Shown here in pieces: positions 1-60,199 of a stretch of DNA of 60,199 nucleotides. Position numbers and translations under genes: made by a program. Position 1 is the first letter of the stretch. Each line of letters starts with the position of its first letter. Source of the stretch: an uncultured Myxococcales bacterium (lineage in GTDB: Bacteria > Myxococcota_A > UBA9042); assembly GCA_903955385.1 (NCBI GenBank), contig CAJBNH010000047.1:1-60199 (forward strand). Direction: 5' to 3'. The notes beneath the pieces were generated by a model. It saw only the letters and a list, made by a program, of their open reading frames with translations. It did not search any database and was not told the origin of the DNA.

Positions 1-249
1 GAAGTGACCGTTCTGCCCGCCGACGGCGGCTGGAGTGCGGTGCTGCGCGTGCCGTGCGGCGAGGGCGAGGAGGCGCTGGCCCTCGATCTGATCGAGCGCG
101 AGGGCCTGATCGTGCATCCCGGCTATTTCTTTGACTTTCCAAGTGAGGGTTGGCTCGTCGTGGGCCTGCTGCTACCCACCGACGTCTTCGCGGACGCCCT
201 GCACCGCCTGGCGCACCATGTGCTGCAAGAGGCAGGAACGGAGGCGTGA
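1..249 (+). CDS. PLP-dependent aminotransferase, class I/II (C-terminal end, partial)
   Basis: The reading frame is open from the first base of the window, so only about the last 82 residues are present. They match the small-domain C-terminus of class I/II aminotransferases: a GGWSAVLRVP strand, a stretch reading EREGLIVHPGYFFDF, and a final helix ending in HHVLQEAGTEA. The V-HPGYFFDF segment is typical of alanine-aminotransferase-like (AlaA/AspC-related) enzymes that transfer amino groups between amino acids and 2-oxo acids in the cytoplasm. The PLP lysine lies outside the window, so substrate cannot be judged. No RBS or start is visible because the gene is cut. The next gene in the same direction begins about 200 bases downstream and has its own candidate promoter, so the two are probably separate transcription units. 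Confidence 0.75.
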   Translation, partial: EVTVLPADGGWSAVLRVPCGEGEEALALDLIEREGLIVHPGYFFDFPSEGWLVVGLLLPTDVFADALHRLAHHVLQEAGTEA

Positions 250-326
250 ACTCGCTGTCAGCGCGACCGCGTGCGGCCCTGTGCGGGTCCAGGCTCCCCA
301 TCCAATGACCTGAACGGAATCGCCCC

Positions 327-355
327 TTGCTGAATGGGTGCGGCAACCCTAGATT
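327..355 (+). promoter_or_regulatory. Candidate sigma70-type promoter for the MopE/propeller lipoprotein
   Basis: TTGCTG at 327-332 and TAGATT at 350-355 are separated by 17 bases, which gives a -35/-10 pair about 90 bases upstream of the ATG at 445. Similar TTGnnn-N16-18-TAnnnT pairs precede several other genes in the window. No transcription data; this is a motif call only. Confidence 0.35.
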
Positions 356-444
356 GGTACCTACGGGTCGCTCTCTGGAGCCACTCGGTCTATCCGCCCA
401 GCACCGGTGGGGCAACCGGCTGCAGACGGGTCAGGAGGCGTGTC

Positions 445-2628
445 ATGCGTACGACGATTTTCACGACCACGAGCGGACTTGCCACGGCCGGACTGGCGCT
501 TGCGCTGTTGGCCTCGGCGTGCTCTGGTCAAACAACGCCGCCGGGCTCGACGTGGGTGCCCGACATCGTCGTCGCCAAGCCGGACACCACCGTGCCGCCG
601 CAAGACATCGACGACGACTCGGACGCGGTCACGCCCGACGTCACGCAGCCCGACGATACCGCAACGGTCGACGACTCCCTTGCCACCGACGACACCACCG
701 TGCCCCCGGTCGACGTCGAGCAACCTGATGCAGACACGACCCAGGTCGATACCGACATCCTGCAGCCCGACACGGACGCCGACATCGACGTCGTCAAGCC
801 CGATGCCGACGTCGACACCGGCCCGGGCAAGTGCGTCGACGAGGATGGCGACGGCTTTGGCAAATTCTGCGTCGCTGGACTGGACTGCGACGACGCCAAT
901 CCGAACTTCGCGAAGGCCTGCCCGAACTGCAACGACGGCAACGTCCCCGGTTGCGCCTGCAAGGGCATCGCGGCTCCCTGCTACTCGGGCGACGCCAACT
1001 GGGTCGGCAAGGGCATCTGCAAGGCCGGCGTCCAGCCGTGCAAGGACGGCTTCTGGGGGGCCTGCAACGGCGAGACGATGCCGGAGAATGAGGCCTGCGA
1101 CAACTTGGACAACGACTGCGACGGCCAGACCGACGAAGGCGTGAAGTCGTCTTGCGGCACCTGCGACATGTCGTGCAGCCAGCAGGCGATCGGCGCCAAC
1201 ACCGGCAACGCGTTCCAGCTGAACTCTGAGAACTCGACCGGCGTGGGTCTGGACGCAAACGGCTGGATCGTCATCGATCAGGCAAAAATCAGTCTGAATC
1301 TGAAGTTCCTGTGGGCGTCGAACTCGCCGCAGAATTCCGTGTCCAAGGTCGACTGCAAGACCGGCGCTGAAGTTGGTCGGTACTACGTGTGCAGCGATCC
1401 GTCGCGCACGTCGGTCGACCTGATGGGCAACGTCTGGGTCGCCTGCCGCGGCGATGGCCGGGTCGCCAAGATCATGGCCGAGAAGCAAAACTGCATCGAC
1501 AAGAACGGCAACGGCGTCATCGAGACCTCCGAAGACAAGAACGGCAGCAAGACCATCACCCCCGACGAGATGGTGGGCGGCGGCGGCGCCGACGAGTGCG
1601 TGAAGTTCATGACCCCTTCGTACGGCGGTGGCCCGGCGCGCGCTGCGGGCGTGGACAAGGAAAACCACGTCTGGATCGGCTATTACAGCTCCGGCACGCT
1701 GGCACGTCTGGAGCCTGAGAACGGCAACAAGGTCGACGGCATCGCGTGCGGCGGCAACCCGTATGGCCTCGTCATCGACCAGAAGGGCATCATTTGGGTT
1801 CAGGGCGGCAGCTTGATCCGCGTCGACCCGGTCTCCAAGGCCGTCACGACCCACGGTTCCGCTCCCGGCGGCCAATACGGCATCAACGTCGACAAGTTTG
1901 GCAAGATCTGGATCGGCAGCTACGGCTCAGGTGCGTCGCGCTATGACCCGTTGACCGGCCAGTGGGCGACGGTTGCCGGCGTCAAGCAGGCCAGCGGCAT
2001 CGCGAGCTCGAACGACGGCTTCGTCTACACGGCGAACGACGGCTGCAGCTGCATCACCAAGATCGACGCCCAGACCATGCAGAAGGTCGGCGAAGTGCCC
2101 ATCGGCGGCAGCCCGCACGGCATCGCCCTGGACTACGACGGCTTCGTGTGGGGCGTGAACTGGGGCGGCCACACGGTGTCCAAGGTCGACCCCAAGGCGA
2201 TGGTCATGGTCGGCGACTATCCGGTCGGCAACAATCCGTACACGTACTCGGACATGACCGGCTACACGCTGAACTATTTCACGGCGCCCAAGGGTCAGTA
2301 CGTCGCGACCTTCTTCGGCGGCACCACGGCCAATCCCATCATGGTCGGGACGCACAAGGTGAAGTGGCAGACGATTGCCGTGGACGCAGAATTGCCTGAA
2401 AAGACGGCGATCAAGGTCCGCTTCCGCACCGGCAACACGATGGCCGAGCTCGAAGTTGCCAAGTGGTCCGAGCAGGTGGCGTTCCCGCCCGCCGTGTTCC
2501 CGTTCGACGTGACCAAGTACCCGGAGGCTGAGGGTCTGCTGCTGCAGCTCGAATTGCAGCTCGTCAGCTCAGAGAAGGGCTACTCGCCGGCCGTGAAGTC
2601 GGTCACCGCGACGTCGAAAGTCGAGTAA
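445..2628 (+). CDS. Lipoprotein with acidic linker, MopE-type Cys/Asp motifs and streptogramin-lyase-like beta-propeller
   Basis: The protein is 727 aa. The start is the ATG at 445, six bases after a perfect AGGAGG (433-438); upstream in-frame codons lack an RBS and precede the signal peptide. The N-terminus is a lipoprotein signal ending LASAC (Cys26). Residues 30-130 are an Asp/Thr/Val/Pro-rich linker. Residues about 130-235 hold calcium- or metal-binding-like motifs of the MopE type (DEDGDGFG..C, DCDDANPN, CDNLDNDCDGQTDEG). From about 240 to 600 come propeller blades with repeated 'G-I/V-D..G..W' motifs resembling Vgb (virginiamycin B lyase) and NHL propellers. The last 120 residues look like a beta-sandwich. 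It is probably anchored at the cell surface or outer membrane. Lyase activity should not be assumed: most large Vgb-like surface proteins in these bacteria have no known substrate. Confidence 0.8.
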   Translation: MRTTIFTTTSGLATAGLALALLASACSGQTTPPGSTWVPDIVVAKPDTTVPPQDIDDDSDAVTPDVTQPDDTATVDDSLATDDTTVPPVDVEQPDADTTQVDTDILQPDTDADIDVVKPDADVDTGPGKCVDEDGDGFGKFCVAGLDCDDANPNFAKACPNCNDGNVPGCACKGIAAPCYSGDANWVGKGICKAGVQPCKDGFWGACNGETMPENEACDNLDNDCDGQTDEGVKSSCGTCDMSCSQQAIGANTGNAFQLNSENSTGVGLDANGWIVIDQAKISLNLKFLWASNSPQNSVSKVDCKTGAEVGRYYVCSDPSRTSVDLMGNVWVACRGDGRVAKIMAEKQNCIDKNGNGVIETSEDKNGSKTITPDEMVGGGGADECVKFMTPSYGGGPARAAGVDKENHVWIGYYSSGTLARLEPENGNKVDGIACGGNPYGLVIDQKGIIWVQGGSLIRVDPVSKAVTTHGSAPGGQYGINVDKFGKIWIGSYGSGASRYDPLTGQWATVAGVKQASGIASSNDGFVYTANDGCSCITKIDAQTMQKVGEVPIGGSPHGIALDYDGFVWGVNWGGHTVSKVDPKAMVMVGDYPVGNNPYTYSDMTGYTLNYFTAPKGQYVATFFGGTTANPIMVGTHKVKWQTIAVDAELPEKTAIKVRFRTGNTMAELEVAKWSEQVAFPPAVFPFDVTKYPEAEGLLLQLELQLVSSEKGYSPAVKSVTATSKVE

Positions 2629-2706
2629 TTACCGACCGCTTGCATCCAGCCCTGCCCTCAAGCAAATTGCAGCGACCGGCCACCCGCGGACCGGCCCACG
2701 CAGCCC

Positions 2707-3408
2707 ATGCCCTTCTCGCTCAACACCCGCGCAATCGACAACACGCGGCGCCGCGCCGTCGACACCGCCCGCAGCCTGCTTGGCCGCGCCAGCCGGGATC
2801 CGTGGGGGCGTCTGGCGGTCAACGCAGCGGTGGTCCTTGTCTGTGCAAACAGCTATCTGTGGCTGAACAACCACCTGGTGCCACGGTTCGACTTCACTTG
2901 GCCGGCGGTGGACAACGCGATTCCGTTCCTGCCGTGGACGCTGGTCATCTATTGCAGCTATTACGCGATGTTGTTCGCGGCAGCATGGACAGCGCCGCCC
3001 CGGGACTTCCTGAAGCTGATGCTCGCGATGCTGCTGGCCAGCGCGGTGGCGTATGCGTCGTTCATCCTGTTCACGGCGCACGTGACACGGCCCGATCCCT
3101 CTGCGTTACCATCCCCGTTTTATCGCTATGTCTTCAGCGAGTTCTACAAGATCGACGCACCCGGCAACACGATGCCGAGCTTGCATGTGACGTTGTCGAT
3201 GGTGATCGGCCTGCGCCTGCGACTGCTGAAGCACGGCAAGTGGTGGTTGGCGTGGGCGTTGCTCGTCTCCCTGTCGACCCTGACGACGCGCCAGCACGTG
3301 GTGATCGATGTCGTGGCCGGCTTCGCGGTGGCTGGATGGGTGTACCGTCAGCTGTTTGGGCCCATCTTCGCGAACCGCGCCGCCCAAGACGCCCCCCGCG
3401 GACGCTGA
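2707..3408 (+). CDS. PAP2-family membrane phosphatase / inositolphosphotransferase-like protein
   Basis: A 233-aa polytopic membrane protein, starting at ATG 2707 with hydrophobic segments around residues 37-55, 75-95, 103-123, 162-174 and 180-190. It carries the second and third PAP2 signature motifs: PSLH (157-160) in place of the usual PSGH, and TRQHVVID with Arg195, His197 and Asp201 for the acid-phosphatase motif. The PSLH variant is typical of the Aur1/Ipt1-like PAP2 branch (PAP2_3), which handles lipid phosphates or transfers phospho-inositol head groups at the membrane. The exact substrate cannot be read from sequence. The next gene, an ATP-grasp protein, follows in the same direction after 43 bases, so they may be co-transcribed. 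Confidence 0.75.
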   Translation: MPFSLNTRAIDNTRRRAVDTARSLLGRASRDPWGRLAVNAAVVLVCANSYLWLNNHLVPRFDFTWPAVDNAIPFLPWTLVIYCSYYAMLFAAAWTAPPRDFLKLMLAMLLASAVAYASFILFTAHVTRPDPSALPSPFYRYVFSEFYKIDAPGNTMPSLHVTLSMVIGLRLRLLKHGKWWLAWALLVSLSTLTTRQHVVIDVVAGFAVAGWVYRQLFGPIFANRAAQDAPRGR

Positions 3409-3451
3409 GGCTTGACCCGACGCCCATCATCGCTTGGAGGCAAACGCCCGC

Positions 3452-4336
3452 GTGACCGACCTTTTGCTGCTTTGGGAGTGGGAACACGACCTGCCATTCG
3501 TCCAGCGTGTACTGGCCGAGGCTGAGGCGGCCGGCGTGCGCGCTGCGGCCGTCGGACCTGCCGAGATGGCGCGCCACCTGCACGATCTGTCGATGTCGCC
3601 TGAGTTTCCCGCCGTGGTGGTGGACCGCGCCTCGGATGCGCTGCCTGAGGCCGCCGCGCTTTGCCTGCTGGCCCGAGGTCATCGGTCGCTTGTAGTGAAC
3701 GACCCGGAACGCACCGTCGCCGCTGCGGACAAGGCCCGGATGCACCTTGCCCTGATGTCGGTCGGCCTGCACGTGCCATGGACCATCCTGCTGCCGCCCT
3801 GTGCCAACGGCGAACCGGTGGACCTGGACCACTTGCACCACGTCGGCCAGCCGTTCGTGCTGAAGCCCGCGCATGGCGGTGGCGGCGTGGGCGTGGTGCG
3901 CGAGGCCTGGACGCACGAGGACATCCAGACGGCACGGGCGCAGGACGCTGAGGACGGCTACCTGCTGCAAGAACGTATTGACCCCATGGACTTGGACGGC
4001 ACTCCGGCTTGGTTCCGCGTGCTGTACTGCCTCGGTGACGTCCACCCGTGCTTCTGGCACCCCGACACGTTCCGCTATCGCCAATTGACCGACGACGAGA
4101 AGCGCACCGACTGGGGACGCGAGATCGATCGCGTGACGACGCTGACTGCACATGTCTCTGGCATGACGATGTTTTCGACGGAGCTTGCCCTGACGGCTGC
4201 CGGTCGTCTGGTCGTCGTGGACTACGTCAACGACATGTGCGACCTGCGGCGGGCCAGCTTGACGCCGGACGGAGTGCCGGACTCGATGGTCGACGCCATG
4301 GCCGCGCGGCTGGTCGCGCGAGCGGCGCGGGGCTAG
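3452..4336 (+). CDS. ATP-grasp superfamily protein (carboxylate-amine ligase-like)
   Basis: About 294 aa. I place the start at GTG 3452, since TTGGAGG (3434-3440) upstream reads as the Shine-Dalgarno; its spacing of 11 bases is a little long. The N-terminal ~85 residues form an alpha/beta pre-ATP-grasp-like region. The ATP-grasp core is marked by FVLKPAHGGGGVGVV (the ATP-binding lysine and glycine loop, about 140-155), YLLQERIDP, and a C-terminal segment LVVVDYVNDMCDLR that corresponds to the metal-binding Asp/Asn strand. The family joins a carboxylate, activated as acyl phosphate, to an amine or thiol (RimK, GshB, D-Ala ligase). The substrate is unknown. It lies between a PAP2 phosphatase and an esterase on the same strand, which does not settle the pathway. 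Confidence 0.65.
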   Translation: MTDLLLLWEWEHDLPFVQRVLAEAEAAGVRAAAVGPAEMARHLHDLSMSPEFPAVVVDRASDALPEAAALCLLARGHRSLVVNDPERTVAAADKARMHLALMSVGLHVPWTILLPPCANGEPVDLDHLHHVGQPFVLKPAHGGGGVGVVREAWTHEDIQTARAQDAEDGYLLQERIDPMDLDGTPAWFRVLYCLGDVHPCFWHPDTFRYRQLTDDEKRTDWGREIDRVTTLTAHVSGMTMFSTELALTAAGRLVVVDYVNDMCDLRRASLTPDGVPDSMVDAMAARLVARAARG

Positions 4337-4354
4337 ACACAGACGCGGGTTCAC

Positions 4355-5026
4355 TTGCGCATCGGAGGAGCTACGGAAGAACGCCAAGCCAGAATCGCCG
4401 CGCTGAACGGTCGTCCGCACGACTACCGCTACCTCACGTTCCTGCCCGATGCGGCGGGGCGCGACGAGCAGCGCTGGCCCTTGGTGATCTTTCTGCATGG
4501 CTCGGGAGAGCGCGGCACCAACCTGGCGCTGGTCAAGCGGCACGGCATCCCGCGTTTGATCCATGAAGGCAAGCAGTTCCCGTTTGTCGTGGTCGCGCCG
4601 CAGTGCCCGCCGTCCGAGTGGTGGTCGCTCGACGCTCTCGACGCCCTGTACGACGAGGTGCTCGCGAAGCTGCCCGTGGACCCCGACCGCGTCATCCTGA
4701 CGGGCCTGAGCATGGGCGCCTACGCGACGTGGGGGCTTGCGCTGCGCCATCCACAGCGCTTTGCCGCGGTGGCGCCGGTCTGCGGCGGGGGAAACGCCAA
4801 GCAGGCCAAGCGGTTGCGCGATGTGCCGGTGTGGACCTTTCACGGCGCACGGGACGACGCAGTGCCGTTGGCCGAAACCGAGGCGATGGTGACGGCGCTG
4901 CAGAAGCACGGTGCCAACGTCCGCTTCACCGTGTACCCGGATCTTGGCCACGACTCGTGGAGCCGGGCCTACGCAACCGCTGAACTTTACGAGTGGATGT
5001 TGCGTCAGCGGCGCAAAGCACCCTGA
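4355..5026 (+). CDS. Alpha/beta-hydrolase, phospholipase/carboxylesterase-like
   Basis: About 223 aa if it begins at TTG 4355, only 18 bases after the ATP-grasp stop. No ATG or GTG is available between that stop and the conserved region, and GGAGGAG (around 4362-4368) lies just inside the frame, so the true start is uncertain. The catalytic triad of an alpha/beta-hydrolase is clear: an oxyanion strand VIFLHGSGERG, nucleophile elbow GLSMGAYATW (Ser119), an Asp at 167-168 in FHGARDDAVP and His199 in PDLGHDSW. This pattern fits predicted carboxylesterases and peptidase-like esterases related to PHB-depolymerase/LpqC and Abhydrolase_2 families. No signal peptide is visible, so it is probably cytoplasmic. 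It is convergent with the NamZ-like gene, whose stop codon directly abuts its own. Confidence 0.75.
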   Translation: MRIGGATEERQARIAALNGRPHDYRYLTFLPDAAGRDEQRWPLVIFLHGSGERGTNLALVKRHGIPRLIHEGKQFPFVVVAPQCPPSEWWSLDALDALYDEVLAKLPVDPDRVILTGLSMGAYATWGLALRHPQRFAAVAPVCGGGNAKQAKRLRDVPVWTFHGARDDAVPLAETEAMVTALQKHGANVRFTVYPDLGHDSWSRAYATAELYEWMLRQRRKAP

Positions 5027-6295
5027 TCAGGGCTGGCTGGCCAGCGGCTTGGCTTCGGCAGTGGCGGGCGTCGGCGACGGATAGATCAGGACCTTCGCTC
5101 GCTTCTGACCAAACGCGGCAAGCTCGCCGGCCCACGTCGCCTCGATCTCTGCGACGGACTTGCCCTCGTCGATCAGCCGCAGCACCTCGTCGTTGCCCCA
5201 TACCCGCCCGAAACGCTTGCGGTCCTTCACCGTCAGCTGGTCGGGATGCAGCTTCTTCAGCGTCACCAGAATCGTCAGCGCCGTCCGCAGCGGCGCCAGC
5301 TCGCGCGGGTCCTGCAACAACACCTGCACACCGTGGGTCACCTTGTTGGCGAACTGACCGCGGCGGGGCAGGAACGTCATGGGGCGAAAGCGCAGACCGG
5401 GCAGCTTCTCAGCCTCCAGCGCAGCAGCGAACGCCTTGGGCTCGATCCAGGGCGCGCCGATCAGCTCGAAAGGCATCGACATGCCGCCGCCTTCGTTCAC
5501 GTTGGGTCCCGAGCCGCCCACCATGCCCGTCGCCACGTACAAGTGGGCGTTGAGCGGGTGCGGAATGCCCGGCGAGGTCGGGATCCAATGCAACCCCGTG
5601 TCCTCCCAGACCATGTCGCGTCGCCAGCCCTGCATCGGCACCACCGTGAGGTCACACGCGATGTTCAGCTCGGACTTGTAGAACTGGGCCATCTCGCCCA
5701 CGGTCATGCCGTGCGTGACGGGCAGCGGCCCCCAGCCGATCAGGCTCTTGTACTTCGGCAGCCGGATCGGCCCCTCGAACTGCAGGCCACCGCGCGGGTT
5801 CGGGCGGTCCAGCACCAGCAGCGGCTTCTTGAATTCGGCGCACGCGCGCATCACCTGACCCAGCGTCGTGACGTAGGTGTAGGTGCGCGAGCCGATGTCC
5901 TGCAGGTCGAAAATGACCACGTCGACGCGGTCCAGCGACTCGACCGACGGCCCGCGGGTGAACAACCCTTCGATGGGAAGGCCGGTTTCGGGGTCCAGCC
6001 CCGACTCGCCGCTGTTGCCGTTGTGCAGCGCGCCCGCGATGCCATGCTCGGGTGCGTAGAGCTGCGTGACCTGCCACCGGGAGTCGCCGCGCAGGCGCTC
6101 CAGCGTGGTGACGAGGTTGCCGTCGACCGCCGCAGAGTTGGTAACGATCCCAAGACGCTTGCCCTCGATCAGCGCGGTCTTCTGCCCCAACAGCACGTCG
6201 ACGCCCAGTGTGACCACGGGTTTGGGCGGGGCAGCCAGGGCGGGGCAGGCGTACAGCAGGGTAGCGAGGAGGAACAGGCAGCAGCGTCGTGTCAT
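5027..6295 (-). CDS. DUF1343 / NamZ-like exo-beta-N-acetylmuramidase, secreted
   Basis: A 422-aa protein from ATG 6295, preceded by a CGGAG seven bases upstream. An earlier in-frame start would add 42 residues before an otherwise good signal peptide (MTRRCCLFLLATLLYACPALA, cut into two pieces: MTRRCCLFLL and ATLLYACPALA). The mature protein matches DUF1343: GIVTNSAAVD, LYAPEHGIAG, VIFDLQDIGSRTYTYV, LVLDRPNPRGG and TEGRG-region equivalents (NEGGGMSMPFE). The characterised member NamZ of Bacillus subtilis removes non-reducing terminal N-acetylmuramic acid from peptidoglycan fragments, so a role in periplasmic wall recycling is likely. Length agrees with the family (about 400 aa). No other muropeptide-recycling genes flank it. 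Confidence 0.85.
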   Translation of the reverse strand: MTRRCCLFLLATLLYACPALAAPPKPVVTLGVDVLLGQKTALIEGKRLGIVTNSAAVDGNLVTTLERLRGDSRWQVTQLYAPEHGIAGALHNGNSGESGLDPETGLPIEGLFTRGPSVESLDRVDVVIFDLQDIGSRTYTYVTTLGQVMRACAEFKKPLLVLDRPNPRGGLQFEGPIRLPKYKSLIGWGPLPVTHGMTVGEMAQFYKSELNIACDLTVVPMQGWRRDMVWEDTGLHWIPTSPGIPHPLNAHLYVATGMVGGSGPNVNEGGGMSMPFELIGAPWIEPKAFAAALEAEKLPGLRFRPMTFLPRRGQFANKVTHGVQVLLQDPRELAPLRTALTILVTLKKLHPDQLTVKDRKRFGRVWGNDEVLRLIDEGKSVAEIEATWAGELAAFGQKRAKVLIYPSPTPATAEAKPLASQP

Positions 6296-6412
6296 CGGGA
6301 CTCCGGTCGGGGGGCTCGGTGGCAGGCGACAGAACATCGCCAAGGCCGATGGTAGGCACGGGGTCGGGTTCGAGGTCAACCGGTATCCCGTCGGTTCGAC
6401 CTGCGGCTGAGC

Positions 6413-6440
6413 TTGCCGCACGGGCCTCAGGTGCTACTGT
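6413..6440 (+). promoter_or_regulatory. Candidate promoter of the YdbH-like operon
   Basis: TTGCCG (6413-6418) and TACTGT (6435-6440) lie 16 bases apart, ending 26 bases before the ATG at 6467. It sits in the divergent gap between the NamZ-like gene (start 6295) and the AsmA-like gene. Motif match only. Confidence 0.3.
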
Positions 6441-6466
6441 TCAGACCTCCCTGCCGCGATGGGACC

Positions 6467-9400
6467 ATGCCGACCGAGACCGCTCCGCCCACCGTCACCA
6501 CGCCCCCGGAACCCCAGGTTCCCGTGGGACAGCCACGTCCGGCAAAGAAGGCCGCGGGCACACGCAAGTGGCTGCGATGGCTGCGTTTTGTCCTGACGAC
6601 GCTGCTGCTGGTGCTCGTGATCGCGGCGGGGGTGGTGGCGACCCATCTGGGGGCACCGTGGGTGCGCGGGCCGGTGCGCGGCTTGGTCTTCGAGATGACC
6701 GGCGTGCATGTGGACTACGCCGATGCGTCGCTGGGCGCCTCGAGCTTCGAGTTGCGCGACCTGACGGTGCCTTCCCTGCCGCCCGACGCCGATCTGGCGC
6801 CGCAGCTGCTGCGCATTCAACGCATCACGGCGACCTGGCGGTGGGGCGACCTGCTGACGGGCGACTGGCGGCTGACGACGCTGACGGTACAGGAGCCGGC
6901 CCTGCACGTGGTCGTCGACACCCAGTGGGGCGACTCGCTGTCGCGACTGCTGGCGTCGCTGCCGGAACCGGACCAGCCGCCAGTGCCTTTGTCCAAGACT
7001 CTTGACGACTTGCGCGACGGCACGGCCATGGCGGTCGACGCGCTGCGCGTGCGCGGGCTGCGCGCGCGCGTGTCGCTGCGGCTGCCGACCGGCGGGACGC
7101 GAGAGCTGGCGCTGGGCGAGGTGCAGCTGGACGGTCAGGTGCAGCTGGGCGCGCCGAAGCTGGTGGCCAACCTCCACGGTGCGCCGGATGCCAAGGGGCT
7201 GTCGCTGACGATGCTCCAGGGCGGCCGACCAGCTCTCGTCCCGCCAGAGCCCCCGTCCCAAACGCAGTCGGTGGCGACCCTGCGCGCGCTGCAGCACCTG
7301 TGGACGCATGGCGGTCGGCTGCCACTGGCGTTCGCGCTGGACGTCGAGCTGCCGACGGCCGACTCGGCACTGGTGAAGGTGGGGCTGTCGCGCAAGGATT
7401 CCCGCAGTCCTCTTCTGGACTTGCAGGCACGAGCAACCTTTCAGCCCGGTCGCCAGCAGGTCACGGCGGTGCTGGAGCAGTTCGGCCTGCTGGGTGAAAC
7501 GGTGGTCGCCACGGGGCGTGCGGTGCTGCCCGACGCAGGTCCGGGGCCCACGGTCGAGTCGGCAGAGGCACGGCTGCGGCTCGACCCTCTGCTGGCCTTG
7601 GTTCCCGCGGAGCTTGCGACGGCGGTGGGCCGGGGGTGGAGTGCGCTGGCCCGCCTGAAGAACCTGCGCATGGCCGAGAACCCGCTGGCCAGCCAGTTGG
7701 GGGGCCTGTTGCTGCAGCTGGACGGCGACGCGCTGGAGGTCAAGCGAGGCACCCAGACCGCGCGGTTGCAGGGGATGCACGTCGAGGTTCGGGTCGACCC
7801 GGTCGGTGCGACGATGCAAGGCCCGGAGACGCGCTTGCGACTGCGGGTGGTCGCACCCATCGGTCGATTGTCCGCAGCGGACTCGGCGACGGGAAAGCGG
7901 GTCGAGATTCAGGGGCTGGACGCGGGCTTGGACACGACGGCGGCGGCGGCGACTGAGGCGCTGCGACAGGCCGCCGGCGGTGTGGTGCCGGGGCTGGGCG
8001 CGCTGGTCGGTCTGGACATCGCTGGTCACCTGAAGTGGGCCAAGCTGGAGGCGGTGGCGGCGGCCGGAGAAGTCACGGCGACCCAGGCGGGGCTGGAAGC
8101 GACCGCGCAGGTGGGGCCACAGGGTACGCAAGTGCGGGTGCGGATGCCGATGCGCGAGCTCGCCGCGACCGTGGCGGCCGGAAGCGTGCGCTTGACCGGC
8201 TGGCAGGCGCGGCTGGATGCGTCGGGGCCGGCGGTGCTGGGCGCTGGAGTTCCGCAGGCTGGAAACTTCAAGCTGGACGCTGGCTTGGACGTCCAGGGCA
8301 TCGAAGCGGCGGCCGATGGCGTGGCGGGAGCGCTGAGTGACGTGGTCCTGTCGCTGAAGACGCCGGGTCTGCACGCGCAGTGGACCGAGCCGTGGCAAGT
8401 CGGCGGCTCCCTGTCGCTGGAGGCCAAGGCCGCGTCGGCAAGGGTGGGCGGTGGTCCGGCGCTGCGGGGCCTGCGCGCTTGGGCGGAAGTCGAGAAGTTC
8501 CAAGTGGATCCGCGTGATCCGGGTCAGGCGACCGCGCTGCTGCGGGCGGGATTGCAGGCTGGTGGCAGTGAGGGCAAGGCGCGTCTGGACCGCACCCCCG
8601 ATCGGCTGGACTGGCAGGTGGATGCTACCGGTCAGGCCTTGGGCGAGCTGCTGGCGGCGCTGCCCCTTCCACCGGACCTGCGCTCGCTGGCCGAGTGGGG
8701 ACGGCTGGGGTTCGCCGTGCGCAGTCAGGGTCAGGCCAAAACGCCGGGCGGGCAGCTGGGGGCCGTGAAGCAGGACACGACGGTGGAGGTTCGGCAACTG
8801 TGGACGCGGCAGGCGGGGCTGGCGGTCGGCTTTCCGCAGGCAACGCTGCGGCTGCAGAGCGAGGGCGTCGGCCTGGACCAGGAACTGCAGGTGACCGGCA
8901 CGGTTGCGTCGCCTCGGGTCGGTCGGTGGACGGGTGCCTCCCGCAACGACGTGGTGGCGCGGGTGCGGTACCAGCCGACAGAGGGCAAGGTCGCGGCAAG
9001 CGGCAAGCTGTCGTCTCCCAGCGGTCCCAACCTGGCCTTCGACGTGAAAATGGCGCCGGGACAGGGAGATGCGCTGGACTACGCCGCAACGGCCGACGCA
9101 AGCGCGCTGGCGGGGATGCTGCGGCTGCTGCCGGCCGACGTGCGGGATGCGGTGGGCCTGGACGCGCGCAAGCTGACCGCGAAGGTGACGGCCTCGGGCT
9201 CACTGCCCGGCGGAGCGGCGCTGCTGCGGGGCGACGCGGGGGCGCTGGTGGGGGCCAAGGGTACGCACCGGGTCCTGCTGGATGTCCGCGGCGTGCGCGT
9301 CGAACAGCCGGGCGTGCAAGTGGATCTGCCCAGCGTGCAGGTCGAAGTCTACGCCTCGCTGGGGGCATCCGGCGTGTCGGCAGACGTACGGGTGACGGCG

Positions 9401-10729
9401 GACGAGCTGCGGGCGGACGCGGGAGCGCTGCACGCCGAGCTGTGGAGCCTGAAGCAGACGCTCGCCGTGCGTGGCCCGCGATCGGACGGTTTGGGCGACC
9501 TGCACATCACGGGCGACGGCAAGGTGCGAAAACTGGTGCAGAACGCCGTGCCGCAGTGGCCCGCAGGCGAGCTGCAGTGGCGGTTCAAGGCGCGGGCAGA
9601 GGACCTGACCGCCCTGAGGCTGGAGTCGGCATCGTTCGAACAGCCGGGGGCCGGCGTGCGCGTTGACCTGCAAGGCGGCGTGGATCTGGTCCCGACGGGA
9701 AGGGTCAGGACGGTCGAGTTGGACCGCTCGTCGGCGACGGGAGAAGGCGCGGCCGTCGATGTGGCATTGGAGCCGGTGCCCGGACGCCAGAGCATCGCGC
9801 TGGGAGGAACGCTGGATCTGGACGTTGCCCGGCTGGGAGAGGCGACCCAGCTGCTGGCGGGCGTGGGCCACATCCGCGTGCCGTTCCAGATAGAGTCGGG
9901 TGATCTCAGCGTGTTCCGTCTGACCGCAGCGCTGCAATTCGACGGCGTGGACCTCTCGTTGAACCAAGGCCGCACCAAGATCGAGGGCGTGCGAGGCGAC
10001 CTGCCGCTGGTCGAGGACTTCGTGATCGGCGGCGTCGAGCGTGTGCGGCTGCTGGGCGGCGGGCGCACCAACGCCTGGTCTCGGTGGCGCTATCAGGACC
10101 ACCAGCCGTTCCTGACCGGCGCGCACTATCTGGGCATCCGGCGCATGCAGCACATGGGTCTGGTGCTGGGACCGCTGGCAGGCAACGCGCGCGTCGATAG
10201 AAACGTCTTGCATCTGGACCAGTTGGAGGTGTCAGCCCTGCAAGGTCAGGTCACCGGCCAGTGCATCATCGACGTCGACGGCCGGGACACCAAAGTCATG
10301 TTCCGCGGCAACGGCACGGGGTTGAAGGTGCCGGGACACGACGAGCGGCTGGACCTGCACGCTGCGATGACGTTGCTTCCCGGCCGGATGGCCGTGGCGG
10401 GGCGAATCCAGCTGCTGCGGGCTGGACGCAGCCACCTGCTGATGTTGCTGGACCTGTGGGACCCGTACCGGGAGGACACGCGCGCCAACCAGGCGAGAAT
10501 GGCGCTGCAGCTCGGTCACCCACGACAGGCCTCGATGACCTTCCAGAACGGTTTCATGGACATGTCGGTCGAGCTGGGAGGCGCCGCCGGCGTGGTGTCG
10601 ATCGACGAGATCCGTGGCATTCCGCTTGGCCCGCTGATGCAGAAGTACCTTGCACCGTTGATGGATCAGTTCTTCGGAGCTGCCGCCGCGACCGGTTCCG
10701 GGAGCGACAAGGAGAGCCCTTCGCCATGA
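6467..10729 (+). CDS. AsmA/TamB-superfamily protein, YdbH-like (intermembrane lipid transport candidate)
   Basis: A 1420-aa protein from ATG 6467. It has a cytoplasmic Pro/Lys-rich N-terminus, one membrane anchor (about residues 38-62) and a very long, periplasmic, repetitive beta-rich body containing many alternating hydrophobic strands with 'LR.RGLRARVSL', 'VRVRGLR' and 'L.LDG.Q' rhythm, as expected for the grooved beta-taco of AsmA-like proteins. The C-terminal 200 residues (LEVSALQGQVTGQC, then QNGFMDMSVELGG and EIRGIPLGPLMQKYLAP) resemble the YdbH/DctA-YdbH end. In E. coli YdbH works with TamB and YhdP in moving phospholipids to the outer membrane and lies in an operon with ynbE and ydbL. 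Here the following gene, overlapping by four bases (ATGA), is a YdbL-like lipoprotein, which supports the YdbH assignment over plain AsmA. Confidence 0.7.
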   Translation: MPTETAPPTVTTPPEPQVPVGQPRPAKKAAGTRKWLRWLRFVLTTLLLVLVIAAGVVATHLGAPWVRGPVRGLVFEMTGVHVDYADASLGASSFELRDLTVPSLPPDADLAPQLLRIQRITATWRWGDLLTGDWRLTTLTVQEPALHVVVDTQWGDSLSRLLASLPEPDQPPVPLSKTLDDLRDGTAMAVDALRVRGLRARVSLRLPTGGTRELALGEVQLDGQVQLGAPKLVANLHGAPDAKGLSLTMLQGGRPALVPPEPPSQTQSVATLRALQHLWTHGGRLPLAFALDVELPTADSALVKVGLSRKDSRSPLLDLQARATFQPGRQQVTAVLEQFGLLGETVVATGRAVLPDAGPGPTVESAEARLRLDPLLALVPAELATAVGRGWSALARLKNLRMAENPLASQLGGLLLQLDGDALEVKRGTQTARLQGMHVEVRVDPVGATMQGPETRLRLRVVAPIGRLSAADSATGKRVEIQGLDAGLDTTAAAATEALRQAAGGVVPGLGALVGLDIAGHLKWAKLEAVAAAGEVTATQAGLEATAQVGPQGTQVRVRMPMRELAATVAAGSVRLTGWQARLDASGPAVLGAGVPQAGNFKLDAGLDVQGIEAAADGVAGALSDVVLSLKTPGLHAQWTEPWQVGGSLSLEAKAASARVGGGPALRGLRAWAEVEKFQVDPRDPGQATALLRAGLQAGGSEGKARLDRTPDRLDWQVDATGQALGELLAALPLPPDLRSLAEWGRLGFAVRSQGQAKTPGGQLGAVKQDTTVEVRQLWTRQAGLAVGFPQATLRLQSEGVGLDQELQVTGTVASPRVGRWTGASRNDVVARVRYQPTEGKVAASGKLSSPSGPNLAFDVKMAPGQGDALDYAATADASALAGMLRLLPADVRDAVGLDARKLTAKVTASGSLPGGAALLRGDAGALVGAKGTHRVLLDVRGVRVEQPGVQVDLPSVQVEVYASLGASGVSADVRVTADELRADAGALHAELWSLKQTLAVRGPRSDGLGDLHITGDGKVRKLVQNAVPQWPAGELQWRFKARAEDLTALRLESASFEQPGAGVRVDLQGGVDLVPTGRVRTVELDRSSATGEGAAVDVALEPVPGRQSIALGGTLDLDVARLGEATQLLAGVGHIRVPFQIESGDLSVFRLTAALQFDGVDLSLNQGRTKIEGVRGDLPLVEDFVIGGVERVRLLGGGRTNAWSRWRYQDHQPFLTGAHYLGIRRMQHMGLVLGPLAGNARVDRNVLHLDQLEVSALQGQVTGQCIIDVDGRDTKVMFRGNGTGLKVPGHDERLDLHAAMTLLPGRMAVAGRIQLLRAGRSHLLMLLDLWDPYREDTRANQARMALQLGHPRQASMTFQNGFMDMSVELGGAAGVVSIDEIRGIPLGPLMQKYLAPLMDQFFGAAAATGSGSDKESPSP

Positions 10730-11295
10730 ACGCACGAATCGCCATGCTGCTCGCGCTGTTGCCTGCCTTGTCGGCCACCGCTTGCATCCACGCGCCGGAC
10801 GTCGTCATCGTCGACCGCCGCACCGCACTGGAGCAACAGGCCGGTGGTCGCTATGGCGCGCTGGAGGAGGAGCTGGAGCAGCAGGGTGTCAACGCGCGAC
10901 CGGAGCCCTTCACCAGTGGACAGCTGGCCGCCTCGGGGTGGAAGACGGGAGAAGACGGGCAGGCGCTGGCCTCCCTGTACAACGAGCTCTCGGCAGACGC
11001 AGACCGCATTGACCAGCTGCTGGTGCGGCGGTGTGTGGGTGAGGCGCTGGCCGGCACGCTGGCCGAGACGCGCGAGCCGTGCTCTGGCGGTGTGGACCCT
11101 GAGAGCGTGGGCACCCTGGTCGAGCGAGCCAACCGCAACCGACGGCAAGTGTGGCTTTACATCCAAGCGCGCAACCCCTCGACAAGCCTGGAGGATGTGC
11201 AGGCTGCGTGGCGTGAACGGCACCTGACGGATCTGGTGTGCGGCGGCCATCTGCAAGCCGACGACGGCAAGTGGACGGTGAAGCCATGCGACTGA
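10726..11295 (+). CDS. Lipoprotein, DUF1318 (YdbL)-like
   Basis: A 189-aa protein whose ATG overlaps the YdbH-like stop (ATGA), implying translational coupling. The signal peptide ends ALSATAC (lipid-modified Cys20). The mature part begins with DVVIVDRRTALEQQAGG, the N-terminal signature that I associate with DUF1318/YdbL-type proteins, then a helix-rich region with LRRRCVGEAL-like and AWRERHLTDLVCGG segments. In E. coli, YdbL is a small periplasmic partner of the YdbH-YnbE phospholipid bridge and YnbE is the outer-membrane lipoprotein; this single lipoprotein may do either or both jobs. Family membership is from pattern memory, not a search. It overlaps the next gene by ten bases. Confidence 0.6.
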   Translation: MNARIAMLLALLPALSATACIHAPDVVIVDRRTALEQQAGGRYGALEEELEQQGVNARPEPFTSGQLAASGWKTGEDGQALASLYNELSADADRIDQLLVRRCVGEALAGTLAETREPCSGGVDPESVGTLVERANRNRRQVWLYIQARNPSTSLEDVQAAWRERHLTDLVCGGHLQADDGKWTVKPCD

Positions 11296-14200
11296 CGGCC
11301 CGAGCAGGCGCGTGGTGCGCGGCGACGGCGATGCTGCTGTCGGCGGGTGCGGCACGTGCAGCGGACCCCGAGCCGGGCATCCTGCGGTCGCTGGTGCGAC
11401 TGACGGCGGGAGCCTCGGACCAGTTCCTGGGAGCGCTGTCGCCCGACGGTAATACGCTGTATTACGTCAGCAACCGCAACGCAACTACCCAAGTTTTCTC
11501 GCAAAAGACGCGCGGCGGTGTGGCAGGGCTGCTGTTCGACGATGGCGCCGATGTGTCGTTTCCGCGGCCCAGCCCGGATGGCAAGACGCTGCTGTACATC
11601 TCGACCCGCGATGACGCGACCGGCGACGCGTGCCTGCGCGACCTGCAGACGGGAGACGCACGCTGCCTGACGGGCCCTGAGACGGCCGACCAGCACGCCT
11701 TCTGGTTCCCCGACGGCCAGTCGGTCGGCGTCGTGCGGCGAACCGGGCTGAACGCGGACCTGGAGTTGGTGCGGATCGAGGTCGCCAGCGGGCGCAAGCA
11801 GTTGTTGCTGCAGCGCAATCTGTCGACGCCCGCTGGATCGCCCGACGGCAAGTGGCTGGTGTACGTGCCGCTGGAGCGCGCGTCGCAGGACGTCGGCGTC
11901 AGCTTCTCGATGCGCTTGGGCAAGGGGCTGGCACTGGCGCGGTCCGACGGCAAGCAGGTGGGCGAGGTCCGCTTCGATCTGCCTGGCGTCACCGGGTTTC
12001 CTGCGTTCGCGCCCGATGGCCGCTACCTGTACTTCGCCCAGCACTTGAGCGACACCAACTTCGACGGCCGCATTGACGGTGACGACAACGCCGTGGTGTT
12101 CCGGGTGCCGTTCGCGCCCGACGCCGACCCGCCCATCGACCCCGCGGCGACCGAGCAACTGACCAGCGCCCTGTGGAACTGCCAGTACCCCGCGCCTGGA
12201 CGAGACCGGCTGGTCGTGACGTGCCACGCCGACGGCTCGCTGGACCTGTACAGCCTGCCGCCGGACGGTGCGCTGGCGTCCGGTCTGCCGGCCGACAAGC
12301 TGCTGGAGGCACTGGAGGCCGCGCGTGATCCGTGGCAGCGGTTGCTGGTGCTGGGGCGGTTGGCGCGCAGCGCGTCGGGCGCGCAGAAGGTCGAGCGGCT
12401 GCGCGAGATGACGTGGCTGCATCTGGCGAACGGCGAGCACGCGTCGGCCGAGTACTACGCGGCGATGGCGGGACGGCTGGCTGCGGGCGACGCCAAGGTG
12501 ACCGGTTGGGCGGCGGTCGTGGCCGAGCTGGTGGCGCATCGGCGCGAAGAGCGGCTGCTGAACCGCGGCCAGCTGCACGACGGTTTCGTGATGGACCAGC
12601 GCAACCGCCTGACCCGACTGGAGAAGCTGGCCCAAGGCGCACCCGCGGCCGTGCAGGCGCTGTCGCTGCTGGCGCAGGTTGAGGTGCTGGACGTCATCGG
12701 TGACGAGGGCGAGGCAGAGCGGCGGCTGGCCCGGTTCGACGCACGGCGGGTCGACGAGCCGTTCGCGCTGCGGCTGTTCGGCGACCGCGGCGTGGCGCTG
12801 CTGCGCGAGCATGGCGAAAACGACAAGGAGCTCGATGCCTTGGCGGCGCTGGCCACCCGGCCCAGCTTCGACGATGCAGAGCGATTGCGGTACGCCGACC
12901 GCTTCGTCGCCGCGCTGCTGCGAGGGGCAGGTCATGCAGAGCAGCTGAAACGACTGGACCTTTGGCGGGGGCGTTTTGACGCGGAGGGTGAGCTGGCGTT
13001 CCGTCTGGAGCTGGAGGCGCAGCTGCTGCAGCTGACGCCGGGCAAGGATGAGGAGGTGCGCGCCACCGTGTTCGCGCTGTACCGCCAGAACAAGTCGTTT
13101 GCGCGGCGCAAGGCCCTGGTCGCGGCGACACTGCGGCGCGCGGCAACGATGAGCAGCGCCCTGCTGATGTACGAATTCAGCAATTCTTGGGTCTCGTGGC
13201 TGGGCCGGGACCACGCCGCGCGTGAGGACGCGGTCGACCTGTTCCGCACCGTCGTGTTGGAGCGCGCGTATCTGTCCGAATCGCAAGGCAAGATCGACGA
13301 CGCCCGCGGCAACTTCTTTGGCGTCACGCTGCAGACCGACGACCTGGAATCCCACATCGGCTTCATCGAGCTGCGGCTGCGTGAGGGCAAGAACGACGTC
13401 GCCGAGTTCTACCGCAAGCGGTTCGAGAAGACGCCCGATGCCCCCGTGCCCCGGTTTGCCCGGGCATGGCTGGCGGCCCGCACGCTGACGACCATCGCCG
13501 ACGCGGAAGTGCGGCGACAGGCGATCGCGGCGATAGAGGCGGACCTGGCCCCCGCCAGCGGCGCGTTTGTGCAACAGGCGGCGTGGTATGCGTTCCTGGG
13601 GTATCTCGCGCACCAACGGCTGCTGACGGGCGACCGCTCTGCCGCGCTGCCGGCGAACGAGAACTACCTGATGGCGCTGGACCTTGCCCGCGACCGGCCT
13701 CGACAGGCAGCCAGCGTGCTGCAGGCGCTGGGACAGCTGCAGGCGGCTGTGGGCAACCACTGGCTGGCACTCGACTTCTTCGACCGGCGTGACCGTCTGC
13801 CGTACCTGCGACCGGCGTCCGAGCTGACCGCCCGACTGGCGCGCGCCCGCAGCCTGTATCAGGTCGGCCGCCACGGGGAGTCCGCCGCCGATGCCGATCG
13901 GGCGCTTGCGCTGCTGGACAAGCATCCAGAGTTGCAGCGGTTTCGCGATCTGGTGACCGACCGCGCCGCGCTGTTGCACTACGCCGCCGGCCACTTCGAC
14001 CGGGCCTATGCCCTTGCCACGCAGGCGGCAGAGGGGGGCGGCGCCGCGGCTGACCAGCTGGCCAATCGCTTGCGTTCCAGGCTGTTGCAGGCCGCGGCGG
14101 CGCAAGCGGCGGGTCAGGCCGACCGGGCGCTGCAGGCGGTGGCGGCGGCGCGCAAGGATCTGGAGCAGGTGACCGACGAGGCCCTGAAGACCTCGCTGCG

Positions 14201-14723
14201 CCCGTGGGAGCGGCCCGCGCGTGTCGACCGCGACGACGTTCAGCTGGTCCTGCTGGGCATCGAGGCCTCGGCACTGGAACAGCAGGGGCAGCTGCCCCAG
14301 GCGCGGACGGCCCTGTTGGCCAGACGGGACCTGCTGGCTGAACGCATGGACGACAGCGAGGACGACGAGAGCCTGCCCCTGCTGCTGGCAGAGGTCGAAG
14401 AGCGTCTGGCCGACGTCGCCCGCAAGCAGGCCCAGCCCGAAGTGGCCGTGCGCCATCTGGAAGCGGGGCTGGTCGCGGTGGCGCGTTTCACCAAGCTGAC
14501 CGGTACGGTGGCGCCGCCGCTGCGCCTGCGGCTGCTGTTTGCCTATGCAGAGGCCACCCTGTATGGCAAAGTGCCTGTCGGCCTGCTGCACCGCGACTTG
14601 AAGGCAGATCTGACGGCGGTGCACCGGGAATTGGCCGCGCGCGGCAACCCGCTGAAGGCCCCGGAACGGTTCCTGCTCGCCACCTACTTGACCCTGTTGG
14701 ACACTCGAAAGGAGTCCCGATGA
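11286..14723 (+). CDS. Periplasmic TolB-like propeller plus helical-repeat protein
   Basis: A 1145-aa protein. ATG 11286 lies within the end of the preceding lipoprotein gene. A Sec signal peptide (cut near Ala-Arg-Ala-Ala, about residue 24) is followed by about six PD40/TolB-type blades from residue 45 to 320: LSPDGNTLYYVSN, PRPSPDGKTLLYIS, FAPDGRYLYFAQ and similar. From about 350 to the end it is almost all alpha-helical with Ala/Leu/Arg-rich TPR-like repeats and no membrane segment. Propeller plus TPR architectures usually act as periplasmic scaffolds that bind proteins or lipids; no catalytic motif is seen. Its overlap with the genes on both sides places it inside the YdbH-like operon, so a part in the same envelope process is a fair inference. 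Confidence 0.7.
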   Translation: MRLTARAGAWCAATAMLLSAGAARAADPEPGILRSLVRLTAGASDQFLGALSPDGNTLYYVSNRNATTQVFSQKTRGGVAGLLFDDGADVSFPRPSPDGKTLLYISTRDDATGDACLRDLQTGDARCLTGPETADQHAFWFPDGQSVGVVRRTGLNADLELVRIEVASGRKQLLLQRNLSTPAGSPDGKWLVYVPLERASQDVGVSFSMRLGKGLALARSDGKQVGEVRFDLPGVTGFPAFAPDGRYLYFAQHLSDTNFDGRIDGDDNAVVFRVPFAPDADPPIDPAATEQLTSALWNCQYPAPGRDRLVVTCHADGSLDLYSLPPDGALASGLPADKLLEALEAARDPWQRLLVLGRLARSASGAQKVERLREMTWLHLANGEHASAEYYAAMAGRLAAGDAKVTGWAAVVAELVAHRREERLLNRGQLHDGFVMDQRNRLTRLEKLAQGAPAAVQALSLLAQVEVLDVIGDEGEAERRLARFDARRVDEPFALRLFGDRGVALLREHGENDKELDALAALATRPSFDDAERLRYADRFVAALLRGAGHAEQLKRLDLWRGRFDAEGELAFRLELEAQLLQLTPGKDEEVRATVFALYRQNKSFARRKALVAATLRRAATMSSALLMYEFSNSWVSWLGRDHAAREDAVDLFRTVVLERAYLSESQGKIDDARGNFFGVTLQTDDLESHIGFIELRLREGKNDVAEFYRKRFEKTPDAPVPRFARAWLAARTLTTIADAEVRRQAIAAIEADLAPASGAFVQQAAWYAFLGYLAHQRLLTGDRSAALPANENYLMALDLARDRPRQAASVLQALGQLQAAVGNHWLALDFFDRRDRLPYLRPASELTARLARARSLYQVGRHGESAADADRALALLDKHPELQRFRDLVTDRAALLHYAAGHFDRAYALATQAAEGGGAAADQLANRLRSRLLQAAAAQAAGQADRALQAVAAARKDLEQVTDEALKTSLRPWERPARVDRDDVQLVLLGIEASALEQQGQLPQARTALLARRDLLAERMDDSEDDESLPLLLAEVEERLADVARKQAQPEVAVRHLEAGLVAVARFTKLTGTVAPPLRLRLLFAYAEATLYGKVPVGLLHRDLKADLTAVHRELAARGNPLKAPERFLLATYLTLLDTRKESR

Positions 14724-15211
14724 AGCGCCTGACTCTGTGGATCGCTCTGGTCGCCCTTACCCTGCCGCTTGCCGCGTGCGAGACCGTTCTGCCCGACGCC
14801 GTCACGACGGTGCAGCCGACGTTCACCAGCATCTACGCGGACTATCTGTACAAGTGCGCAGACTGCCACGCCCCCGGTGCGATGGGCAGCATCAACGGCA
14901 TCGAGCAGAGTCTGGACTTCTCGACCCAAGCGAAGGCCCACGCGACGTTGATGACCAAGGCCAAGGGCATGTCCGGCAACCCGTCAGCCTGCAACGGCAC
15001 GGCCTTCGTGGTCGCGGGTAACCCCGGAAAGAGCCTGCTGCTGGCCACGCTGGACAGCTCGGTGCGGCAGGCGTTCGACACGGGCGACGGCTCCGGATGC
15101 GACGTCGACTCCATCACGGACATGACGATTCGCGTGCAGGGCGGAACGCCCTCGTCGGCCACGCTGACCGCGCTGCATGACTGGATCGCCGCGGGTGCCA
15201 AGAACGACTGA
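14720..15211 (+). CDS. Lipoprotein with a single CxxCH heme-binding-like motif
   Basis: A 163-aa protein, ATG overlapping the stop of the previous gene (ATGA), with AAGGAG just upstream. The lipobox is LPLAAC (Cys20). One CADCH motif (Cys46, Cys49, His50) follows, in a context close to 'planctomycete-type' cytochrome c domains, where a short covalent-heme motif precedes a long loop and a C-terminal helix (LHDWIAAGAKND, typical of cytochrome c ends). A distal axial Met (MGS, MTKAKGM) is possible but not certain. It could be an electron carrier or a structural heme lipoprotein anchored in the envelope. It is the last gene of the coupled four-gene run beginning with the YdbH-like protein. Confidence 0.65.
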   Translation: MKRLTLWIALVALTLPLAACETVLPDAVTTVQPTFTSIYADYLYKCADCHAPGAMGSINGIEQSLDFSTQAKAHATLMTKAKGMSGNPSACNGTAFVVAGNPGKSLLLATLDSSVRQAFDTGDGSGCDVDSITDMTIRVQGGTPSSATLTALHDWIAAGAKND

Positions 15212-15222
15212 TTCGGGTCGCA

Positions 15223-15279
15223 TGACGCGCGTCAATTTGCGTCAGTGGGCGCGGTGAATCCCTCGACGCGAATCCCTCG
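15223..15279. repeat. Palindrome and 10-bp direct repeat in an intergenic gap
   Basis: The 217-base gap before the HEAT-repeat gene holds a perfect 12-bp palindrome, TGACGCGCGTCA (15223-15234), and two copies of GAATCCCTCG (15256-15265 and 15270-15279) 14 bases apart. They lie upstream of the candidate promoter at 15355. They could be regulator-binding sites; there is no T-run to make the palindrome a terminator. Confidence 0.5.
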
Positions 15280-15354
15280 GCACCTGTCGCGGCTTTGATC
15301 CCGACGACGCAACCATCAGTGAGGCAAGGCAGTTTGTGTGAACGGGGGAGGGTC

Positions 15355-15382
15355 TTGACTGGCCTCTGCGAGTCGTTAGGCT
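15355..15382 (+). promoter_or_regulatory. Candidate promoter for the HEAT-repeat gene
   Basis: TTGACT (15355-15360) and TAGGCT (15377-15382) with a 16-base spacer, 47 bases before the start at 15429. The -35 is close to consensus and the -10 has the TAnnnT pattern seen elsewhere in the window. Confidence 0.4.
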
Positions 15383-15428
15383 CACCCACGGGCACCGATT
15401 CGTGTCCAATACTACCGAGGGGGGTTAC

Positions 15429-16766
15429 GTGAATCACATGACTATCGGGCGCTTGGCAACCTGCCTGGCGACCGCGCTGCTGTTGACAGTTCCCGCCGTT
15501 TCCCACGCTGGGGACCATCCGGGCTGGGCCGAAGCAACCGATGGAAAGGGCGACTACGGCTATCTTCGCAAGTGGTTCTTTGAGGATGGCTGCCCCGGCA
15601 AGGGGTTTACCGCCTGCAAGGACTTCAAGGCGGCCCTCAACATCGGCGACAAGTTCCCGACCCCGCTGGTGACCGACGCACTTGTCGTGGGCGGCGACAA
15701 CCTGACCAGCAAGAGCTGCATCCCGGCGTGGGGCTGCTCAACGCTGATCCCGTCTCTGGAACTCATCGGCATGCGGGGCAGTCCGGACAACAAGGCCCTG
15801 CTGGACGGCTTCTTCGCCAACGCAGAGCTTTGGGAGAGCAATCAGGCCAGAACCCGCCGGGCCGTGCTGGTCCGCATCTTGGGCTGGTATGGCGACAAGT
15901 CGTTCGCCCCCGTGATCAAGGCGATGGTCGAGTACGAACCGGGCCGCGAGTTTACCAACGTCGCGCTGGCTTCGGCAGCGGCGCTGTTCGAGCAGTGGGG
16001 GGACAACAGCCTGATCGAAGCGTGCCAGGCTACCTTTGACCCCAGCATCGACTCCCCGGCCATCCAGGACGCACGCTCGTCATGCGCTCACTACCTGCTC
16101 AAGTTCGGGGACAAGTCGGTCGCCGGCAAGCTCAAGCGCGCCAAGCCGGGCAGTGACGCCTATACGGCAGTCCTGTTGGGTGGCATGGGCGACAGCAGCA
16201 ACAAGGCCGAATGGCAGACGACCGTCAAGGACTTCGCTGGCAGCCCTGACCGCACTGAGCGGGCGGCAGCCTTGGCCGCGTTGGCGCTGTTGGGCGATGC
16301 CAAGGCGGAAAAGGAGTACCTGGCGCTGCTGACGGGCAAGAATCCCGATGCCGCTTTTGAGCACGCGCAGATCCTCGCGATTCTGCAGGGTACCCCGCTG
16401 GCCAAGAAGGCCGCCGCCGCCGTCAAGAAGGTCGTGGGCAAGCTGGACGCCAAGGACAAGGTCGGCCGCACTCGCGCGATGATGGTCGCGTTCCTGCTGC
16501 GGAGTGGCGATGCTTCAGTGCTGCCGGATGCCGTTGCGCTGTTCGCTTCGGACGACACCGACGTGCGCAGCCAGCTGGCGGGAGCGTTGGCGGGCACGCT
16601 GCGCGGTGGTCCGTTCGTCGGGCCCGGCAACGGGATCTACGGCGGCGCGCCGGTCGCCGGCCTGGGCAAGGTGCTGGACGAGGCGTGGGGCAACGAGTCC
16701 GACGCCAGCGTCAAGACGTCGATCGCGCAGGCCTGGGTCATGCTGCGGTCGGTCGGCGGGAACTGA
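15429..16766 (+). CDS. Secreted HEAT-repeat-like protein
   Basis: About 445 aa. GTG 15429 is preferred, with GAGGGGGG at 15417-15424; ATG 15438 (three codons later) is an alternative. A signal peptide ends near PAVSHA-GD. The mature protein is a chain of helical pairs with HEAT-like rhythm: RRAVLVRILGWYGDKSF, AIKAMVEYEPG, ASAAALFEQWGDNSL, AAALAALALLGDAKA, MMVAFLLRSGDASV and SQLAGALAGTLRGG. A Cys-containing N-terminal 80 residues (DGCPGKGFTACKDF, SCIPAWGCSTLI) may be disulphide-bonded. Such proteins serve as protein-binding scaffolds; no enzyme motif is present. It is a monocistronic gene, convergent with eutB. Confidence 0.65.
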   Translation: MNHMTIGRLATCLATALLLTVPAVSHAGDHPGWAEATDGKGDYGYLRKWFFEDGCPGKGFTACKDFKAALNIGDKFPTPLVTDALVVGGDNLTSKSCIPAWGCSTLIPSLELIGMRGSPDNKALLDGFFANAELWESNQARTRRAVLVRILGWYGDKSFAPVIKAMVEYEPGREFTNVALASAAALFEQWGDNSLIEACQATFDPSIDSPAIQDARSSCAHYLLKFGDKSVAGKLKRAKPGSDAYTAVLLGGMGDSSNKAEWQTTVKDFAGSPDRTERAAALAALALLGDAKAEKEYLALLTGKNPDAAFEHAQILAILQGTPLAKKAAAAVKKVVGKLDAKDKVGRTRAMMVAFLLRSGDASVLPDAVALFASDDTDVRSQLAGALAGTLRGGPFVGPGNGIYGGAPVAGLGKVLDEAWGNESDASVKTSIAQAWVMLRSVGGN

Positions 16767-16829
16767 GCTTCCACGGACGAATACGGCTCGGCAGACCTGA
16801 CCAACGAGGTCGCCTGAGCCCCCCGCCGC

Positions 16830-18233
16830 CTACCCCCGCCCCTTCCGCTCACCACGCAGACTGAACGGCGTGTCGAACACCGTCGGGTCGCCCGCGCGTT
16901 CCGTCAGTCGCCCGTTGCGCCACAGACCGATGCGCTCCAGCCACGCCTCGAACTCCGGCGCTGGCTTCAGGCCATACAGCTCGCGGACGGCGGCGTTGTC
17001 GTGAAAGCTGGTCGTCTGGTAGTTCAGCATCACGTCGTCGCCCAGCGGAATGCCCATCAGGTAGGTGCAGCCCGCGGAAGCCAGCAACATCTCCAGGTTT
17101 TCCTGATCGTCCTGGTCGGCGTCGGCATGGTTGGTGTAGCAGGCGTCGCAGCCCATCGACACGCCGGACAGCTTGCCCATGAAGTGGTCTTCCAGCCCGG
17201 CGCGGGTGATCTGCTTGCCGTCCTGCAGGTACTCGGGGCCGATGAAGCCGACGACCGTGTTGACGATGAAGGGCGTGTAGCGGCGGGCGAAGGCGTAAGT
17301 CCGTGCCTCCATGGTGGTTTGGTCAGTGTCGTAGTGCGCCCTTGCCGACAGCGCCGTGCCCTGCCCCGTCTCGAAGTACATGACGTGCGGGCCCTGCGCC
17401 GTGCCCTCGCGCTTGACCAGATCGTAGGCCTCGTCCATCAGGCTGACCGAGATGCCGAAGTTGCGGTTGGCCTTCTCTGTCCCCGCCAGAGACTGGAAGC
17501 ACAGGTCGACGGGCGCCTGAAACCGCCGAATCGCGTCCATCTGCACCGTCACATGCGCCAGCACGCAAACCTGAGTCGGGATGCGGTGCTGGCGGATCAT
17601 GTCCTTGACGGCGTGCAGGATGGCTGCGGTGTTCTCCACGCTTTCGGTCGACGGGTTGATGCCGATCAGCGCGTCGCCATTGCCATACGACAGCCCGTCC
17701 TGAATGGCGGCCAGAATGCCCGGCACCGCGTCGGTGGGGTGGTTCGGCTGCAGTCGTGACGAGATCCGCCCCGGCAACCCCAAGGTATTGTTGCACTTGC
17801 GAACCACGCGCATCTTGCGACCGGCCGTCACCAGGTCCAGCGTCGACATCAGCTTGCAGGTCGCGCTGACCATCTCGGGCGTCAAGCCGGGCGAGATGGC
17901 GGCGATGTCCTCGCCCGTCGTCTTGCGGTCCAGCAGCCACTCACGCAGTCCCGACACCGTCCAGCCGCGCACCGTGCGATAGGCGCGGTCGTCCAGATCG
18001 TCGATGCTGACGCGCGTGATCTCATCCAGCTCGTAGGGAACCGACGGGTGCTCGTAGAAATGACGCAGCTCGAGATCCGCAAGCACGCGCTTGGCCGCCA
18101 CGCGTTCGCGGGTGCTCTCGGCCGCCAGCCCCGCCGCCTGGTCGCCCGACTTGGGCTCACTGGCGCGATTCAACGCGTCCTTCAGCGTGGGGAAGGTGAA
18201 GGTCGAGCCGTGGACGGTCGCGGAGAGCTTCAT
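16830..18233 (-). CDS. eutB: Ethanolamine ammonia-lyase, large (heavy) subunit
   Basis: A 467-aa protein starting at ATG 18233; the start matches E. coli EutB (453 aa), which also begins MKL. Alignment from memory is strong over the whole length. Residues that bind ethanolamine in the TIM barrel are retained: SSRLQPN (around 160), GINPS (around 192), YFETGQGTALSA (Glu near 290) and MGCDACYTNHADAD (Asp near 365). EutB with EutC uses adenosylcobalamin to convert ethanolamine to acetaldehyde and ammonia. The small subunit EutC, which completes the cobalamin site, is absent from both sides: the gene faces a HEAT-repeat gene and is divergent from a fibre-like protein gene. No microcompartment or eutA gene is seen. 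Function would need EutC encoded elsewhere. Confidence 0.92.
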   Translation of the reverse strand: MKLSATVHGSTFTFPTLKDALNRASEPKSGDQAAGLAAESTRERVAAKRVLADLELRHFYEHPSVPYELDEITRVSIDDLDDRAYRTVRGWTVSGLREWLLDRKTTGEDIAAISPGLTPEMVSATCKLMSTLDLVTAGRKMRVVRKCNNTLGLPGRISSRLQPNHPTDAVPGILAAIQDGLSYGNGDALIGINPSTESVENTAAILHAVKDMIRQHRIPTQVCVLAHVTVQMDAIRRFQAPVDLCFQSLAGTEKANRNFGISVSLMDEAYDLVKREGTAQGPHVMYFETGQGTALSARAHYDTDQTTMEARTYAFARRYTPFIVNTVVGFIGPEYLQDGKQITRAGLEDHFMGKLSGVSMGCDACYTNHADADQDDQENLEMLLASAGCTYLMGIPLGDDVMLNYQTTSFHDNAAVRELYGLKPAPEFEAWLERIGLWRNGRLTERAGDPTVFDTPFSLRGERKGRG

Positions 18234-18364
18234 GCCGCCGGAGTCTGCGGTCTTGAGGACCGTTCGTCCAGAGCGTATCGTCGAGGGCGAGCTGGCAGCG
18301 CTTGCGCCCCCGGAAGCCCGGTGCCGCGCCTGATCCGCCAAGCGTGCACACGGGGGGCCGGACA

Positions 18365-20110
18365 ATGATCGCGAAGCGCTGGAACGACTTGCGAGGGATG
18401 GCGGCGCTGGGGCTGGCGGTGGCGTTGTGCGCCTGGCCTGCGCCTCAGGCGTTCGCTGTGCCGGCGACGGTGGCGGTCGAGGGGTTCCTGAACTCTACTG
18501 GCGGTGGCGCGGCACCCGACGGTGACTACGCGGTGGGCGTGGGCCTGTACGCGGCTGAGCTGGGCGGCCAGGCGGTGTGGAGCGAGGGTCCGCTGACCGT
18601 TGCAGCCAAGGGCGGGCAGTTCTCTTTTGCGCTCGGCACCAAGAAGCCCTTGAATCCCGTCACTTTGGCTGACGCTTCGACGCTGTGGTTGGGCGTGACC
18701 ATCGGCTCGGACCCAGAGCTGCCACGCAGGCCCCTGCACGCCGTGCCGTTTGCAGTGCGCGCGGGGGTCGCAGCGGGCCTCGAGTGCTCAGGCTGCGTGA
18801 CCGCCGGGCATCTGGACCCCCAAGTGCTCGCCCCCTACGCCAAGGCCGCGGACCTTTCCAAGGTCTCGAAATCCGGCGCGTATGCCGATCTGGCGGGCAC
18901 GCCGACCTTTGCCGCGGTGGCGACGACGGGCGCATACGGCGACCTCGATGGACTGCCGGTGCTGGCCAAGGTGGGCGCGGCGTGCGGCACCGGACTGCTC
19001 ATGCGAGGCATTCTGGCCGATGGCACCTATGACTGCGTGTCGGGCACCGTGGACGCGTCCAAGCTGCCGGGGGACGGACTGAACGAGATCTCGGCCGGTT
19101 CGCTGACCAACGAGTTCGCAGACGCCTTCGCAAGCGCCAAGACGCCGGTCGCGATCCCCGACAACAGTCCGGTCGGCATCAGCGACGTCATCGAGATCCC
19201 TGACTTGGGTGTGACGCAAGGCCTGACCATCACAGCGGAAGTGACCAACAGCGACACGTCCACCGTGAAAGTCACCCTCATCGACCCCAACGCGGACAAG
19301 ATCGTCCTGTGGGACAAGTCGGCCAAGGGCACGGTCATCAAGACCTCGTGGCCCGCCCCCAGCAAGACGGTATCTGGCGATCTCGCAACCTGGATCGGCA
19401 AGAACCCCAAGGGGAAGTGGTACTTGGAGGTCATCGACACCGGGTTCATCAACAACACGCTCGACGGCGCGATCCAGTCGTGGTCGATCACGTCCAAGAC
19501 CGTGTCCGGCAAGAAGGTTCAGGTCAAGGGCGATCTGGTCGTCGACAAAGGCGTGACGGCCGACACGGTGGCGGCCAACACGCTGACGGCGACGACCGTC
19601 ACCGGCACGACGCTGAACGGCACCACGGTCAATGCCACCGAGCTCAAGGCGACCAAGGTCACCGCGACCACCGTGATCGCCGACACCGTCACGGCCAACA
19701 CCAAGCTGGTCTCCGGCGGCGGACGCGTGCAGCGAGACCTGCTGCAGTGGAGCACAACGGCCAACAGCCCCACCAAGATCCAAATCAAGACCAACATCAA
19801 GATCCAGACCAACACGATGTACCGGCTGCTGGTCGAGGGCTACAACTACGGCGCCTCGGCCGTCATCAACAGCGATGCCGTCGGCTACACCTACTCCGGT
19901 TGGTCGTGCCTCGGGTCCACCTCGGTCAACAACTACGCAACCGGTGGAGCCTTGACCCAATACTGCAGTGCCGACGGCTATGTCGTGCTGCGTCTGACCG
20001 TACCGTCCGCGTACTTCATGGGCTTCTCGGTGTCCGCCTGGACGGTGAATCCGGCGGGTCAGGGCTTCGCCGTCGAGGCCAAGGTCTACCACCAGGACGC
20101 GGACTTGTGA
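18365..20110 (+). CDS. Secreted fibre-like protein with a P-domain
   Basis: A 581-aa protein from ATG 18365 (GGGGGG about seven bases upstream). The signal peptide ends QAFA-VP. Residues 25-150 resemble the N-terminal region of secreted proteins carrying tail-fibre-like modules (FSFALGTKKPLNP, LWLGVTIGSDPELPRRPL, AVPFAVRA). Residues about 262-380 form a proprotein-convertase P-domain: VAIPDNSPVGISDVIEIPD, VKVTLIDPNADKIVLWD, GKWYLEVIDTGFINNTLDGAIQ (shown in parts) and WSIT. Residues about 390-450 are a heptad-like Thr/Val/Ala run with repeated 'TVTAxT' steps, as in trimeric fibre stalks. The C-terminal 130 residues look globular and Tyr-rich. A surface filament or adhesin is likely; no protease domain is present, unlike most P-domain proteins. 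Confidence 0.6.
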   Translation: MIAKRWNDLRGMAALGLAVALCAWPAPQAFAVPATVAVEGFLNSTGGGAAPDGDYAVGVGLYAAELGGQAVWSEGPLTVAAKGGQFSFALGTKKPLNPVTLADASTLWLGVTIGSDPELPRRPLHAVPFAVRAGVAAGLECSGCVTAGHLDPQVLAPYAKAADLSKVSKSGAYADLAGTPTFAAVATTGAYGDLDGLPVLAKVGAACGTGLLMRGILADGTYDCVSGTVDASKLPGDGLNEISAGSLTNEFADAFASAKTPVAIPDNSPVGISDVIEIPDLGVTQGLTITAEVTNSDTSTVKVTLIDPNADKIVLWDKSAKGTVIKTSWPAPSKTVSGDLATWIGKNPKGKWYLEVIDTGFINNTLDGAIQSWSITSKTVSGKKVQVKGDLVVDKGVTADTVAANTLTATTVTGTTLNGTTVNATELKATKVTATTVIADTVTANTKLVSGGGRVQRDLLQWSTTANSPTKIQIKTNIKIQTNTMYRLLVEGYNYGASAVINSDAVGYTYSGWSCLGSTSVNNYATGGALTQYCSADGYVVLRLTVPSAYFMGFSVSAWTVNPAGQGFAVEAKVYHQDADL

Positions 20111-20239
20111 GGCTCGGTCCGTCCGTCGTGCGCGCCGTCGCTGCCTGTCCATGCCGCTCCCAAGCCCGTCCGAGACGTTGACCTCTCGCCCCCGCATCCC
20201 CCAAAGTCCGCTCAGGTTCACCCCTTTTCCGGAGGCCCC

Positions 20240-21919
20240 ATGGGCGTGTTCGTCCGTTCGCAACACCTCGGTTGGTTCCAGCGCGGCGAGGCCGTGTTCC
20301 TCTACCACGAGCTCTACGGCTTCTTGCTGGAGATGTCTGCGGATCTGAAGGCGATTGTCGATGCGTTCGCCCAGCCCGTCGACCACTCGCTGGTGGTGGA
20401 TCAGTTTGCCGACAAGTTCTCGATCGCGCAGATGAACGAGTTCCTGTCGGTGTTCGGCCAATACCGGGCGCTGGTCGCGCCGGACGTGCAAGAGTTGGAC
20501 GGGCTGGTCGAGTCCGTGCCGATCAAGGGGCCGTGGATTGTCGCAGCGCGAGAGGCGGATGCGACGGTCACGGCGGTCACCAGCCGCGGTTTCGGCCCCG
20601 AGCCCTACGCGCAACCCCAGATCGTCAAGATGGATCCGTGGCAGGCGGACCTGTGGCGCAGCATCGACGGCGAGAAGACCGTGCGGCGGCTGGCGGCAAA
20701 CCTGACCGAGCTGTACGACGGCGACCCGCAGCAGGACTTGGGCCGCGCGGTCGTCTCCATCGCCGGGTGGACGCACTCGTCGCGCCAGCTGACGCGCGTT
20801 TTGCTGAAGCCTCGCAGCCAGTTCCAGCGCCTGCCACCGTATGTCACCAGCACGATGCCCTACGCGCCGCTGTCGGACACGCCGGCGCCGCCGGTCGACC
20901 CGCGCACCCGCAACCTCGATGCCTACCACGAAGGCACGATTGCCGACGCCGAGGCGCAGTTCGACGAGCTGGAGACCACGCTGTCGCACCTGTTCAGCGA
21001 CCCGCATCCCGCTTTGGCCGACCGCACGTATGCCCAGACGTTTGCCGGGGTTGCGCGTGACCGTGGCTGGGTGGCGCCGGACCGCGCTCAGGTCGTCGAG
21101 GTCGGCGGCGGCACCGGCCGATTCGCCGCGGGCATGGTCGAGAGCCTGAGGGATCTGGCGGGTTTGCACTACAAGGTGGTCGAGCTCGCACCGGCGCTTC
21201 AGGCGGCGCAGCAGGAGCGACTGGCCCCGTTCGGCGCGCTGGCCGAGTCGGTGCGAGGCCATGCGGAGGACCTGCAGCTTCCCGAATCATCGGTGGATTT
21301 TCTGATCTCCAACGAGATGATTGCCGACCTGCGCATGGGCTTCGTCACGCGCGACTCGCTGCAGAAGGGGCGGCCCGACGACGAGACCGATCCAGAAGCC
21401 CTTGCCCTGATTCAGCAATACGGACTGGACACGCAGCAGGCCCCAGAGCCCGTGCCGGTGCAGGTGGGTGCCACGCGGCTGGTCGAGCGGCTGGCCAAGG
21501 TCCTGAAGCCGGGTGGCACGGCCGTGCTGACGGAGTTCGGCGGCGAGAAGCAATTCCCCATCGAGTCCACCCAGTTGGAGCACGCAGAGTGGTCGGTGCA
21601 CTTCGGCCACCTGAGGAAGGTCGCAGGCGTGCTGGGGCTGCAAGCGACGCTGGAGCCCCTGCCGGAATTCCTGAAGCTTCGCGGCGATGTCTGGGTGCTG
21701 GCGACGACCCGGACGCAGTTCCGCAACCTGCGCCATCTGGTGCGGCTGCACGGCGGCGACCTGCAGAAACGGGCGATGACGCCTGAGCAATTCGCGCTGG
21801 CGTGCGGCGGTCACTTGCGCCCCGACAGCATCGAGGGTGTGCAGTTCCGGCCGTGCGGAGAGCGTGTGATGGGCCTGGTACCCAGCGAGTTTCAGGTGCT
21901 TGTGCTGCGGCGAGGCTGA
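20240..21919 (+). CDS. SAM-dependent methyltransferase with N-terminal PqqD-like region
   Basis: A 559-aa protein from ATG 20240 with GGAGG four to five bases upstream. Residues 1-230 contain short winged-helix-like stretches; one, DPWQADLWRSIDGEKTVRRL (about 131-150), looks like a PqqD-type peptide-binding fold. Residues about 285-470 form a class I methyltransferase fold: SAM motif I VVEVGGGTGRFAAGM, Glu at the end of strand 2 (YKVVELAP), then SVDFLISNEMIADLRMG, which resembles the 'NE.hD' motif IV of MidA/NDUFAF7-type enzymes (Methyltransf_28). The C-terminal part ends in a beta strand (FQVLVLRRG). The substrate is unknown. PqqD-like folds serve RiPP maturation systems, but no precursor peptide or radical SAM gene is adjacent. 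Confidence 0.55.
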   Translation: MGVFVRSQHLGWFQRGEAVFLYHELYGFLLEMSADLKAIVDAFAQPVDHSLVVDQFADKFSIAQMNEFLSVFGQYRALVAPDVQELDGLVESVPIKGPWIVAAREADATVTAVTSRGFGPEPYAQPQIVKMDPWQADLWRSIDGEKTVRRLAANLTELYDGDPQQDLGRAVVSIAGWTHSSRQLTRVLLKPRSQFQRLPPYVTSTMPYAPLSDTPAPPVDPRTRNLDAYHEGTIADAEAQFDELETTLSHLFSDPHPALADRTYAQTFAGVARDRGWVAPDRAQVVEVGGGTGRFAAGMVESLRDLAGLHYKVVELAPALQAAQQERLAPFGALAESVRGHAEDLQLPESSVDFLISNEMIADLRMGFVTRDSLQKGRPDDETDPEALALIQQYGLDTQQAPEPVPVQVGATRLVERLAKVLKPGGTAVLTEFGGEKQFPIESTQLEHAEWSVHFGHLRKVAGVLGLQATLEPLPEFLKLRGDVWVLATTRTQFRNLRHLVRLHGGDLQKRAMTPEQFALACGGHLRPDSIEGVQFRPCGERVMGLVPSEFQVLVLRRG

Positions 21920-21929
21920 CAGCCAGCGG

Positions 21930-22673
21930 CTACAGGGGCGACACAGGCTCCAGCGTCGGCACGCAAGTCTGCGCGGGCTCTTTGTGACCGCCGAACAGCA
22001 GCCCCAGCGACAGCTGCGCCGCAGAGCCGTTGACGCCGAACTCGGTGCCAAAGCCCGCCTGCGAACCCAGCACCAGCCAGCCCAGCCCGACCTCGGGCAC
22101 CAAGGCGAACTGCCGCGTCACCTGCCACACGAAACCCACCGTCGCACCTGCGGTCACCAGCTGCGCGGTCTGGCCATAGGTGGACGTGTCCACCGCGATC
22201 AGGTCGACCAGCTTGGGCGTCACGGTCACCTGATTGCCACCGCCCAGGTTCCAGCCGATCAGCAGCGGCAGCGACACCGTGCCGATGTGCAGCGGGGCGT
22301 CGTTGTCCGAGCCGCCCGGCACGTACAGGTAGGACAGGCCGGGCTGCAGCGCCAGATCCAACCCATGATTGTTTTTGGCCTTTCTGAGGGCGATCCGGCT
22401 ATCGAAGGTGTAGCCCGGCAGCGGCAGCCACAGCCGTGCGCCAAGGTCGACCGAGTCCGTCAGGCCCACGCGACCGCCCAGCTCGAGCTGTGGCCCCACG
22501 TACGGCTTGCTCCCGCGTCCCACGCGCATCGCCGCCGGCGCGACCACGACCTGCGTTTCGCCCGGGTCAATCGGCCGCGCGGGTCCCAGGGTGGCCATCG
22601 AGCACGCGGACAGTGCCGTCACGCCCACCGCGACCGCAAGCAACCCCTTCCAGCGACTGTGCTTTCCGTTCAT
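21930..22673 (-). CDS. Lipoprotein, predicted small outer-membrane beta-barrel-like protein
   Basis: 247 aa from ATG 22673, chosen because GAGG lies about ten bases upstream; an ATG seven codons earlier is possible. The lipobox is TALSAC (Cys24). The mature part has alternating amphipathic strands separated by turns, such as LELGGRVGLTDSVDLGARLWL, LDLALQPGLSYLYVPGG, LPLLIGWNLGGG and AQLSLGLLFGG, in the style of outer-membrane beta-barrels. There is no family I recognise. Its gene follows the YiiX-like lipoprotein gene after 33 bases on the same strand, so they are probably one operon. Confidence 0.55.
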   Translation of the reverse strand: MNGKHSRWKGLLAVAVGVTALSACSMATLGPARPIDPGETQVVVAPAAMRVGRGSKPYVGPQLELGGRVGLTDSVDLGARLWLPLPGYTFDSRIALRKAKNNHGLDLALQPGLSYLYVPGGSDNDAPLHIGTVSLPLLIGWNLGGGNQVTVTPKLVDLIAVDTSTYGQTAQLVTAGATVGFVWQVTRQFALVPEVGLGWLVLGSQAGFGTEFGVNGSAAQLSLGLLFGGHKEPAQTCVPTLEPVSPL

Positions 22674-22706
22674 TCGATTGGTCCTCGTGTGCATGAGAGG
22701 TGTGCC

Positions 22707-24242
22707 CTACTGCTGCGACAGGTCCCACTTGGGCCGACGCCACGAGGCGCGCAGATCGGCCTCGGTCGCCACGATGGCCGACTTGCTCGACTCGCGACCA
22801 TCCAGAAAGGCGACGAAGTCCATCTGCCGCGTGGGCGTGCCCGCTTCGGCGTCAAACAGCGCCGCGATGTCGTTGGGTGGCAGCGTCACCCGCCCCAGCA
22901 CCGTCGTCAGCGGCAGCAACAGCCCGGTACCCTGCCCTTGGGGACGCAAGTACGCCACGTAAACCAGCTCGCTGCACACAAGCTTGGATTGCGTCAGGAA
23001 GTCGAAGTCGAAGTCGTAGGGCTTGCCGTGCTGGGCGAACACCTCGGCCACCGCGCGCGCCCTGTCCAGCGGCGAAAGCCTGGGTCGCATCGCCCCCAGA
23101 TAGTCCGCTTGGGCCGCCTCGTGCAGGCTGCTGAACACCGACCCCTCGCTGATCGCCTCGGCCACGCGGTGCGGGCGACCGTCCGCCGCCAGCTCGACAT
23201 ACGCTGCCCACACTTCGGGCGAGGTCTTCTGCAAGTACGCCGTCAGCCCCCCTGCGCCAAACGCCTGCAGCACCTCGGGATCCTGGTCGAAGGCCGCCGC
23301 CAGCTCGTCCGGCGTGCCCAAGTAGAACTCCGCGTGTGGCCAGAAGCCGGGCAACCCCAGATTCGACAGGTACCAGTTGCGCCGCTCGAGCATGACGTCG
23401 CCCGGGTCCAGCTGGGTTTGCAGCCAGTCGATCTGTTCCGGCGTGATGAGCGAGTCCGCCTTGGAACGCAGCCGTGTGTCGCCCATCCACTCGGCAATCT
23501 TGGTCACGACGACCTGCGACACTTCGTCCAGCTGCGCCTGCGTCACCCCGCCGATCGCGGTCGCCATCAGACGAGGGATCGCCTTGTCGTACCTCGCCTC
23601 AACCTTGTCTGCCGTCTTCAACGCCTTTTGCCCCAGCGCCAGAAACTCCGCGCTGGCCAGGTCCTTCTTCGTCAGCCCCGCCAACCGCCGCTCCAACGCA
23701 GAGGTCGCCAGCTGCAGCGTCAGCATGGTGTGGGGTCGCGCAGTCTCGCGCAGCACGCGGTCGTACTCGCCCGCGCCGATGCCCCAGTCCAGCGCCGGGT
23801 CGTTCATCGCCGTTCGCAGCACTGCGCTGGCTCCCCAGGTCTGCAGGAACTCGAGGTTGGCATCCACTTGGGCCGACAGCGCCATCAGTCCCACCGCCAG
23901 CGCCCGGGTCGACTCCTCAGCCGTCGTGCCCGCGTTCTGCCAGCCGTCCAGAAAGCGCCACTGGTACGATGTCAGTGCCCGGTCGTGGTCCAGGTACGGC
24001 GCCCAAATCGAGAACAGCAGCTGCCGCTCGCTGGCCGTCAGGACCTCGTCGTCCGGCCGGTCCGCCAGCCCGGACTGCTGCTGCACCAGCAGCACGACCA
24101 GATCCACGTCCTTGACCAACTGGTTGACGGCCTTGGCGTCGGCCTCGGTCGGCACATGACCTTCGCCTGACGCACAGCCCAACAAGGGCAGTAGCAACGC
24201 CACGAGCCAAATGCCACGTCGCAGCAGGGAGTTGAAGTGCAT
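22707..24242 (-). CDS. Lipoprotein with YiiX/YebB-like permuted papain-fold (NlpC/P60-type) peptidase domain
   Basis: 511 aa from ATG 24242, the first codon of a clear lipoprotein signal (PLLGC, Cys23). A long helical region (about 30-270) precedes the catalytic part. From about 280: GDVMLERRNWYL, a His in GFWPHAEFYLG, and near 420 TQSKLVCSELVYVAY, which holds the catalytic Cys. This order (His before Cys) is that of the permuted papain family C92 (YiiX, YaeF/YebB), which cuts amide bonds in cell-wall or lipid substrates. The helical N-domain is larger than in E. coli YiiX (about 200 aa). The gene is the first of a two-gene operon with a barrel-like lipoprotein. No strong SD is visible ahead of the ATG. 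Confidence 0.65.
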   Translation of the reverse strand: MHFNSLLRRGIWLVALLLPLLGCASGEGHVPTEADAKAVNQLVKDVDLVVLLVQQQSGLADRPDDEVLTASERQLLFSIWAPYLDHDRALTSYQWRFLDGWQNAGTTAEESTRALAVGLMALSAQVDANLEFLQTWGASAVLRTAMNDPALDWGIGAGEYDRVLRETARPHTMLTLQLATSALERRLAGLTKKDLASAEFLALGQKALKTADKVEARYDKAIPRLMATAIGGVTQAQLDEVSQVVVTKIAEWMGDTRLRSKADSLITPEQIDWLQTQLDPGDVMLERRNWYLSNLGLPGFWPHAEFYLGTPDELAAAFDQDPEVLQAFGAGGLTAYLQKTSPEVWAAYVELAADGRPHRVAEAISEGSVFSSLHEAAQADYLGAMRPRLSPLDRARAVAEVFAQHGKPYDFDFDFLTQSKLVCSELVYVAYLRPQGQGTGLLLPLTTVLGRVTLPPNDIAALFDAEAGTPTRQMDFVAFLDGRESSKSAIVATEADLRASWRRPKWDLSQQ

Positions 24243-24358
24243 GGTGTGACTCGACTGGGCCGTCAGGAGGGGGAAGGCCTGTCGCGTCTGAGCCGTTCTG
24301 TGCCGGAAGGGTGCGAGCAGGCGAGGGAATCGTAGCCCACCCGCAGCAACGTGTCGCG

Positions 24359-26533
24359 CTACTTCATCAGGTCGACCTTGGCCAGCGGCTGATTCAGGTC
24401 GGCGACCGCGGCAGAGATGACCGTATCGGCAGAGATCGCGTACACGAAGTCGTCCATGAACACGCTGCGTTTGACCCAGCTGTTCGACTGCGTCCACCAG
24501 TTGCCGCACATGCCACTCTGGGTGGTGGTCTGGGGCGGCATGCTGGCCAGACCGCCCAGCTTCTGGAAACCGGCGCCGCTGGTCACGTCGTACACGAACA
24601 GCCCAGAGAACGACATCGTGCTGCCGTAGCTGCCGCCGCCCGAGCTCTCCTCGCAGACCGTGATCGGCAGGCCCAACCAGTGCTTGGGCGCGAAGTAGGT
24701 GAAGGCCAAGTGATTGGTGGCGGCGTCACTGGTCGACCCGCGCGTGCCGATGACCTCGGCGAAGTCCATCTTGGGGTTGTTGTAGTCGGTGACGTCGATG
24801 ACCTGCAGGCGAATGCCCGTGAACCACGCAAAGCTGCCCTGGTCGTCGGCATCGTAGCCAATCGTCAGCAGGTGGTGCTCGTCCAGCAAGTGCATGTAGG
24901 TCGAGAAGCCGGGGATCTTCAGCTCGCCCACCAGCTTCGGCGCCTTGGGATCCTTCAGGTCGAACACGAACAGCGGGTCGGTCTTCTTGAACGTCACGAC
25001 ATAGCCCACGTCGCCGTCAAAGCGCACCGACCGGATGTCCTCGGCCGGAGCGATCTTGTCGACCATGCCCAGGACGCCCAGCTGCACGGGACCATCGGGG
25101 ATCTGCACCGGAGCCATGGTCGCCAGCGTGCTGTGCACATCGGGGCTGGGCAGGTGGCCCGTGGTCGTCGCGATGCGCAAGACGCCGTTCTGCTCGTCCA
25201 TCGAAAACTGGTTGAGGATCCGCCCCTTGACCGCGCCGCTGCCGACGTAGCTGGTCTGCGTGCCGGTGCCGAACTTGAACTTGTGGACGGTGGTCGCCTC
25301 CTCGATGCCCGAGTTCTCATCGTAGTACCAACCGCCCATCTGGTCGGCCTGGTGGCGAACGGCGATGTACAGCGCGTCCTGGCTGGCGAACACGGCTCCG
25401 GTCTTGCCCACGACGGTCGTTGCGCCGATGGTCCCCAAGTCGTCGATGGCCATGCTGACCAGCGAGATCAGGCTCTTGCCGTCGCCTTCCTGCGACAGGT
25501 AGAAGCCCTTGCAGCCCGCCAGCAGCCCCGATTCCTCGACCACGCCGCCCGCCGTGTGCCGCAAGTCCTTGATGCCTGGCAGGTACTGGGCGATCGTCGA
25601 GGCCCCGATCAGCGTCTGGTTCTTGGCGGCCAGCGTCGCGAACATGGCCTCCAACTCGGCATCGCTGTAGGGGAACTTGGTCTGGTCGCCGCACCACTGC
25701 CACGGGTCGGCAAGCTGGGTGGGCCAGAACGACAGGCCGGGCACCGACACCTCAGGGAACACGACCACGGTGTGCACCATGTTGCCGATGCGCCGGGAGT
25801 TCAGGTACGAGCCCGAGAACGTCGTCTCGCGCAGGACCTTGGGCTGGGTGCGATCTGTGATGTCAAACACCGTGATCTTCAGCACTTGCCCGTCGCCCGT
25901 GAAGTCGCAGTCATAGCCGTAGGTGCACTCAGTGCCGGTGTTGCCGGGGTACGACATGCCGCCCCAAGCTCCGTACGGCGTGTAGCTGGCGCCTGTTGCG
26001 ACGGGGCCAACCGCCGAGTAGACCAGCGCGCGGTCGTTGGCGACGTACAGCTTCTTGGGCGTGCCTTCGACCGGCACTTGGGCGATCCGCGTCATTTCTG
26101 CGGCCGGCCACGCCTTGAGGATCTGCAGCTTGCCGTTGGCCACCGCGTAGATGAACTGATTGTCGTTCTTGACGAAGTCGGCCTCATCCACGCCCGCAAC
26201 CTGGGTGTTCGTGCTCGACGCCTGGGTCGCCCCGCCGGTGCCGCCGCCCGCGTTCGGGCCGGTGCCGTCGTACTCCCACATCATGCAGCCGTTCTTGCTC
26301 CATTCCTTGGCGAAGGCGAGGTTGTCGGCGATGGCCTTGGTCGCATCGGTTTGGGTCTTGGTCTTCAGCTGGGCAAGGACGTCGTCGCAGCTCTCTGCTT
26401 CCGTCAGGGCCGCCAGACTCTGGCCATAGACCACGGGAGGCGCCTGCTTGGCCGTCACCGGGTCGCTGTTCGTGTCACAGGCCGCCAGAAGCCCAAGGCT
26501 CAGCAGCGCAATCCAGGGGGTCAAGCGTGTCAT
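24359..26533 (-). CDS. Secreted beta-propeller domain lipoprotein (Beta_propel family)
   Basis: 724 aa from ATG 26533, with a strong GGAGGAGG upstream. Lipobox LLAAC (Cys19) followed by Asp at +2. The body matches the secreted beta-propeller family PF09826: STNTQVAGVDEADFVKNDNQ is the hallmark, followed by repeated blades such as QFIYAVANGKLQIL, VLKITVFDITDRTQPKVL and GYVVTFKKTDPLFVFDL. Cys-rich insertions (TECTYGYDCDFTGDG) suggest disulphides. Members occur in Gram-positive and Gram-negative bacteria and have no assigned enzyme function; copper-amine-oxidase-like fusions occur in the family. It is monocistronic, with the divergent gap 26534-26790 upstream. Confidence 0.75.
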   Translation of the reverse strand: MTRLTPWIALLSLGLLAACDTNSDPVTAKQAPPVVYGQSLAALTEAESCDDVLAQLKTKTQTDATKAIADNLAFAKEWSKNGCMMWEYDGTGPNAGGGTGGATQASSTNTQVAGVDEADFVKNDNQFIYAVANGKLQILKAWPAAEMTRIAQVPVEGTPKKLYVANDRALVYSAVGPVATGASYTPYGAWGGMSYPGNTGTECTYGYDCDFTGDGQVLKITVFDITDRTQPKVLRETTFSGSYLNSRRIGNMVHTVVVFPEVSVPGLSFWPTQLADPWQWCGDQTKFPYSDAELEAMFATLAAKNQTLIGASTIAQYLPGIKDLRHTAGGVVEESGLLAGCKGFYLSQEGDGKSLISLVSMAIDDLGTIGATTVVGKTGAVFASQDALYIAVRHQADQMGGWYYDENSGIEEATTVHKFKFGTGTQTSYVGSGAVKGRILNQFSMDEQNGVLRIATTTGHLPSPDVHSTLATMAPVQIPDGPVQLGVLGMVDKIAPAEDIRSVRFDGDVGYVVTFKKTDPLFVFDLKDPKAPKLVGELKIPGFSTYMHLLDEHHLLTIGYDADDQGSFAWFTGIRLQVIDVTDYNNPKMDFAEVIGTRGSTSDAATNHLAFTYFAPKHWLGLPITVCEESSGGGSYGSTMSFSGLFVYDVTSGAGFQKLGGLASMPPQTTTQSGMCGNWWTQSNSWVKRSVFMDDFVYAISADTVISAAVADLNQPLAKVDLMK

Positions 26534-26673
26534 GGGGGCCTCCTCCGGCGGGGAAACGCGCCGGGCACCAGCGTTCGCAGGTCCAGTGTGCAGGGTCCGT
26601 GCCAACAGCGAAGTGTTGTCGCAATGCGCACTTGCTGGCAAGGACGGGCCGCGTGACGGCTGAAATATGCGAC

Positions 26674-26692
26674 ATGTGGAGAATTTCCACAT
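26674..26692. promoter_or_regulatory. Inverted repeat, candidate operator in a divergent gap
   Basis: ATGTGGA (26674-26680) and TCCACAT (26686-26692) form a 7-bp inverted repeat around GAATT. It lies in an AT-richer patch between two divergent genes and 16 bases upstream of the -35 of the candidate promoter at 26709. A dimeric regulator site is possible. Confidence 0.4.
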
Positions 26693-26708
26693 ACGGCGCA
26701 GATTCCCC

Positions 26709-26737
26709 TTGGCAACCGTGATCAACCCGTCTAACTT
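26709..26737 (+). promoter_or_regulatory. Candidate promoter for the small secreted protein at 26791
   Basis: TTGGCA (26709-26714), 17-base spacer, TAACTT (26732-26737). Both hexamers are close to sigma70 consensus; the gene starts about 50 bases further on. Confidence 0.45.
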
Positions 26738-26790
26738 CGTTTGTTGTCTGCTCTTCGCGCCGGTTTTCCCCCTCCTCCCCCGAGGTCGCC

Positions 26791-27000
26791 ATGCGCTCCA
26801 TCCCCTGGTTGCTCGCCGCCATGTTCTCGTTCGCGCCCGTGGCGGTCCAAGCCGCGCCCACCGAGCCGCCGCCCAAGGAGGGCAAGCTGCCGCCGAAGCA
26901 GACGACCAAGCCGAAGCCGAAGAAGCCGACGGGAGACAAGGGGATGGAGGTCGAGCCGGTCGACTTCAAGACGGCCAAGGACAAGCCGCAGAAGCCGTAG
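26791..27000 (+). CDS. Small secreted Pro/Lys-rich protein, unknown function
   Basis: 69 aa from ATG 26791, with CGAGG (26781-26785) upstream and a promoter-like pair at 26709. The N-terminus is a convincing signal peptide (cut after VQA-A, about residue 21). The mature 48 residues are low-complexity and basic: KEGKLPPKQTTKPKPKKP, ending in a Lys/Pro-rich tail. No family is recognised. A small periplasmic or exported basic peptide is the most that can be said. It is convergent with the lipocalin gene, whose stop lies 13 bases away. Confidence 0.5.
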   Translation: MRSIPWLLAAMFSFAPVAVQAAPTEPPPKEGKLPPKQTTKPKPKKPTGDKGMEVEPVDFKTAKDKPQKP

Positions 27001-27012
27001 CGTTGTCGCGAG

Positions 27013-27525
27013 CTACTCGGTATGCACCGCCCACCGCAGCCGCGTGGCGTTGAACCCCTGACTGCGTACGACCGCCATCGCCGCGTCCAGCTGGTCCTGG
27101 GGCAGCTTCTTGCTGCGCGCCAGGATCCACAGGTACTCGCGGTCGGGATCGCCGACCACAACCCAGCGGTAGTTGGCGTCGAGCCCGAGCACCCAGTAAT
27201 CACCGAAGAAGGGCCAGAAGAACGTCACTTCCAGCTTGGCGTTGCCGGTGCTCTCGATCACGTTGGCGTAGCCCTCGGCCACCTTCAGGTCGCCGTCCTT
27301 GGTGGTGCACCGGTTGACGACCTCGATGCGGCCGCCCTTGCCTTTCGAGTACGTCGCCGAGGTGTCGCGGACGCACTTGCGCGTGAACCGCTGGGGATAG
27401 CTGGCGATCTCGTACCACTTGCCGACATAGCGGCCCAGGTCGACCGACGGCACGGTGGTCACGGGGGCGGCGGTGGCGGGCGCGGCGGCCAACAACAGGC
27501 CGAGGATCAGGGAGAAACGGAGCAT
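27013..27525 (-). CDS. Lipocalin (Blc-like)
   Basis: 170 aa from ATG 27525. A signal peptide ends near ATAA-PV; there is no lipobox Cys, so unlike E. coli Blc it should be soluble in the periplasm. The lipocalin signature is clear: VDLGRYVGKWYEIASYPQRF (GxW motif), CVRDTSATYS, then GDYWVLGLDANYRWVVVGDP and the C-terminal helix LDAAMAVVRSQGF. Bacterial lipocalins bind lysophospholipids or fatty acids and assist membrane maintenance. It is third in an operon with a FadL-like porin and a lipoprotein (39 bases after the latter's stop), which suits a lipid-handling role. Confidence 0.88.
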   Translation of the reverse strand: MLRFSLILGLLLAAAPATAAPVTTVPSVDLGRYVGKWYEIASYPQRFTRKCVRDTSATYSKGKGGRIEVVNRCTTKDGDLKVAEGYANVIESTGNAKLEVTFFWPFFGDYWVLGLDANYRWVVVGDPDREYLWILARSKKLPQDQLDAAMAVVRSQGFNATRLRWAVHTE

Positions 27526-27564
27526 TGGGGGGGCCCTCCGTGGTGGGGTCGCGGCTTGGCGGCG

Positions 27565-28527
27565 TCAGCGGGCAAACAGCTTGTCGCGCTGGGCCAGGAT
27601 GTCGGCGCAGGTGGCACCAGGGTCGACCCGGGTCGAGCGGAAGAAACTCTTGGTGGCGTCCGGATGGACCTGCGACGGGTTGGGATTCTTCAGGATCGGG
27701 TTGTCGGTGCCCAGAATCTTCTGCTCGTCGCCCCACTGCAACAGGCCGTCGCAAGTCTTGTCTTTCAGGTCGCACGTGCCCTGTTGCCAGCCCCGCTGCA
27801 CCAGCCAGATCTGCCCGTCGAGCAAGCCCTTGATCTGCACCGTCACGCCCGGCTTGCCGTCCTTGTCCTGGTCGAACACCCGCGGATCGTCGGCGGTCGT
27901 CGGCAACGCCTCGGTCGCTACGTCGGTCAGCTTGGCGCCCCGCACTTCATAGACTTGCGGAAAGGCGAGTTGCGTCTGGCCACCGGTGGCAGTGATCGCG
28001 ACGGTGCGCGAAACGTACTCGACGGAGTCGATGAAGGCCTTGGGGGCGATCGTCTGGACCAGCGTCGTGCCGCTCGTCAGCTCCAGGGTACACACCTTGC
28101 CCGTCACCCCGGCCGTCGCGCCCTGCCCGGTCACCTGCAGCAGCAGGATCGCGCCAGCGGTCGAGGTCGCGTGGCCCACGACGGGCACCTGCGTCAGGCT
28201 GGACGTCAGGGTCCACTGCGCCCAAGTACCTGAGGGGTCTGCGAGATTGCTGGTGTCTGGACCTGTGTCGGTCGTGGTGTCGGGTTCCACGTCAGGGGAC
28301 GTGTCGGGTTCCGCATCGGGCGCCGCGTCATCCGCTGCGTCAGGACCAGGCCCGAGGTCCGCCTCGACGTCCGCCGCGGTCTCCGAGACGGTGTCGGGCG
28401 TTCCGACGGCGTCGGCGACCGTGTCCGATGCGGTGTCGCCGAACGGCTGATAGGCCACGCCGGCCGCAGAGTTGCCGCACGCCGCCATCCCCAGGGTCAT
28501 CACCACCATCGCAGCGATTCGCGTCAT
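27565..28527 (-). CDS. Lipoprotein with Asp/Thr-rich linker
   Basis: 320 aa from ATG 28527, with GGAGAC six bases upstream; its start codon overlaps the stop of the FadL-like gene by three bases (ATGA). Lipobox GMAAC (Cys17). Residues 25-90 are an acidic linker of Asp/Pro/Thr/Val repeats (SDTVADAVGTPDTVSETAAD and so on). The globular part has an immunoglobulin- or lipocalin-like strand pattern and an EF-hand-like loop DQDKDGKPGVTVQ. Two Cys pairs (CDLKDKTC, C...ADIL) may be disulphides. It does not match a family I know. Placement between a FadL-like porin and a lipocalin suggests a shared envelope task. Confidence 0.6.
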   Translation of the reverse strand: MTRIAAMVVMTLGMAACGNSAAGVAYQPFGDTASDTVADAVGTPDTVSETAADVEADLGPGPDAADDAAPDAEPDTSPDVEPDTTTDTGPDTSNLADPSGTWAQWTLTSSLTQVPVVGHATSTAGAILLLQVTGQGATAGVTGKVCTLELTSGTTLVQTIAPKAFIDSVEYVSRTVAITATGGQTQLAFPQVYEVRGAKLTDVATEALPTTADDPRVFDQDKDGKPGVTVQIKGLLDGQIWLVQRGWQQGTCDLKDKTCDGLLQWGDEQKILGTDNPILKNPNPSQVHPDATKSFFRSTRVDPGATCADILAQRDKLFAR

Positions 28528-30002
28528 TTCGTCTCCGCCGGCAGCGTCCGAATCGACGTACCGAAGGTGAAGAGCCACCCCTGGCTGTCGTAGCCGGGAT
28601 AGCCGGGATTGTTGCTTTGGAAACCGACCGCGTCGGCAATCGGCTGGCCGGTCGCCAGGTCCACGGAATCGGGAAACTCGTCGAACACGGGATCCGCCGC
28701 CGCGGCCGACTTTCGCTCGGAACGCGGCAGCACCCGCTGCACGCCCACGCCCAGGCCGAGGCCCCAGCGCTGGCCCAGAAACGTCACGCGCTCCTCCCAA
28801 CTCGCCGCCACGCCTGCGCGATCGCCGTCCACGTAGTTCGTACGCCCCTGCTGCGGCGGCACCGGCGACGGCGTCCACAACAGGTCCAGGCCGAGTCGCC
28901 GCTGCGGCGTGTGCCAATCGCCTGCCACCGCGACCGCAAGCGTGTCGGACCACGCGTCCACGGGCACCTCGTCGTGCCGGTCGCGGTATGCCGACCACTG
29001 CGCCCACAGCACCTGGCCGCCCGCTGACCACTGCGCACCCTCGGGCCGCACGACCGCCCCTGCCGCCGCGCGCAAGGGTTCGTAGCCCCACGTCGACGCA
29101 AAGCGCTGTGCGATCGAGTCTTGCCCCGGGGGATAGTCGTAGTCCCAGAACTTCAGGTCCGTCTCCGCTTCAATGGTGGATTCGTAGGCGAAATGCACTG
29201 TTCCGACCAGCCGCAGCCACCGCAGCGCGTCCCACGTCAGGCCCAGGTGCGGCACCCAACTCGTCTGTACCTCGACGCCCGTGTTGACGATCGAGTGCGA
29301 CTGGTCCGATGCGTCTGGCACGTAAAGGGTGCTGGTCGCTTGCGACACGTTCGCCATCGACACGCCCGCGCCCAGCGCCAAGCTCGTCAGGGGTCGCCAG
29401 CCCACGCCCGCCGCCATCGCCGTCGACCCCAGCCGGTCGTCCAGCAGCTCGAACCGCAAGCGATTGCCAAAGTACTGCTCGCGCTCGTCGGCAAACGACT
29501 GCTGCTGCCGCTGAAACGCGCCCAGAGGCAGCAGCGCGTGCACGCCAAACGCCAGCCGCCCCTGCCATGCGTGTCGCACCAGGCCGAAGGTCGCGGCTCC
29601 CGTCAGCATCTCCGGGGACGCGAAGCCACGTGGCTCGAGCATGGACGTGGGCAAAGGGCGATGGTCCAGCCGCGCCGTCGACCCATCCGGCAGCTTGCGA
29701 CGGGCGTCGTAGATGCGGGCCGTCACGTCGGCGCCTGCGGGACGCGCCAGCAAGGTCACGTCCAACGCCTGCCCGAGACCGACGAAGGCCAGTCGCTCGC
29801 CGGGCAGCGCGTCCAACAGCAGCGCGGGGTTGAAGTACGCCGCCTCGGGTCCGTCGCCCATCGACCGCGCGGCGTGCGGGTGGCCACCGTCCAGCGCTCC
29901 GAGCGTCTCGTGCCACGGCAGGGCAGCGACCGGGGCCGAAGACCACAGCACCGAGGTGAGCGTGAACAGGAAGGGGAGGCTGGGCAAGCCACGTCGATGC
30001 AT
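28524..30002 (-). CDS. FadL/OmpP1-like outer-membrane transport protein
   Basis: 492 aa from ATG 30002, with a Sec signal peptide ending near APVAA-LPW. The mature protein has the layout of FadL (PF03349): an N-terminal 'GGHPHAARSMGDGPEAAYFNP' segment (quoted in part) that resembles the hatch and SAAYFNPA motif of the family, then many amphipathic strands (GVHALLPLGAFQ, AAGVGWRPLTSLALGAGVSM, GLTWDALRWLRLVGTVHFAY) and a C-terminal strand GWLFTFGTSIRTLP. FadL proteins let long-chain fatty acids and other hydrophobic compounds cross the outer membrane. It is the first gene of a three-gene operon with an acidic-linker lipoprotein and a lipocalin. Confidence 0.75.
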   Translation of the reverse strand: MHRRGLPSLPFLFTLTSVLWSSAPVAALPWHETLGALDGGHPHAARSMGDGPEAAYFNPALLLDALPGERLAFVGLGQALDVTLLARPAGADVTARIYDARRKLPDGSTARLDHRPLPTSMLEPRGFASPEMLTGAATFGLVRHAWQGRLAFGVHALLPLGAFQRQQQSFADEREQYFGNRLRFELLDDRLGSTAMAAGVGWRPLTSLALGAGVSMANVSQATSTLYVPDASDQSHSIVNTGVEVQTSWVPHLGLTWDALRWLRLVGTVHFAYESTIEAETDLKFWDYDYPPGQDSIAQRFASTWGYEPLRAAAGAVVRPEGAQWSAGGQVLWAQWSAYRDRHDEVPVDAWSDTLAVAVAGDWHTPQRRLGLDLLWTPSPVPPQQGRTNYVDGDRAGVAASWEERVTFLGQRWGLGLGVGVQRVLPRSERKSAAAADPVFDEFPDSVDLATGQPIADAVGFQSNNPGYPGYDSQGWLFTFGTSIRTLPAETK

Positions 30003-30161
30003 GATGGCGAGCGTACGGTGCCGCTCCGGTCGCGGGAAGGGACCCCAGCAAGAAAACCAAAGCCTTTTGGCCCAGAACGTGCTAGCTTCCCGCCCCCCCA
30101 AGCGCCGGCCCCCTTCGCCGACCCCATTCGCAAAAAGACCCGCGAGACAGGACCTTCCCCG

Positions 30162-32696
30162 ATGACCGAGACCTTTGCTCCCTCTGAGGCTGCGGCCGAG
30201 ACCGCAACCGACGACGCCCCCGTGTACACGGGGCCCCGCTTCTCCGATCTGGGCCTGCAGGCTTCGCTGCTCGCCGAGGTCGAGCGCATGGGCTACACCA
30301 TCCCGACGCCCATCCAAGCCCGCACCATTCCTGCGCTTCTTGCGGGTCGTGACGTGGTTGGCCAGGCGCAGACCGGCACCGGCAAGACGGCCGCGTTCGG
30401 CCTGCCCATCCTGCAAAAGCTGGACTTCGAAGACCGCCGCGTGCAAGCGCTGGTGCTGGCGCCCACACGCGAATTGGCCGTGCAGGTTGCTGAGATGGTA
30501 GAGGAATTGGGGCGCCACTTGGGTCCCGTCGGCGTGGTGTCGATCTATGGCGGCGATCCGATCGAGCGCCAGATCCGCCGGTTGCAGGGTCTGGTGCGCG
30601 TCGTCGTCGGCACGCCCGGTCGCATCCTGGACCACCTGCGCCGTGGCACGCTGAACCTGGAGGCCGTGAAGATCGCGGTGCTGGACGAAGGCGATGAGAT
30701 GCTGCGGATGGGCTTTCTCGAAGACGTCGAGACCATCCTGGCGGCCGTGCCGACGCCGCGGCAGATGGCGCTGTTCTCTGCCACCATGCCCGACGAGATC
30801 GCATCGGTCGCCCGGCGCCACCTGACGGATCCAGAGACGATCTCGGTGGAAGCGCGGGCACTTACGGTCGAGAACATCGAGCAGCAGTACATGATTGTCG
30901 AGCCCCACCAGCGGCTCGAGGCGCTGGCGCGGCTGCTCGCGACCGAAGATGCCCAAGCGGCGTTGGTGTTCGCGCGGACCCGTGCCGGATGCGCGGAGCT
31001 TGCAGAGCTGCTGGATTCCCGCGGCATCCCCAGCGAGGCGATGCACGGCGACCTGGCGCAGATCGCGCGACAGAGCGTCCTGCGGCGGCTGAAGAACGGC
31101 CAGCTGCGCATTCTGGTGGCCACCGACGTCGCGGCGCGCGGTCTGGACATCGGGCACGTCGACCTCGTCGTGAACATGGAATTCCCGCAAGATCCCTCGA
31201 CCTACGTGCACCGCATCGGCCGCACCGCGCGCGCCGGTCGCCACGGCCGGTCGGTACTGCTGGTCACCCGGCGCGAGGAGCGACGGCTGCGGGACCTCGA
31301 GCGCTTCATCGGTCAGCGCATGACGTGGCGTCAAGTGCCGACCGCCTTCGAGGTCCAGGCCGCCCGCATGCAGCGGTTTGCCCAAGTCGTGAAGAAGGCC
31401 TTGGCCAGCCAGGAGATCCAGCACTTCAAGCCGCTGGTGCAGGAGCTGCTGGCCGACACGCCCCCGGCCGAGCTTGCCGCCGCTCTGGTGCGTCTGGCTT
31501 GGGGTGACCGCCCGCTGCCGATCGAGGCCCCTGAGACTGCTCCGGTGCAGGGCCCCACTCAGCCGCCGGCGCTGAACGGACCTGAGAAGCGGCACGCCGT
31601 GCGCCGCGACCACCCCGTCGCTGCGGACGGTGCCGAGCGACCGGCGCGCAGAGAACATCCAGTCGATGCGGCGGGTTCCGAGCGACCGGTGCGCCCTGAG
31701 CGCACGCCCCGCCCACCGCGTGCCGTGCCTGCAGATGCGCCTGAGCTGGCCCCCGCCGACAGCACCGGCTTCGAGTCGCCACGTCGCCCCCGCATCCCCG
31801 CCGGTGCCTCGCGCTTGGGCACCGACTCGACACGCGTCGTGCTGTCCTTCGGCGTCGGTCGCCGCAACGGTGTGGAACCCCGCGACATCGTGGGTGCCAT
31901 CGCCAACGAAGCCGCCGTCCCCGGCAGCACGGTCGGTGCGATTGAGATCCGCGGCAACTACACGCTGGTCGAGGTCGGCTCGGACTTCGCGCCCAAGGTC
32001 GTCGAGCGGATGCGCAAGGCCATGTTGTGCGGTCGCTATTTGCAGCCGCGTGTGGCCCCGCCCGAGCTGCTGGCCGCCGTCGAGCCGTCCGATCGCGCCC
32101 CGCGCGACGAAGCTCGGCCGCCCCGCGACGATGCCCGCCCGCCGCGCTCCGACGCCCGCCCGCCGCGGATGGACACGCGTCCGCCGCGCCCGGATGCACG
32201 CCCCGCGTCCCGCTTCGACAGCCGGCCGCCCGCCCGTCCGTCGCGCCCGGACACCCGCACGCCGCAGCGCCCCGACAACCGTTTCCCCAGGCCCGACGCG
32301 CGGTCGCAAGGTCCCGCGGCCCGTCCGGCACGCCCCGACACGCGTCCGCCGCGCCCGGATGCGCGTCCGCCTCGCGCCGAAGTGCGCCCTGCCCCCGCGC
32401 CTGTCGCGGTCAAGGAGCCCAAGGCCGTGACCCCGGCTCCGATTCCGGTCGTGGCGGCCCCGAAGAAGGCCCGCGCGGCTGCCAAGCCGGTCGACGCAGC
32501 AGCCAAGGCACCCGCGGCGGCAAAGCCCAAAGCAGCGCCCAAGGTTGCCGCGGTGGCAAAGCCCAAGGCAGCGCCCAAGGTTGCGGCTGCGGCCGAGGCA
32601 GATGCGGTACCGAAGAAGCGCGCCCCGGCCAAGGTGGCGACGACCGAGCCCAAGAAGGCGCCGGCTCGCAAGGCCAAGCCCAAGACCGACGCGTGA
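30162..32696 (+). CDS. DEAD-box-type RNA helicase with DbpA domain and basic tail (DEGD motif II)
   Basis: 844 aa from ATG 30162. The helicase core has the Q motif (YTIPTPIQARTIP), motif I AQTGTGKT (about 68-75), Ia PTRELAVQV, TPGR, motif III SATMP, motif IV region FARTRAGCAEL, V LVATDVAARGLDIG and VI HRIGRTARAGR. Motif II reads DEGD (175-178) where almost all relatives have DEAD. Residues about 560-640 form a DbpA RNA-binding-type domain (VVLSFGVGRRNGVEPRDIVG). From 645 to 760 comes a low-complexity Arg/Pro/Asp run of repeated RPPRxDARPPR steps, followed by a histone-H1-like Lys/Ala-rich tail. This fits the CsdA/DeaD group with long RNA-binding tails; likely roles are ribosome assembly or mRNA unwinding in the cold. 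Confidence 0.9.
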   Translation: MTETFAPSEAAAETATDDAPVYTGPRFSDLGLQASLLAEVERMGYTIPTPIQARTIPALLAGRDVVGQAQTGTGKTAAFGLPILQKLDFEDRRVQALVLAPTRELAVQVAEMVEELGRHLGPVGVVSIYGGDPIERQIRRLQGLVRVVVGTPGRILDHLRRGTLNLEAVKIAVLDEGDEMLRMGFLEDVETILAAVPTPRQMALFSATMPDEIASVARRHLTDPETISVEARALTVENIEQQYMIVEPHQRLEALARLLATEDAQAALVFARTRAGCAELAELLDSRGIPSEAMHGDLAQIARQSVLRRLKNGQLRILVATDVAARGLDIGHVDLVVNMEFPQDPSTYVHRIGRTARAGRHGRSVLLVTRREERRLRDLERFIGQRMTWRQVPTAFEVQAARMQRFAQVVKKALASQEIQHFKPLVQELLADTPPAELAAALVRLAWGDRPLPIEAPETAPVQGPTQPPALNGPEKRHAVRRDHPVAADGAERPARREHPVDAAGSERPVRPERTPRPPRAVPADAPELAPADSTGFESPRRPRIPAGASRLGTDSTRVVLSFGVGRRNGVEPRDIVGAIANEAAVPGSTVGAIEIRGNYTLVEVGSDFAPKVVERMRKAMLCGRYLQPRVAPPELLAAVEPSDRAPRDEARPPRDDARPPRSDARPPRMDTRPPRPDARPASRFDSRPPARPSRPDTRTPQRPDNRFPRPDARSQGPAARPARPDTRPPRPDARPPRAEVRPAPAPVAVKEPKAVTPAPIPVVAAPKKARAAAKPVDAAAKAPAAAKPKAAPKVAAVAKPKAAPKVAAAAEADAVPKKRAPAKVATTEPKKAPARKAKPKTDA

Positions 32697-33906
32697 ACAG
32701 GTGACTGGAGGGACGCGGCCCGGGTGTCTCGTCAGCTCCGCTTCTGCCAAGTCACGACAACTTCTTGGATTTCGGAAGTTTCTGAGTTTCGGCCCGCTGC
32801 GCCTTGTCGCCACCGCTCCAACGCGAGTGACCCGGCGGAGTTCGCGCGGCGCTTCTTCAATTCTTCGCCATGATTACCGAAGCTTTTGAGGTTCGGCGTC
32901 GGCCGTTGCCAGCGCATCCGGCACGCTGAGCGCTGTCGTTCCGCTCCAGACACGCGTCAGCGCCCATCACAACGCTCGACCGCTCCTTGTTGACGTTCTC
33001 GCAGCGGATCGCCGACTCGTCCGACGGCATCGAGGCCTGCGGGGCGTCAAACTTCTTGCCGACCGCCTGCTGCGTCATTTGGATGTAGCGGACCATGCAC
33101 GTGCCGTCCTTGCCCTTGGTGGCGACTGCAGTGTGAATGGTGCGCGACAGGATCACGCCCGTGAGATAGGCCCTCTCGTACTCGAACGCGTCGTCCACGA
33201 TGACCACCCGCAGCGGCACGTCGCCGAAGTCGTTCTTCGCGGCGGCCGCCTGCATCTGCTTCTGCAGCTTGGCATCCTTCATCGCCGCCTCAGGCATCCG
33301 CGCTGCGGTCCAGAAGCTCGACGCTCTTGGTCAGCGAGTCCTTGCGGAAAGTACCGGCTGAGACCAGCAGCTCTGAGGAAGCCTTCACCACCTCCTCACA
33401 GAAGCTGTTGATGTCTCCTGCCATTTCCGCGTGCTCGGTTTTGGTGCTGTCCACCCGCTTTTGCGACGTCGGCGTGGGCGCGGGCGAGGACAGTTTGGCG
33501 CGCACCCCCTCGGGATTGAGCTCCGCGAGCTTGCGGTGGATGGTGGAGCAACCGCTGGGGCTCTGGACGCAGTGTATTGAATCGCCTGACTCAAGGCGCT
33601 CAAAGGGCCGTCGCACTGGTCGCCCGTGGCCAGGCAGACATGGATAGCAGCCACTGCGGACTCCGCCATCCCCACGTTGGGACTCTGACGTGCCCAAGCC
33701 AGGTGTTTTGTCGTTGCGAAATGCCAACGGCGGACGCTCGGGAGCCAGGTCCCGGTCGCCGGCGATGCCTTTGTGTACCAGTCAGCCCCCCTTGCCGATG
33801 CCGCCCAATCGGAGTATCAGCGGGAGCCCGTGAACTGGACGCTCTCCTTTTGCAGGACTGGCGGGTAGTTCGTGCAAACACCCTGCAACGGCGTAGGTGG
33901 ACGTTC
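32697..33906. other. Stretch without an intact gene, lower GC, holding degraded coding remnants
   Basis: About 1.2 kb between the helicase and the CheB-CheR fusion carries no intact, recognisable gene. The part at 32740-32880 is clearly AT-richer than its surroundings. The minus-strand remnant at 32857-33727 is described separately. 33728-33906 shows no clear gene or promoter. Confidence 0.5.
32857..33727 (-). pseudogene. Frameshifted or fragmented hypothetical gene
   Basis: Two minus-strand frames meet here with an 8-base overlap. The upstream frame (33290-33727) ends KSVELLDRSADA and the downstream frame (32857-33297) starts MPEAAMKDAKLQKQMQ. The downstream piece looks protein-like through about residue 105: DVPLRVVIVDDAFEYERAYL, TGVILSRTIHTAVATKGKDG and CMVRYIQM. 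The end beyond CENV and the first 40 residues of the upstream piece look like junk. A third frame at about 33600-33675 also reads protein-like (AAIHVCLATGDQCDGPLSAL), so more than one shift may be present. I do not recognise the family. A genuine overlapping gene pair is the alternative. Confidence 0.4.
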
Positions 33907-36900
33907 ATGACCGCTCGCAAGCCCCCGCCTCCCTCCACAGGTGCCGACGCCTCCGCCGCAGAGACGCTTCCGCAGTCCGCGCTGCCGTTCCCCGTGGTCG
34001 GGATTGGCGCATCGGCCGGAGGTCTTGCCGCGTTTGAGGCGTTCTTCTCCGGCATGCCGCTCGACGTCGAGCCGGAGATGGCCTTTGTGCTCGTCCAGCA
34101 CCTGGCGCCCGACCACAAAAGCATGTTGAGCGAGATCATCCAGCGTTGTACGCGCATGCAGGTCGCCGAGGTGGAAGACGGCATGATCGTGCAGAAGAAC
34201 CGCGTCTACATCATTCCGCCCAACAGCGACATGTCGTTCTCCAATGGTCGTCTGCAGCTGCAACTGCCGATGGCATCTCGCGGCCTGCGCCTGCCGATCG
34301 ACCACTTCTTCCGCTCGCTTGCCCACGACCAGCGCGAACGCGCCATCGGCATCGTGCTGTCGGGAACCGGCAGCGACGGCTCGTTGGGGGTCCGCGCCAT
34401 CAAGGGCGAGGGCGGCATGGTGATGGCGCAGCGCCCCGACTCGACCGAACACAACGGCATGTTGCTGGCCGCGATCGCCAGCTGCTTGGTCGACTACGAG
34501 CTGCTGCCCGCCGAGATGCCGGCGCGGCTGACCGCCTACGTGAATCGCCTGTACGACCGAAGCCCAAGGGCCGAGTCTTTGGAATCCGAGACCGCCGAAG
34601 AGGGCTTGCGGGAGATCTTCATCCTGTTGCGCGATCAAAGCGGCCACGACTTTTCCCAATACAAGGGCGGGACCATCCTGCGTCGCATCGAGCGGCGCAT
34701 GGCCGTGCACCAGCTCAAAACGATGGACAGCTACGTCCATTTCCTGCGGCAGACTCCGGCCGAAGTGCACGCGCTGTTTCGCGATCTGCTGATCGGCGTG
34801 ACCAGCTTCTTTCGAGATGCGGAGGCGTTTCGGGCGCTCGAGGAACAGGTCATCCCGGCCCTGTTCGTCGGCAAGGCTCCGGGCTCTGTGATTCGGGTGT
34901 GGTCTACGGGCTGTTCCACGGGTGAGGAGGCCTATTCCGTCGCCATGCTGCTGCAAGAGCGACTGGAGACCTTGCGTCAGGGCTTCAAGGTGCAGGTCTT
35001 TGCCACCGACATCGACGGCCACGCGACTGCGACGGCCCGGGCAGGGGAGTATCCGGCCAGCAGCGTCGCCGATCTCTCCCCCGAAAGGCGCTCGCGCTTC
35101 TTCACGCCTGAGCAGGGCGGCGCGGTCTATCGCGTGCACAAGAGCCTGCGAGACCTGTTGGTGTTCTCTGAGCACGACCTGATCAAGGACCCACCGTTCT
35201 CGAAGCTCGACCTGATCTGCTGTCGCAACCTGTTGATCTACATGGGTGGTGAGCTGCAGAAGAAAGTCATCCCTCTCTTCCACTATGCCCTGGCGTCGAG
35301 TGGCTGGCTGTTCTTGGGCTCGTCCGAGACGATCGGCGACTTTACCGACCTGTTCTCGATTCGAGACCGCAAGTACAAGCAATACCAGCGGAAAGACTCA
35401 CTGCACAGCGCGCGCCGCCTGCCCGTGACCAGTCCCGTTGCGCCTGCCGCGACGACGGGATTTACCCCGTGGCCCTTGGCCAAGCGAACCAGACAGGGAG
35501 CGCCGCCGCTGCGCGAACTGACCGAGCAAACGCTGCTGAAGCTGGTGGCGCCCGCCGCCGTGTTGGTCAATGAGGGCGGTGACATCCTGTACCTGCACGG
35601 CCGCACCGGGCTCTATCTCGAGCCGTCGCCGGGTGAGGCGGGGGTCAACAACATCCTGAAGATGGCGCGCGAGGGCCTCCGACAGAAGCTGACCACGGCA
35701 CTGCGCGACGTCAAGGCGACCCTGACGGCCGTCCATGAGCGGAGTCTGCGGGTCAGAACGAACGGCGACTTCACCAAGGTCGACGTCAGCGTGTATCCGG
35801 TGCAGCCCACTGGCGAGACCGCGCGAAGCGTCTCGCTGTACCTCGTGGTGCTGCGCCAAGCGGAGAAGGTTGACCGCGCCTCGCCTCGAAAGGCGAGCGG
35901 TGGAGTGGTAGCCGACAAGCCAAGTGCGACCGCCGACGCCGACGAATCGCACGTCATGGCGCTCTTGATCGAATTGCAAAGCAAGGAAGAGTACTTGCAG
36001 GCGGCGAACGAGGAGCTCGAGACCTCCAACGAGGAGCTGCGGTCGGCAAGCGAAGAGATGCAGTCCGTCAACGAGGAGCTGCAGGCCACCAATGAAGAGC
36101 TCGAAACCTCAAAGGAAGAGACGCAATCGGTCAACGAAGAGCTGACGACCGTCAACGCCGAGCTGCAGACCAAAGTGGCCGAGCTGTCGCTGTCGAACAA
36201 CGACATGAACAACCTGCTGGCCGGAACGGGCGTGGGCACGGTGTTCGTCGATCACCAGCTGCGCATTCTTCGCGTTACCCCTGCCGCTGCTGAGATTCTC
36301 AACTTGATCCGCGGCGACATCGGACGGCCGATCGGTCACGTGGTGTCGAATCTGGTCGGCTACTACCGGCTGATGGCGGACACGCGGGCCGTTCTGGCCA
36401 GCCTGGTGCCGAAGGAGATCGAGGTCCAAACCACCGCGGGAACCTGGTTCTCGATGCGGATCCGCCCCTACCGCACGCTGGAGAACGTGATTCAGGGCGC
36501 CGTCATCTTCTTCATCGACGTCACCGAACAAAAGTTGGCCCGCGACACCCTGCGCGAGGCCGAGGATCTGCGCCGCTTTGCCGTGGTGGTGCGCGATTCC
36601 GGCGACGCGATCGTGCTGCAGGATCTGGCAGGGCGCATCCTGGCCTGGAACCCGACGGCCACCCGCCTGTACGGCTGGACTGAGGCCGAGGCGCTGACCA
36701 TGAACATCCAGGAGGTGCTGCCGGAAGACAGGCGCGACGAGGAGTTGGCCGTCGTGCGCCGACTGGTCAAGACGGACGTGCTGGCACCCTATCGCGGTCA
36801 GCGGCTGGCCAAGAACGGTGCGGTCGTCGACGTGTGGCTGACGGCAACCGCGCTGGTCGATGCCAATGGCAAGCCTTACGCCATTGCAACTACCGAACGA

Positions 36901-36912
36901 CTGGGGGGCTAA
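33907..36912 (+). CDS. CheB-CheR-coiled coil-PAS-PAS fusion protein (no kinase domain)
   Basis: 1001 aa from ATG 33907. CheB methylesterase (about 28-205) keeps its catalytic Ser (GIGASAGGL), His (LVQHLAPDHKSML) and Asp (LSGTGSDGSLG). CheR methyltransferase (about 228-495) has FRDLLIGVTSFFRD, the SAM motif VWSTGCSTGEEAYSVA, ATDIDGHA and the CRNLLIYM motif. A coiled coil (about 684-765) made of repeated NEELETSNEEL steps follows, then two PAS domains (about 766-880 and 881-1001). Many CheB/R-PAS fusions continue into a histidine kinase; this one stops with a TAA after the second PAS. The CheB part lacks a receiver domain. It may adjust methylation of chemoreceptors or other sensors in response to PAS ligand. 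No other che genes are near. Confidence 0.9.
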   Translation: MTARKPPPPSTGADASAAETLPQSALPFPVVGIGASAGGLAAFEAFFSGMPLDVEPEMAFVLVQHLAPDHKSMLSEIIQRCTRMQVAEVEDGMIVQKNRVYIIPPNSDMSFSNGRLQLQLPMASRGLRLPIDHFFRSLAHDQRERAIGIVLSGTGSDGSLGVRAIKGEGGMVMAQRPDSTEHNGMLLAAIASCLVDYELLPAEMPARLTAYVNRLYDRSPRAESLESETAEEGLREIFILLRDQSGHDFSQYKGGTILRRIERRMAVHQLKTMDSYVHFLRQTPAEVHALFRDLLIGVTSFFRDAEAFRALEEQVIPALFVGKAPGSVIRVWSTGCSTGEEAYSVAMLLQERLETLRQGFKVQVFATDIDGHATATARAGEYPASSVADLSPERRSRFFTPEQGGAVYRVHKSLRDLLVFSEHDLIKDPPFSKLDLICCRNLLIYMGGELQKKVIPLFHYALASSGWLFLGSSETIGDFTDLFSIRDRKYKQYQRKDSLHSARRLPVTSPVAPAATTGFTPWPLAKRTRQGAPPLRELTEQTLLKLVAPAAVLVNEGGDILYLHGRTGLYLEPSPGEAGVNNILKMAREGLRQKLTTALRDVKATLTAVHERSLRVRTNGDFTKVDVSVYPVQPTGETARSVSLYLVVLRQAEKVDRASPRKASGGVVADKPSATADADESHVMALLIELQSKEEYLQAANEELETSNEELRSASEEMQSVNEELQATNEELETSKEETQSVNEELTTVNAELQTKVAELSLSNNDMNNLLAGTGVGTVFVDHQLRILRVTPAAAEILNLIRGDIGRPIGHVVSNLVGYYRLMADTRAVLASLVPKEIEVQTTAGTWFSMRIRPYRTLENVIQGAVIFFIDVTEQKLARDTLREAEDLRRFAVVVRDSGDAIVLQDLAGRILAWNPTATRLYGWTEAEALTMNIQEVLPEDRRDEELAVVRRLVKTDVLAPYRGQRLAKNGAVVDVWLTATALVDANGKPYAIATTERLGG

Positions 36913-36922
36913 CCGCCCCGAC

Positions 36923-37315
36923 CTAGCGACGAAACCGCTCCAACACCGCCTGCGGTGGCATCCCCACGTAGTACCCCTGCACGCGCCCCGCGCCGACCTC
37001 GACGACCGTCGGCGTGGCCATGACGCCCAGCGCCTGCGCCACTGCGAGATCGCGGCTCACATCGACCAGCAGCACCGCCGGATTGGTGTCTGCGAGCTCG
37101 CGGATGCGCGGGGTCAGCGGCCGACAGGCGGCGCAATTCGGACCGAAGAAGTACAGCAGCGCCCCGTCCAAGTCTGCGACCTTGCGACCGATCTCACCCG
37201 GCAGCTTGGGTACCGGCTTGCCGCGAAAGCCACGTGCCCGCAGCCGCACACCCAGCTGCATCAGCAACACGACGCCCAGCAGCCCCAACAACACGAGCGC
37301 AATGACCTTGACCAT
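36923..37315 (-). CDS. Membrane-anchored thioredoxin-like protein
   Basis: 130 aa from ATG 37315. An N-terminal hydrophobic helix (about 3-22) serves as signal anchor and is followed by basic residues and a compact thioredoxin fold: ALLYFFGPNCAACRPLTPRI (CAAC active site), VLLVDVSRDLAVAQALGVMA and the cis-Pro segment TPTVVEVGAG. The order and length agree with thioredoxin domains of about 100 aa. The topology places the domain on the periplasmic or outer face, where it could reduce or isomerise disulphides. Convergent with the CheB-CheR gene (10-base gap). The gene sits downstream of a LysE-type exporter on the same strand after 114 bases. Confidence 0.75.
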   Translation of the reverse strand: MVKVIALVLLGLLGVVLLMQLGVRLRARGFRGKPVPKLPGEIGRKVADLDGALLYFFGPNCAACRPLTPRIRELADTNPAVLLVDVSRDLAVAQALGVMATPTVVEVGAGRVQGYYVGMPPQAVLERFRR

Positions 37316-37391
37316 GGGAACCTGCCTGAACCGCAACAGGTGCGACGTGAGCGTAAGAGCCGCGACAGCTGCGGAAGGATTCGGCAGCCGC

Positions 37392-37411
37392 CACCGGGGC
37401 GTGACCCGGTG
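37392..37411 (-). terminator. Hairpin downstream of the LysE-family gene
   Basis: CACCGGG (37392-37398) and CCCGGTG (37405-37411) enclose GCGTGA, making a GC-rich 7-bp stem 18 bases after the stop of the LysE-type gene. No T-run follows on the minus strand, so it is not a textbook intrinsic terminator; an mRNA 3' stabiliser is equally possible. Confidence 0.25.
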
Positions 37412-37429
37412 AGGGAGTCGGGGCGACCG

Positions 37430-38074
37430 TCAGCCCCAGACCCGGACCAGCGCCCCGACGGAACTGACCGCCACCATACCACCGGCGAAGACCAACACCG
37501 TGCCCAAAATCGGCAGCAAGCGCTGGAACTTGCGCGCTCCGATACCACCCGCCAGCCGCCGAATCGTCGCCAGCATCACGGTGAACCAGCAGAGGATGCC
37601 GAGACAGGCCGCAGCGGCGAACGGCACCACGCCGTTGGGCGTCAGGACAGCAAAGCCCGTCGAGGCAAGCGTCGCCGTCGCCGCGGTCCAGGTCGCGATC
37701 AGTGTCGGGTTCAGCGCCGTGATCCAAAACCCGAGCAGGAATCCGCGGGTCTTGCGCCCGGTCGGCACGGGTTGGGGCGAATGCGGGTCCGGCCGATACC
37801 GCAGGAAGGCGACGCCCAGCGCCAGCAATACGCCACCTGCGACCAGCCGCGACGCCGGGTCGAGCCACGGATGCGCGGCCAGCAGCGCGCCCACCCCCCA
37901 GAAGGCCAGCGCGGCGTAGATCGACTCGGCCAATGCGGCCCCGACGGCGATGGCCAGCCCCTCGCGGTAGCGCGCATCCAGCGCCCGGCCCAGCACCAGC
38001 GCAGAGATCGGTCCCGCGACCGGGATGGACCCGACGAAGCCGAACAGGAAACCGATCAAGAGGATAGCGATCAC
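37430..38074 (-). CDS. LysE/RhtB-family amino-acid exporter
   Basis: 214 aa from GTG 38074. Six hydrophobic segments, starting with MIAILLIGFLFGFVGSIPVA (residues 1-20), then the GPISALVLGRALDARYREGL segment that matches the LysE/RhtB N-terminal motif, and later FLLGFWITALNPTLIATWTA with the conserved NP. Family members export lysine, homoserine, threonine or related compounds by proton antiport; substrate is not predictable here. The upstream GGAG is 12 bases from the start, rather far, so translation may be weak or the start slightly different. The thioredoxin-like gene follows on the same strand. Confidence 0.8.
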   Translation of the reverse strand: MIAILLIGFLFGFVGSIPVAGPISALVLGRALDARYREGLAIAVGAALAESIYAALAFWGVGALLAAHPWLDPASRLVAGGVLLALGVAFLRYRPDPHSPQPVPTGRKTRGFLLGFWITALNPTLIATWTAATATLASTGFAVLTPNGVVPFAAAACLGILCWFTVMLATIRRLAGGIGARKFQRLLPILGTVLVFAGGMVAVSSVGALVRVWG

Positions 38075-38279
38075 GGCTGGCGCGAGCTCCGGATGTCGAT
38101 GGACGGTCAGGACTGGGAGAATAGGCCAATCGTGGCGCAGTGTCGTGGTCGTGGGTGTTCGAGGTGAGACTGCTCTCGAGACCGGTCCCGAGACCGCCGA
38201 GGCTGCACCGGGGATTCGACGGTTTGCAGGGATTGTCCGGGGTTGCGCCGCAGCACATCTGGCACGTGTCCTGCAACCC

Positions 38280-38309
38280 TTGCCGACGGACCCTTGCCGA
38301 CCCTACCCT
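38280..38309 (+). promoter_or_regulatory. Candidate topB promoter with a 12-bp tandem repeat
   Basis: TTGCCG (38280-38285) and TACCCT (38304-38309) with an 18-base spacer, 32 bases before the GTG at 38342. ACCCTTGCCGAC occurs twice, at 38276-38287 and 38290-38301, overlapping this element. Confidence 0.3.
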
Positions 38310-38341
38310 CGGCGCCGCTTGTCGCCCTCACGGAGTCCCAC

Positions 38342-40738
38342 GTGCGTCTGGTCATCGCCGAAAAGCCCTCGATGGGACGCGCCATTGCCACCGCGCTGGG
38401 GGTCAAGGGCACGGGACGGCACCACTTGGGCGGCGGCGAGCTGGTCATCACCTGGTGCGTGGGCCATCTGGTCGAAGCGATGGGTCCCGAGGCCTACGAC
38501 CCCGGACTGAAGCGCTGGACCCTTGCGACTTTGCCCTTTCTTCCCGAGACCTTTCGCTACGAGCCGATCGCTTCGTCGCTGGACCAGTGGCAGGAAGTGC
38601 GGCAGTGGCTGCAGCACCCCGACGTGACCGAGGTGGTCAACGCGACGGACGCCGGGCGCGAGGGGCAGCTGATCTTCCACCTGGCCTATGCGCTGGCCGA
38701 GTGCAGCAAGCCTGTGAAACGACTGTGGACTTCCAGCCTGACCGACGCGGCGATTCTGGACGCGTGGAAGGCGATGAAGCCCGAGTCGGCCTATCAGGGG
38801 CTGACGGATGCGGCGCGCTGCCGGCAGGAAGCGGACTGGATGGTCGGTCTGAACTGCACGCGCGCGCAGACGCTGATGGCGCGCGCGGTGGGCCTCGAGG
38901 GCGTGTTCTCGATCGGCCGGGTGCAGACGCCCACGCTGGCGATGCTGGTGCAGCGCGAGCTGGAGATCCGCGACTTCGTGCCGAAAGATTTTTGGACGGT
39001 GCTGGCGACCTTCCGCGCCGAAGCGGGCGATTACGAGGGCAAGTGGTACCGAACGGCAGAGGGCAAGGAGATCGATCGTCTGGACACCGAAGCTGAGGCG
39101 CGCGCGATCGTCGACCGCGTGCAGGGCCGCCCGGCACTGGTGCACACGGTTGCAGCCAAGGACGAACGCAAGCGCCCCGAGCTGTTGTACGACCTGACGG
39201 CCCTGCAGAAAGAGGCGAACAAGCGGTTCGGGTTGACCGCAGAGAAGACTTTGGAGATCGCGCAGAAGCTGTATGAATCCAAGCTGATCTCGTACCCCAG
39301 AACCAACTCTCGCCACCTGACCGAGGCCGATGCCGCCAAGGCGCCGCAGTGGCTGCAAGCGCTCGCCGACGGCCAGAACGGCAAGTACGCCGGTTTTGCC
39401 GCCGAAGTCCGGGCCATGGGCACCCCGAAGCTGGGCAAGCGGTTCGTGGACGACAAGGAGGTCGAGGACCACTCGGCGCTCGTGCCGACCGAGAAGTCGG
39501 CGCAAGGGCTGATGGGCGACGAGGCGGCGGTCTACGACCTGATCGCCCGGCGGCTGCTGGCGGCGTGGTTTCCGGATCGGGTCGAGGCCAAGACGACCGT
39601 GGTCACGCGAGTGGCGGTCGAAAACCCCAAGGGAGTCGAGACCTTCAAGAGTCTGGGCACCGTCGTCAAGGACTTGGGCTGGACGCGCGTGGACCCGCCG
39701 GCCTCAGGAGGCAAGGAAGGCAAGCCCGACGCCGCACTGCCGCTGGTGAAGAAGGGCGAGCCGGTCGAGACGCTGACGGTGGGCCCCAAGGCAGGCAAGA
39801 CCTCGCCCCCCAAGCCGATGACCGAGGGCGATCTCTTGGGCTCGATGCAGACAGCCGGCCGCGATCTGGACGACGAGTCGTTGCGCGGCGCGATGAAGGA
39901 CTGCGGTCTGGGGACACCAGCAACTCGCGCCAACATCATCGAAACGTTGATCAAGCGGCAGTACGTCGAGCGCAAGACCGAGCGCAAGAACACCATGTTG
40001 CGCCCGACGGAGAAGGGCATTGCCCTCATCCGCAGCATCGAGGTCGACGCCTTGAAGTCGCCGCTGCTGACCGGGCAGTGGGAAGCGGCGATGGAACGGA
40101 TCCGCCGCGGCGAGCACCAGCGCGACAAGTTTATGACCGAGGTTCGCGACTTTGTTCGTGATCTGGTGGTCCGCATCCAAGCCAAGCCCCCCGACCTCGA
40201 GCGGATCGACCTCGGCTCGTCGCCGACCAGCTCGCAGCGCATGGGCGACTGTCCCCGCTGCAAGCGACCGCTGATCCTGCACCGTGCACACAGCCCCGCG
40301 TGGGTCCGCTGCAGCGGCGTCGGCCCCCACTTCTGCGGCTTCTCCTACGAGACCACGGACGATGGAACCCCCAGCAGCTCCTGTCGATTCTGCAACGGTC
40401 CGGTCCGCACCAGCCCCCACCATGCACCTGAGTGCCTGACCTGCGGCCGCCCCCAGAACGACGCCCCGCAAGCCGACCGCCCGGCCGCCCCACCGCTGGT
40501 CAAGTGCGAGCGCTGCAAGGCCGTCCTGCGTCAGCTTTGGAGCGCCAAGAAGACCCGCTGGTACCAGCGCTGCGACGCCTGCGACACGTGGAACGACCCA
40601 CCCGACCCCGGCAAGCTGCCGCCTGAGCCCGCAGTCGAGCCGTGCAAGTGCGGGCACGCGATGATGGTGCTGTGGAGCGCAAAGAAATCGCGGTGGTACC
40701 TGTTGTGCGCAAAGTGCGGCGAGTGGAAATACCCCTGA
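38342..40738 (+). CDS. topB: DNA topoisomerase III with four C-terminal zinc-ribbon-like modules
   Basis: 798 aa from GTG 38342, preceded by CGGAG six bases upstream; the frame starts exactly at the Toprim strand (MRLVIAEKPSMG). The Toprim domain holds AEKPS and DAGREGQLI. The catalytic Tyr318 is in LISYPRTNSRHL. The type IA core continues to about residue 620, with FSIGRVQTPTLAM and GTPATRANIIE. From about 635 come four Cys4 modules: CPRC, CRFC...CLTC, CERC...CDAC and CKCG...CAKC. Two of them share the spacer LWSAKKTRWYQRC/LWSAKKSRWYLLC, an internal duplication. TopB decatenates single-stranded regions and resolves replication or recombination intermediates. E. coli TopB (653 aa) has a different, mostly Cys-poor C-terminus. 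Confidence 0.93.
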   Translation: MRLVIAEKPSMGRAIATALGVKGTGRHHLGGGELVITWCVGHLVEAMGPEAYDPGLKRWTLATLPFLPETFRYEPIASSLDQWQEVRQWLQHPDVTEVVNATDAGREGQLIFHLAYALAECSKPVKRLWTSSLTDAAILDAWKAMKPESAYQGLTDAARCRQEADWMVGLNCTRAQTLMARAVGLEGVFSIGRVQTPTLAMLVQRELEIRDFVPKDFWTVLATFRAEAGDYEGKWYRTAEGKEIDRLDTEAEARAIVDRVQGRPALVHTVAAKDERKRPELLYDLTALQKEANKRFGLTAEKTLEIAQKLYESKLISYPRTNSRHLTEADAAKAPQWLQALADGQNGKYAGFAAEVRAMGTPKLGKRFVDDKEVEDHSALVPTEKSAQGLMGDEAAVYDLIARRLLAAWFPDRVEAKTTVVTRVAVENPKGVETFKSLGTVVKDLGWTRVDPPASGGKEGKPDAALPLVKKGEPVETLTVGPKAGKTSPPKPMTEGDLLGSMQTAGRDLDDESLRGAMKDCGLGTPATRANIIETLIKRQYVERKTERKNTMLRPTEKGIALIRSIEVDALKSPLLTGQWEAAMERIRRGEHQRDKFMTEVRDFVRDLVVRIQAKPPDLERIDLGSSPTSSQRMGDCPRCKRPLILHRAHSPAWVRCSGVGPHFCGFSYETTDDGTPSSSCRFCNGPVRTSPHHAPECLTCGRPQNDAPQADRPAAPPLVKCERCKAVLRQLWSAKKTRWYQRCDACDTWNDPPDPGKLPPEPAVEPCKCGHAMMVLWSAKKSRWYLLCAKCGEWKYP

Positions 40739-40864
40739 CCCGGTTGGCGTTGCATCTTCGTGTGCTGCGCAAGCCTTCGCGACCGTCCCGGGGTTGCCGC
40801 GACCCGGCGGTTCCGCTACATGGGGACATCGCGCAACGCCGCGCCGCCGATCAGGAGTCCGCCG

Positions 40865-41218
40865 ATGCCGCTCGCCACCTTCCTTCGCCTGTTCTCGGCT
40901 GGCCCTCTGCTGCTGATGCTGCTGGTTGCCTGCGAGCCCGCCCGCCAATCGCCTGAGCTGGCGTGCACCAAGAACGCGCAGTGCCCGGCCGACGGCAACC
41001 ACTACTGCAACCTGAAGACTTCCTTGTGCGAGGCGTGCGACGGCCTGTGCCCCAGCCAGATCGTGCCAGACGTGACGACGACCGACACCCAGGACGCGTT
41101 GGACTCCACGGCCGACACCACCACCGACGCGGCAACCGACACGGCCGCTGACGCCGACGATGCCGCTGGCACGGATGCTGAGGCTGATCTGGCCGACGAC
41201 ACGACCGCGACCCGCTAG
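40865..41218 (+). CDS. Small lipoprotein with Cys-rich knot and Asp/Thr-rich tail
   Basis: 117 aa from ATG 40865, with AGGAG eight bases upstream. Lipobox LLVAC (Cys23). A compact module with six Cys follows: CTKNAQCPADGNHYC, then C...CEACDGLC, similar to the 'CxxDxDC' disulphide knots found in surface lipoproteins of myxobacteria-like organisms. The last 60 residues are low-complexity DTTTDAATDTAADADDA-type sequence. Unlike the other acidic lipoproteins here, the low-complexity part comes at the end, as though a downstream domain had been lost or never existed. No known function. Confidence 0.6.
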   Translation: MPLATFLRLFSAGPLLLMLLVACEPARQSPELACTKNAQCPADGNHYCNLKTSLCEACDGLCPSQIVPDVTTTDTQDALDSTADTTTDAATDTAADADDAAGTDAEADLADDTTATR

Positions 41219-41240
41219 CCGCCGCCCGAGGAGGCCCGCC

Positions 41241-42236
41241 ATCTCCCGCCCAGCCGCCCAGCGCACGATCGCTTCCCGCGAGGGCTGGCTGCCCTGGCTG
41301 CTGACCCCCACCACTCCAGCATTCACGCCCGACACGCTGCGCGCGAACCCGTTGGCGTTGCTGCTGATGGCGGCGTGTCTGGTGGTTCAGGTGGTGGCGC
41401 GGTACCAGTTCGGCTTCCTGTACGACGAGCGCTGGCTGGCGGTTCACCTGCTGATCGCCTTCACCGCAAGCTTCAGCATTCTCGTTTGGTTCCACGGCAC
41501 GGCGTGGCTCAAGCGCGTGTCGCCGCAGAGCTGGCTTGTGCTGGTGTCCGGTGCTTTGTGCTTCTGCGGCTTCTGGTATCTGGGCCGTGTGGACAGCTGG
41601 CGGCGGTGGTTCCAGCCCTGGGTCGACCCCTCCTTCCCAATGGCGCCGCTGTGGTCGTTCTTCTACTTCTCGGCCTCAGGCGTGTTCTTCCGCATGGTGC
41701 TGCCCCTGCTGTTTGCTCGTCGGTTTCTAGGGTTACGCCCCCGCGACCTCGGCGTGCTGCCGTCCAGCGGCTCGGCCTCGGCCCCGCACCGCCTGTGGCC
41801 CCTGTACCTCGCGGCATTCCTGATCGTCCTGCCGTTTGTCATCCACGCCGCCGGGACGCCCGCTTTCCTGCGCAAGTACCCGCTCTGTCACGATCTCTTG
41901 GCCTCCGCTTCGATCCCGGTGTGGCAGTTCGTGCTGTACCAGGTTGCCTACGTATTCGTGTTCGTGTCGGGAGAGTCGTTCTGGCGCGGCTACCTCACCT
42001 TCGGCACCGAGCGCGACTTCGGCATGTACGCGATCGCGCTGATGATCATCCCGTACGTGACCGCGCACTTCGGCAAGCCGCTGCCCGAGACGCTGGGCGC
42101 GATTCTGGCCGGGTCGGTGCTGGGCTATCTGGCGCTGAAGCACCGCTCGGTCTGGCTGGGCGTGGCCGTGCACTACGGTGTGGCGCTGACGATGGATCTG
42201 TTAGCCCTGTACGGCCGCGGCGTCGTGTTGACCTGA
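41241..42236 (+). CDS. CPBP-family intramembrane protease (possible AUC start codon)
   Basis: About 331 aa if it begins at the ATC at 41241. A perfect SD, GAGGAGG (41228-41234), lies six bases before that ATC, and no ATG, GTG or TTG fits it. An ATG at 41160 in the same frame lies inside the preceding gene and has no such RBS. The protein has about eight hydrophobic segments. The CPBP/Abi signature appears in two parts: FVSGESFWRGYLTFG (the E..xxR motif) and VTAHFGKPLPETLGAI with the His, followed by GVAVHYGVALTMDL. The family includes type II CAAX prenyl-endopeptidase-like proteins and bacteriocin-immunity proteins; eukaryotic homologues cut C-terminal peptides. No prenyltransferase partner is nearby. 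Alternatively, translation could start at 41160 by read-over coupling. Confidence 0.75.
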   Translation: MSRPAAQRTIASREGWLPWLLTPTTPAFTPDTLRANPLALLLMAACLVVQVVARYQFGFLYDERWLAVHLLIAFTASFSILVWFHGTAWLKRVSPQSWLVLVSGALCFCGFWYLGRVDSWRRWFQPWVDPSFPMAPLWSFFYFSASGVFFRMVLPLLFARRFLGLRPRDLGVLPSSGSASAPHRLWPLYLAAFLIVLPFVIHAAGTPAFLRKYPLCHDLLASASIPVWQFVLYQVAYVFVFVSGESFWRGYLTFGTERDFGMYAIALMIIPYVTAHFGKPLPETLGAILAGSVLGYLALKHRSVWLGVAVHYGVALTMDLLALYGRGVVLT

Positions 42237-42345
42237 GGGTTTCCCCGGGTGTTGGCGCTTGCGGTTGCGCCGTGGCACACTCCGGCATCGCATCCAACCC
42301 AGTTGGTCCAACAGCCCCGATCTGGACCAAAGGAGACCCCGCAAC

Positions 42346-43722
42346 ATGGCCCGCACCTTGGCGATGGTCCTCGCAGGCGGCAAGGGATCCCGTCTGGCCC
42401 CGTTGACAACCCACCGGGCCAAGCCCGCGGTTCCGTTCGGCGGACGCTATCGCATCATCGACTTTGTCCTGTCGAACTTCGTGAATTCGGGCTATTACCG
42501 AATCAAGGTGCTGACGCAGTACATGGCGTCGTCGCTGATCACGCACTTGTCGCGCAACTGGAACCTGTCGGGGCTGCTGGACCAGCACGTCGACGCGGTG
42601 CCGGCGCAGATGCGGCGCGGTGAGCACTGGTACGTGGGCACGGCCGACTCGGTCTACCAGAACCTGAATCTGATCCAGGACGAGCACGCCGACCATGTGG
42701 CCGTCTTCGGCGGCGACCACATCTACAAGATCGCAGTCGACCAGATGGAGGCGCACCACGTCGAGCTCAACTCGGATCTGACCATCGCCGCCTATCCGGT
42801 GCCGCGGGCAGAGGCGTATGCCTTCGGTGTGATCCAGGTCGACGAGACCGGCCGCATCATTGGCTTTCAGGAGAAGCCCAAGGTCGAGGACGCGATCCCG
42901 ATCCCCGGCAAGCCCGACATTTGTCTGGTGTCGATGGGCAACTACTTCTTCAAGCGCAAGGTGCTGGAAGACCTCCTGATTCAGGACAGCGAAGACCCCC
43001 ACTCGCAGCACGACTTCGGCAAGGACATCATCCCCAAGATGGTGGCCGACGGTTACCGTGTCTACATCTACGACTTCTCGACCAACAAGGTGCCCGGCGA
43101 GGCACCCGGCGCGGCACCGTACTGGCGCGACGTGGGCACGCTCGACAGCTTCTTCGACGCCAACATGGACCTGCGCGCCGTGTTGCCGGCGTTCAATCTG
43201 TACAACCGCCAGTGGCCCATCCACTCGGCACAGTACAACCTGCCGCCCGCCAAGTTCGTCTTGGCCGGAAAGCAGCGTGAATTCGGTCAGGTGGTCGACA
43301 GCTTGGTGTGCGAGGGCGCGATCGTGTCCGGCGCCATGCTGATCAACGTGGTGGCCGGCGTGGACAGCTACTTCCACCGCTTCGCCAGCATCGAGAACTC
43401 CGTCACCTCAGGTCGGTGCAACGTCGGACGCCACTGCTGGATCCGCAACGCACTGCTGGACCACAACGTCACCATCGCCGAGGGCACGACCATCGGCTAC
43501 GACGAGGAGGCCGACCGACTGCGCTTCCCGTTCATTACCGAAAAGGGAATCATCGTCCTGCCCAAGGGAACGCACGTGCCCCGCCAGGGTCCGATCGAGA
43601 TCCCCGAAGACATGGCCTACATGCTGCTCCAGGACCCCGCCGTCTCCGACATCATGCGAGAGCATGCGGACACGTACGTCGCGGTCCGTCGGCACAGCAA
43701 CGACATGAGCCGAAATGACTGA
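42346..43722 (+). CDS. glgC: Glucose-1-phosphate adenylyltransferase (ADP-glucose pyrophosphorylase)
   Basis: 458 aa from ATG 42346, with AAGGAG (42330-42335) upstream. The nucleotide-binding motif is AMVLAGGKGSRLAPLT, followed by RAKPAVPFGGRYRIIDFVLSN (in part), and sugar-phosphate-binding FGGDHIYKIAVDQM. The C-terminal half includes the left-handed beta-helix typical of GlgC, with repeated hexapeptides ending at GRHCWIRNALLDHNVT. The enzyme makes ADP-glucose from glucose-1-phosphate and ATP, the committed step for bacterial glycogen, usually allosterically controlled by glycolytic intermediates. It overlaps glgA by eight bases, so the two are translated together. glgB, glgX and glgP are not in the window. 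A candidate promoter-like pair precedes it (42252/42276). Confidence 0.95.
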   Translation: MARTLAMVLAGGKGSRLAPLTTHRAKPAVPFGGRYRIIDFVLSNFVNSGYYRIKVLTQYMASSLITHLSRNWNLSGLLDQHVDAVPAQMRRGEHWYVGTADSVYQNLNLIQDEHADHVAVFGGDHIYKIAVDQMEAHHVELNSDLTIAAYPVPRAEAYAFGVIQVDETGRIIGFQEKPKVEDAIPIPGKPDICLVSMGNYFFKRKVLEDLLIQDSEDPHSQHDFGKDIIPKMVADGYRVYIYDFSTNKVPGEAPGAAPYWRDVGTLDSFFDANMDLRAVLPAFNLYNRQWPIHSAQYNLPPAKFVLAGKQREFGQVVDSLVCEGAIVSGAMLINVVAGVDSYFHRFASIENSVTSGRCNVGRHCWIRNALLDHNVTIAEGTTIGYDEEADRLRFPFITEKGIIVLPKGTHVPRQGPIEIPEDMAYMLLQDPAVSDIMREHADTYVAVRRHSNDMSRND

Positions 43723-45223
43723 ACCTCTCCGCATCGCCTATGCCGTCGCTGAAGCCTACCCTTGGTGCATGACCGGGGGCCTCGCTGAGGTCTCTGGCGC
43801 CCTGCCCCAGGCCCTTCGCGAATCCGGCGCTGAAGTCAGCGTGTTCCTGCCGCTCTACCGCGAGGTGAAGCGCAAGGTCGAGACGTCGGGCTCGCTGCTG
43901 GTCGACACCGGCGCAAAGAGCGGCGTCTGGCTGGGGCCACACTACATCGAGGGCCGCTTCCTGCGGATTCTCGGGCCGCAGGAAGGGGCGACCGGCTCGG
44001 GCGCGCCCGGTTCTGACGTGCCGACCTATGCCTTTGACTGTCCTGTGCTTTTTGACCGTGAAGGGTTGTACGGCCACCCGGACGACGTCGCGCGCTTCTC
44101 GACCTTCTGCCGGGCGGTGCTGGACTGCTCGACCGAGCTGATGGCCGGCGCTCCGGATGTCTTCCACGTCCACGACTGGCACACCGCACTGATCCCCGTG
44201 TACTTGTCGGGGCCATACCGCGACCGGCTGCCCAACGCCGCGTCCGTGCTGACGATCCACAACTTGGGCTACCAGGGCGTGTTCCCGAACCACGAACTGC
44301 TGGTGGCCGGTCTGGGCTGGGAGCACTACACCATCGAGAAGATGGAGTTCTTCGGCCGCATCAACCTGATGAAGGGCGGCATCGCCACCGCAAACGCCCT
44401 GACGACCGTCAGTCCACGCTACGCTCAGGAGATCCAAAGCTCCCTGTTCGGCGAGCGTCTGGAAGGCATGCTGGCGACGCACAAGAACAAGCTGTCGGGC
44501 ATCCTGAACGGCGTGGACACCCAAGCGTGGAACCCGTCGACGGACCCTCTGATCCCCGCGAATTACGACATCAATTCGCTAGACGGCAAGACCGCTTGCC
44601 GGAACTCGCTGCTCGAGTCGGCGCGCTTTGACACTTGGGACCGTACGCCCGTCTTCGGCGTCATCAGCCGCTTTGCTCGCCAGAAAGGTATCGATCTGGT
44701 CGCCGAGATCGTTCCGTGGCTCGCCCAACGCGGCGTGCGCCTGCTGGTTCTGGGTCAGGGCGAGGCGGCGCTGGAAGAGTGGCTGCGGTACCTCGAGCGC
44801 CAGTTCCCCAACAACGTACGCGTCCGCTTTGCCCACGAACCCGCGCTGGCCCACGCGATGCAGGCCGGCTGTGATGCCGTCCTGATGCCCAGCCGGTATG
44901 AGCCTTGTGGTCTCGGCCAGCTGTATGCCATGCGCTATGGCACCGTGCCGATCGTTCGCGCGGTGGGCGGCCTGCTCGACACGGTGGTCGAGACCCCGGT
45001 TTCGCAGGTCGGCGACGGCCAGGCCACCGGCTTCCGCTACCACGAAGACACGACGGCGGGCCTGCAAGCGGCGATCGACCGCGCACTGTCCGTGTTCTAC
45101 ACCGCGCCCGACACCTGGCGGCAGATTCAACTCAACGGCATGCGTCAGGACTTCTCGTGGGATCGCTCGGCTGGCGACTACATCGAGGTCTTCCAGAACG
45201 CCATCGCCCGTCGCCGCGCCTAG
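43715..45223 (+). CDS. glgA: Glycogen synthase (ADP-glucose type)
   Basis: 502 aa from ATG 43715, overlapping the glgC stop by eight bases. It is a GT5-family glucosyltransferase: the N-terminal loop PWCMTGGLAEVSGALP, then HVHDWHTALIP and TIHNLGYQG of the Rossmann N-domain, and the C-domain with VISRFARQKGIDLV and the catalytic EPCGLGQLYAMRYGT. The family's conserved KTGGL/KVGGL lysine, which contacts the ADP-glucose phosphate (Lys15 in E. coli), is replaced here by Met19. The codon is a clear ATG. This may lower affinity for ADP-glucose or be offset by other changes. The second conserved Lys in RQKG is kept. The product is linear alpha-1,4-glucan. Confidence 0.93.
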   Translation: MTEPLRIAYAVAEAYPWCMTGGLAEVSGALPQALRESGAEVSVFLPLYREVKRKVETSGSLLVDTGAKSGVWLGPHYIEGRFLRILGPQEGATGSGAPGSDVPTYAFDCPVLFDREGLYGHPDDVARFSTFCRAVLDCSTELMAGAPDVFHVHDWHTALIPVYLSGPYRDRLPNAASVLTIHNLGYQGVFPNHELLVAGLGWEHYTIEKMEFFGRINLMKGGIATANALTTVSPRYAQEIQSSLFGERLEGMLATHKNKLSGILNGVDTQAWNPSTDPLIPANYDINSLDGKTACRNSLLESARFDTWDRTPVFGVISRFARQKGIDLVAEIVPWLAQRGVRLLVLGQGEAALEEWLRYLERQFPNNVRVRFAHEPALAHAMQAGCDAVLMPSRYEPCGLGQLYAMRYGTVPIVRAVGGLLDTVVETPVSQVGDGQATGFRYHEDTTAGLQAAIDRALSVFYTAPDTWRQIQLNGMRQDFSWDRSAGDYIEVFQNAIARRRA

Positions 45224-45241
45224 CCCGTCGTTGGCTGGCGA

Positions 45242-46294
45242 CTAGCGCATCACCTCGCGCAACGCCGCACACGCCCTCTCGATTCCTGTATCGTCCACGT
45301 CCAGATGTGTGACGGCGCGCAGGCGATACGGCGCACCTGCGATGCGCACGCCCCGCTCAGCCAGGCGCCGCTGCAACGTCTCACGCCCCCGTGGATCCCT
45401 GGCCAGCGGATGGTCCGGGGCCAGGTCGAAGTAGACGATGTTGGTCTGCACCCGCCAAAGTTCAACCGTCAGTCCGGGGACTTGGGCAATGGCCTCTGCC
45501 AGCTGTCGCGCACGGCGATGGTCGTCGGCCAGTCGCTCCACGTGATGATCCAGCGCGTACAGACCGGCCGCCGCCAGAATTCCCGCCTGCCGCATGCCGC
45601 CGCCCAGCTGCTTGCGGTGCCGACGCGCCTTGGCGACCAGATCCGCTGGGCCGGCCAGAACGCTGCCCACCGGAGCTCCCAACCCCTTGGAAAGACACAG
45701 CGACACCGTGTCGAACAGCGCCGCCCACTGTTGCGCCGCTCGGCCCGACGCCACCTGGGCGTTCAGCAGTCGCGCACCGTCCAGATGCATCGCAACGCCA
45801 TGGCGCCGCGCGACCTCAGCCACCGCCTGCAGGCCCGGGAACGACAGCACCTGCCCGCCGCACGCGTTGTGCGTATTCTCCAGACAGATCAGGCGGGTCT
45901 GCGCGTGGTGCGGGTCGTCGTCCAGATGCAGGTTGGCCTCGACCGCGCCGGGGTCCAGACCACCGTCGGCCGAGTCGAGCGGCCGCAACGTCACCCCCGA
46001 CAGCGCCGCCGCGCCGCCGCCCTCATTGTTCAGGATGTGACAGCCCGCGTGGACGATGGCCTCCTCGCCGGGTCGCAGTTGCACGCGCAAGGCAAGCTGG
46101 TTGGCCATGGTGCCAGAGGGAACCAGGATCGCAGCCTCTTTGCCCAACAGTTGAGCGACCTTGCGTTCCAGCGCGTGCACCGTCGGGTCGTCGCCGAACA
46201 CGTCGTCGCCCAACGGCGCGTCCATCATCGCCTGCTTCATGGCGCGCGTCGGTCGAGTGACGGTGTCGCTGCGAAGATCGACGAAGGGGTCCAC
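45242..46294 (-). CDS. ltaE: Low-specificity L-threonine aldolase
   Basis: 350 aa from ATG 46294. It belongs to fold-type I PLP enzymes: VDLRSDTVTRPTRAM at the N-terminus, VPSGTMANQLA (phosphate-binding loop), HGVAMHLDGARLLNAQV with the Asp that contacts the PLP ring nitrogen, and LSKGLGAPVGSVLAG with the Schiff-base Lys. Length and motifs agree with LtaE of E. coli (333 aa). The enzyme cleaves L-threonine or L-allo-threonine to glycine and acetaldehyde. In this window acetaldehyde is also the product expected of EutB, but that connection is only thematic. It is convergent with glgA (18-base gap). Confidence 0.93.
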   Translation of the reverse strand: MDPFVDLRSDTVTRPTRAMKQAMMDAPLGDDVFGDDPTVHALERKVAQLLGKEAAILVPSGTMANQLALRVQLRPGEEAIVHAGCHILNNEGGGAAALSGVTLRPLDSADGGLDPGAVEANLHLDDDPHHAQTRLICLENTHNACGGQVLSFPGLQAVAEVARRHGVAMHLDGARLLNAQVASGRAAQQWAALFDTVSLCLSKGLGAPVGSVLAGPADLVAKARRHRKQLGGGMRQAGILAAAGLYALDHHVERLADDHRRARQLAEAIAQVPGLTVELWRVQTNIVYFDLAPDHPLARDPRGRETLQRRLAERGVRIAGAPYRLRAVTHLDVDDTGIERACAALREVMR

Positions 46295-46502
46295 GGTTGC
46301 CTCCAGAAGTCAGAGCCGCTGAGTCGGCGGAACAGAAAGGGCGACGGTAGCCGGAAAGTCCCTGCCGCGGTAGTGCTTGCAAGGCGATGGCCCCGAAGGG
46401 TCGGCCGTCGCGCCCTCGCCCGTTTGCCCTGCAGTTGACGAGACTTTCTCGATGGTCTTTCAAGGATTGCGCAGGCATGTGGTCCGAAGGTTTGCCCCCC
46501 CC

Positions 46503-46531
46503 TTGGCTCAGCCCGCTTCCTGGTGCACACT
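46503..46531 (+). promoter_or_regulatory. TTGGCT-N17-CACACT element before the 78-aa gene
   Basis: TTGGCT (46503-46508), 17 bases, CACACT (46526-46531), followed by CCGGC. Nearly the same arrangement, TTGGCG-N18-CACACTCCGGC, lies before glgC at 42252-42281. CACACT differs from a TAnnnT -10 at the first base, so this is tentative. Confidence 0.25.
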
Positions 46532-46577
46532 CCGGCCGCTATTGGCGATCGCGCCGCCACCCCGCCAGGAAGGAACG

Positions 46578-46814
46578 ATGAGCAAGCAGACCATCATCCG
46601 CGTCAGCAACTCGTTCACCCGCAACGAGATCCGCATTCTCAAAGAGATCATCGACACCGCGACCACCCAGGAATTCCGGGGTCGCAACCATCTGATGAAG
46701 TTCATCGAGAATCCGCACTTCAGCCAGCTCTACCGCAAGCTTGCGAGCATGCAGGAGAAGGCAGACAGCCTGCACACCATGGCGCGCACCGGTCAGCCGC
46801 TGCCGTCGGAATAG
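46578..46814 (+). CDS. Small helical protein, unknown function
   Basis: 78 aa from ATG 46578, with AGGAAGGA immediately upstream. No signal peptide or membrane segment. Predicted mostly alpha-helical: a first helix around FTRNEIRILKEIIDTATTQ, a loop EFRGRNHLMKFIENP and a second long helix LYRKLASMQEKADSLHTMA. The N-terminal KQTIIRVSNSFTRNE resembles short DNA- or RNA-binding helical proteins, but this is only an impression. I do not recognise the family. It stands alone between divergent ltaE and the convergent YyaL-like gene. Confidence 0.6.
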   Translation: MSKQTIIRVSNSFTRNEIRILKEIIDTATTQEFRGRNHLMKFIENPHFSQLYRKLASMQEKADSLHTMARTGQPLPSE

Positions 46815-46878
46815 CGTGCGACCAAGGCTCGGCGGCCCTGTCGTCGGCGCCTGACGCGGCCAAGCCGTTCCCTTTCGC

Positions 46879-49197
46879 TTATCGCTCGCGCACGTTCTCG
46901 TCCGGGCGCCGTCCTCTCCACAGCTGCTGCACCAGTTCCCTCGGGTCGACCGTGGGCAGCTCGCACGCGCCCTGTCGGCAGACGTACGCCGTGGCCAGGC
47001 CGTGCAGCGCCACTCGCTCGGCGACCGGGGGGGCGACCTCTGCAAGCGCTCGAATCCCCTCGCCTTCCTGCGCCATCATCACCACGCGATGCGGCGCAAA
47101 CGTGTCGCGCAGCGCGGTCAGGAACGGCTCCAGCGTCGACCGGTCGCTGCCCTTGGGCCACACCAGCACGACCTCCTGCATCGGCGCGTGCCACGCCTCG
47201 ACCGCCAGCAGCATCTCGGCCAGCGCTCCGGGCATGTCCGCCAGACGCTCGCCGAACGCCTGCAACGTTTGTCGGGCCCTCTGGTGCCATCGTTCGTCGC
47301 CGGTCAGGGCCGCCAGACGCACCAGATTCAGCGCTGCGACCGAGTTGCCGCACGGCTCTGCGCCGTCCTGGTCGGGCCGAACACGGACCAGGCCGTGCTC
47401 GCCGTCGTCGGGAGTCGCGAAGTAGCCCCCGCGCTCCGGGTCCCAGTGGTGGCGGTCCTGCGTCGCCTGCAGCTCCAGCGCCGCGCGAAGCCACTGCACG
47501 GTCGAAGTCGCCTCGAACAGATCCAGCAATGCTTGGATAAGAAAGGCGTAATCGTCCAGGAACGCCCAAGTGCGCGACGGCCCGTCCAACCACGACCGCA
47601 GCAGCCGCCCGTCCTGTTGCAGCCGGTCCAGCAGGAAATGCGCGGCTTGCTCACCGGCCAGTACCCAGCGCGGCTCGTCGAACACCCGGCCAGCACGGGC
47701 CAGCGCCGAGATCGCCAACCCGTTCCAGCTCATCAGGATCTTGTCGTCGCGCAGCGGCGGTTCCCGGGTCTGACGCCGCTCATACAGCCGGTCCAGACTC
47801 GCTCGGGTGCGTCGCCGCAGGTCGTCCACGGACACGCCGTGCCGCGCGGCCGCTTCCAGCCAAGGCGTGCGCCGATGCAGAACGTTGGCCCCCTCGAAGT
47901 GGCCTTGCGGACTCGCGTCGTACACATCGGCCAGAACGGCTGCCTCGTCGGGTCCCAGCACGTCCTGCAACTCCGCCAGCGTCCACACGAAGTACGCACC
48001 CTCGCGCCCCTCACTGTCCGCGTCGGTGGCCGAGTGGAAGGCGCCGTCGGGGTGACGCAGCTCACGCAACAGGTAGTCGAGCGTCTCGCGCACGACCAGA
48101 GCGAGATCCGGGTCCCGCACCACCTGCCAAGCGTCGACCGCGGCCAGCACGATCAGCCCTTGGTCATAGAGCATCTTCTCGAAGTGAGGCACCCGCCAAC
48201 GCGCGTCGGTACTGTAGCGGTGGAAGCCTCCGCCGACGTGGTCGTACAGGCCGCCCGCCGCCATCTGCTGCAGCGTGAAGACCGCCATGTGCAGGGATTG
48301 TGCATCACCTGTGCGCCAATTGTGCCTCAACAGTGCTTGAACCGGGATCTGCGATGGAAACTTGGGGGCTCGCCGCCGCCCGCCACTCACGGCATCGAAG
48401 TCGCGCTTCAGCTCATCGACCACGGCATCGGTGGCCTGCGTCCCCACCAGCTCACCCGGTTCATCGCCCGAGAGTTGCTGCCGCACGGCCGCGGCGACCT
48501 GCCAGCCGTGCCCGAACACGCGGTCCGGGTCCTGGGCGTACAGATCGGCAAGCTGCGTGGCGACTTCGTGCAGGCCGCGGGTCTGCCCCCGCACGCCGTC
48601 GCGGGGCGCAAAGTACGTGCCGGCAAAGAACGGCAGCCCGACGGCCCCGCCACCCGCCTCAGTCGGCAGCGGCGCCAGCCAGACGTTCATCGGCCAACCA
48701 CCGTGACCCTGCATGGCGTGGACGGCGGCCATGTGCACGGCATCGACGTCGGGACGCTCCTCGCGGTCGACCTTGATCGGCACATAGCGCTCGTTGAGCA
48801 CGCGGGCGACGTCCAGGTCCTCGAAGCTCTCGTGCTCCATCACGTGACACCAGTGGCAGGTCGCGTAGCCCACGCTCAGAAACACGGGGCGGTTCAGCTC
48901 GCGGGCTTCGTCGAACGCCTCAGGCCCCCAAGGCCGCCAGTCGACGGGATTGTGGGCGTGCTGGCGCAGGTAGGGACTTGTCTGCAAAATCAGGCGGTTG
49001 GTGTACGTTGGCTGCGCGCCCGCGGGGGCATACGGACTGTCGTGCGTCGCCGCGGTGCCTTGCGAGCGTCGGTCGGCCCCGGCGTAGTGACGGGTGCGCG
49101 GCGCGTGGTTCGGGGGCAGCGCGGCGAGTGCGGCTTCGAGCTGCGCCTGCAGGTCGCGGGTAGGGGGCAGCGAGCCCGGGTGCGGGGTCCAGTTCAC
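46879..49197 (-). CDS. Thioredoxin-domain protein of the YyaL/DUF255 family
   Basis: About 772 aa from GTG 49197, chosen for GGAGG four bases upstream; ATG 49230 (11 codons earlier) lacks an SD. The N-terminal DUF255 thioredoxin-like domain is diagnostic: [25 protein letters not shown] (quoted in part: [16 protein letters not shown]), then [15 protein letters not shown] and [12 protein letters not shown]. The rest is an (alpha/alpha)6 toroid resembling N-acylglucosamine 2-epimerases: [35 protein letters not shown] and [18 protein letters not shown] (in parts). Homologues span bacteria to human SPATA20. Their substrate is not established. No signal peptide is seen. It follows the STAND-type gene on the same strand after 74 bases. 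Confidence 0.88.
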
Positions 49198-49271
49198 GAT
49201 GCCTCCGGCGTCAGTGCGACGAACATCCATCGCACCACGCAGGGGCAGACGTGACCAGTGGTGTTTGCGAA

Positions 49272-51926
49272 CTACCCGGCGACTCTGGCGATCTCGGCCT
49301 CGACCTCGCGCAGTCTGTGCTGGACGGCGCTGTGCCGGGGACCGCCGCCCCGTCGGGTCAGATAGCTCAAGTAGGACCGCAACCCGACGGCCAGCCCAAC
49401 GATGTCGCCGACCTCGCGCAGGATGTTCAGCCCTTCCTCGAAGCACTCTGTGGACTTGCGGTCGGTCACCGTCGCTCGCGCACCCTTGTCCGCCATCGCG
49501 CGGGTGCCCAGCACACAGCCTCGCACCAGCAGCGCCCGCGCCACCTGCAGCCGCGCCCCACTGTCGCGCGCCACCTGCACCGCACGCTCGCTGTCGAGGT
49601 CGGCCGTCTCCAGCGCATCCCGCTCCAACGAGATGGCCGCCTGCACCCGGTGAATGCCTGACAACAGCTCGGGATCGTTGATCTCTCTGGCCTGCTCCAG
49701 CGCGTCCAGCATCAGCGCCGCTGCGTGCTGCCAGTCGCCCAAGGCGATGTGAACCTCAGCCTGCAGTACGACCAGCTCGACACGCCGACTCGGGTCGCCG
49801 ATCTCGCTGGCCAGACCGGTCGCCACCTCCCAGCTCTGCAGCGCCTGCTTGTGCTTGCCCGACGCGGCCAACACCTCGCCCTGCACCGTCCGCGCCGCGG
49901 CGGCACCCCAGCGGTCCTGGATCTGCTCGCAGATCTGCACGGCTTCGTGGACGGCCTCCACCGCATCCGTAAAGTGGCCACGGCCCATGTGCACCCGCGC
50001 GATATTGCACAGGGAGCGGGCCACCACGCGCCGATCCTCCGACCGCCGCCGCAGCGCCAGCGCCTTCAGAAAGTGGGCCAGCGCGTTCTTGTACGCATCC
50101 TGCTCGCCGCGAACCAGCGTGATCACGCCCAGCTCGTCGCTGACGTCGGCGATCCAGCGGTGTGCGCCGGCCACCCGCAGGTGCTTCAGCGCGCCCTCCA
50201 GAAACGACGTTGCCGCCTCGTACCGCCCCGACACGCGGGCCACCTGCGCCACCCGCAGCTGCACGATGCCGCAGCGCAAGTCATCGTCCAGACAGCGCGC
50301 CATGTGCAGCGCGTCCAGCAGCACGGGCTCGGCCTCGCGGTGGCGGCTCAGGCGCAAAAGGCTTCCACCGTGCGCGGTTCGCACATCGCACGCCAGGTCG
50401 GCGTCGTCGGGACCGGCGGTCCTCGCACCAGAGTCGTACAGCGCCAGCGCGCGCTGCAGCTGCCCCACGGTGCGCGCCGCGTTGCCCGCTTCCATGTACA
50501 GCGCCGCCGCCTGCCGGTTGCGGCCGCCCTGCTCGTACAGCTCGGCGATGCGCGCGGTGTCGCCGACCGGGTCCTGCCGCGGCCGACTTGCCAGCCACTG
50601 TGCCGCCAAACGCGCGTACAGACTGCGCTTTTCGTACGGCATCTCGGCCAGAATCGCCGCAGGGTCGGTGGGGAAGGCAAACGCGAACTCCAGCTCGCGC
50701 GTCATTTTCGGGTTCTCGACGAACACCAGCACGTCGATCGCCTGCAGCTGCATCATCGACGCCTTCAGGCTGACGCGGTCGCGCTCCGACAGGCTCTCGG
50801 ACGGTTCATGGCGCCCGCCCCGCAGCACCGAGAGAATGCCGCCGAACCAGGTGACCGGACCGAAGATGGCGGCCGCGTCGATGACTTCGTGCAAGTCGTT
50901 GGGAAGTCTGGCAATGCGGTCGGGCAACGTATTGCCGGACGCCCCCGTCGCAGGGGTCCGCCGCGCCGGCGCCTCCACACGCGGTGCCTGGTCGCGAAAG
51001 GTCCATGCGCCGTCCGTGGACACCACTTCGCCCGCGGCGATCATGCCGCGCATCTTGTCGATCATCCGCTCCGGATTGCCGTCGGCCTCGGCCTGCAGCT
51101 GCTCCGAAAGGTCGGCGGGAGCGCCCCGCACGCGTTTGCTCAGGTGTTTCGCAAGTGCCTGCATCGACTCGACATCCAGCGGGTCCACTCGCCAGGCGCG
51201 GATGGCGACGCCCTCTGGAGGCGGTCGGCGCGCCTCGACCAGCAACGTGGCGGGCGAGTGGGCCAGCGTATCGCAGAGACCGACCAGCAGGGTCTGCAGC
51301 TCCTCGTCGTCGTGATACGAGGCATCGACCTGCAGGACGAACGGACCCTGCTTGCCGCGGTGCCGCAGCAGGCTGCCGACGAACTGCACCGCGACGTGGT
51401 GGGGCGCCTCACGCTGGCGCAGGGCCTCTTCTTCCTCACTGCCCTCCTGCCCGCGCAACCCCAGCAGCGGCGCCACCGCCTCCATGCACTCCGCCGCTTG
51501 GGCGCCGACCAAGGCTGAGAGTCGCTCTTTCACGAACTGCCAAGGCTCAGGCATGCGCAGCACGTGCGGACCGCCAAGCAGCTCCAACAGGAGGCGCCCT
51601 GCCAGCGTGGGCGGCCCCGCGAGCTCCTTGCCGACCACCACGCGGTACCAGCCCACGCCACGGCGGTCGGGGCTGACGGCACGCTCCAACTCATTCAGCA
51701 GTCTGGTCTTTCCCACACCGGACGGGCCGTAGACCCACGCCGCGCCCATCTGCCGCTTGTTCAGCGACTCGCGGACGATGTTGTACAGCGCCTCGACCTC
51801 AGCACGGCGACCGACGAACGGCACCGGCACGCCCAACAGGGTCGTCACTTCGCGGCGCGCGTCGCGAAACTCCGACCAAGTGCGACGCATCGGGTTCTGT
51901 TCCGCGGAGTTCGGCTCTGTGGTCAT
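49272..51926 (-). CDS. STAND/AAA-type ATPase with TPR-like repeats
   Basis: 884 aa from ATG 51926 (GGGGACGAC upstream). The P-loop [17 protein letters not shown] lies at about 66-80 in a module starting [13 protein letters not shown], as in AAA_16/MalT-like regulators and STAND proteins. A following [12 protein letters not shown] is the probable Walker B. After a winged-helix region (about 330-450) come many TPR-like helical pairs from about 470 to the end: [33 protein letters not shown] and similar. No kinase, protease, TIR or DNA-binding effector domain is fused. Such proteins usually switch on after ligand binding by the repeats. The sensory input and output are unknown. It is divergent from mutS2. 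Confidence 0.7.
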
Positions 51927-52075
51927 GTGTCGTCCCCGTTGAACAGGCCGTCACGGATCCGTTCGAGATGGGCAGTGGCCCCGTTCACGCCTGAGCCGAC
52001 AGATGATAGAAGGCGGCCGCCCCCCCGGCAAGGCACGAAGATCGCGCCGGATGCGCCGACCAGCCCCTGGAGCCC

Positions 52076-54541
52076 ATGAACGACCCACTGCGCCTCCAAC
52101 GCGTTCTCAAGACCCTGGCAAGCCTTTGCCAGACTGATTTGGGTGCCCGCCGCGCCGCCGAACTGCCTTTTGCCCGCGACCTGCTCGAGGCCGAGGGCAG
52201 GCTGGACCGCATCGGCGAGGCCACCCTGCTGCACGACTCGGGAGCGGCGATTCCCCTCTGCCCGCGTCTGGAAGTCGCCGACTTGCTGGCGCACGGGCAG
52301 CGCGGTGGCGTTCTGGATGGTCTTGAACTTGCCGTGATTTCCAAGCTGGCGGGAACGACGGCGCGGCTGGTGCGGCAGCCCCGTGCCTGGCCGATGCAGG
52401 TGCAGCGCTTGCGCAGCGACGTGGCCGATCTGCCGGATCTGGGCCTGCTGGCCACCCTGCTGGCCGACGCCATCGACGACGAGGGGCACATCCTCGACTC
52501 CGCCAGCCCGGAGCTGGCCCGTCTGCGCGCCGAAGTGCTGTCGATCGCCAGCCGCCTGCGCCGGCGGATCGGTGAATTGGTCAAGGAAACCGACGAGCAA
52601 GGGCTGCTGCAGGACGAGTACTACACGCTGCGCGACGATCGTTACGTCCTGCCCGTGAAGTCCAGCGACAAGCGGGTGCTGGGCGGCGTCATCCACGGCA
52701 CGTCGCAGACGGGTCAAACGGTGTACGTCGAGCCGCCAGAGATGGTCGAGGGCAACAACCAGCTGTCGCTGGCGCTGGAGGCCGTGCGGCGGGAAGAACG
52801 CAGAATTCTGGCAGAGTTGACGGGGCTGGTCGCCGGTCAGTCCGACGATTTTCTGGATGCGGCAGAGCGTCTGGCGGCCCTGGACGTCGTGCTGGCGCAG
52901 GCCAGGCTGGCCGCGCGTCTCGACGCCCATCGTCCGCGATTCTCGAACGATGGCAGGGTGTTCATCGACCGTGGGCGTCACCCTCTGCTGGTGCTGGACG
53001 GCGTGCAGGTGGTGGCGAACAGCGTGGACGTGGCCCCTCCCGCGCGGTGGCTGATCGTCAGCGGTCCCAACGGCGGCGGCAAGACCGTCGTGCTGTCGAC
53101 GGTGGGCTTGGCAATCGAGATGTCGCGTCTGGGGTTGTACGTCACGACCGGGCCGGACACGCAGATCCCGTGGTTCGACGCCGTCGAGGTCGTGTTGGGC
53201 GACGCGCAGGACGTCGAGGCCGGGCTGTCCACCTTCGAGGGGCACTTGCGCGCGGTGCAGCGAGCAGCGCGGGCGTTGGACGGTGCCGGCAACCGCAACG
53301 TCCTGATTCTGCTGGACGAGCTGGCCAGCGGCACTGAGCCGATCGCAGGCAGCGCGCTCGCGACGGCGCTATTGGAGTACCTGGGCAACCACCCGACGCC
53401 GTGTGTGGGTCTGGTGACGACGCACTTCGAGGCGCTGAAGCTGCTGCCCGTGCGCGACCCGGTGTTCGAAAACGCGGCACTGGATCTGGACTCTCGATCG
53501 CTGGCCCCCAACTACCGCTTGCGGATGGGACAGATCGGCTCGTCCAACCCTCTGGCGCTGGCCGGGCGGCTGGGTCTGCCCGCATCGGTGGTCGAGCGCG
53601 CCACGCGCCTGGCGGGCGGCGGAGGCAGCGAAGTGGCGCAGACCCTGCAGCGGCTGGAGGACATGCGCCATCAGGTGCAGGAACGGCTGCTGGAGATCGA
53701 GAAGCAGCAGCACCAGCTGGACCGGTCGCGCGCAGCCCTGGACGACCAGCGGCGCAACGAGGCAGTCGCGGCTGAGCGGCGCATCGAGAAAGCGGCCGCG
53801 GGTGCACTGGCGCAAGTGTCTGCCGCACTTCGGGATCTCGAGGACGCCAAGCGTGCGGGGCGCGAGGGCGACCGCAAGCGCATCGAGGACGCGGCCCGCA
53901 CCCTGTCGGCGCGTCAGGTCGAGCTGGAGCGGTTGGAGCGACAGGCCCGCGAGGTCCGCGAGGGCAAGCCACAGCGCAAGCCGTTGGATCCACAGAAGAC
54001 CAAGGTGGACTCGTCGGTCTGGCTCGAGACGCTGAACCGCGCCGTGGTCGTCACCGAAGTGGACACGCGCAACCGCCGCTACCGCGTGCGCGCCGGCAGT
54101 CTGGAACAATGGTGCGGCGAAGCGGACTTGCGCGAGCTTGCCGGGACCGACAAGGGCGGCCCGCAGAAGCCACCGCCACGTCCGGCCCCGCCCACCGGGA
54201 TCCGCCCGCTGCCCGCCACCGCCCGTCAGGTCACGCCCGACGCCGTGGACATGCTGCAGGCCACCGACGACGAGGATACGCAAGCCCTGCGTACCTCAGA
54301 TCGCACCGTCGACCTGCGCGGCCACCGTGTGGACGAAGCGCTGCGTGAGGTCGACCGCGCCTTGGACCGCGCCACCGTCACCAACGCCCCGGGCATCTGC
54401 GTCATCCACGGCATGGGCACGGGGGCCGTCCGCGAGGCCGTTCGCCAGCATCTGCGCAAGCATCCGCAGGTCGACCGCTTCCGCATCGGCATTCGCGGCG
54501 AAGGCGGTGAGGGCGTGACGATGGTGTGGATTCGGCAGTAG
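52076..54541 (+). CDS. mutS2: MutS2-family protein with Smr domain
   Basis: 821 aa from ATG 52076 (GGAG upstream). It has the MutS core without the mismatch-recognition domain: clamp region VKETDEQGLLQDEYYTLRDD (about 170-190), ATPase motif SGPNGGGKTVVLSTVG (about 328-343), signature region and D-loop LILLDELASGTEPIAGSA (about 410-427), and a switch-like TTHFEALKLLPV. A coiled coil of Gln/Arg/Glu follows (about 530-640). The C-terminal Smr endonuclease domain (about 742-821) has VDLRGHRVDEAL and the catalytic-type HGMGTG. In Bacillus subtilis MutS2 acts on collided ribosomes; in other bacteria it suppresses homologous recombination by cutting branched DNA. The substitution VDLR for the common LDLR is conservative. 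Confidence 0.92.
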   Translation: MNDPLRLQRVLKTLASLCQTDLGARRAAELPFARDLLEAEGRLDRIGEATLLHDSGAAIPLCPRLEVADLLAHGQRGGVLDGLELAVISKLAGTTARLVRQPRAWPMQVQRLRSDVADLPDLGLLATLLADAIDDEGHILDSASPELARLRAEVLSIASRLRRRIGELVKETDEQGLLQDEYYTLRDDRYVLPVKSSDKRVLGGVIHGTSQTGQTVYVEPPEMVEGNNQLSLALEAVRREERRILAELTGLVAGQSDDFLDAAERLAALDVVLAQARLAARLDAHRPRFSNDGRVFIDRGRHPLLVLDGVQVVANSVDVAPPARWLIVSGPNGGGKTVVLSTVGLAIEMSRLGLYVTTGPDTQIPWFDAVEVVLGDAQDVEAGLSTFEGHLRAVQRAARALDGAGNRNVLILLDELASGTEPIAGSALATALLEYLGNHPTPCVGLVTTHFEALKLLPVRDPVFENAALDLDSRSLAPNYRLRMGQIGSSNPLALAGRLGLPASVVERATRLAGGGGSEVAQTLQRLEDMRHQVQERLLEIEKQQHQLDRSRAALDDQRRNEAVAAERRIEKAAAGALAQVSAALRDLEDAKRAGREGDRKRIEDAARTLSARQVELERLERQAREVREGKPQRKPLDPQKTKVDSSVWLETLNRAVVVTEVDTRNRRYRVRAGSLEQWCGEADLRELAGTDKGGPQKPPPRPAPPTGIRPLPATARQVTPDAVDMLQATDDEDTQALRTSDRTVDLRGHRVDEALREVDRALDRATVTNAPGICVIHGMGTGAVREAVRQHLRKHPQVDRFRIGIRGEGGEGVTMVWIRQ

Positions 54542-54553
54542 GTCCGCAGGCCT

Positions 54554-55450
54554 CTATGGCTGCCGCGGCCGCGCGTAACCGACCAGACACTGCCCCGTCG
54601 TCCAGGCGTGTGTGCTGCCAGGCCAACGAACCAGCCGCGTATTCACCACTTGCGAGCCCTCACGCACCACCTGGGGTCGCTGCGGGTCCACAGCCATGCG
54701 CCGCACTTTGCCCGCACGTTGGGCAATGAAGACGACCTGCGTGCCCTGTGCGCGCTCGACCACACCAACCAGCGTCACACCGTCGTCCGGGCGCGTGTTG
54801 CCGTTCAGATCGGACGTGTCGCGGAAGAACACCAGATCGCCTGGCCGGGCCTCGGCAGCCTCCACCCTGACGCCATCGGCCTGCAGCTTGGCGTGCAACC
54901 CGGCAGCGTAGTTCATATTTCGGTCGACTTCGAGGTCCTGTCCGGCAGCCCGCAGCACGTGGGCGACAAACGCGCGATCGGCAAGTCCCGCCGTCCCCAG
55001 CAAGGCAGCGGCAGCCTCGACCCGCTGAGAGGCCCGCAGACCGTCGGGATAGGGCGTACCGGCCGGCATCGGACCCGCAGGCACCACCGACTTCGCTGCG
55101 GGTGAGGCAACGGCAGGCGACGGACGAGGCTCGACCGGAGCCGCGGCCACCGTGACAGGCGCCGCGGGCTTCACCGCAACGGGCGCTGGTCTTGCGGCAG
55201 GGCGGGGAGAAGTCGGCCTCGGGGCAGTGGAAGCATAGGCCGCAGGACGGTCTGAAGCGGGCGCCGGGGCAGAGGCAGCAGGGACGGCGCGCCGACCAAA
55301 GCGAACGTCCTGAGAGACGTTGGCCAGGCCGGAGTCGAAGCCGTACGACGGCGCAGGCACCGACGGAACGCTCGCACAAGCCGAAGCGAGCGATGCCACG
55401 CAAGCGCAAGTCAGCAGCTGCAGTCTGGCGGGACGAGGTCGGTCGTCCAT
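54554..55450 (-). CDS. Lipoprotein with a degenerate NlpC/P60-like domain
   Basis: 298 aa from ATG 55450, with GGGGAG five bases upstream. Lipobox LASAC (Cys25). A Pro/Ala-rich spacer (about 50-130) leads to a domain that follows the NlpC/P60 pattern: ADRAFVAHVLRAAGQDL, ARPGDLVFFRDT, DDGVTLVGVVERAQG and a C-terminal VGYARP strand. In active members the first motif is D-C-S-G-F and the third holds a His (HVGVV/HVGIY); here the Cys position reads R-A and the His position reads Leu. The expected catalytic Cys and His are therefore missing. It may bind peptidoglycan without cutting it. The assignment rests on pattern comparison, so a distinct fold is possible. Confidence 0.5.
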   Translation of the reverse strand: MDDRPRPARLQLLTCACVASLASACASVPSVPAPSYGFDSGLANVSQDVRFGRRAVPAASAPAPASDRPAAYASTAPRPTSPRPAARPAPVAVKPAAPVTVAAAPVEPRPSPAVASPAAKSVVPAGPMPAGTPYPDGLRASQRVEAAAALLGTAGLADRAFVAHVLRAAGQDLEVDRNMNYAAGLHAKLQADGVRVEAAEARPGDLVFFRDTSDLNGNTRPDDGVTLVGVVERAQGTQVVFIAQRAGKVRRMAVDPQRPQVVREGSQVVNTRLVRWPGSTHAWTTGQCLVGYARPRQP

Positions 55451-55567
55451 GAGTCTCCCCAGCTTCGCAGATCGAAGCGTCGCCGCCCCGCGGGCGGTTG
55501 GTCGCAGGATCAGGCACCTGCGCGGTTCGTCAACTTCCATGGATTTCGCGCCACGACGGTCCAGCGC

Positions 55568-55597
55568 TTGAGCATCGGGCCGTGCCGTGAATAGACT
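55568..55597 (+). promoter_or_regulatory. Candidate promoter of the five-repeat lipoprotein
   Basis: TTGAGC (55568-55573), 18 bases, TAGACT (55592-55597), 37 bases before the ATG at 55634. The -10 is AATAGACT, close to consensus. Confidence 0.4.
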
Positions 55598-55633
55598 CGC
55601 GGCATGGCCGTTGAAGCGGCCGGAGGTGACATC

Positions 55634-57388
55634 ATGCCGCGCATCATCAAGGCCCTTGCTCTATTGGCTTTCTTCACCACCGGTTGCATCGTCAACACCG
55701 GTGCGAACCACGGCATCATTCAGGTGCAGTGGGAGCCGGTTGGCGGCAGCTGCTCTGCCCTCGGCATCGACTCCGTGACCATTCAGGTCGAGCCCGCCGA
55801 CGGTTCGTTCCCCAGCATCGCCAACGTCTCTTGCACGCAGGGCTCCCGGAGCATCAGCGTCCCGGAAGGCGACTACGACGTCCGCGTCGAAGGCATGTCG
55901 GCGCAAGACACGGTCGTGGCGGTCACGCCGTGGCAGACCGTCACTGCGCTGGCGGGCTTCACCCAGCCGACCGGCGTGCTGCCCTTGGGGCCCACGGTCG
56001 TGACCTCGGGCAGCATCGGCGTGGCCTGGACCATCGCCGGCGACTCGGCCATCGCTGGGTGCGCCAAGCGCGGCATCCACACGGTGGTCGTCAGCGTGCT
56101 GGACGAGACCAAGACCGTCATCGTCGCCTCGGCTGAGTCGCAGTGCAGCGCCGGCCAGCTGACCGTCAACAACGTACCGATCGGCGTGCGTTATCTGCAG
56201 ATCGACGGTCTGACCCAGAACAACACCGTCGAGTGGGGAAACGCGAGTCTCTACGGCCCCATCGACGTGCCCGCGAACACCTTGGTGCTGGTGGAGAAGC
56301 CCATCGATCTCGCGCCGCTGACGCGTGCCTTGACCGGAAGCATCTCGCTTGGCTGGACGGTGCTGGGTACCGCCGCCAACACCGGTTGCGCCAAGTACGG
56401 CGTGCAGACCATCGCCATCAGCGTCCTGGATGGCACCGGCAAGCAAGTCATCTCGACCGGATCGGTGCCCTGCGCCAACGGCTCGGCGATCATCAGCAAC
56501 GTCCCGTCCGGTAGCCGGATGCTGCAGCTGGACGGCCTGAACGCTCAGGGCCAGCTGGTGGTGGGCAACGACCCGCTGACCGGCCCCTTCCAGGTGACCG
56601 GCGGCACGCAGACGGTCATCTCGCCGGCCGTGAATCTGGTGCAGCTGAGTGGCGCGGGCGGCCTGACGCTGACGTGGACGGTGCTGGGCAAGGCTCCGGC
56701 GACAGAGTGCGCCAAGTACGAGCTGACCAACGTGGACGTGCGGGTGCTGGACGAGCAGAAGACTCAAGTGCTTGCCAGCGTGCAGGTGCCCTGCAAGAAC
56801 GGTACGGCAACGCTGTCGAACATCCCGGCCGGCGCGCGCTACATCCAGCTCGACGGTCTGGGACCGCAGACGGCGGACAGCTACGGCAACGTGCTGTTGG
56901 CGGGCCCCGTGCAGATCATGGCCAACAACGACGCCAAGCTGGCCAACGCCATCGACATCGGCAAGCGCACCGTCGTCAGCCTGGACTGGGCGTTTGCCGA
57001 CGGCGGCAGCTGCGCGTCGCATCAGGTCGGCTCGGTGCTGGTCGAGGTCCGCGACGCCGGTGACAAGGTCGTCGTCCCGATGAACGACCCGTTCGCCGTG
57101 AAGCCGTGCAGCATCAGCGCCTCGTCCACCTACGCCCAGCGCGTGGTCGACATGGGCTTTGTGCAACCGATGTGCGCGATTCCTCCCGGTGCCAAGGGTC
57201 TGGTCATCTGCAACATTCCGGGCGCGACGATCGGCGTGACGCTCTCAGGGGCCAACCAGTCGAGCGGCGCGATTCAGTTCGGCGGCAGCATGCAGATCAA
57301 GCAGATCCCGGTCGGCACGCACATCCCCGTCGCCACCGCGCTGCTGCTCGCCCCGTGCAGCGGCGGCAATCCCTGCACCGCGCCGTAA
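55634..57388 (+). CDS. Lipoprotein made of five ~105-residue Cys-pair repeats
   Basis: 584 aa from ATG 55634; GGAGGT (55622-55627) is the SD. Lipobox FTTGC (Cys18). The mature protein is a tandem array of about 105-residue repeats, each with a strand ending in Trp, then a Cys, then a 'V.V.D' strand, then a second Cys, then a 'YLQIDGL'-type strand. The Trp residues fall at 33, 132, 241, 348 and 452, and the Cys pairs at 40/67, 143/171, 252/280, 359/387 and 460/492. The three central copies are close relatives (for example GCAKYGVQTIAISVLD and ECAKYELTNVDVRVLD). The likely fold is a chain of disulphide-clasped beta-sandwiches, as in surface adhesins. No known family was recalled. Confidence 0.75.
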   Translation: MPRIIKALALLAFFTTGCIVNTGANHGIIQVQWEPVGGSCSALGIDSVTIQVEPADGSFPSIANVSCTQGSRSISVPEGDYDVRVEGMSAQDTVVAVTPWQTVTALAGFTQPTGVLPLGPTVVTSGSIGVAWTIAGDSAIAGCAKRGIHTVVVSVLDETKTVIVASAESQCSAGQLTVNNVPIGVRYLQIDGLTQNNTVEWGNASLYGPIDVPANTLVLVEKPIDLAPLTRALTGSISLGWTVLGTAANTGCAKYGVQTIAISVLDGTGKQVISTGSVPCANGSAIISNVPSGSRMLQLDGLNAQGQLVVGNDPLTGPFQVTGGTQTVISPAVNLVQLSGAGGLTLTWTVLGKAPATECAKYELTNVDVRVLDEQKTQVLASVQVPCKNGTATLSNIPAGARYIQLDGLGPQTADSYGNVLLAGPVQIMANNDAKLANAIDIGKRTVVSLDWAFADGGSCASHQVGSVLVEVRDAGDKVVVPMNDPFAVKPCSISASSTYAQRVVDMGFVQPMCAIPPGAKGLVICNIPGATIGVTLSGANQSSGAIQFGGSMQIKQIPVGTHIPVATALLLAPCSGGNPCTAP

Positions 57389-57439
57389 TCAGGCCCGACC
57401 TGGTCGCGCCCTGCCCGCTGCGCACATCCCGACTCAGCG

Positions 57440-57468
57440 TTGACCTTCCGCCTCGGGAGGACTAGCGT
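57440..57468 (+). promoter_or_regulatory. Candidate promoter driving the cobalamin riboswitch
   Basis: TTGACC (57440-57445), 17 bases, TAGCGT (57463-57468). The implied transcription start, near 57475, falls exactly at the beginning of the riboswitch, which makes this the best-supported promoter in the window. Confidence 0.55.
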
Positions 57469-57477
57469 CCGCCCCGC

Positions 57478-57672
57478 TCCCGGTGCCCGCGAGGGCCTGG
57501 GTCGAACGCGGTCCGTCGCGTGTGCGAGGGACGTCCGACCCTGAGGGAAGCCGGTGCGAATCCGGCGCGGACCCGCCACTGTCACCAGCTTTGCGCGACC
57601 CCTGAAGCCACTGGCCCTTGCGGGCTGGGAAGGCGGGCCGCGATGCACGCTGGAAGCCAGGAGACCGGCCGA
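57478..57672 (+). promoter_or_regulatory. Cobalamin (B12) riboswitch
   Basis: The aptamer is recognisable throughout. It opens with GGTGCCCG (57482-57489). The core contains GAGGGAAGCCGGTGCGAATC (start 57543), then CGCGGACCCGCCACTGT, the paired element AGCCACTGGCCC...GGGAAGGC (57606-57634) and the B12 box GCCAGGAGACCGGCC (57656-57670). All match the RF00174 consensus, including the unpaired-base pattern. About 110 bases separate the B12 box from the GTG of the TonB receptor gene and would hold the expression platform; I could not decide between terminator and SD-sequestering control. B12 binding should reduce expression of the receptor when the cell has enough cofactor. Confidence 0.93.
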
Positions 57673-57783
57673 GAGCGCAACTTTCGTGTCCCCGGGACTG
57701 GGACGGCGAGAGGGCCATGCACTGTGCCCATTGCATTGTGAGTTGCCTGCGCCGGAGTTCGTCCGAGGCGTAGGGAGCGTCGC

Positions 57784-59865
57784 GTGATTCGTCGGTTCGG
57801 CGGCGCCCGTGCGCGCCATGCCCTGCCAACGTCGCTGCTGTTGCTGGTGGTCGCGGGCGTCAGCCTGCCGGTCGCCGGTCAAGGCCTCGATCTGGCTGCC
57901 GACCCGACCACCACCACCGCGCAAGAGCGGATGTCCCTGCGCGTCAAGGGAAAACGAACGCTGCTGCCCCGCGGTGAACTGGATAGAACTGCTCCAGTAA
58001 CGTCGGCAAGCGGCGCCGCGCTGGCACGGGAGCACGTTTCGCTGACGCAGGCGCTGGACGAACAGGCGGGAACCTCGGTGCGCCAGACCAGCGGCTTCGG
58101 CGCGACGGCGGTCCTGAGCGTGCGGGGCAGCACCCCGGACCAGGTCGACACGTTCCTGGACGGGATCCCGGTGCTGGCGATCGACGGAACGCCCTTGGAT
58201 CTCGCGGATCTACCGCTGGGCATGGTCGAGCGGCTGGAGCTGTACCGCGGCACGACGCCGGCGCTGCTGGGCGGTCAGGCCATCGGCGGGGCGCTGCGGC
58301 TGCAGATGCGACACGAGCGCGAAACGACGGCGGAAGTCGCTTTGGGTGCAGGCAGTTACGGGGCCCGGTCGGCCGAGGCATGGGGGACGTGGGCGAACGA
58401 GTCGGGCGGCGTCTCGGGCGGCATGCGCTGGCTGCAGGCCGACGGCGATTTCGGCTATCTGGACCAGCGCGGCACGGCGTGGGACGCAAGCGACGACCGC
58501 TGGCAGGTGCGGCGCAACAACGACGTGGCAAGGCTAGCGGGCACGCTGGCGGCAGATTGGCACCCGACACCCCGCTGGCAGTTCGAGGGTCGCTGGTTGG
58601 GATCGCTGCTGGATCAAGGCGTTCCGGGTGTCGCGCTTTACCCGGCAGAGCAATCGCGTCTGGGGGTCGGCCGACAGCTGGGGTACGTCGCTGCGACGGG
58701 GTTGGGGGTTGCCGCCAAGGGTGACCGACTTCGGGCGACGGTGCAGGCGAGCTTGCTGGACACTGAGGTCGATGACCGGCTGGGTGAGCTGGGTCCGCCC
58801 TGGCACACGCAGCAGCAAGTCGCAGGCCTCGGAGCGCTGACGACGTACGAGTCGGCGCGGTGGGGGCCGGTGGGTGTGCAAGGACGCGTCGGGTTGCAGC
58901 ATGGCACGGTCGAGACGACCGACCTGCGGTCGAACACGAGGCAACCGACGTCGAGCCGCACGATGCTGGGGCTGGGGCTCGCGGCGCCGGTGGTGCTGGC
59001 CGATGACACACTGGAAATCGTTCCCTCGGCGGGGCTGGACCTGCAACGCAACCAGCGCATGACGAACGTCGGCTTTCCGTTCACATGGCGCGAGATCCCG
59101 GTCGACGACGGCCAGTTGTGGACCGGTCGGCTGGGCGTGGGCTGGCGGGCGCTGCCGTGGCTGCACGTGACGGCCGCTGGTACTCGCGGCGTGCGGGCGC
59201 CTACGCTGGTCGAGCTGTTCGGCAACGACGGCATCATCCGTGGCAACGTACTGCTGCGCCCGGAGGCTTCTTTCGGGGCCGACGCTGCGGTGCAAGCCGA
59301 AGCCGACCGCGGCGAGTGGGGGGCGGCGGCCAGCGTCGGGGCGTTTGCGACAGCCGTCGACGACCTGATCCAGCTGCAGGTGCTGGGTCCACACCAGGCA
59401 GCCTACCAAAACGTCGACCACGCAACGCTGCGGGGCGGTGAGGCGGTGTTGCGACTGCGGGCTCCCCACGGCCTGAAGCTTTCGGCGCAGCACACGACGC
59501 TTTGGACAGAAAACGGTTCGGCGACGCCCGCTTATCACGGCAGGCCGCTGCCCCTGCGCCCCCGGACGCGTTGGGGCGTGCGGGCGTCTTGGGCGCGTCA
59601 GCTAGGTGCCGTGCAGGGGTCGCTGTGGTCGAGCGTGCAGTGGCAGGCCGGACACTTTGCCGATGCCGCAGGACTGGTGGTGGTGCCGTCCCGAACGACC
59701 CTGGCCGGCGGAATTCGCGCCGAGCTGCCCAAGTATGGATGCTTCCTGGACATTCGCGCCGACAACGCGCTCGACACCGCCCGCTTCGATCTGCTCGGCT
59801 ATCCGCTGCCGGGTCGCACTTTCTTCGTCTCGCTGGGCTGGCACGGCGGTCCTGACTCGCCGTAA
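57784..59865 (+). CDS. TonB-dependent outer-membrane receptor, BtuB-like (cobalamin uptake)
   Basis: 693 aa from GTG 57784, with GGGAG seven bases upstream. The signal peptide ends near SLPVAG-QG. The plug domain (about 80-185) includes LRVKGKRTLLPRG, TSVRQTSGFGATAVLSVRGS, QVDTFLDGIPV, LGMVERLELYRGTTPALLGG (in parts) and IGGALRL. It is followed by a 22-strand-type barrel with repeated aromatic-girdle strands, such as VTAAGTRGVRAPTLVELFGN and GTRGVRAP, the barrel signature near 465-480, and FFVSLGW at the end. The C-terminus runs on for a few residues after the last Trp, unlike the usual terminal aromatic residue. The riboswitch immediately upstream identifies the likely substrate as B12. No BtuC/D/F genes appear before the window ends. 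Confidence 0.9.
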   Translation: MIRRFGGARARHALPTSLLLLVVAGVSLPVAGQGLDLAADPTTTTAQERMSLRVKGKRTLLPRGELDRTAPVTSASGAALAREHVSLTQALDEQAGTSVRQTSGFGATAVLSVRGSTPDQVDTFLDGIPVLAIDGTPLDLADLPLGMVERLELYRGTTPALLGGQAIGGALRLQMRHERETTAEVALGAGSYGARSAEAWGTWANESGGVSGGMRWLQADGDFGYLDQRGTAWDASDDRWQVRRNNDVARLAGTLAADWHPTPRWQFEGRWLGSLLDQGVPGVALYPAEQSRLGVGRQLGYVAATGLGVAAKGDRLRATVQASLLDTEVDDRLGELGPPWHTQQQVAGLGALTTYESARWGPVGVQGRVGLQHGTVETTDLRSNTRQPTSSRTMLGLGLAAPVVLADDTLEIVPSAGLDLQRNQRMTNVGFPFTWREIPVDDGQLWTGRLGVGWRALPWLHVTAAGTRGVRAPTLVELFGNDGIIRGNVLLRPEASFGADAAVQAEADRGEWGAAASVGAFATAVDDLIQLQVLGPHQAAYQNVDHATLRGGEAVLRLRAPHGLKLSAQHTTLWTENGSATPAYHGRPLPLRPRTRWGVRASWARQLGAVQGSLWSSVQWQAGHFADAAGLVVVPSRTTLAGGIRAELPKYGCFLDIRADNALDTARFDLLGYPLPGRTFFVSLGWHGGPDSP

Positions 59866-59904
59866 GCCCCCCCAAGCCCCTTGTCCATTTGGAGCCTTGA
59901 CCTG

Positions 59905-60199
59905 ATGCATACGAAACGCTGGATCCCGATGTTCCTCTTGGCATTTGCCGCACTGCCGGCGTGCGCGGACGACACCACCCAAGTCGCTGCCGACACGACG
60001 GTCGCAGACGCCGCCGACACCGACGACGATGCGGCCGACGTCGCCGACGACGCGACGGCGACGGCCGATGATGCGGTGGACGATGCCGCGGGTGCAGAGG
60101 ATGTGTCCGCGGACGCCACGGAGACGGCCGACACCACGGTCTCCTCGCCGGCGCCGACCCAGCTTGCGGTGGTGGGTTCGGACTACCTGTCGGTGTCGA
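59905..60199 (+). CDS. Lipoprotein with acidic linker downstream of the B12 receptor (5' part)
   Basis: Only the first 98 residues fall in the window. ATG 59905 has a GGAG about 14 bases upstream (59891), somewhat distant. The lipobox is ALPAC (Cys20) with Asp at +2. Residues 22-80 are an Asp/Ala/Thr low-complexity linker, after which TQLAVVGSDYLSVS starts a folded domain; the VVGSDY pattern suggests a YncE/propeller-like or DUF5074-like start. Lying 39 bases after the receptor gene, it should share the riboswitch-controlled transcript and may be a periplasmic or surface partner for B12 uptake. The remainder is outside the window, so this cannot be tested here. Confidence 0.6.
   Translation, partial: MHTKRWIPMFLLAFAALPACADDTTQVAADTTVADAADTDDDAADVADDATATADDAVDDAAGAEDVSADATETADTTVSSPAPTQLAVVGSDYLSVS

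Follow-up and report, generated by a model that had tools for sequence, protein, structure and literature searches.

A four-gene myxococcal operon pairs an AsmA-like candidate lipid bridge with a DUF1318 lipoprotein, a propeller-solenoid protein and a predicted cytochrome

In a 60,199-nucleotide stretch of DNA from an uncultured Myxococcales bacterium, analysed whole and called the window here, four overlapping genes encode an AsmA-like protein, a DUF1318 lipoprotein, a secreted protein made of a beta-propeller and an alpha-solenoid, and a predicted c-type cytochrome lipoprotein. The same order recurs in related genomes of many soil and water bacteria, and comparison of their sequences indicates that it is more than chance. 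The gene unit, its domain content, its conservation and the predicted folds of the first and third proteins were obtained directly from the analysis. Combining these with analogy to E. coli, we lean slightly towards reading the unit as a YdbH-like intermembrane lipid bridge, whose outer-membrane end may be docked and regulated by a hub of propeller and solenoid that comes with a redox or protease module. The operon is a variant of the AsmA-type bridge with partners undescribed in the literature searched, and it bears on the contact of AsmA-family bridges with the outer membrane and on the control of lipid flow through them.

Gene unit and distribution

The sequence-only reading of this DNA had placed four plus-strand open reading frames joined by start-stop overlaps, and its coordinates are correct: the junctions are an ATGA at 10726-10729, a 10-nt overlap at 11286-11295 and an ATGA at 14720-14723. 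The features of the unit are:

6467..10729, plus strand: AsmA-superfamily bridge gene in the YdbH position, 1420 aa; N-terminal membrane anchor, predicted continuous beta-sheet groove
10726..11295, plus strand: DUF1318 lipoprotein gene, 189 aa; Cys20, DUF1318 at 27.7 bits, YdbL by hhalign at E 2.5e-8, family alignment
11002..11283, plus strand: DUF1318/YdbL domain, lipoprotein residues 93-186; profile and hhalign
11286..14723, plus strand: secreted propeller-solenoid hub gene, 1145 aa; PD40 E 8.5e-18, AlphaFold2 pLDDT 89, pTM 0.84
11373..12275, plus strand: TolB-like beta-propeller, residues ~30-330; Foldseek to TolB/TolB-Pal at E ~1e-9, invariant columns
12291..14717, plus strand: TPR-like alpha-solenoid, residues ~336-1144; AlphaFold2 helices, TPR matches in relatives, Ski3-type by Foldseek
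14720..15211, plus strand: predicted monoheme c-type cytochrome lipoprotein (Cys20), 163 aa; invariant CxxCH and Met135, weak Cytochrome_CBB3 and TIGR03806
14855..14869, plus strand: CADCH heme-attachment motif, cytochrome residues 46-50; sequence and family alignment
15122..15124, plus strand: invariant Met135, candidate distal heme ligand; family alignment

The order AsmA-like bridge, DUF1318 lipoprotein, propeller-solenoid protein, CxxCH lipoprotein was found in 24 genomes, a count that includes the source genome and some loci where the contig stops within gene one or gene four. It holds at 23-52% protein identity, with overlapping or very short junctions in most of these genomes. A search of 53 relatives with the bridge protein gave matches in 20 genomes, and reading of the surrounding DNA revealed the same gene order wherever the contig was long enough. 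Looking for this order in relatives had been proposed along with the first reading of the sequence, and the order was found in them, not absent from them all. A scan with the propeller alignment over one genome per species yielded 29 more loci, mostly from Myxococcota and unclassified deltaproteobacterial MAGs; the same scan also reached Methylotuvimicrobium buryatense 5G, a Silvanigrella MAG, a Nitrospirota genome (Ca. Magnetocorallium) and a Kiritimatiellia MAG.

In a sample of 141 genomes from the phylum, the lipoprotein was present in 24 and adjoined by a propeller gene in all 24, with 19 operons of the compact form and five carrying a much larger propeller protein. Strong cytochrome matches occurred in 17 genomes of this sample, all within the operon, and accounted for 17 of the 19 compact operons. 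Nominal hypergeometric values for these co-occurrences were 1e-27 and 1e-16, which are not true probabilities because the genomes are related. The patchiness of the operon (24 of 141 genomes) argues against its being the essential lipid route of the cell. Outside the phylum, M. buryatense 5G is a cultured gammaproteobacterial isolate that carries the operon, with the AsmA-like gene ~7.4 kb from the lipoprotein-propeller pair and oppositely oriented genes between them (L061, L122). No canonical YdbH (PF11739) was found in its genome, and the operon there is likely a horizontal gain from a Myxococcota-like donor.

When the neighbourhoods of relatives were compared, no flanking gene was conserved beside the operon beyond close relatives, so the unit ends with gene four. 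A HEAT-repeat gene at 15402-16766 was considered as a fifth member and set aside, being missing from the relatives' operons. Nearby in the window lie a NamZ exo-N-acetylmuramidase gene (5027-6421, minus strand), divergent from the operon and not kept adjacent to it in relatives; a gene for EutB, the ethanolamine ammonia-lyase large subunit (16830-18365, minus strand), with no small subunit seen among the scanned neighbours; and a gene for a 559-aa protein (20240-21919, plus strand) with a weak PqqD-like segment and a methyltransferase domain.

Domain content and conservation of the four proteins

The assignment of the first protein to the AsmA type was supported by its family. Against Pfam, the window protein matched DUF748 and AsmA at E ~1e-4, under the curated cut-offs, while among 14 relatives DUF748 was matched by 13 (best 1.3e-10), AsmA by 10 (best 2.1e-9) and YhdP by 6. 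The AsmA-like protein of one operon of the larger form exceeded the AsmA cut-off (30.9 vs 29.8). The bridge has a single N-terminal membrane helix, and AlphaFold2 predicted residues 221-1420 to be almost all beta strand at a moderate mean pLDDT of 67, the C-terminal two thirds being better modelled. At that confidence, the prediction does not contradict the beta-taco AsmA relative that had been proposed. Hydrophobic and polar residues alternate along the strands (score 2.41 vs 1.47±0.18 in shuffled sequences, p 2e-4), giving the predicted chain the amphipathic character that a lipid groove requires. Conservation climbs steadily to 0.51 at the C-terminus, compared to 0.13-0.28 in most of the remainder, and the C-terminal 280 residues are the best-conserved part.

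The first two genes had also been likened to the E. coli ydbH-ydbL pair, which proved true of the second gene and failed in sequence tests for the first. The YdbH family PF11739 gave no match at E<=0.1 in 14 members of the bridge family, and hhalign against five canonical YdbH proteins gave E 0.59, not a match, leaving direct YdbH homology unsupported by either single-sequence or profile comparison. Foldseek with the bridge model returned ApoB-100 and beta-barrels only, at low TM-scores, with no AsmA, TamB or Vps13 structure among the best 50 matches, and no sequence relative was found in the PDB. Because canonical YdbH similarity was lacking and Foldseek recovered no AsmA-family structure, we call the protein, from its sequence and model, a putative AsmA-like bridge in the YdbH position, not YdbH.

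For the second protein, DUF1318 (PF07027) scored 27.7 bits vs a cut-off of 27, the YdbL motif VGE..G...LV..IN..R..Y...Q...G.W is present, and alignment to canonical E. coli-type YdbL by hhalign gave E 2.5e-8. Cys20 is invariant in the family alignment, and conservation peaks at residues 21-40 (0.65), the membrane-proximal segment directly after the lipid anchor. Peaks here and at the bridge C-terminus are as expected if both ends meet. In the Silvanigrella MAG (L075 3629-3889), an 86-aa lipoprotein corresponding to the N-terminal part without the YdbL domain stands alone beside the other three genes, supporting a lipoprotein built of two separable parts. Many proteins consisting of DUF1318 only (L140-L158) turned up in the phylum-level sample taken around the Kiritimatiellia MAG; they match the C-terminal YdbL part only. 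YnbE was sought as a short lipoprotein with a PITINMNVKIEHEIxIKxDK strand, which this protein does not have; hhalign with YnbE aligned the signal peptide only, direct YnbE homology was not found, and the operon contains no separate YnbE gene.

The third protein had been described as a 1145-aa propeller with helical repeats, and both parts were recovered. It carries a Sec signal peptide and no lipobox, and AlphaFold2 modelled it confidently (pLDDT 89, pTM 0.84) as a propeller at residues ~30-330 followed by an alpha-solenoid to the end. Foldseek matched the propeller to TolB and TolB-Pal structures (E ~1e-9) and the solenoid to Ski3-type TPR arrays, and TPR profiles matched some relatives. The TolB equivalog TIGR02800 reached 55.7 bits vs a cut-off of 343, over the propeller only, short of a TolB assignment. 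The propeller holds four invariant cysteines and an invariant DxNxDGxxDGxD loop. In the window, the loop DTNxDGxIDGxD (residues 256-267, 12051-12086) resembles an EF-hand or dockerin-type calcium loop. By Pfam, the window hub has no CHAT domain (PF12770).

The fourth protein, noticed earlier as a CxxCH lipoprotein, has CADCH at residues 46-50 and, as an exported CxxCH protein, agrees in this respect with a class I c-type cytochrome. The CxxCH motif, Met135 near the C-terminus and two further cysteines are invariant in 17 of 17 relatives, and the lipobox cysteine is kept in at least 90% of this 17-member alignment. Family profiles gave weak Cytochrome_CBB3 matches in 13 of 17 members and TIGR03806 in 5 of 17; the recurrent matches are all to cytochrome c, though weak, and no sequence relative was found in the PDB. 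The source genome encodes cytochrome c assembly proteins, and heme attachment is expected. The earlier idea of a heme lipoprotein tied to the bridge stands in part: strong matches lie only in the operon, but the gene is absent from eight compact operons and from all operons of the larger form. On the propeller-protein tree, two changes explain the presence of the cytochrome; we take both to be losses from a compact clade whose base already had it, the deepest placement being unsure because of long branches. Judging from these patterns, the cytochrome is an accessory of one operon branch, not a universal part.

CHAT-type operons and alternative readings

In the larger operon form, the third gene encodes a propeller-TPR protein of 2,400-3,000 aa that ends in a caspase-like CHAT domain (PF12770; loci L160-L164, L166-L170, L077, L079, L080, L116, L119 and L120). 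CHAT is found at the end of all 16 complete giant copies, and the catalytic His and Cys are retained in 13 of the 16. In one group (L167, L168, L169), CHAT is recognisable in the C-terminal ~280 aa and both catalytic residues are lost. A lipobox is present in many of the giant proteins. Where the contig extends far enough, nearly all CHAT-type operons have an AsmA-like gene ahead of the lipoprotein gene; the Nitrospirota locus has none directly upstream, and none of the CHAT-type operons has a cytochrome gene. Of the 58 genomes of the phylum-level, Bdellovibrionota-like group of the Silvanigrella MAG, 15 have this form (16 matches, one weak and partial), which is also found in Myxococcota, Nitrospirota and Kiritimatiellota. 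The papers searched held nothing on TPR-CHAT proteins in the periplasm or on CHAT with AsmA, and the envelope-exported caspase-like protease predicted here, tied to a lipid bridge, would be without precedent in that literature.

Since CHAT domains are recurrent bacterial conflict effectors (PMC10907252), the operon could be read as an envelope sensing or conflict system for regulated cell death or predation, with the propeller-TPR protein as sensor-effector hub and the AsmA-like protein as a scaffold or lipid-depleting weapon. The patchy distribution, carriers that include Myxococcota and Bdellovibrionota-like genomes, and the retained CHAT dyad (13/16) favour it. However, PADLOC gave no match for the four window proteins and matched the CHAT protein to a TPR model only, the window's compact form has no protease, and in E. 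coli the pairing of an AsmA-like bridge with a YdbL domain marks lipid homeostasis, making this reading rather unlikely. We also consider it unlikely that the bridge carries a non-phospholipid, such as a quinone, hopanoid, hydrocarbon or other reducible lipid, and that the cytochrome passes electrons to or from this cargo or an outer-membrane oxidoreductase. The cytochrome is ancestral to the compact operon, the genome's TamB is available for the general route, and the predicted groove is hydrophobic, yet CHAT-type operons, and compact ones derived twice over, do without a cytochrome, and the operon has no conserved oxidoreductase or lipid-synthesis gene as a neighbour.

Two further readings were weighed. 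At the outer membrane, PorE/PG1058 of type IX secretion likewise joins TPR to a TolB-like propeller (PMC5053529), and the hub might in the same way belong to an accessory scaffold for outer-membrane assembly or secretion in place of a lipid transporter. This seems improbable, given that relatives share no linked secretion or barrel gene and that the invariant partners are the AsmA-like protein and the YdbL-domain lipoprotein. The absence of the cytochrome from eight compact and all CHAT-type operons could mean that the CxxCH lipoprotein is an unrelated passenger sharing the transcript. Already disfavoured, this is highly improbable: strong matches occur inside the operon only in 17 of 17 genomes, at least two phyla, that of the Silvanigrella MAG among them, preserve the position and often the ATGA overlap, and the tree puts the cytochrome at the base of the compact clade.

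Proposed mechanism and comparison with known systems

Returning to the YdbH-like bridge with a docked or regulating hub, we infer the following for lipid transport and regulation, for outer-membrane location and docking geometry, and for heme attachment. The four proteins would form a co-translated envelope complex in which the bridge, anchored in the inner membrane, spans the periplasm and its hydrophobic beta-groove may guide lipids, probably phospholipids, across. The DUF1318 lipoprotein would sit in the outer membrane, where the segment beside its lipid anchor may cap or extend the C-terminal end of the bridge, the role of YnbE in E. coli, and its YdbL domain may control assembly of that end. 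The propeller-solenoid protein would be a periplasmic hub that docks at the outer-membrane end of the bridge for recruitment or gating, with the cytochrome lipoprotein providing redox input or output; where the cytochrome is absent, a CHAT protease fused to the hub would take the effector position. The separate TamB in the genome and the patchy operon make a specialised or conditional route likely. The missing sequence matches to YdbH and YnbE, the moderate bridge model with no AsmA-type structure among its Foldseek matches, and the loss of the cytochrome gene twice without loss of the remaining genes count against this explanation.

More speculatively, the operons could represent a new class of trans-envelope lipid bridge with an interchangeable effector gating its outer-membrane end: in the compact form this would be a cytochrome reporting redox state, in the large one a caspase-like CHAT protease. 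We hold this broader proposal only tentatively. If true, intermembrane lipid flow would be directly linked to redox state or to periplasmic proteolytic signalling. The hub and its cytochrome or CHAT module, genetically bound to the bridge across several phyla, are named and testable candidates for docking and regulation, including in M. buryatense 5G.

In E. coli, YdbH transports phospholipids redundantly with TamB and YhdP (PMC8593681, PMC8912898) and reaches the outer membrane via the lipoprotein YnbE, as cited in PMC12977461 and PMC11784454; the former names only YnbE and TamA as known outer-membrane partners of E. coli AsmA-family bridges. The present operon resembles YdbH-YnbE-YdbL in having an AsmA-like gene first, an outer-membrane-type lipoprotein second, an ATGA overlap (as in ydbH/ynbE too) and a DUF1318/YdbL domain. 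It differs in that its bridge is not detectably YdbH by sequence, that one lipoprotein takes the place of YnbE and YdbL, which with ydbH are separate genes (ydbH-ynbE-ydbL) in canonical operons, and that it additionally encodes a propeller-solenoid hub along with a cytochrome or CHAT module; the papers searched contained nothing on DUF1318 with a propeller. With TamB, YhdP and AsmA the bridge shares superfamily-level matches to AsmA, DUF748 and YhdP, a single N-terminal membrane helix and a predicted beta-rich amphipathic chain, whereas its gene is separate from the genome's own TamB and no TamA-type barrel or other known partner lies near the operon.

TolB of the Tol-Pal system binds an outer-membrane lipoprotein. 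The hub is likewise predicted to be periplasmic, with the TolB propeller fold and an adjoining lipoprotein gene, but lacks the TolB N-terminal domain and is fused to an 800-aa solenoid. Its combination of TPR and TolB-like propeller recalls PorE/PG1058, from which it differs in domain order, in having neither OmpA_C nor CRD, and in its operon partners. Distant operon members end in PF12770 with conserved His and Cys, as CHAT-TPR caspase-like proteins do; unlike those, they are exported, mostly resemble lipoproteins, carry a propeller at the N-terminus and have an AsmA-like protein as partner, and the compact hub of the window is built without CHAT.
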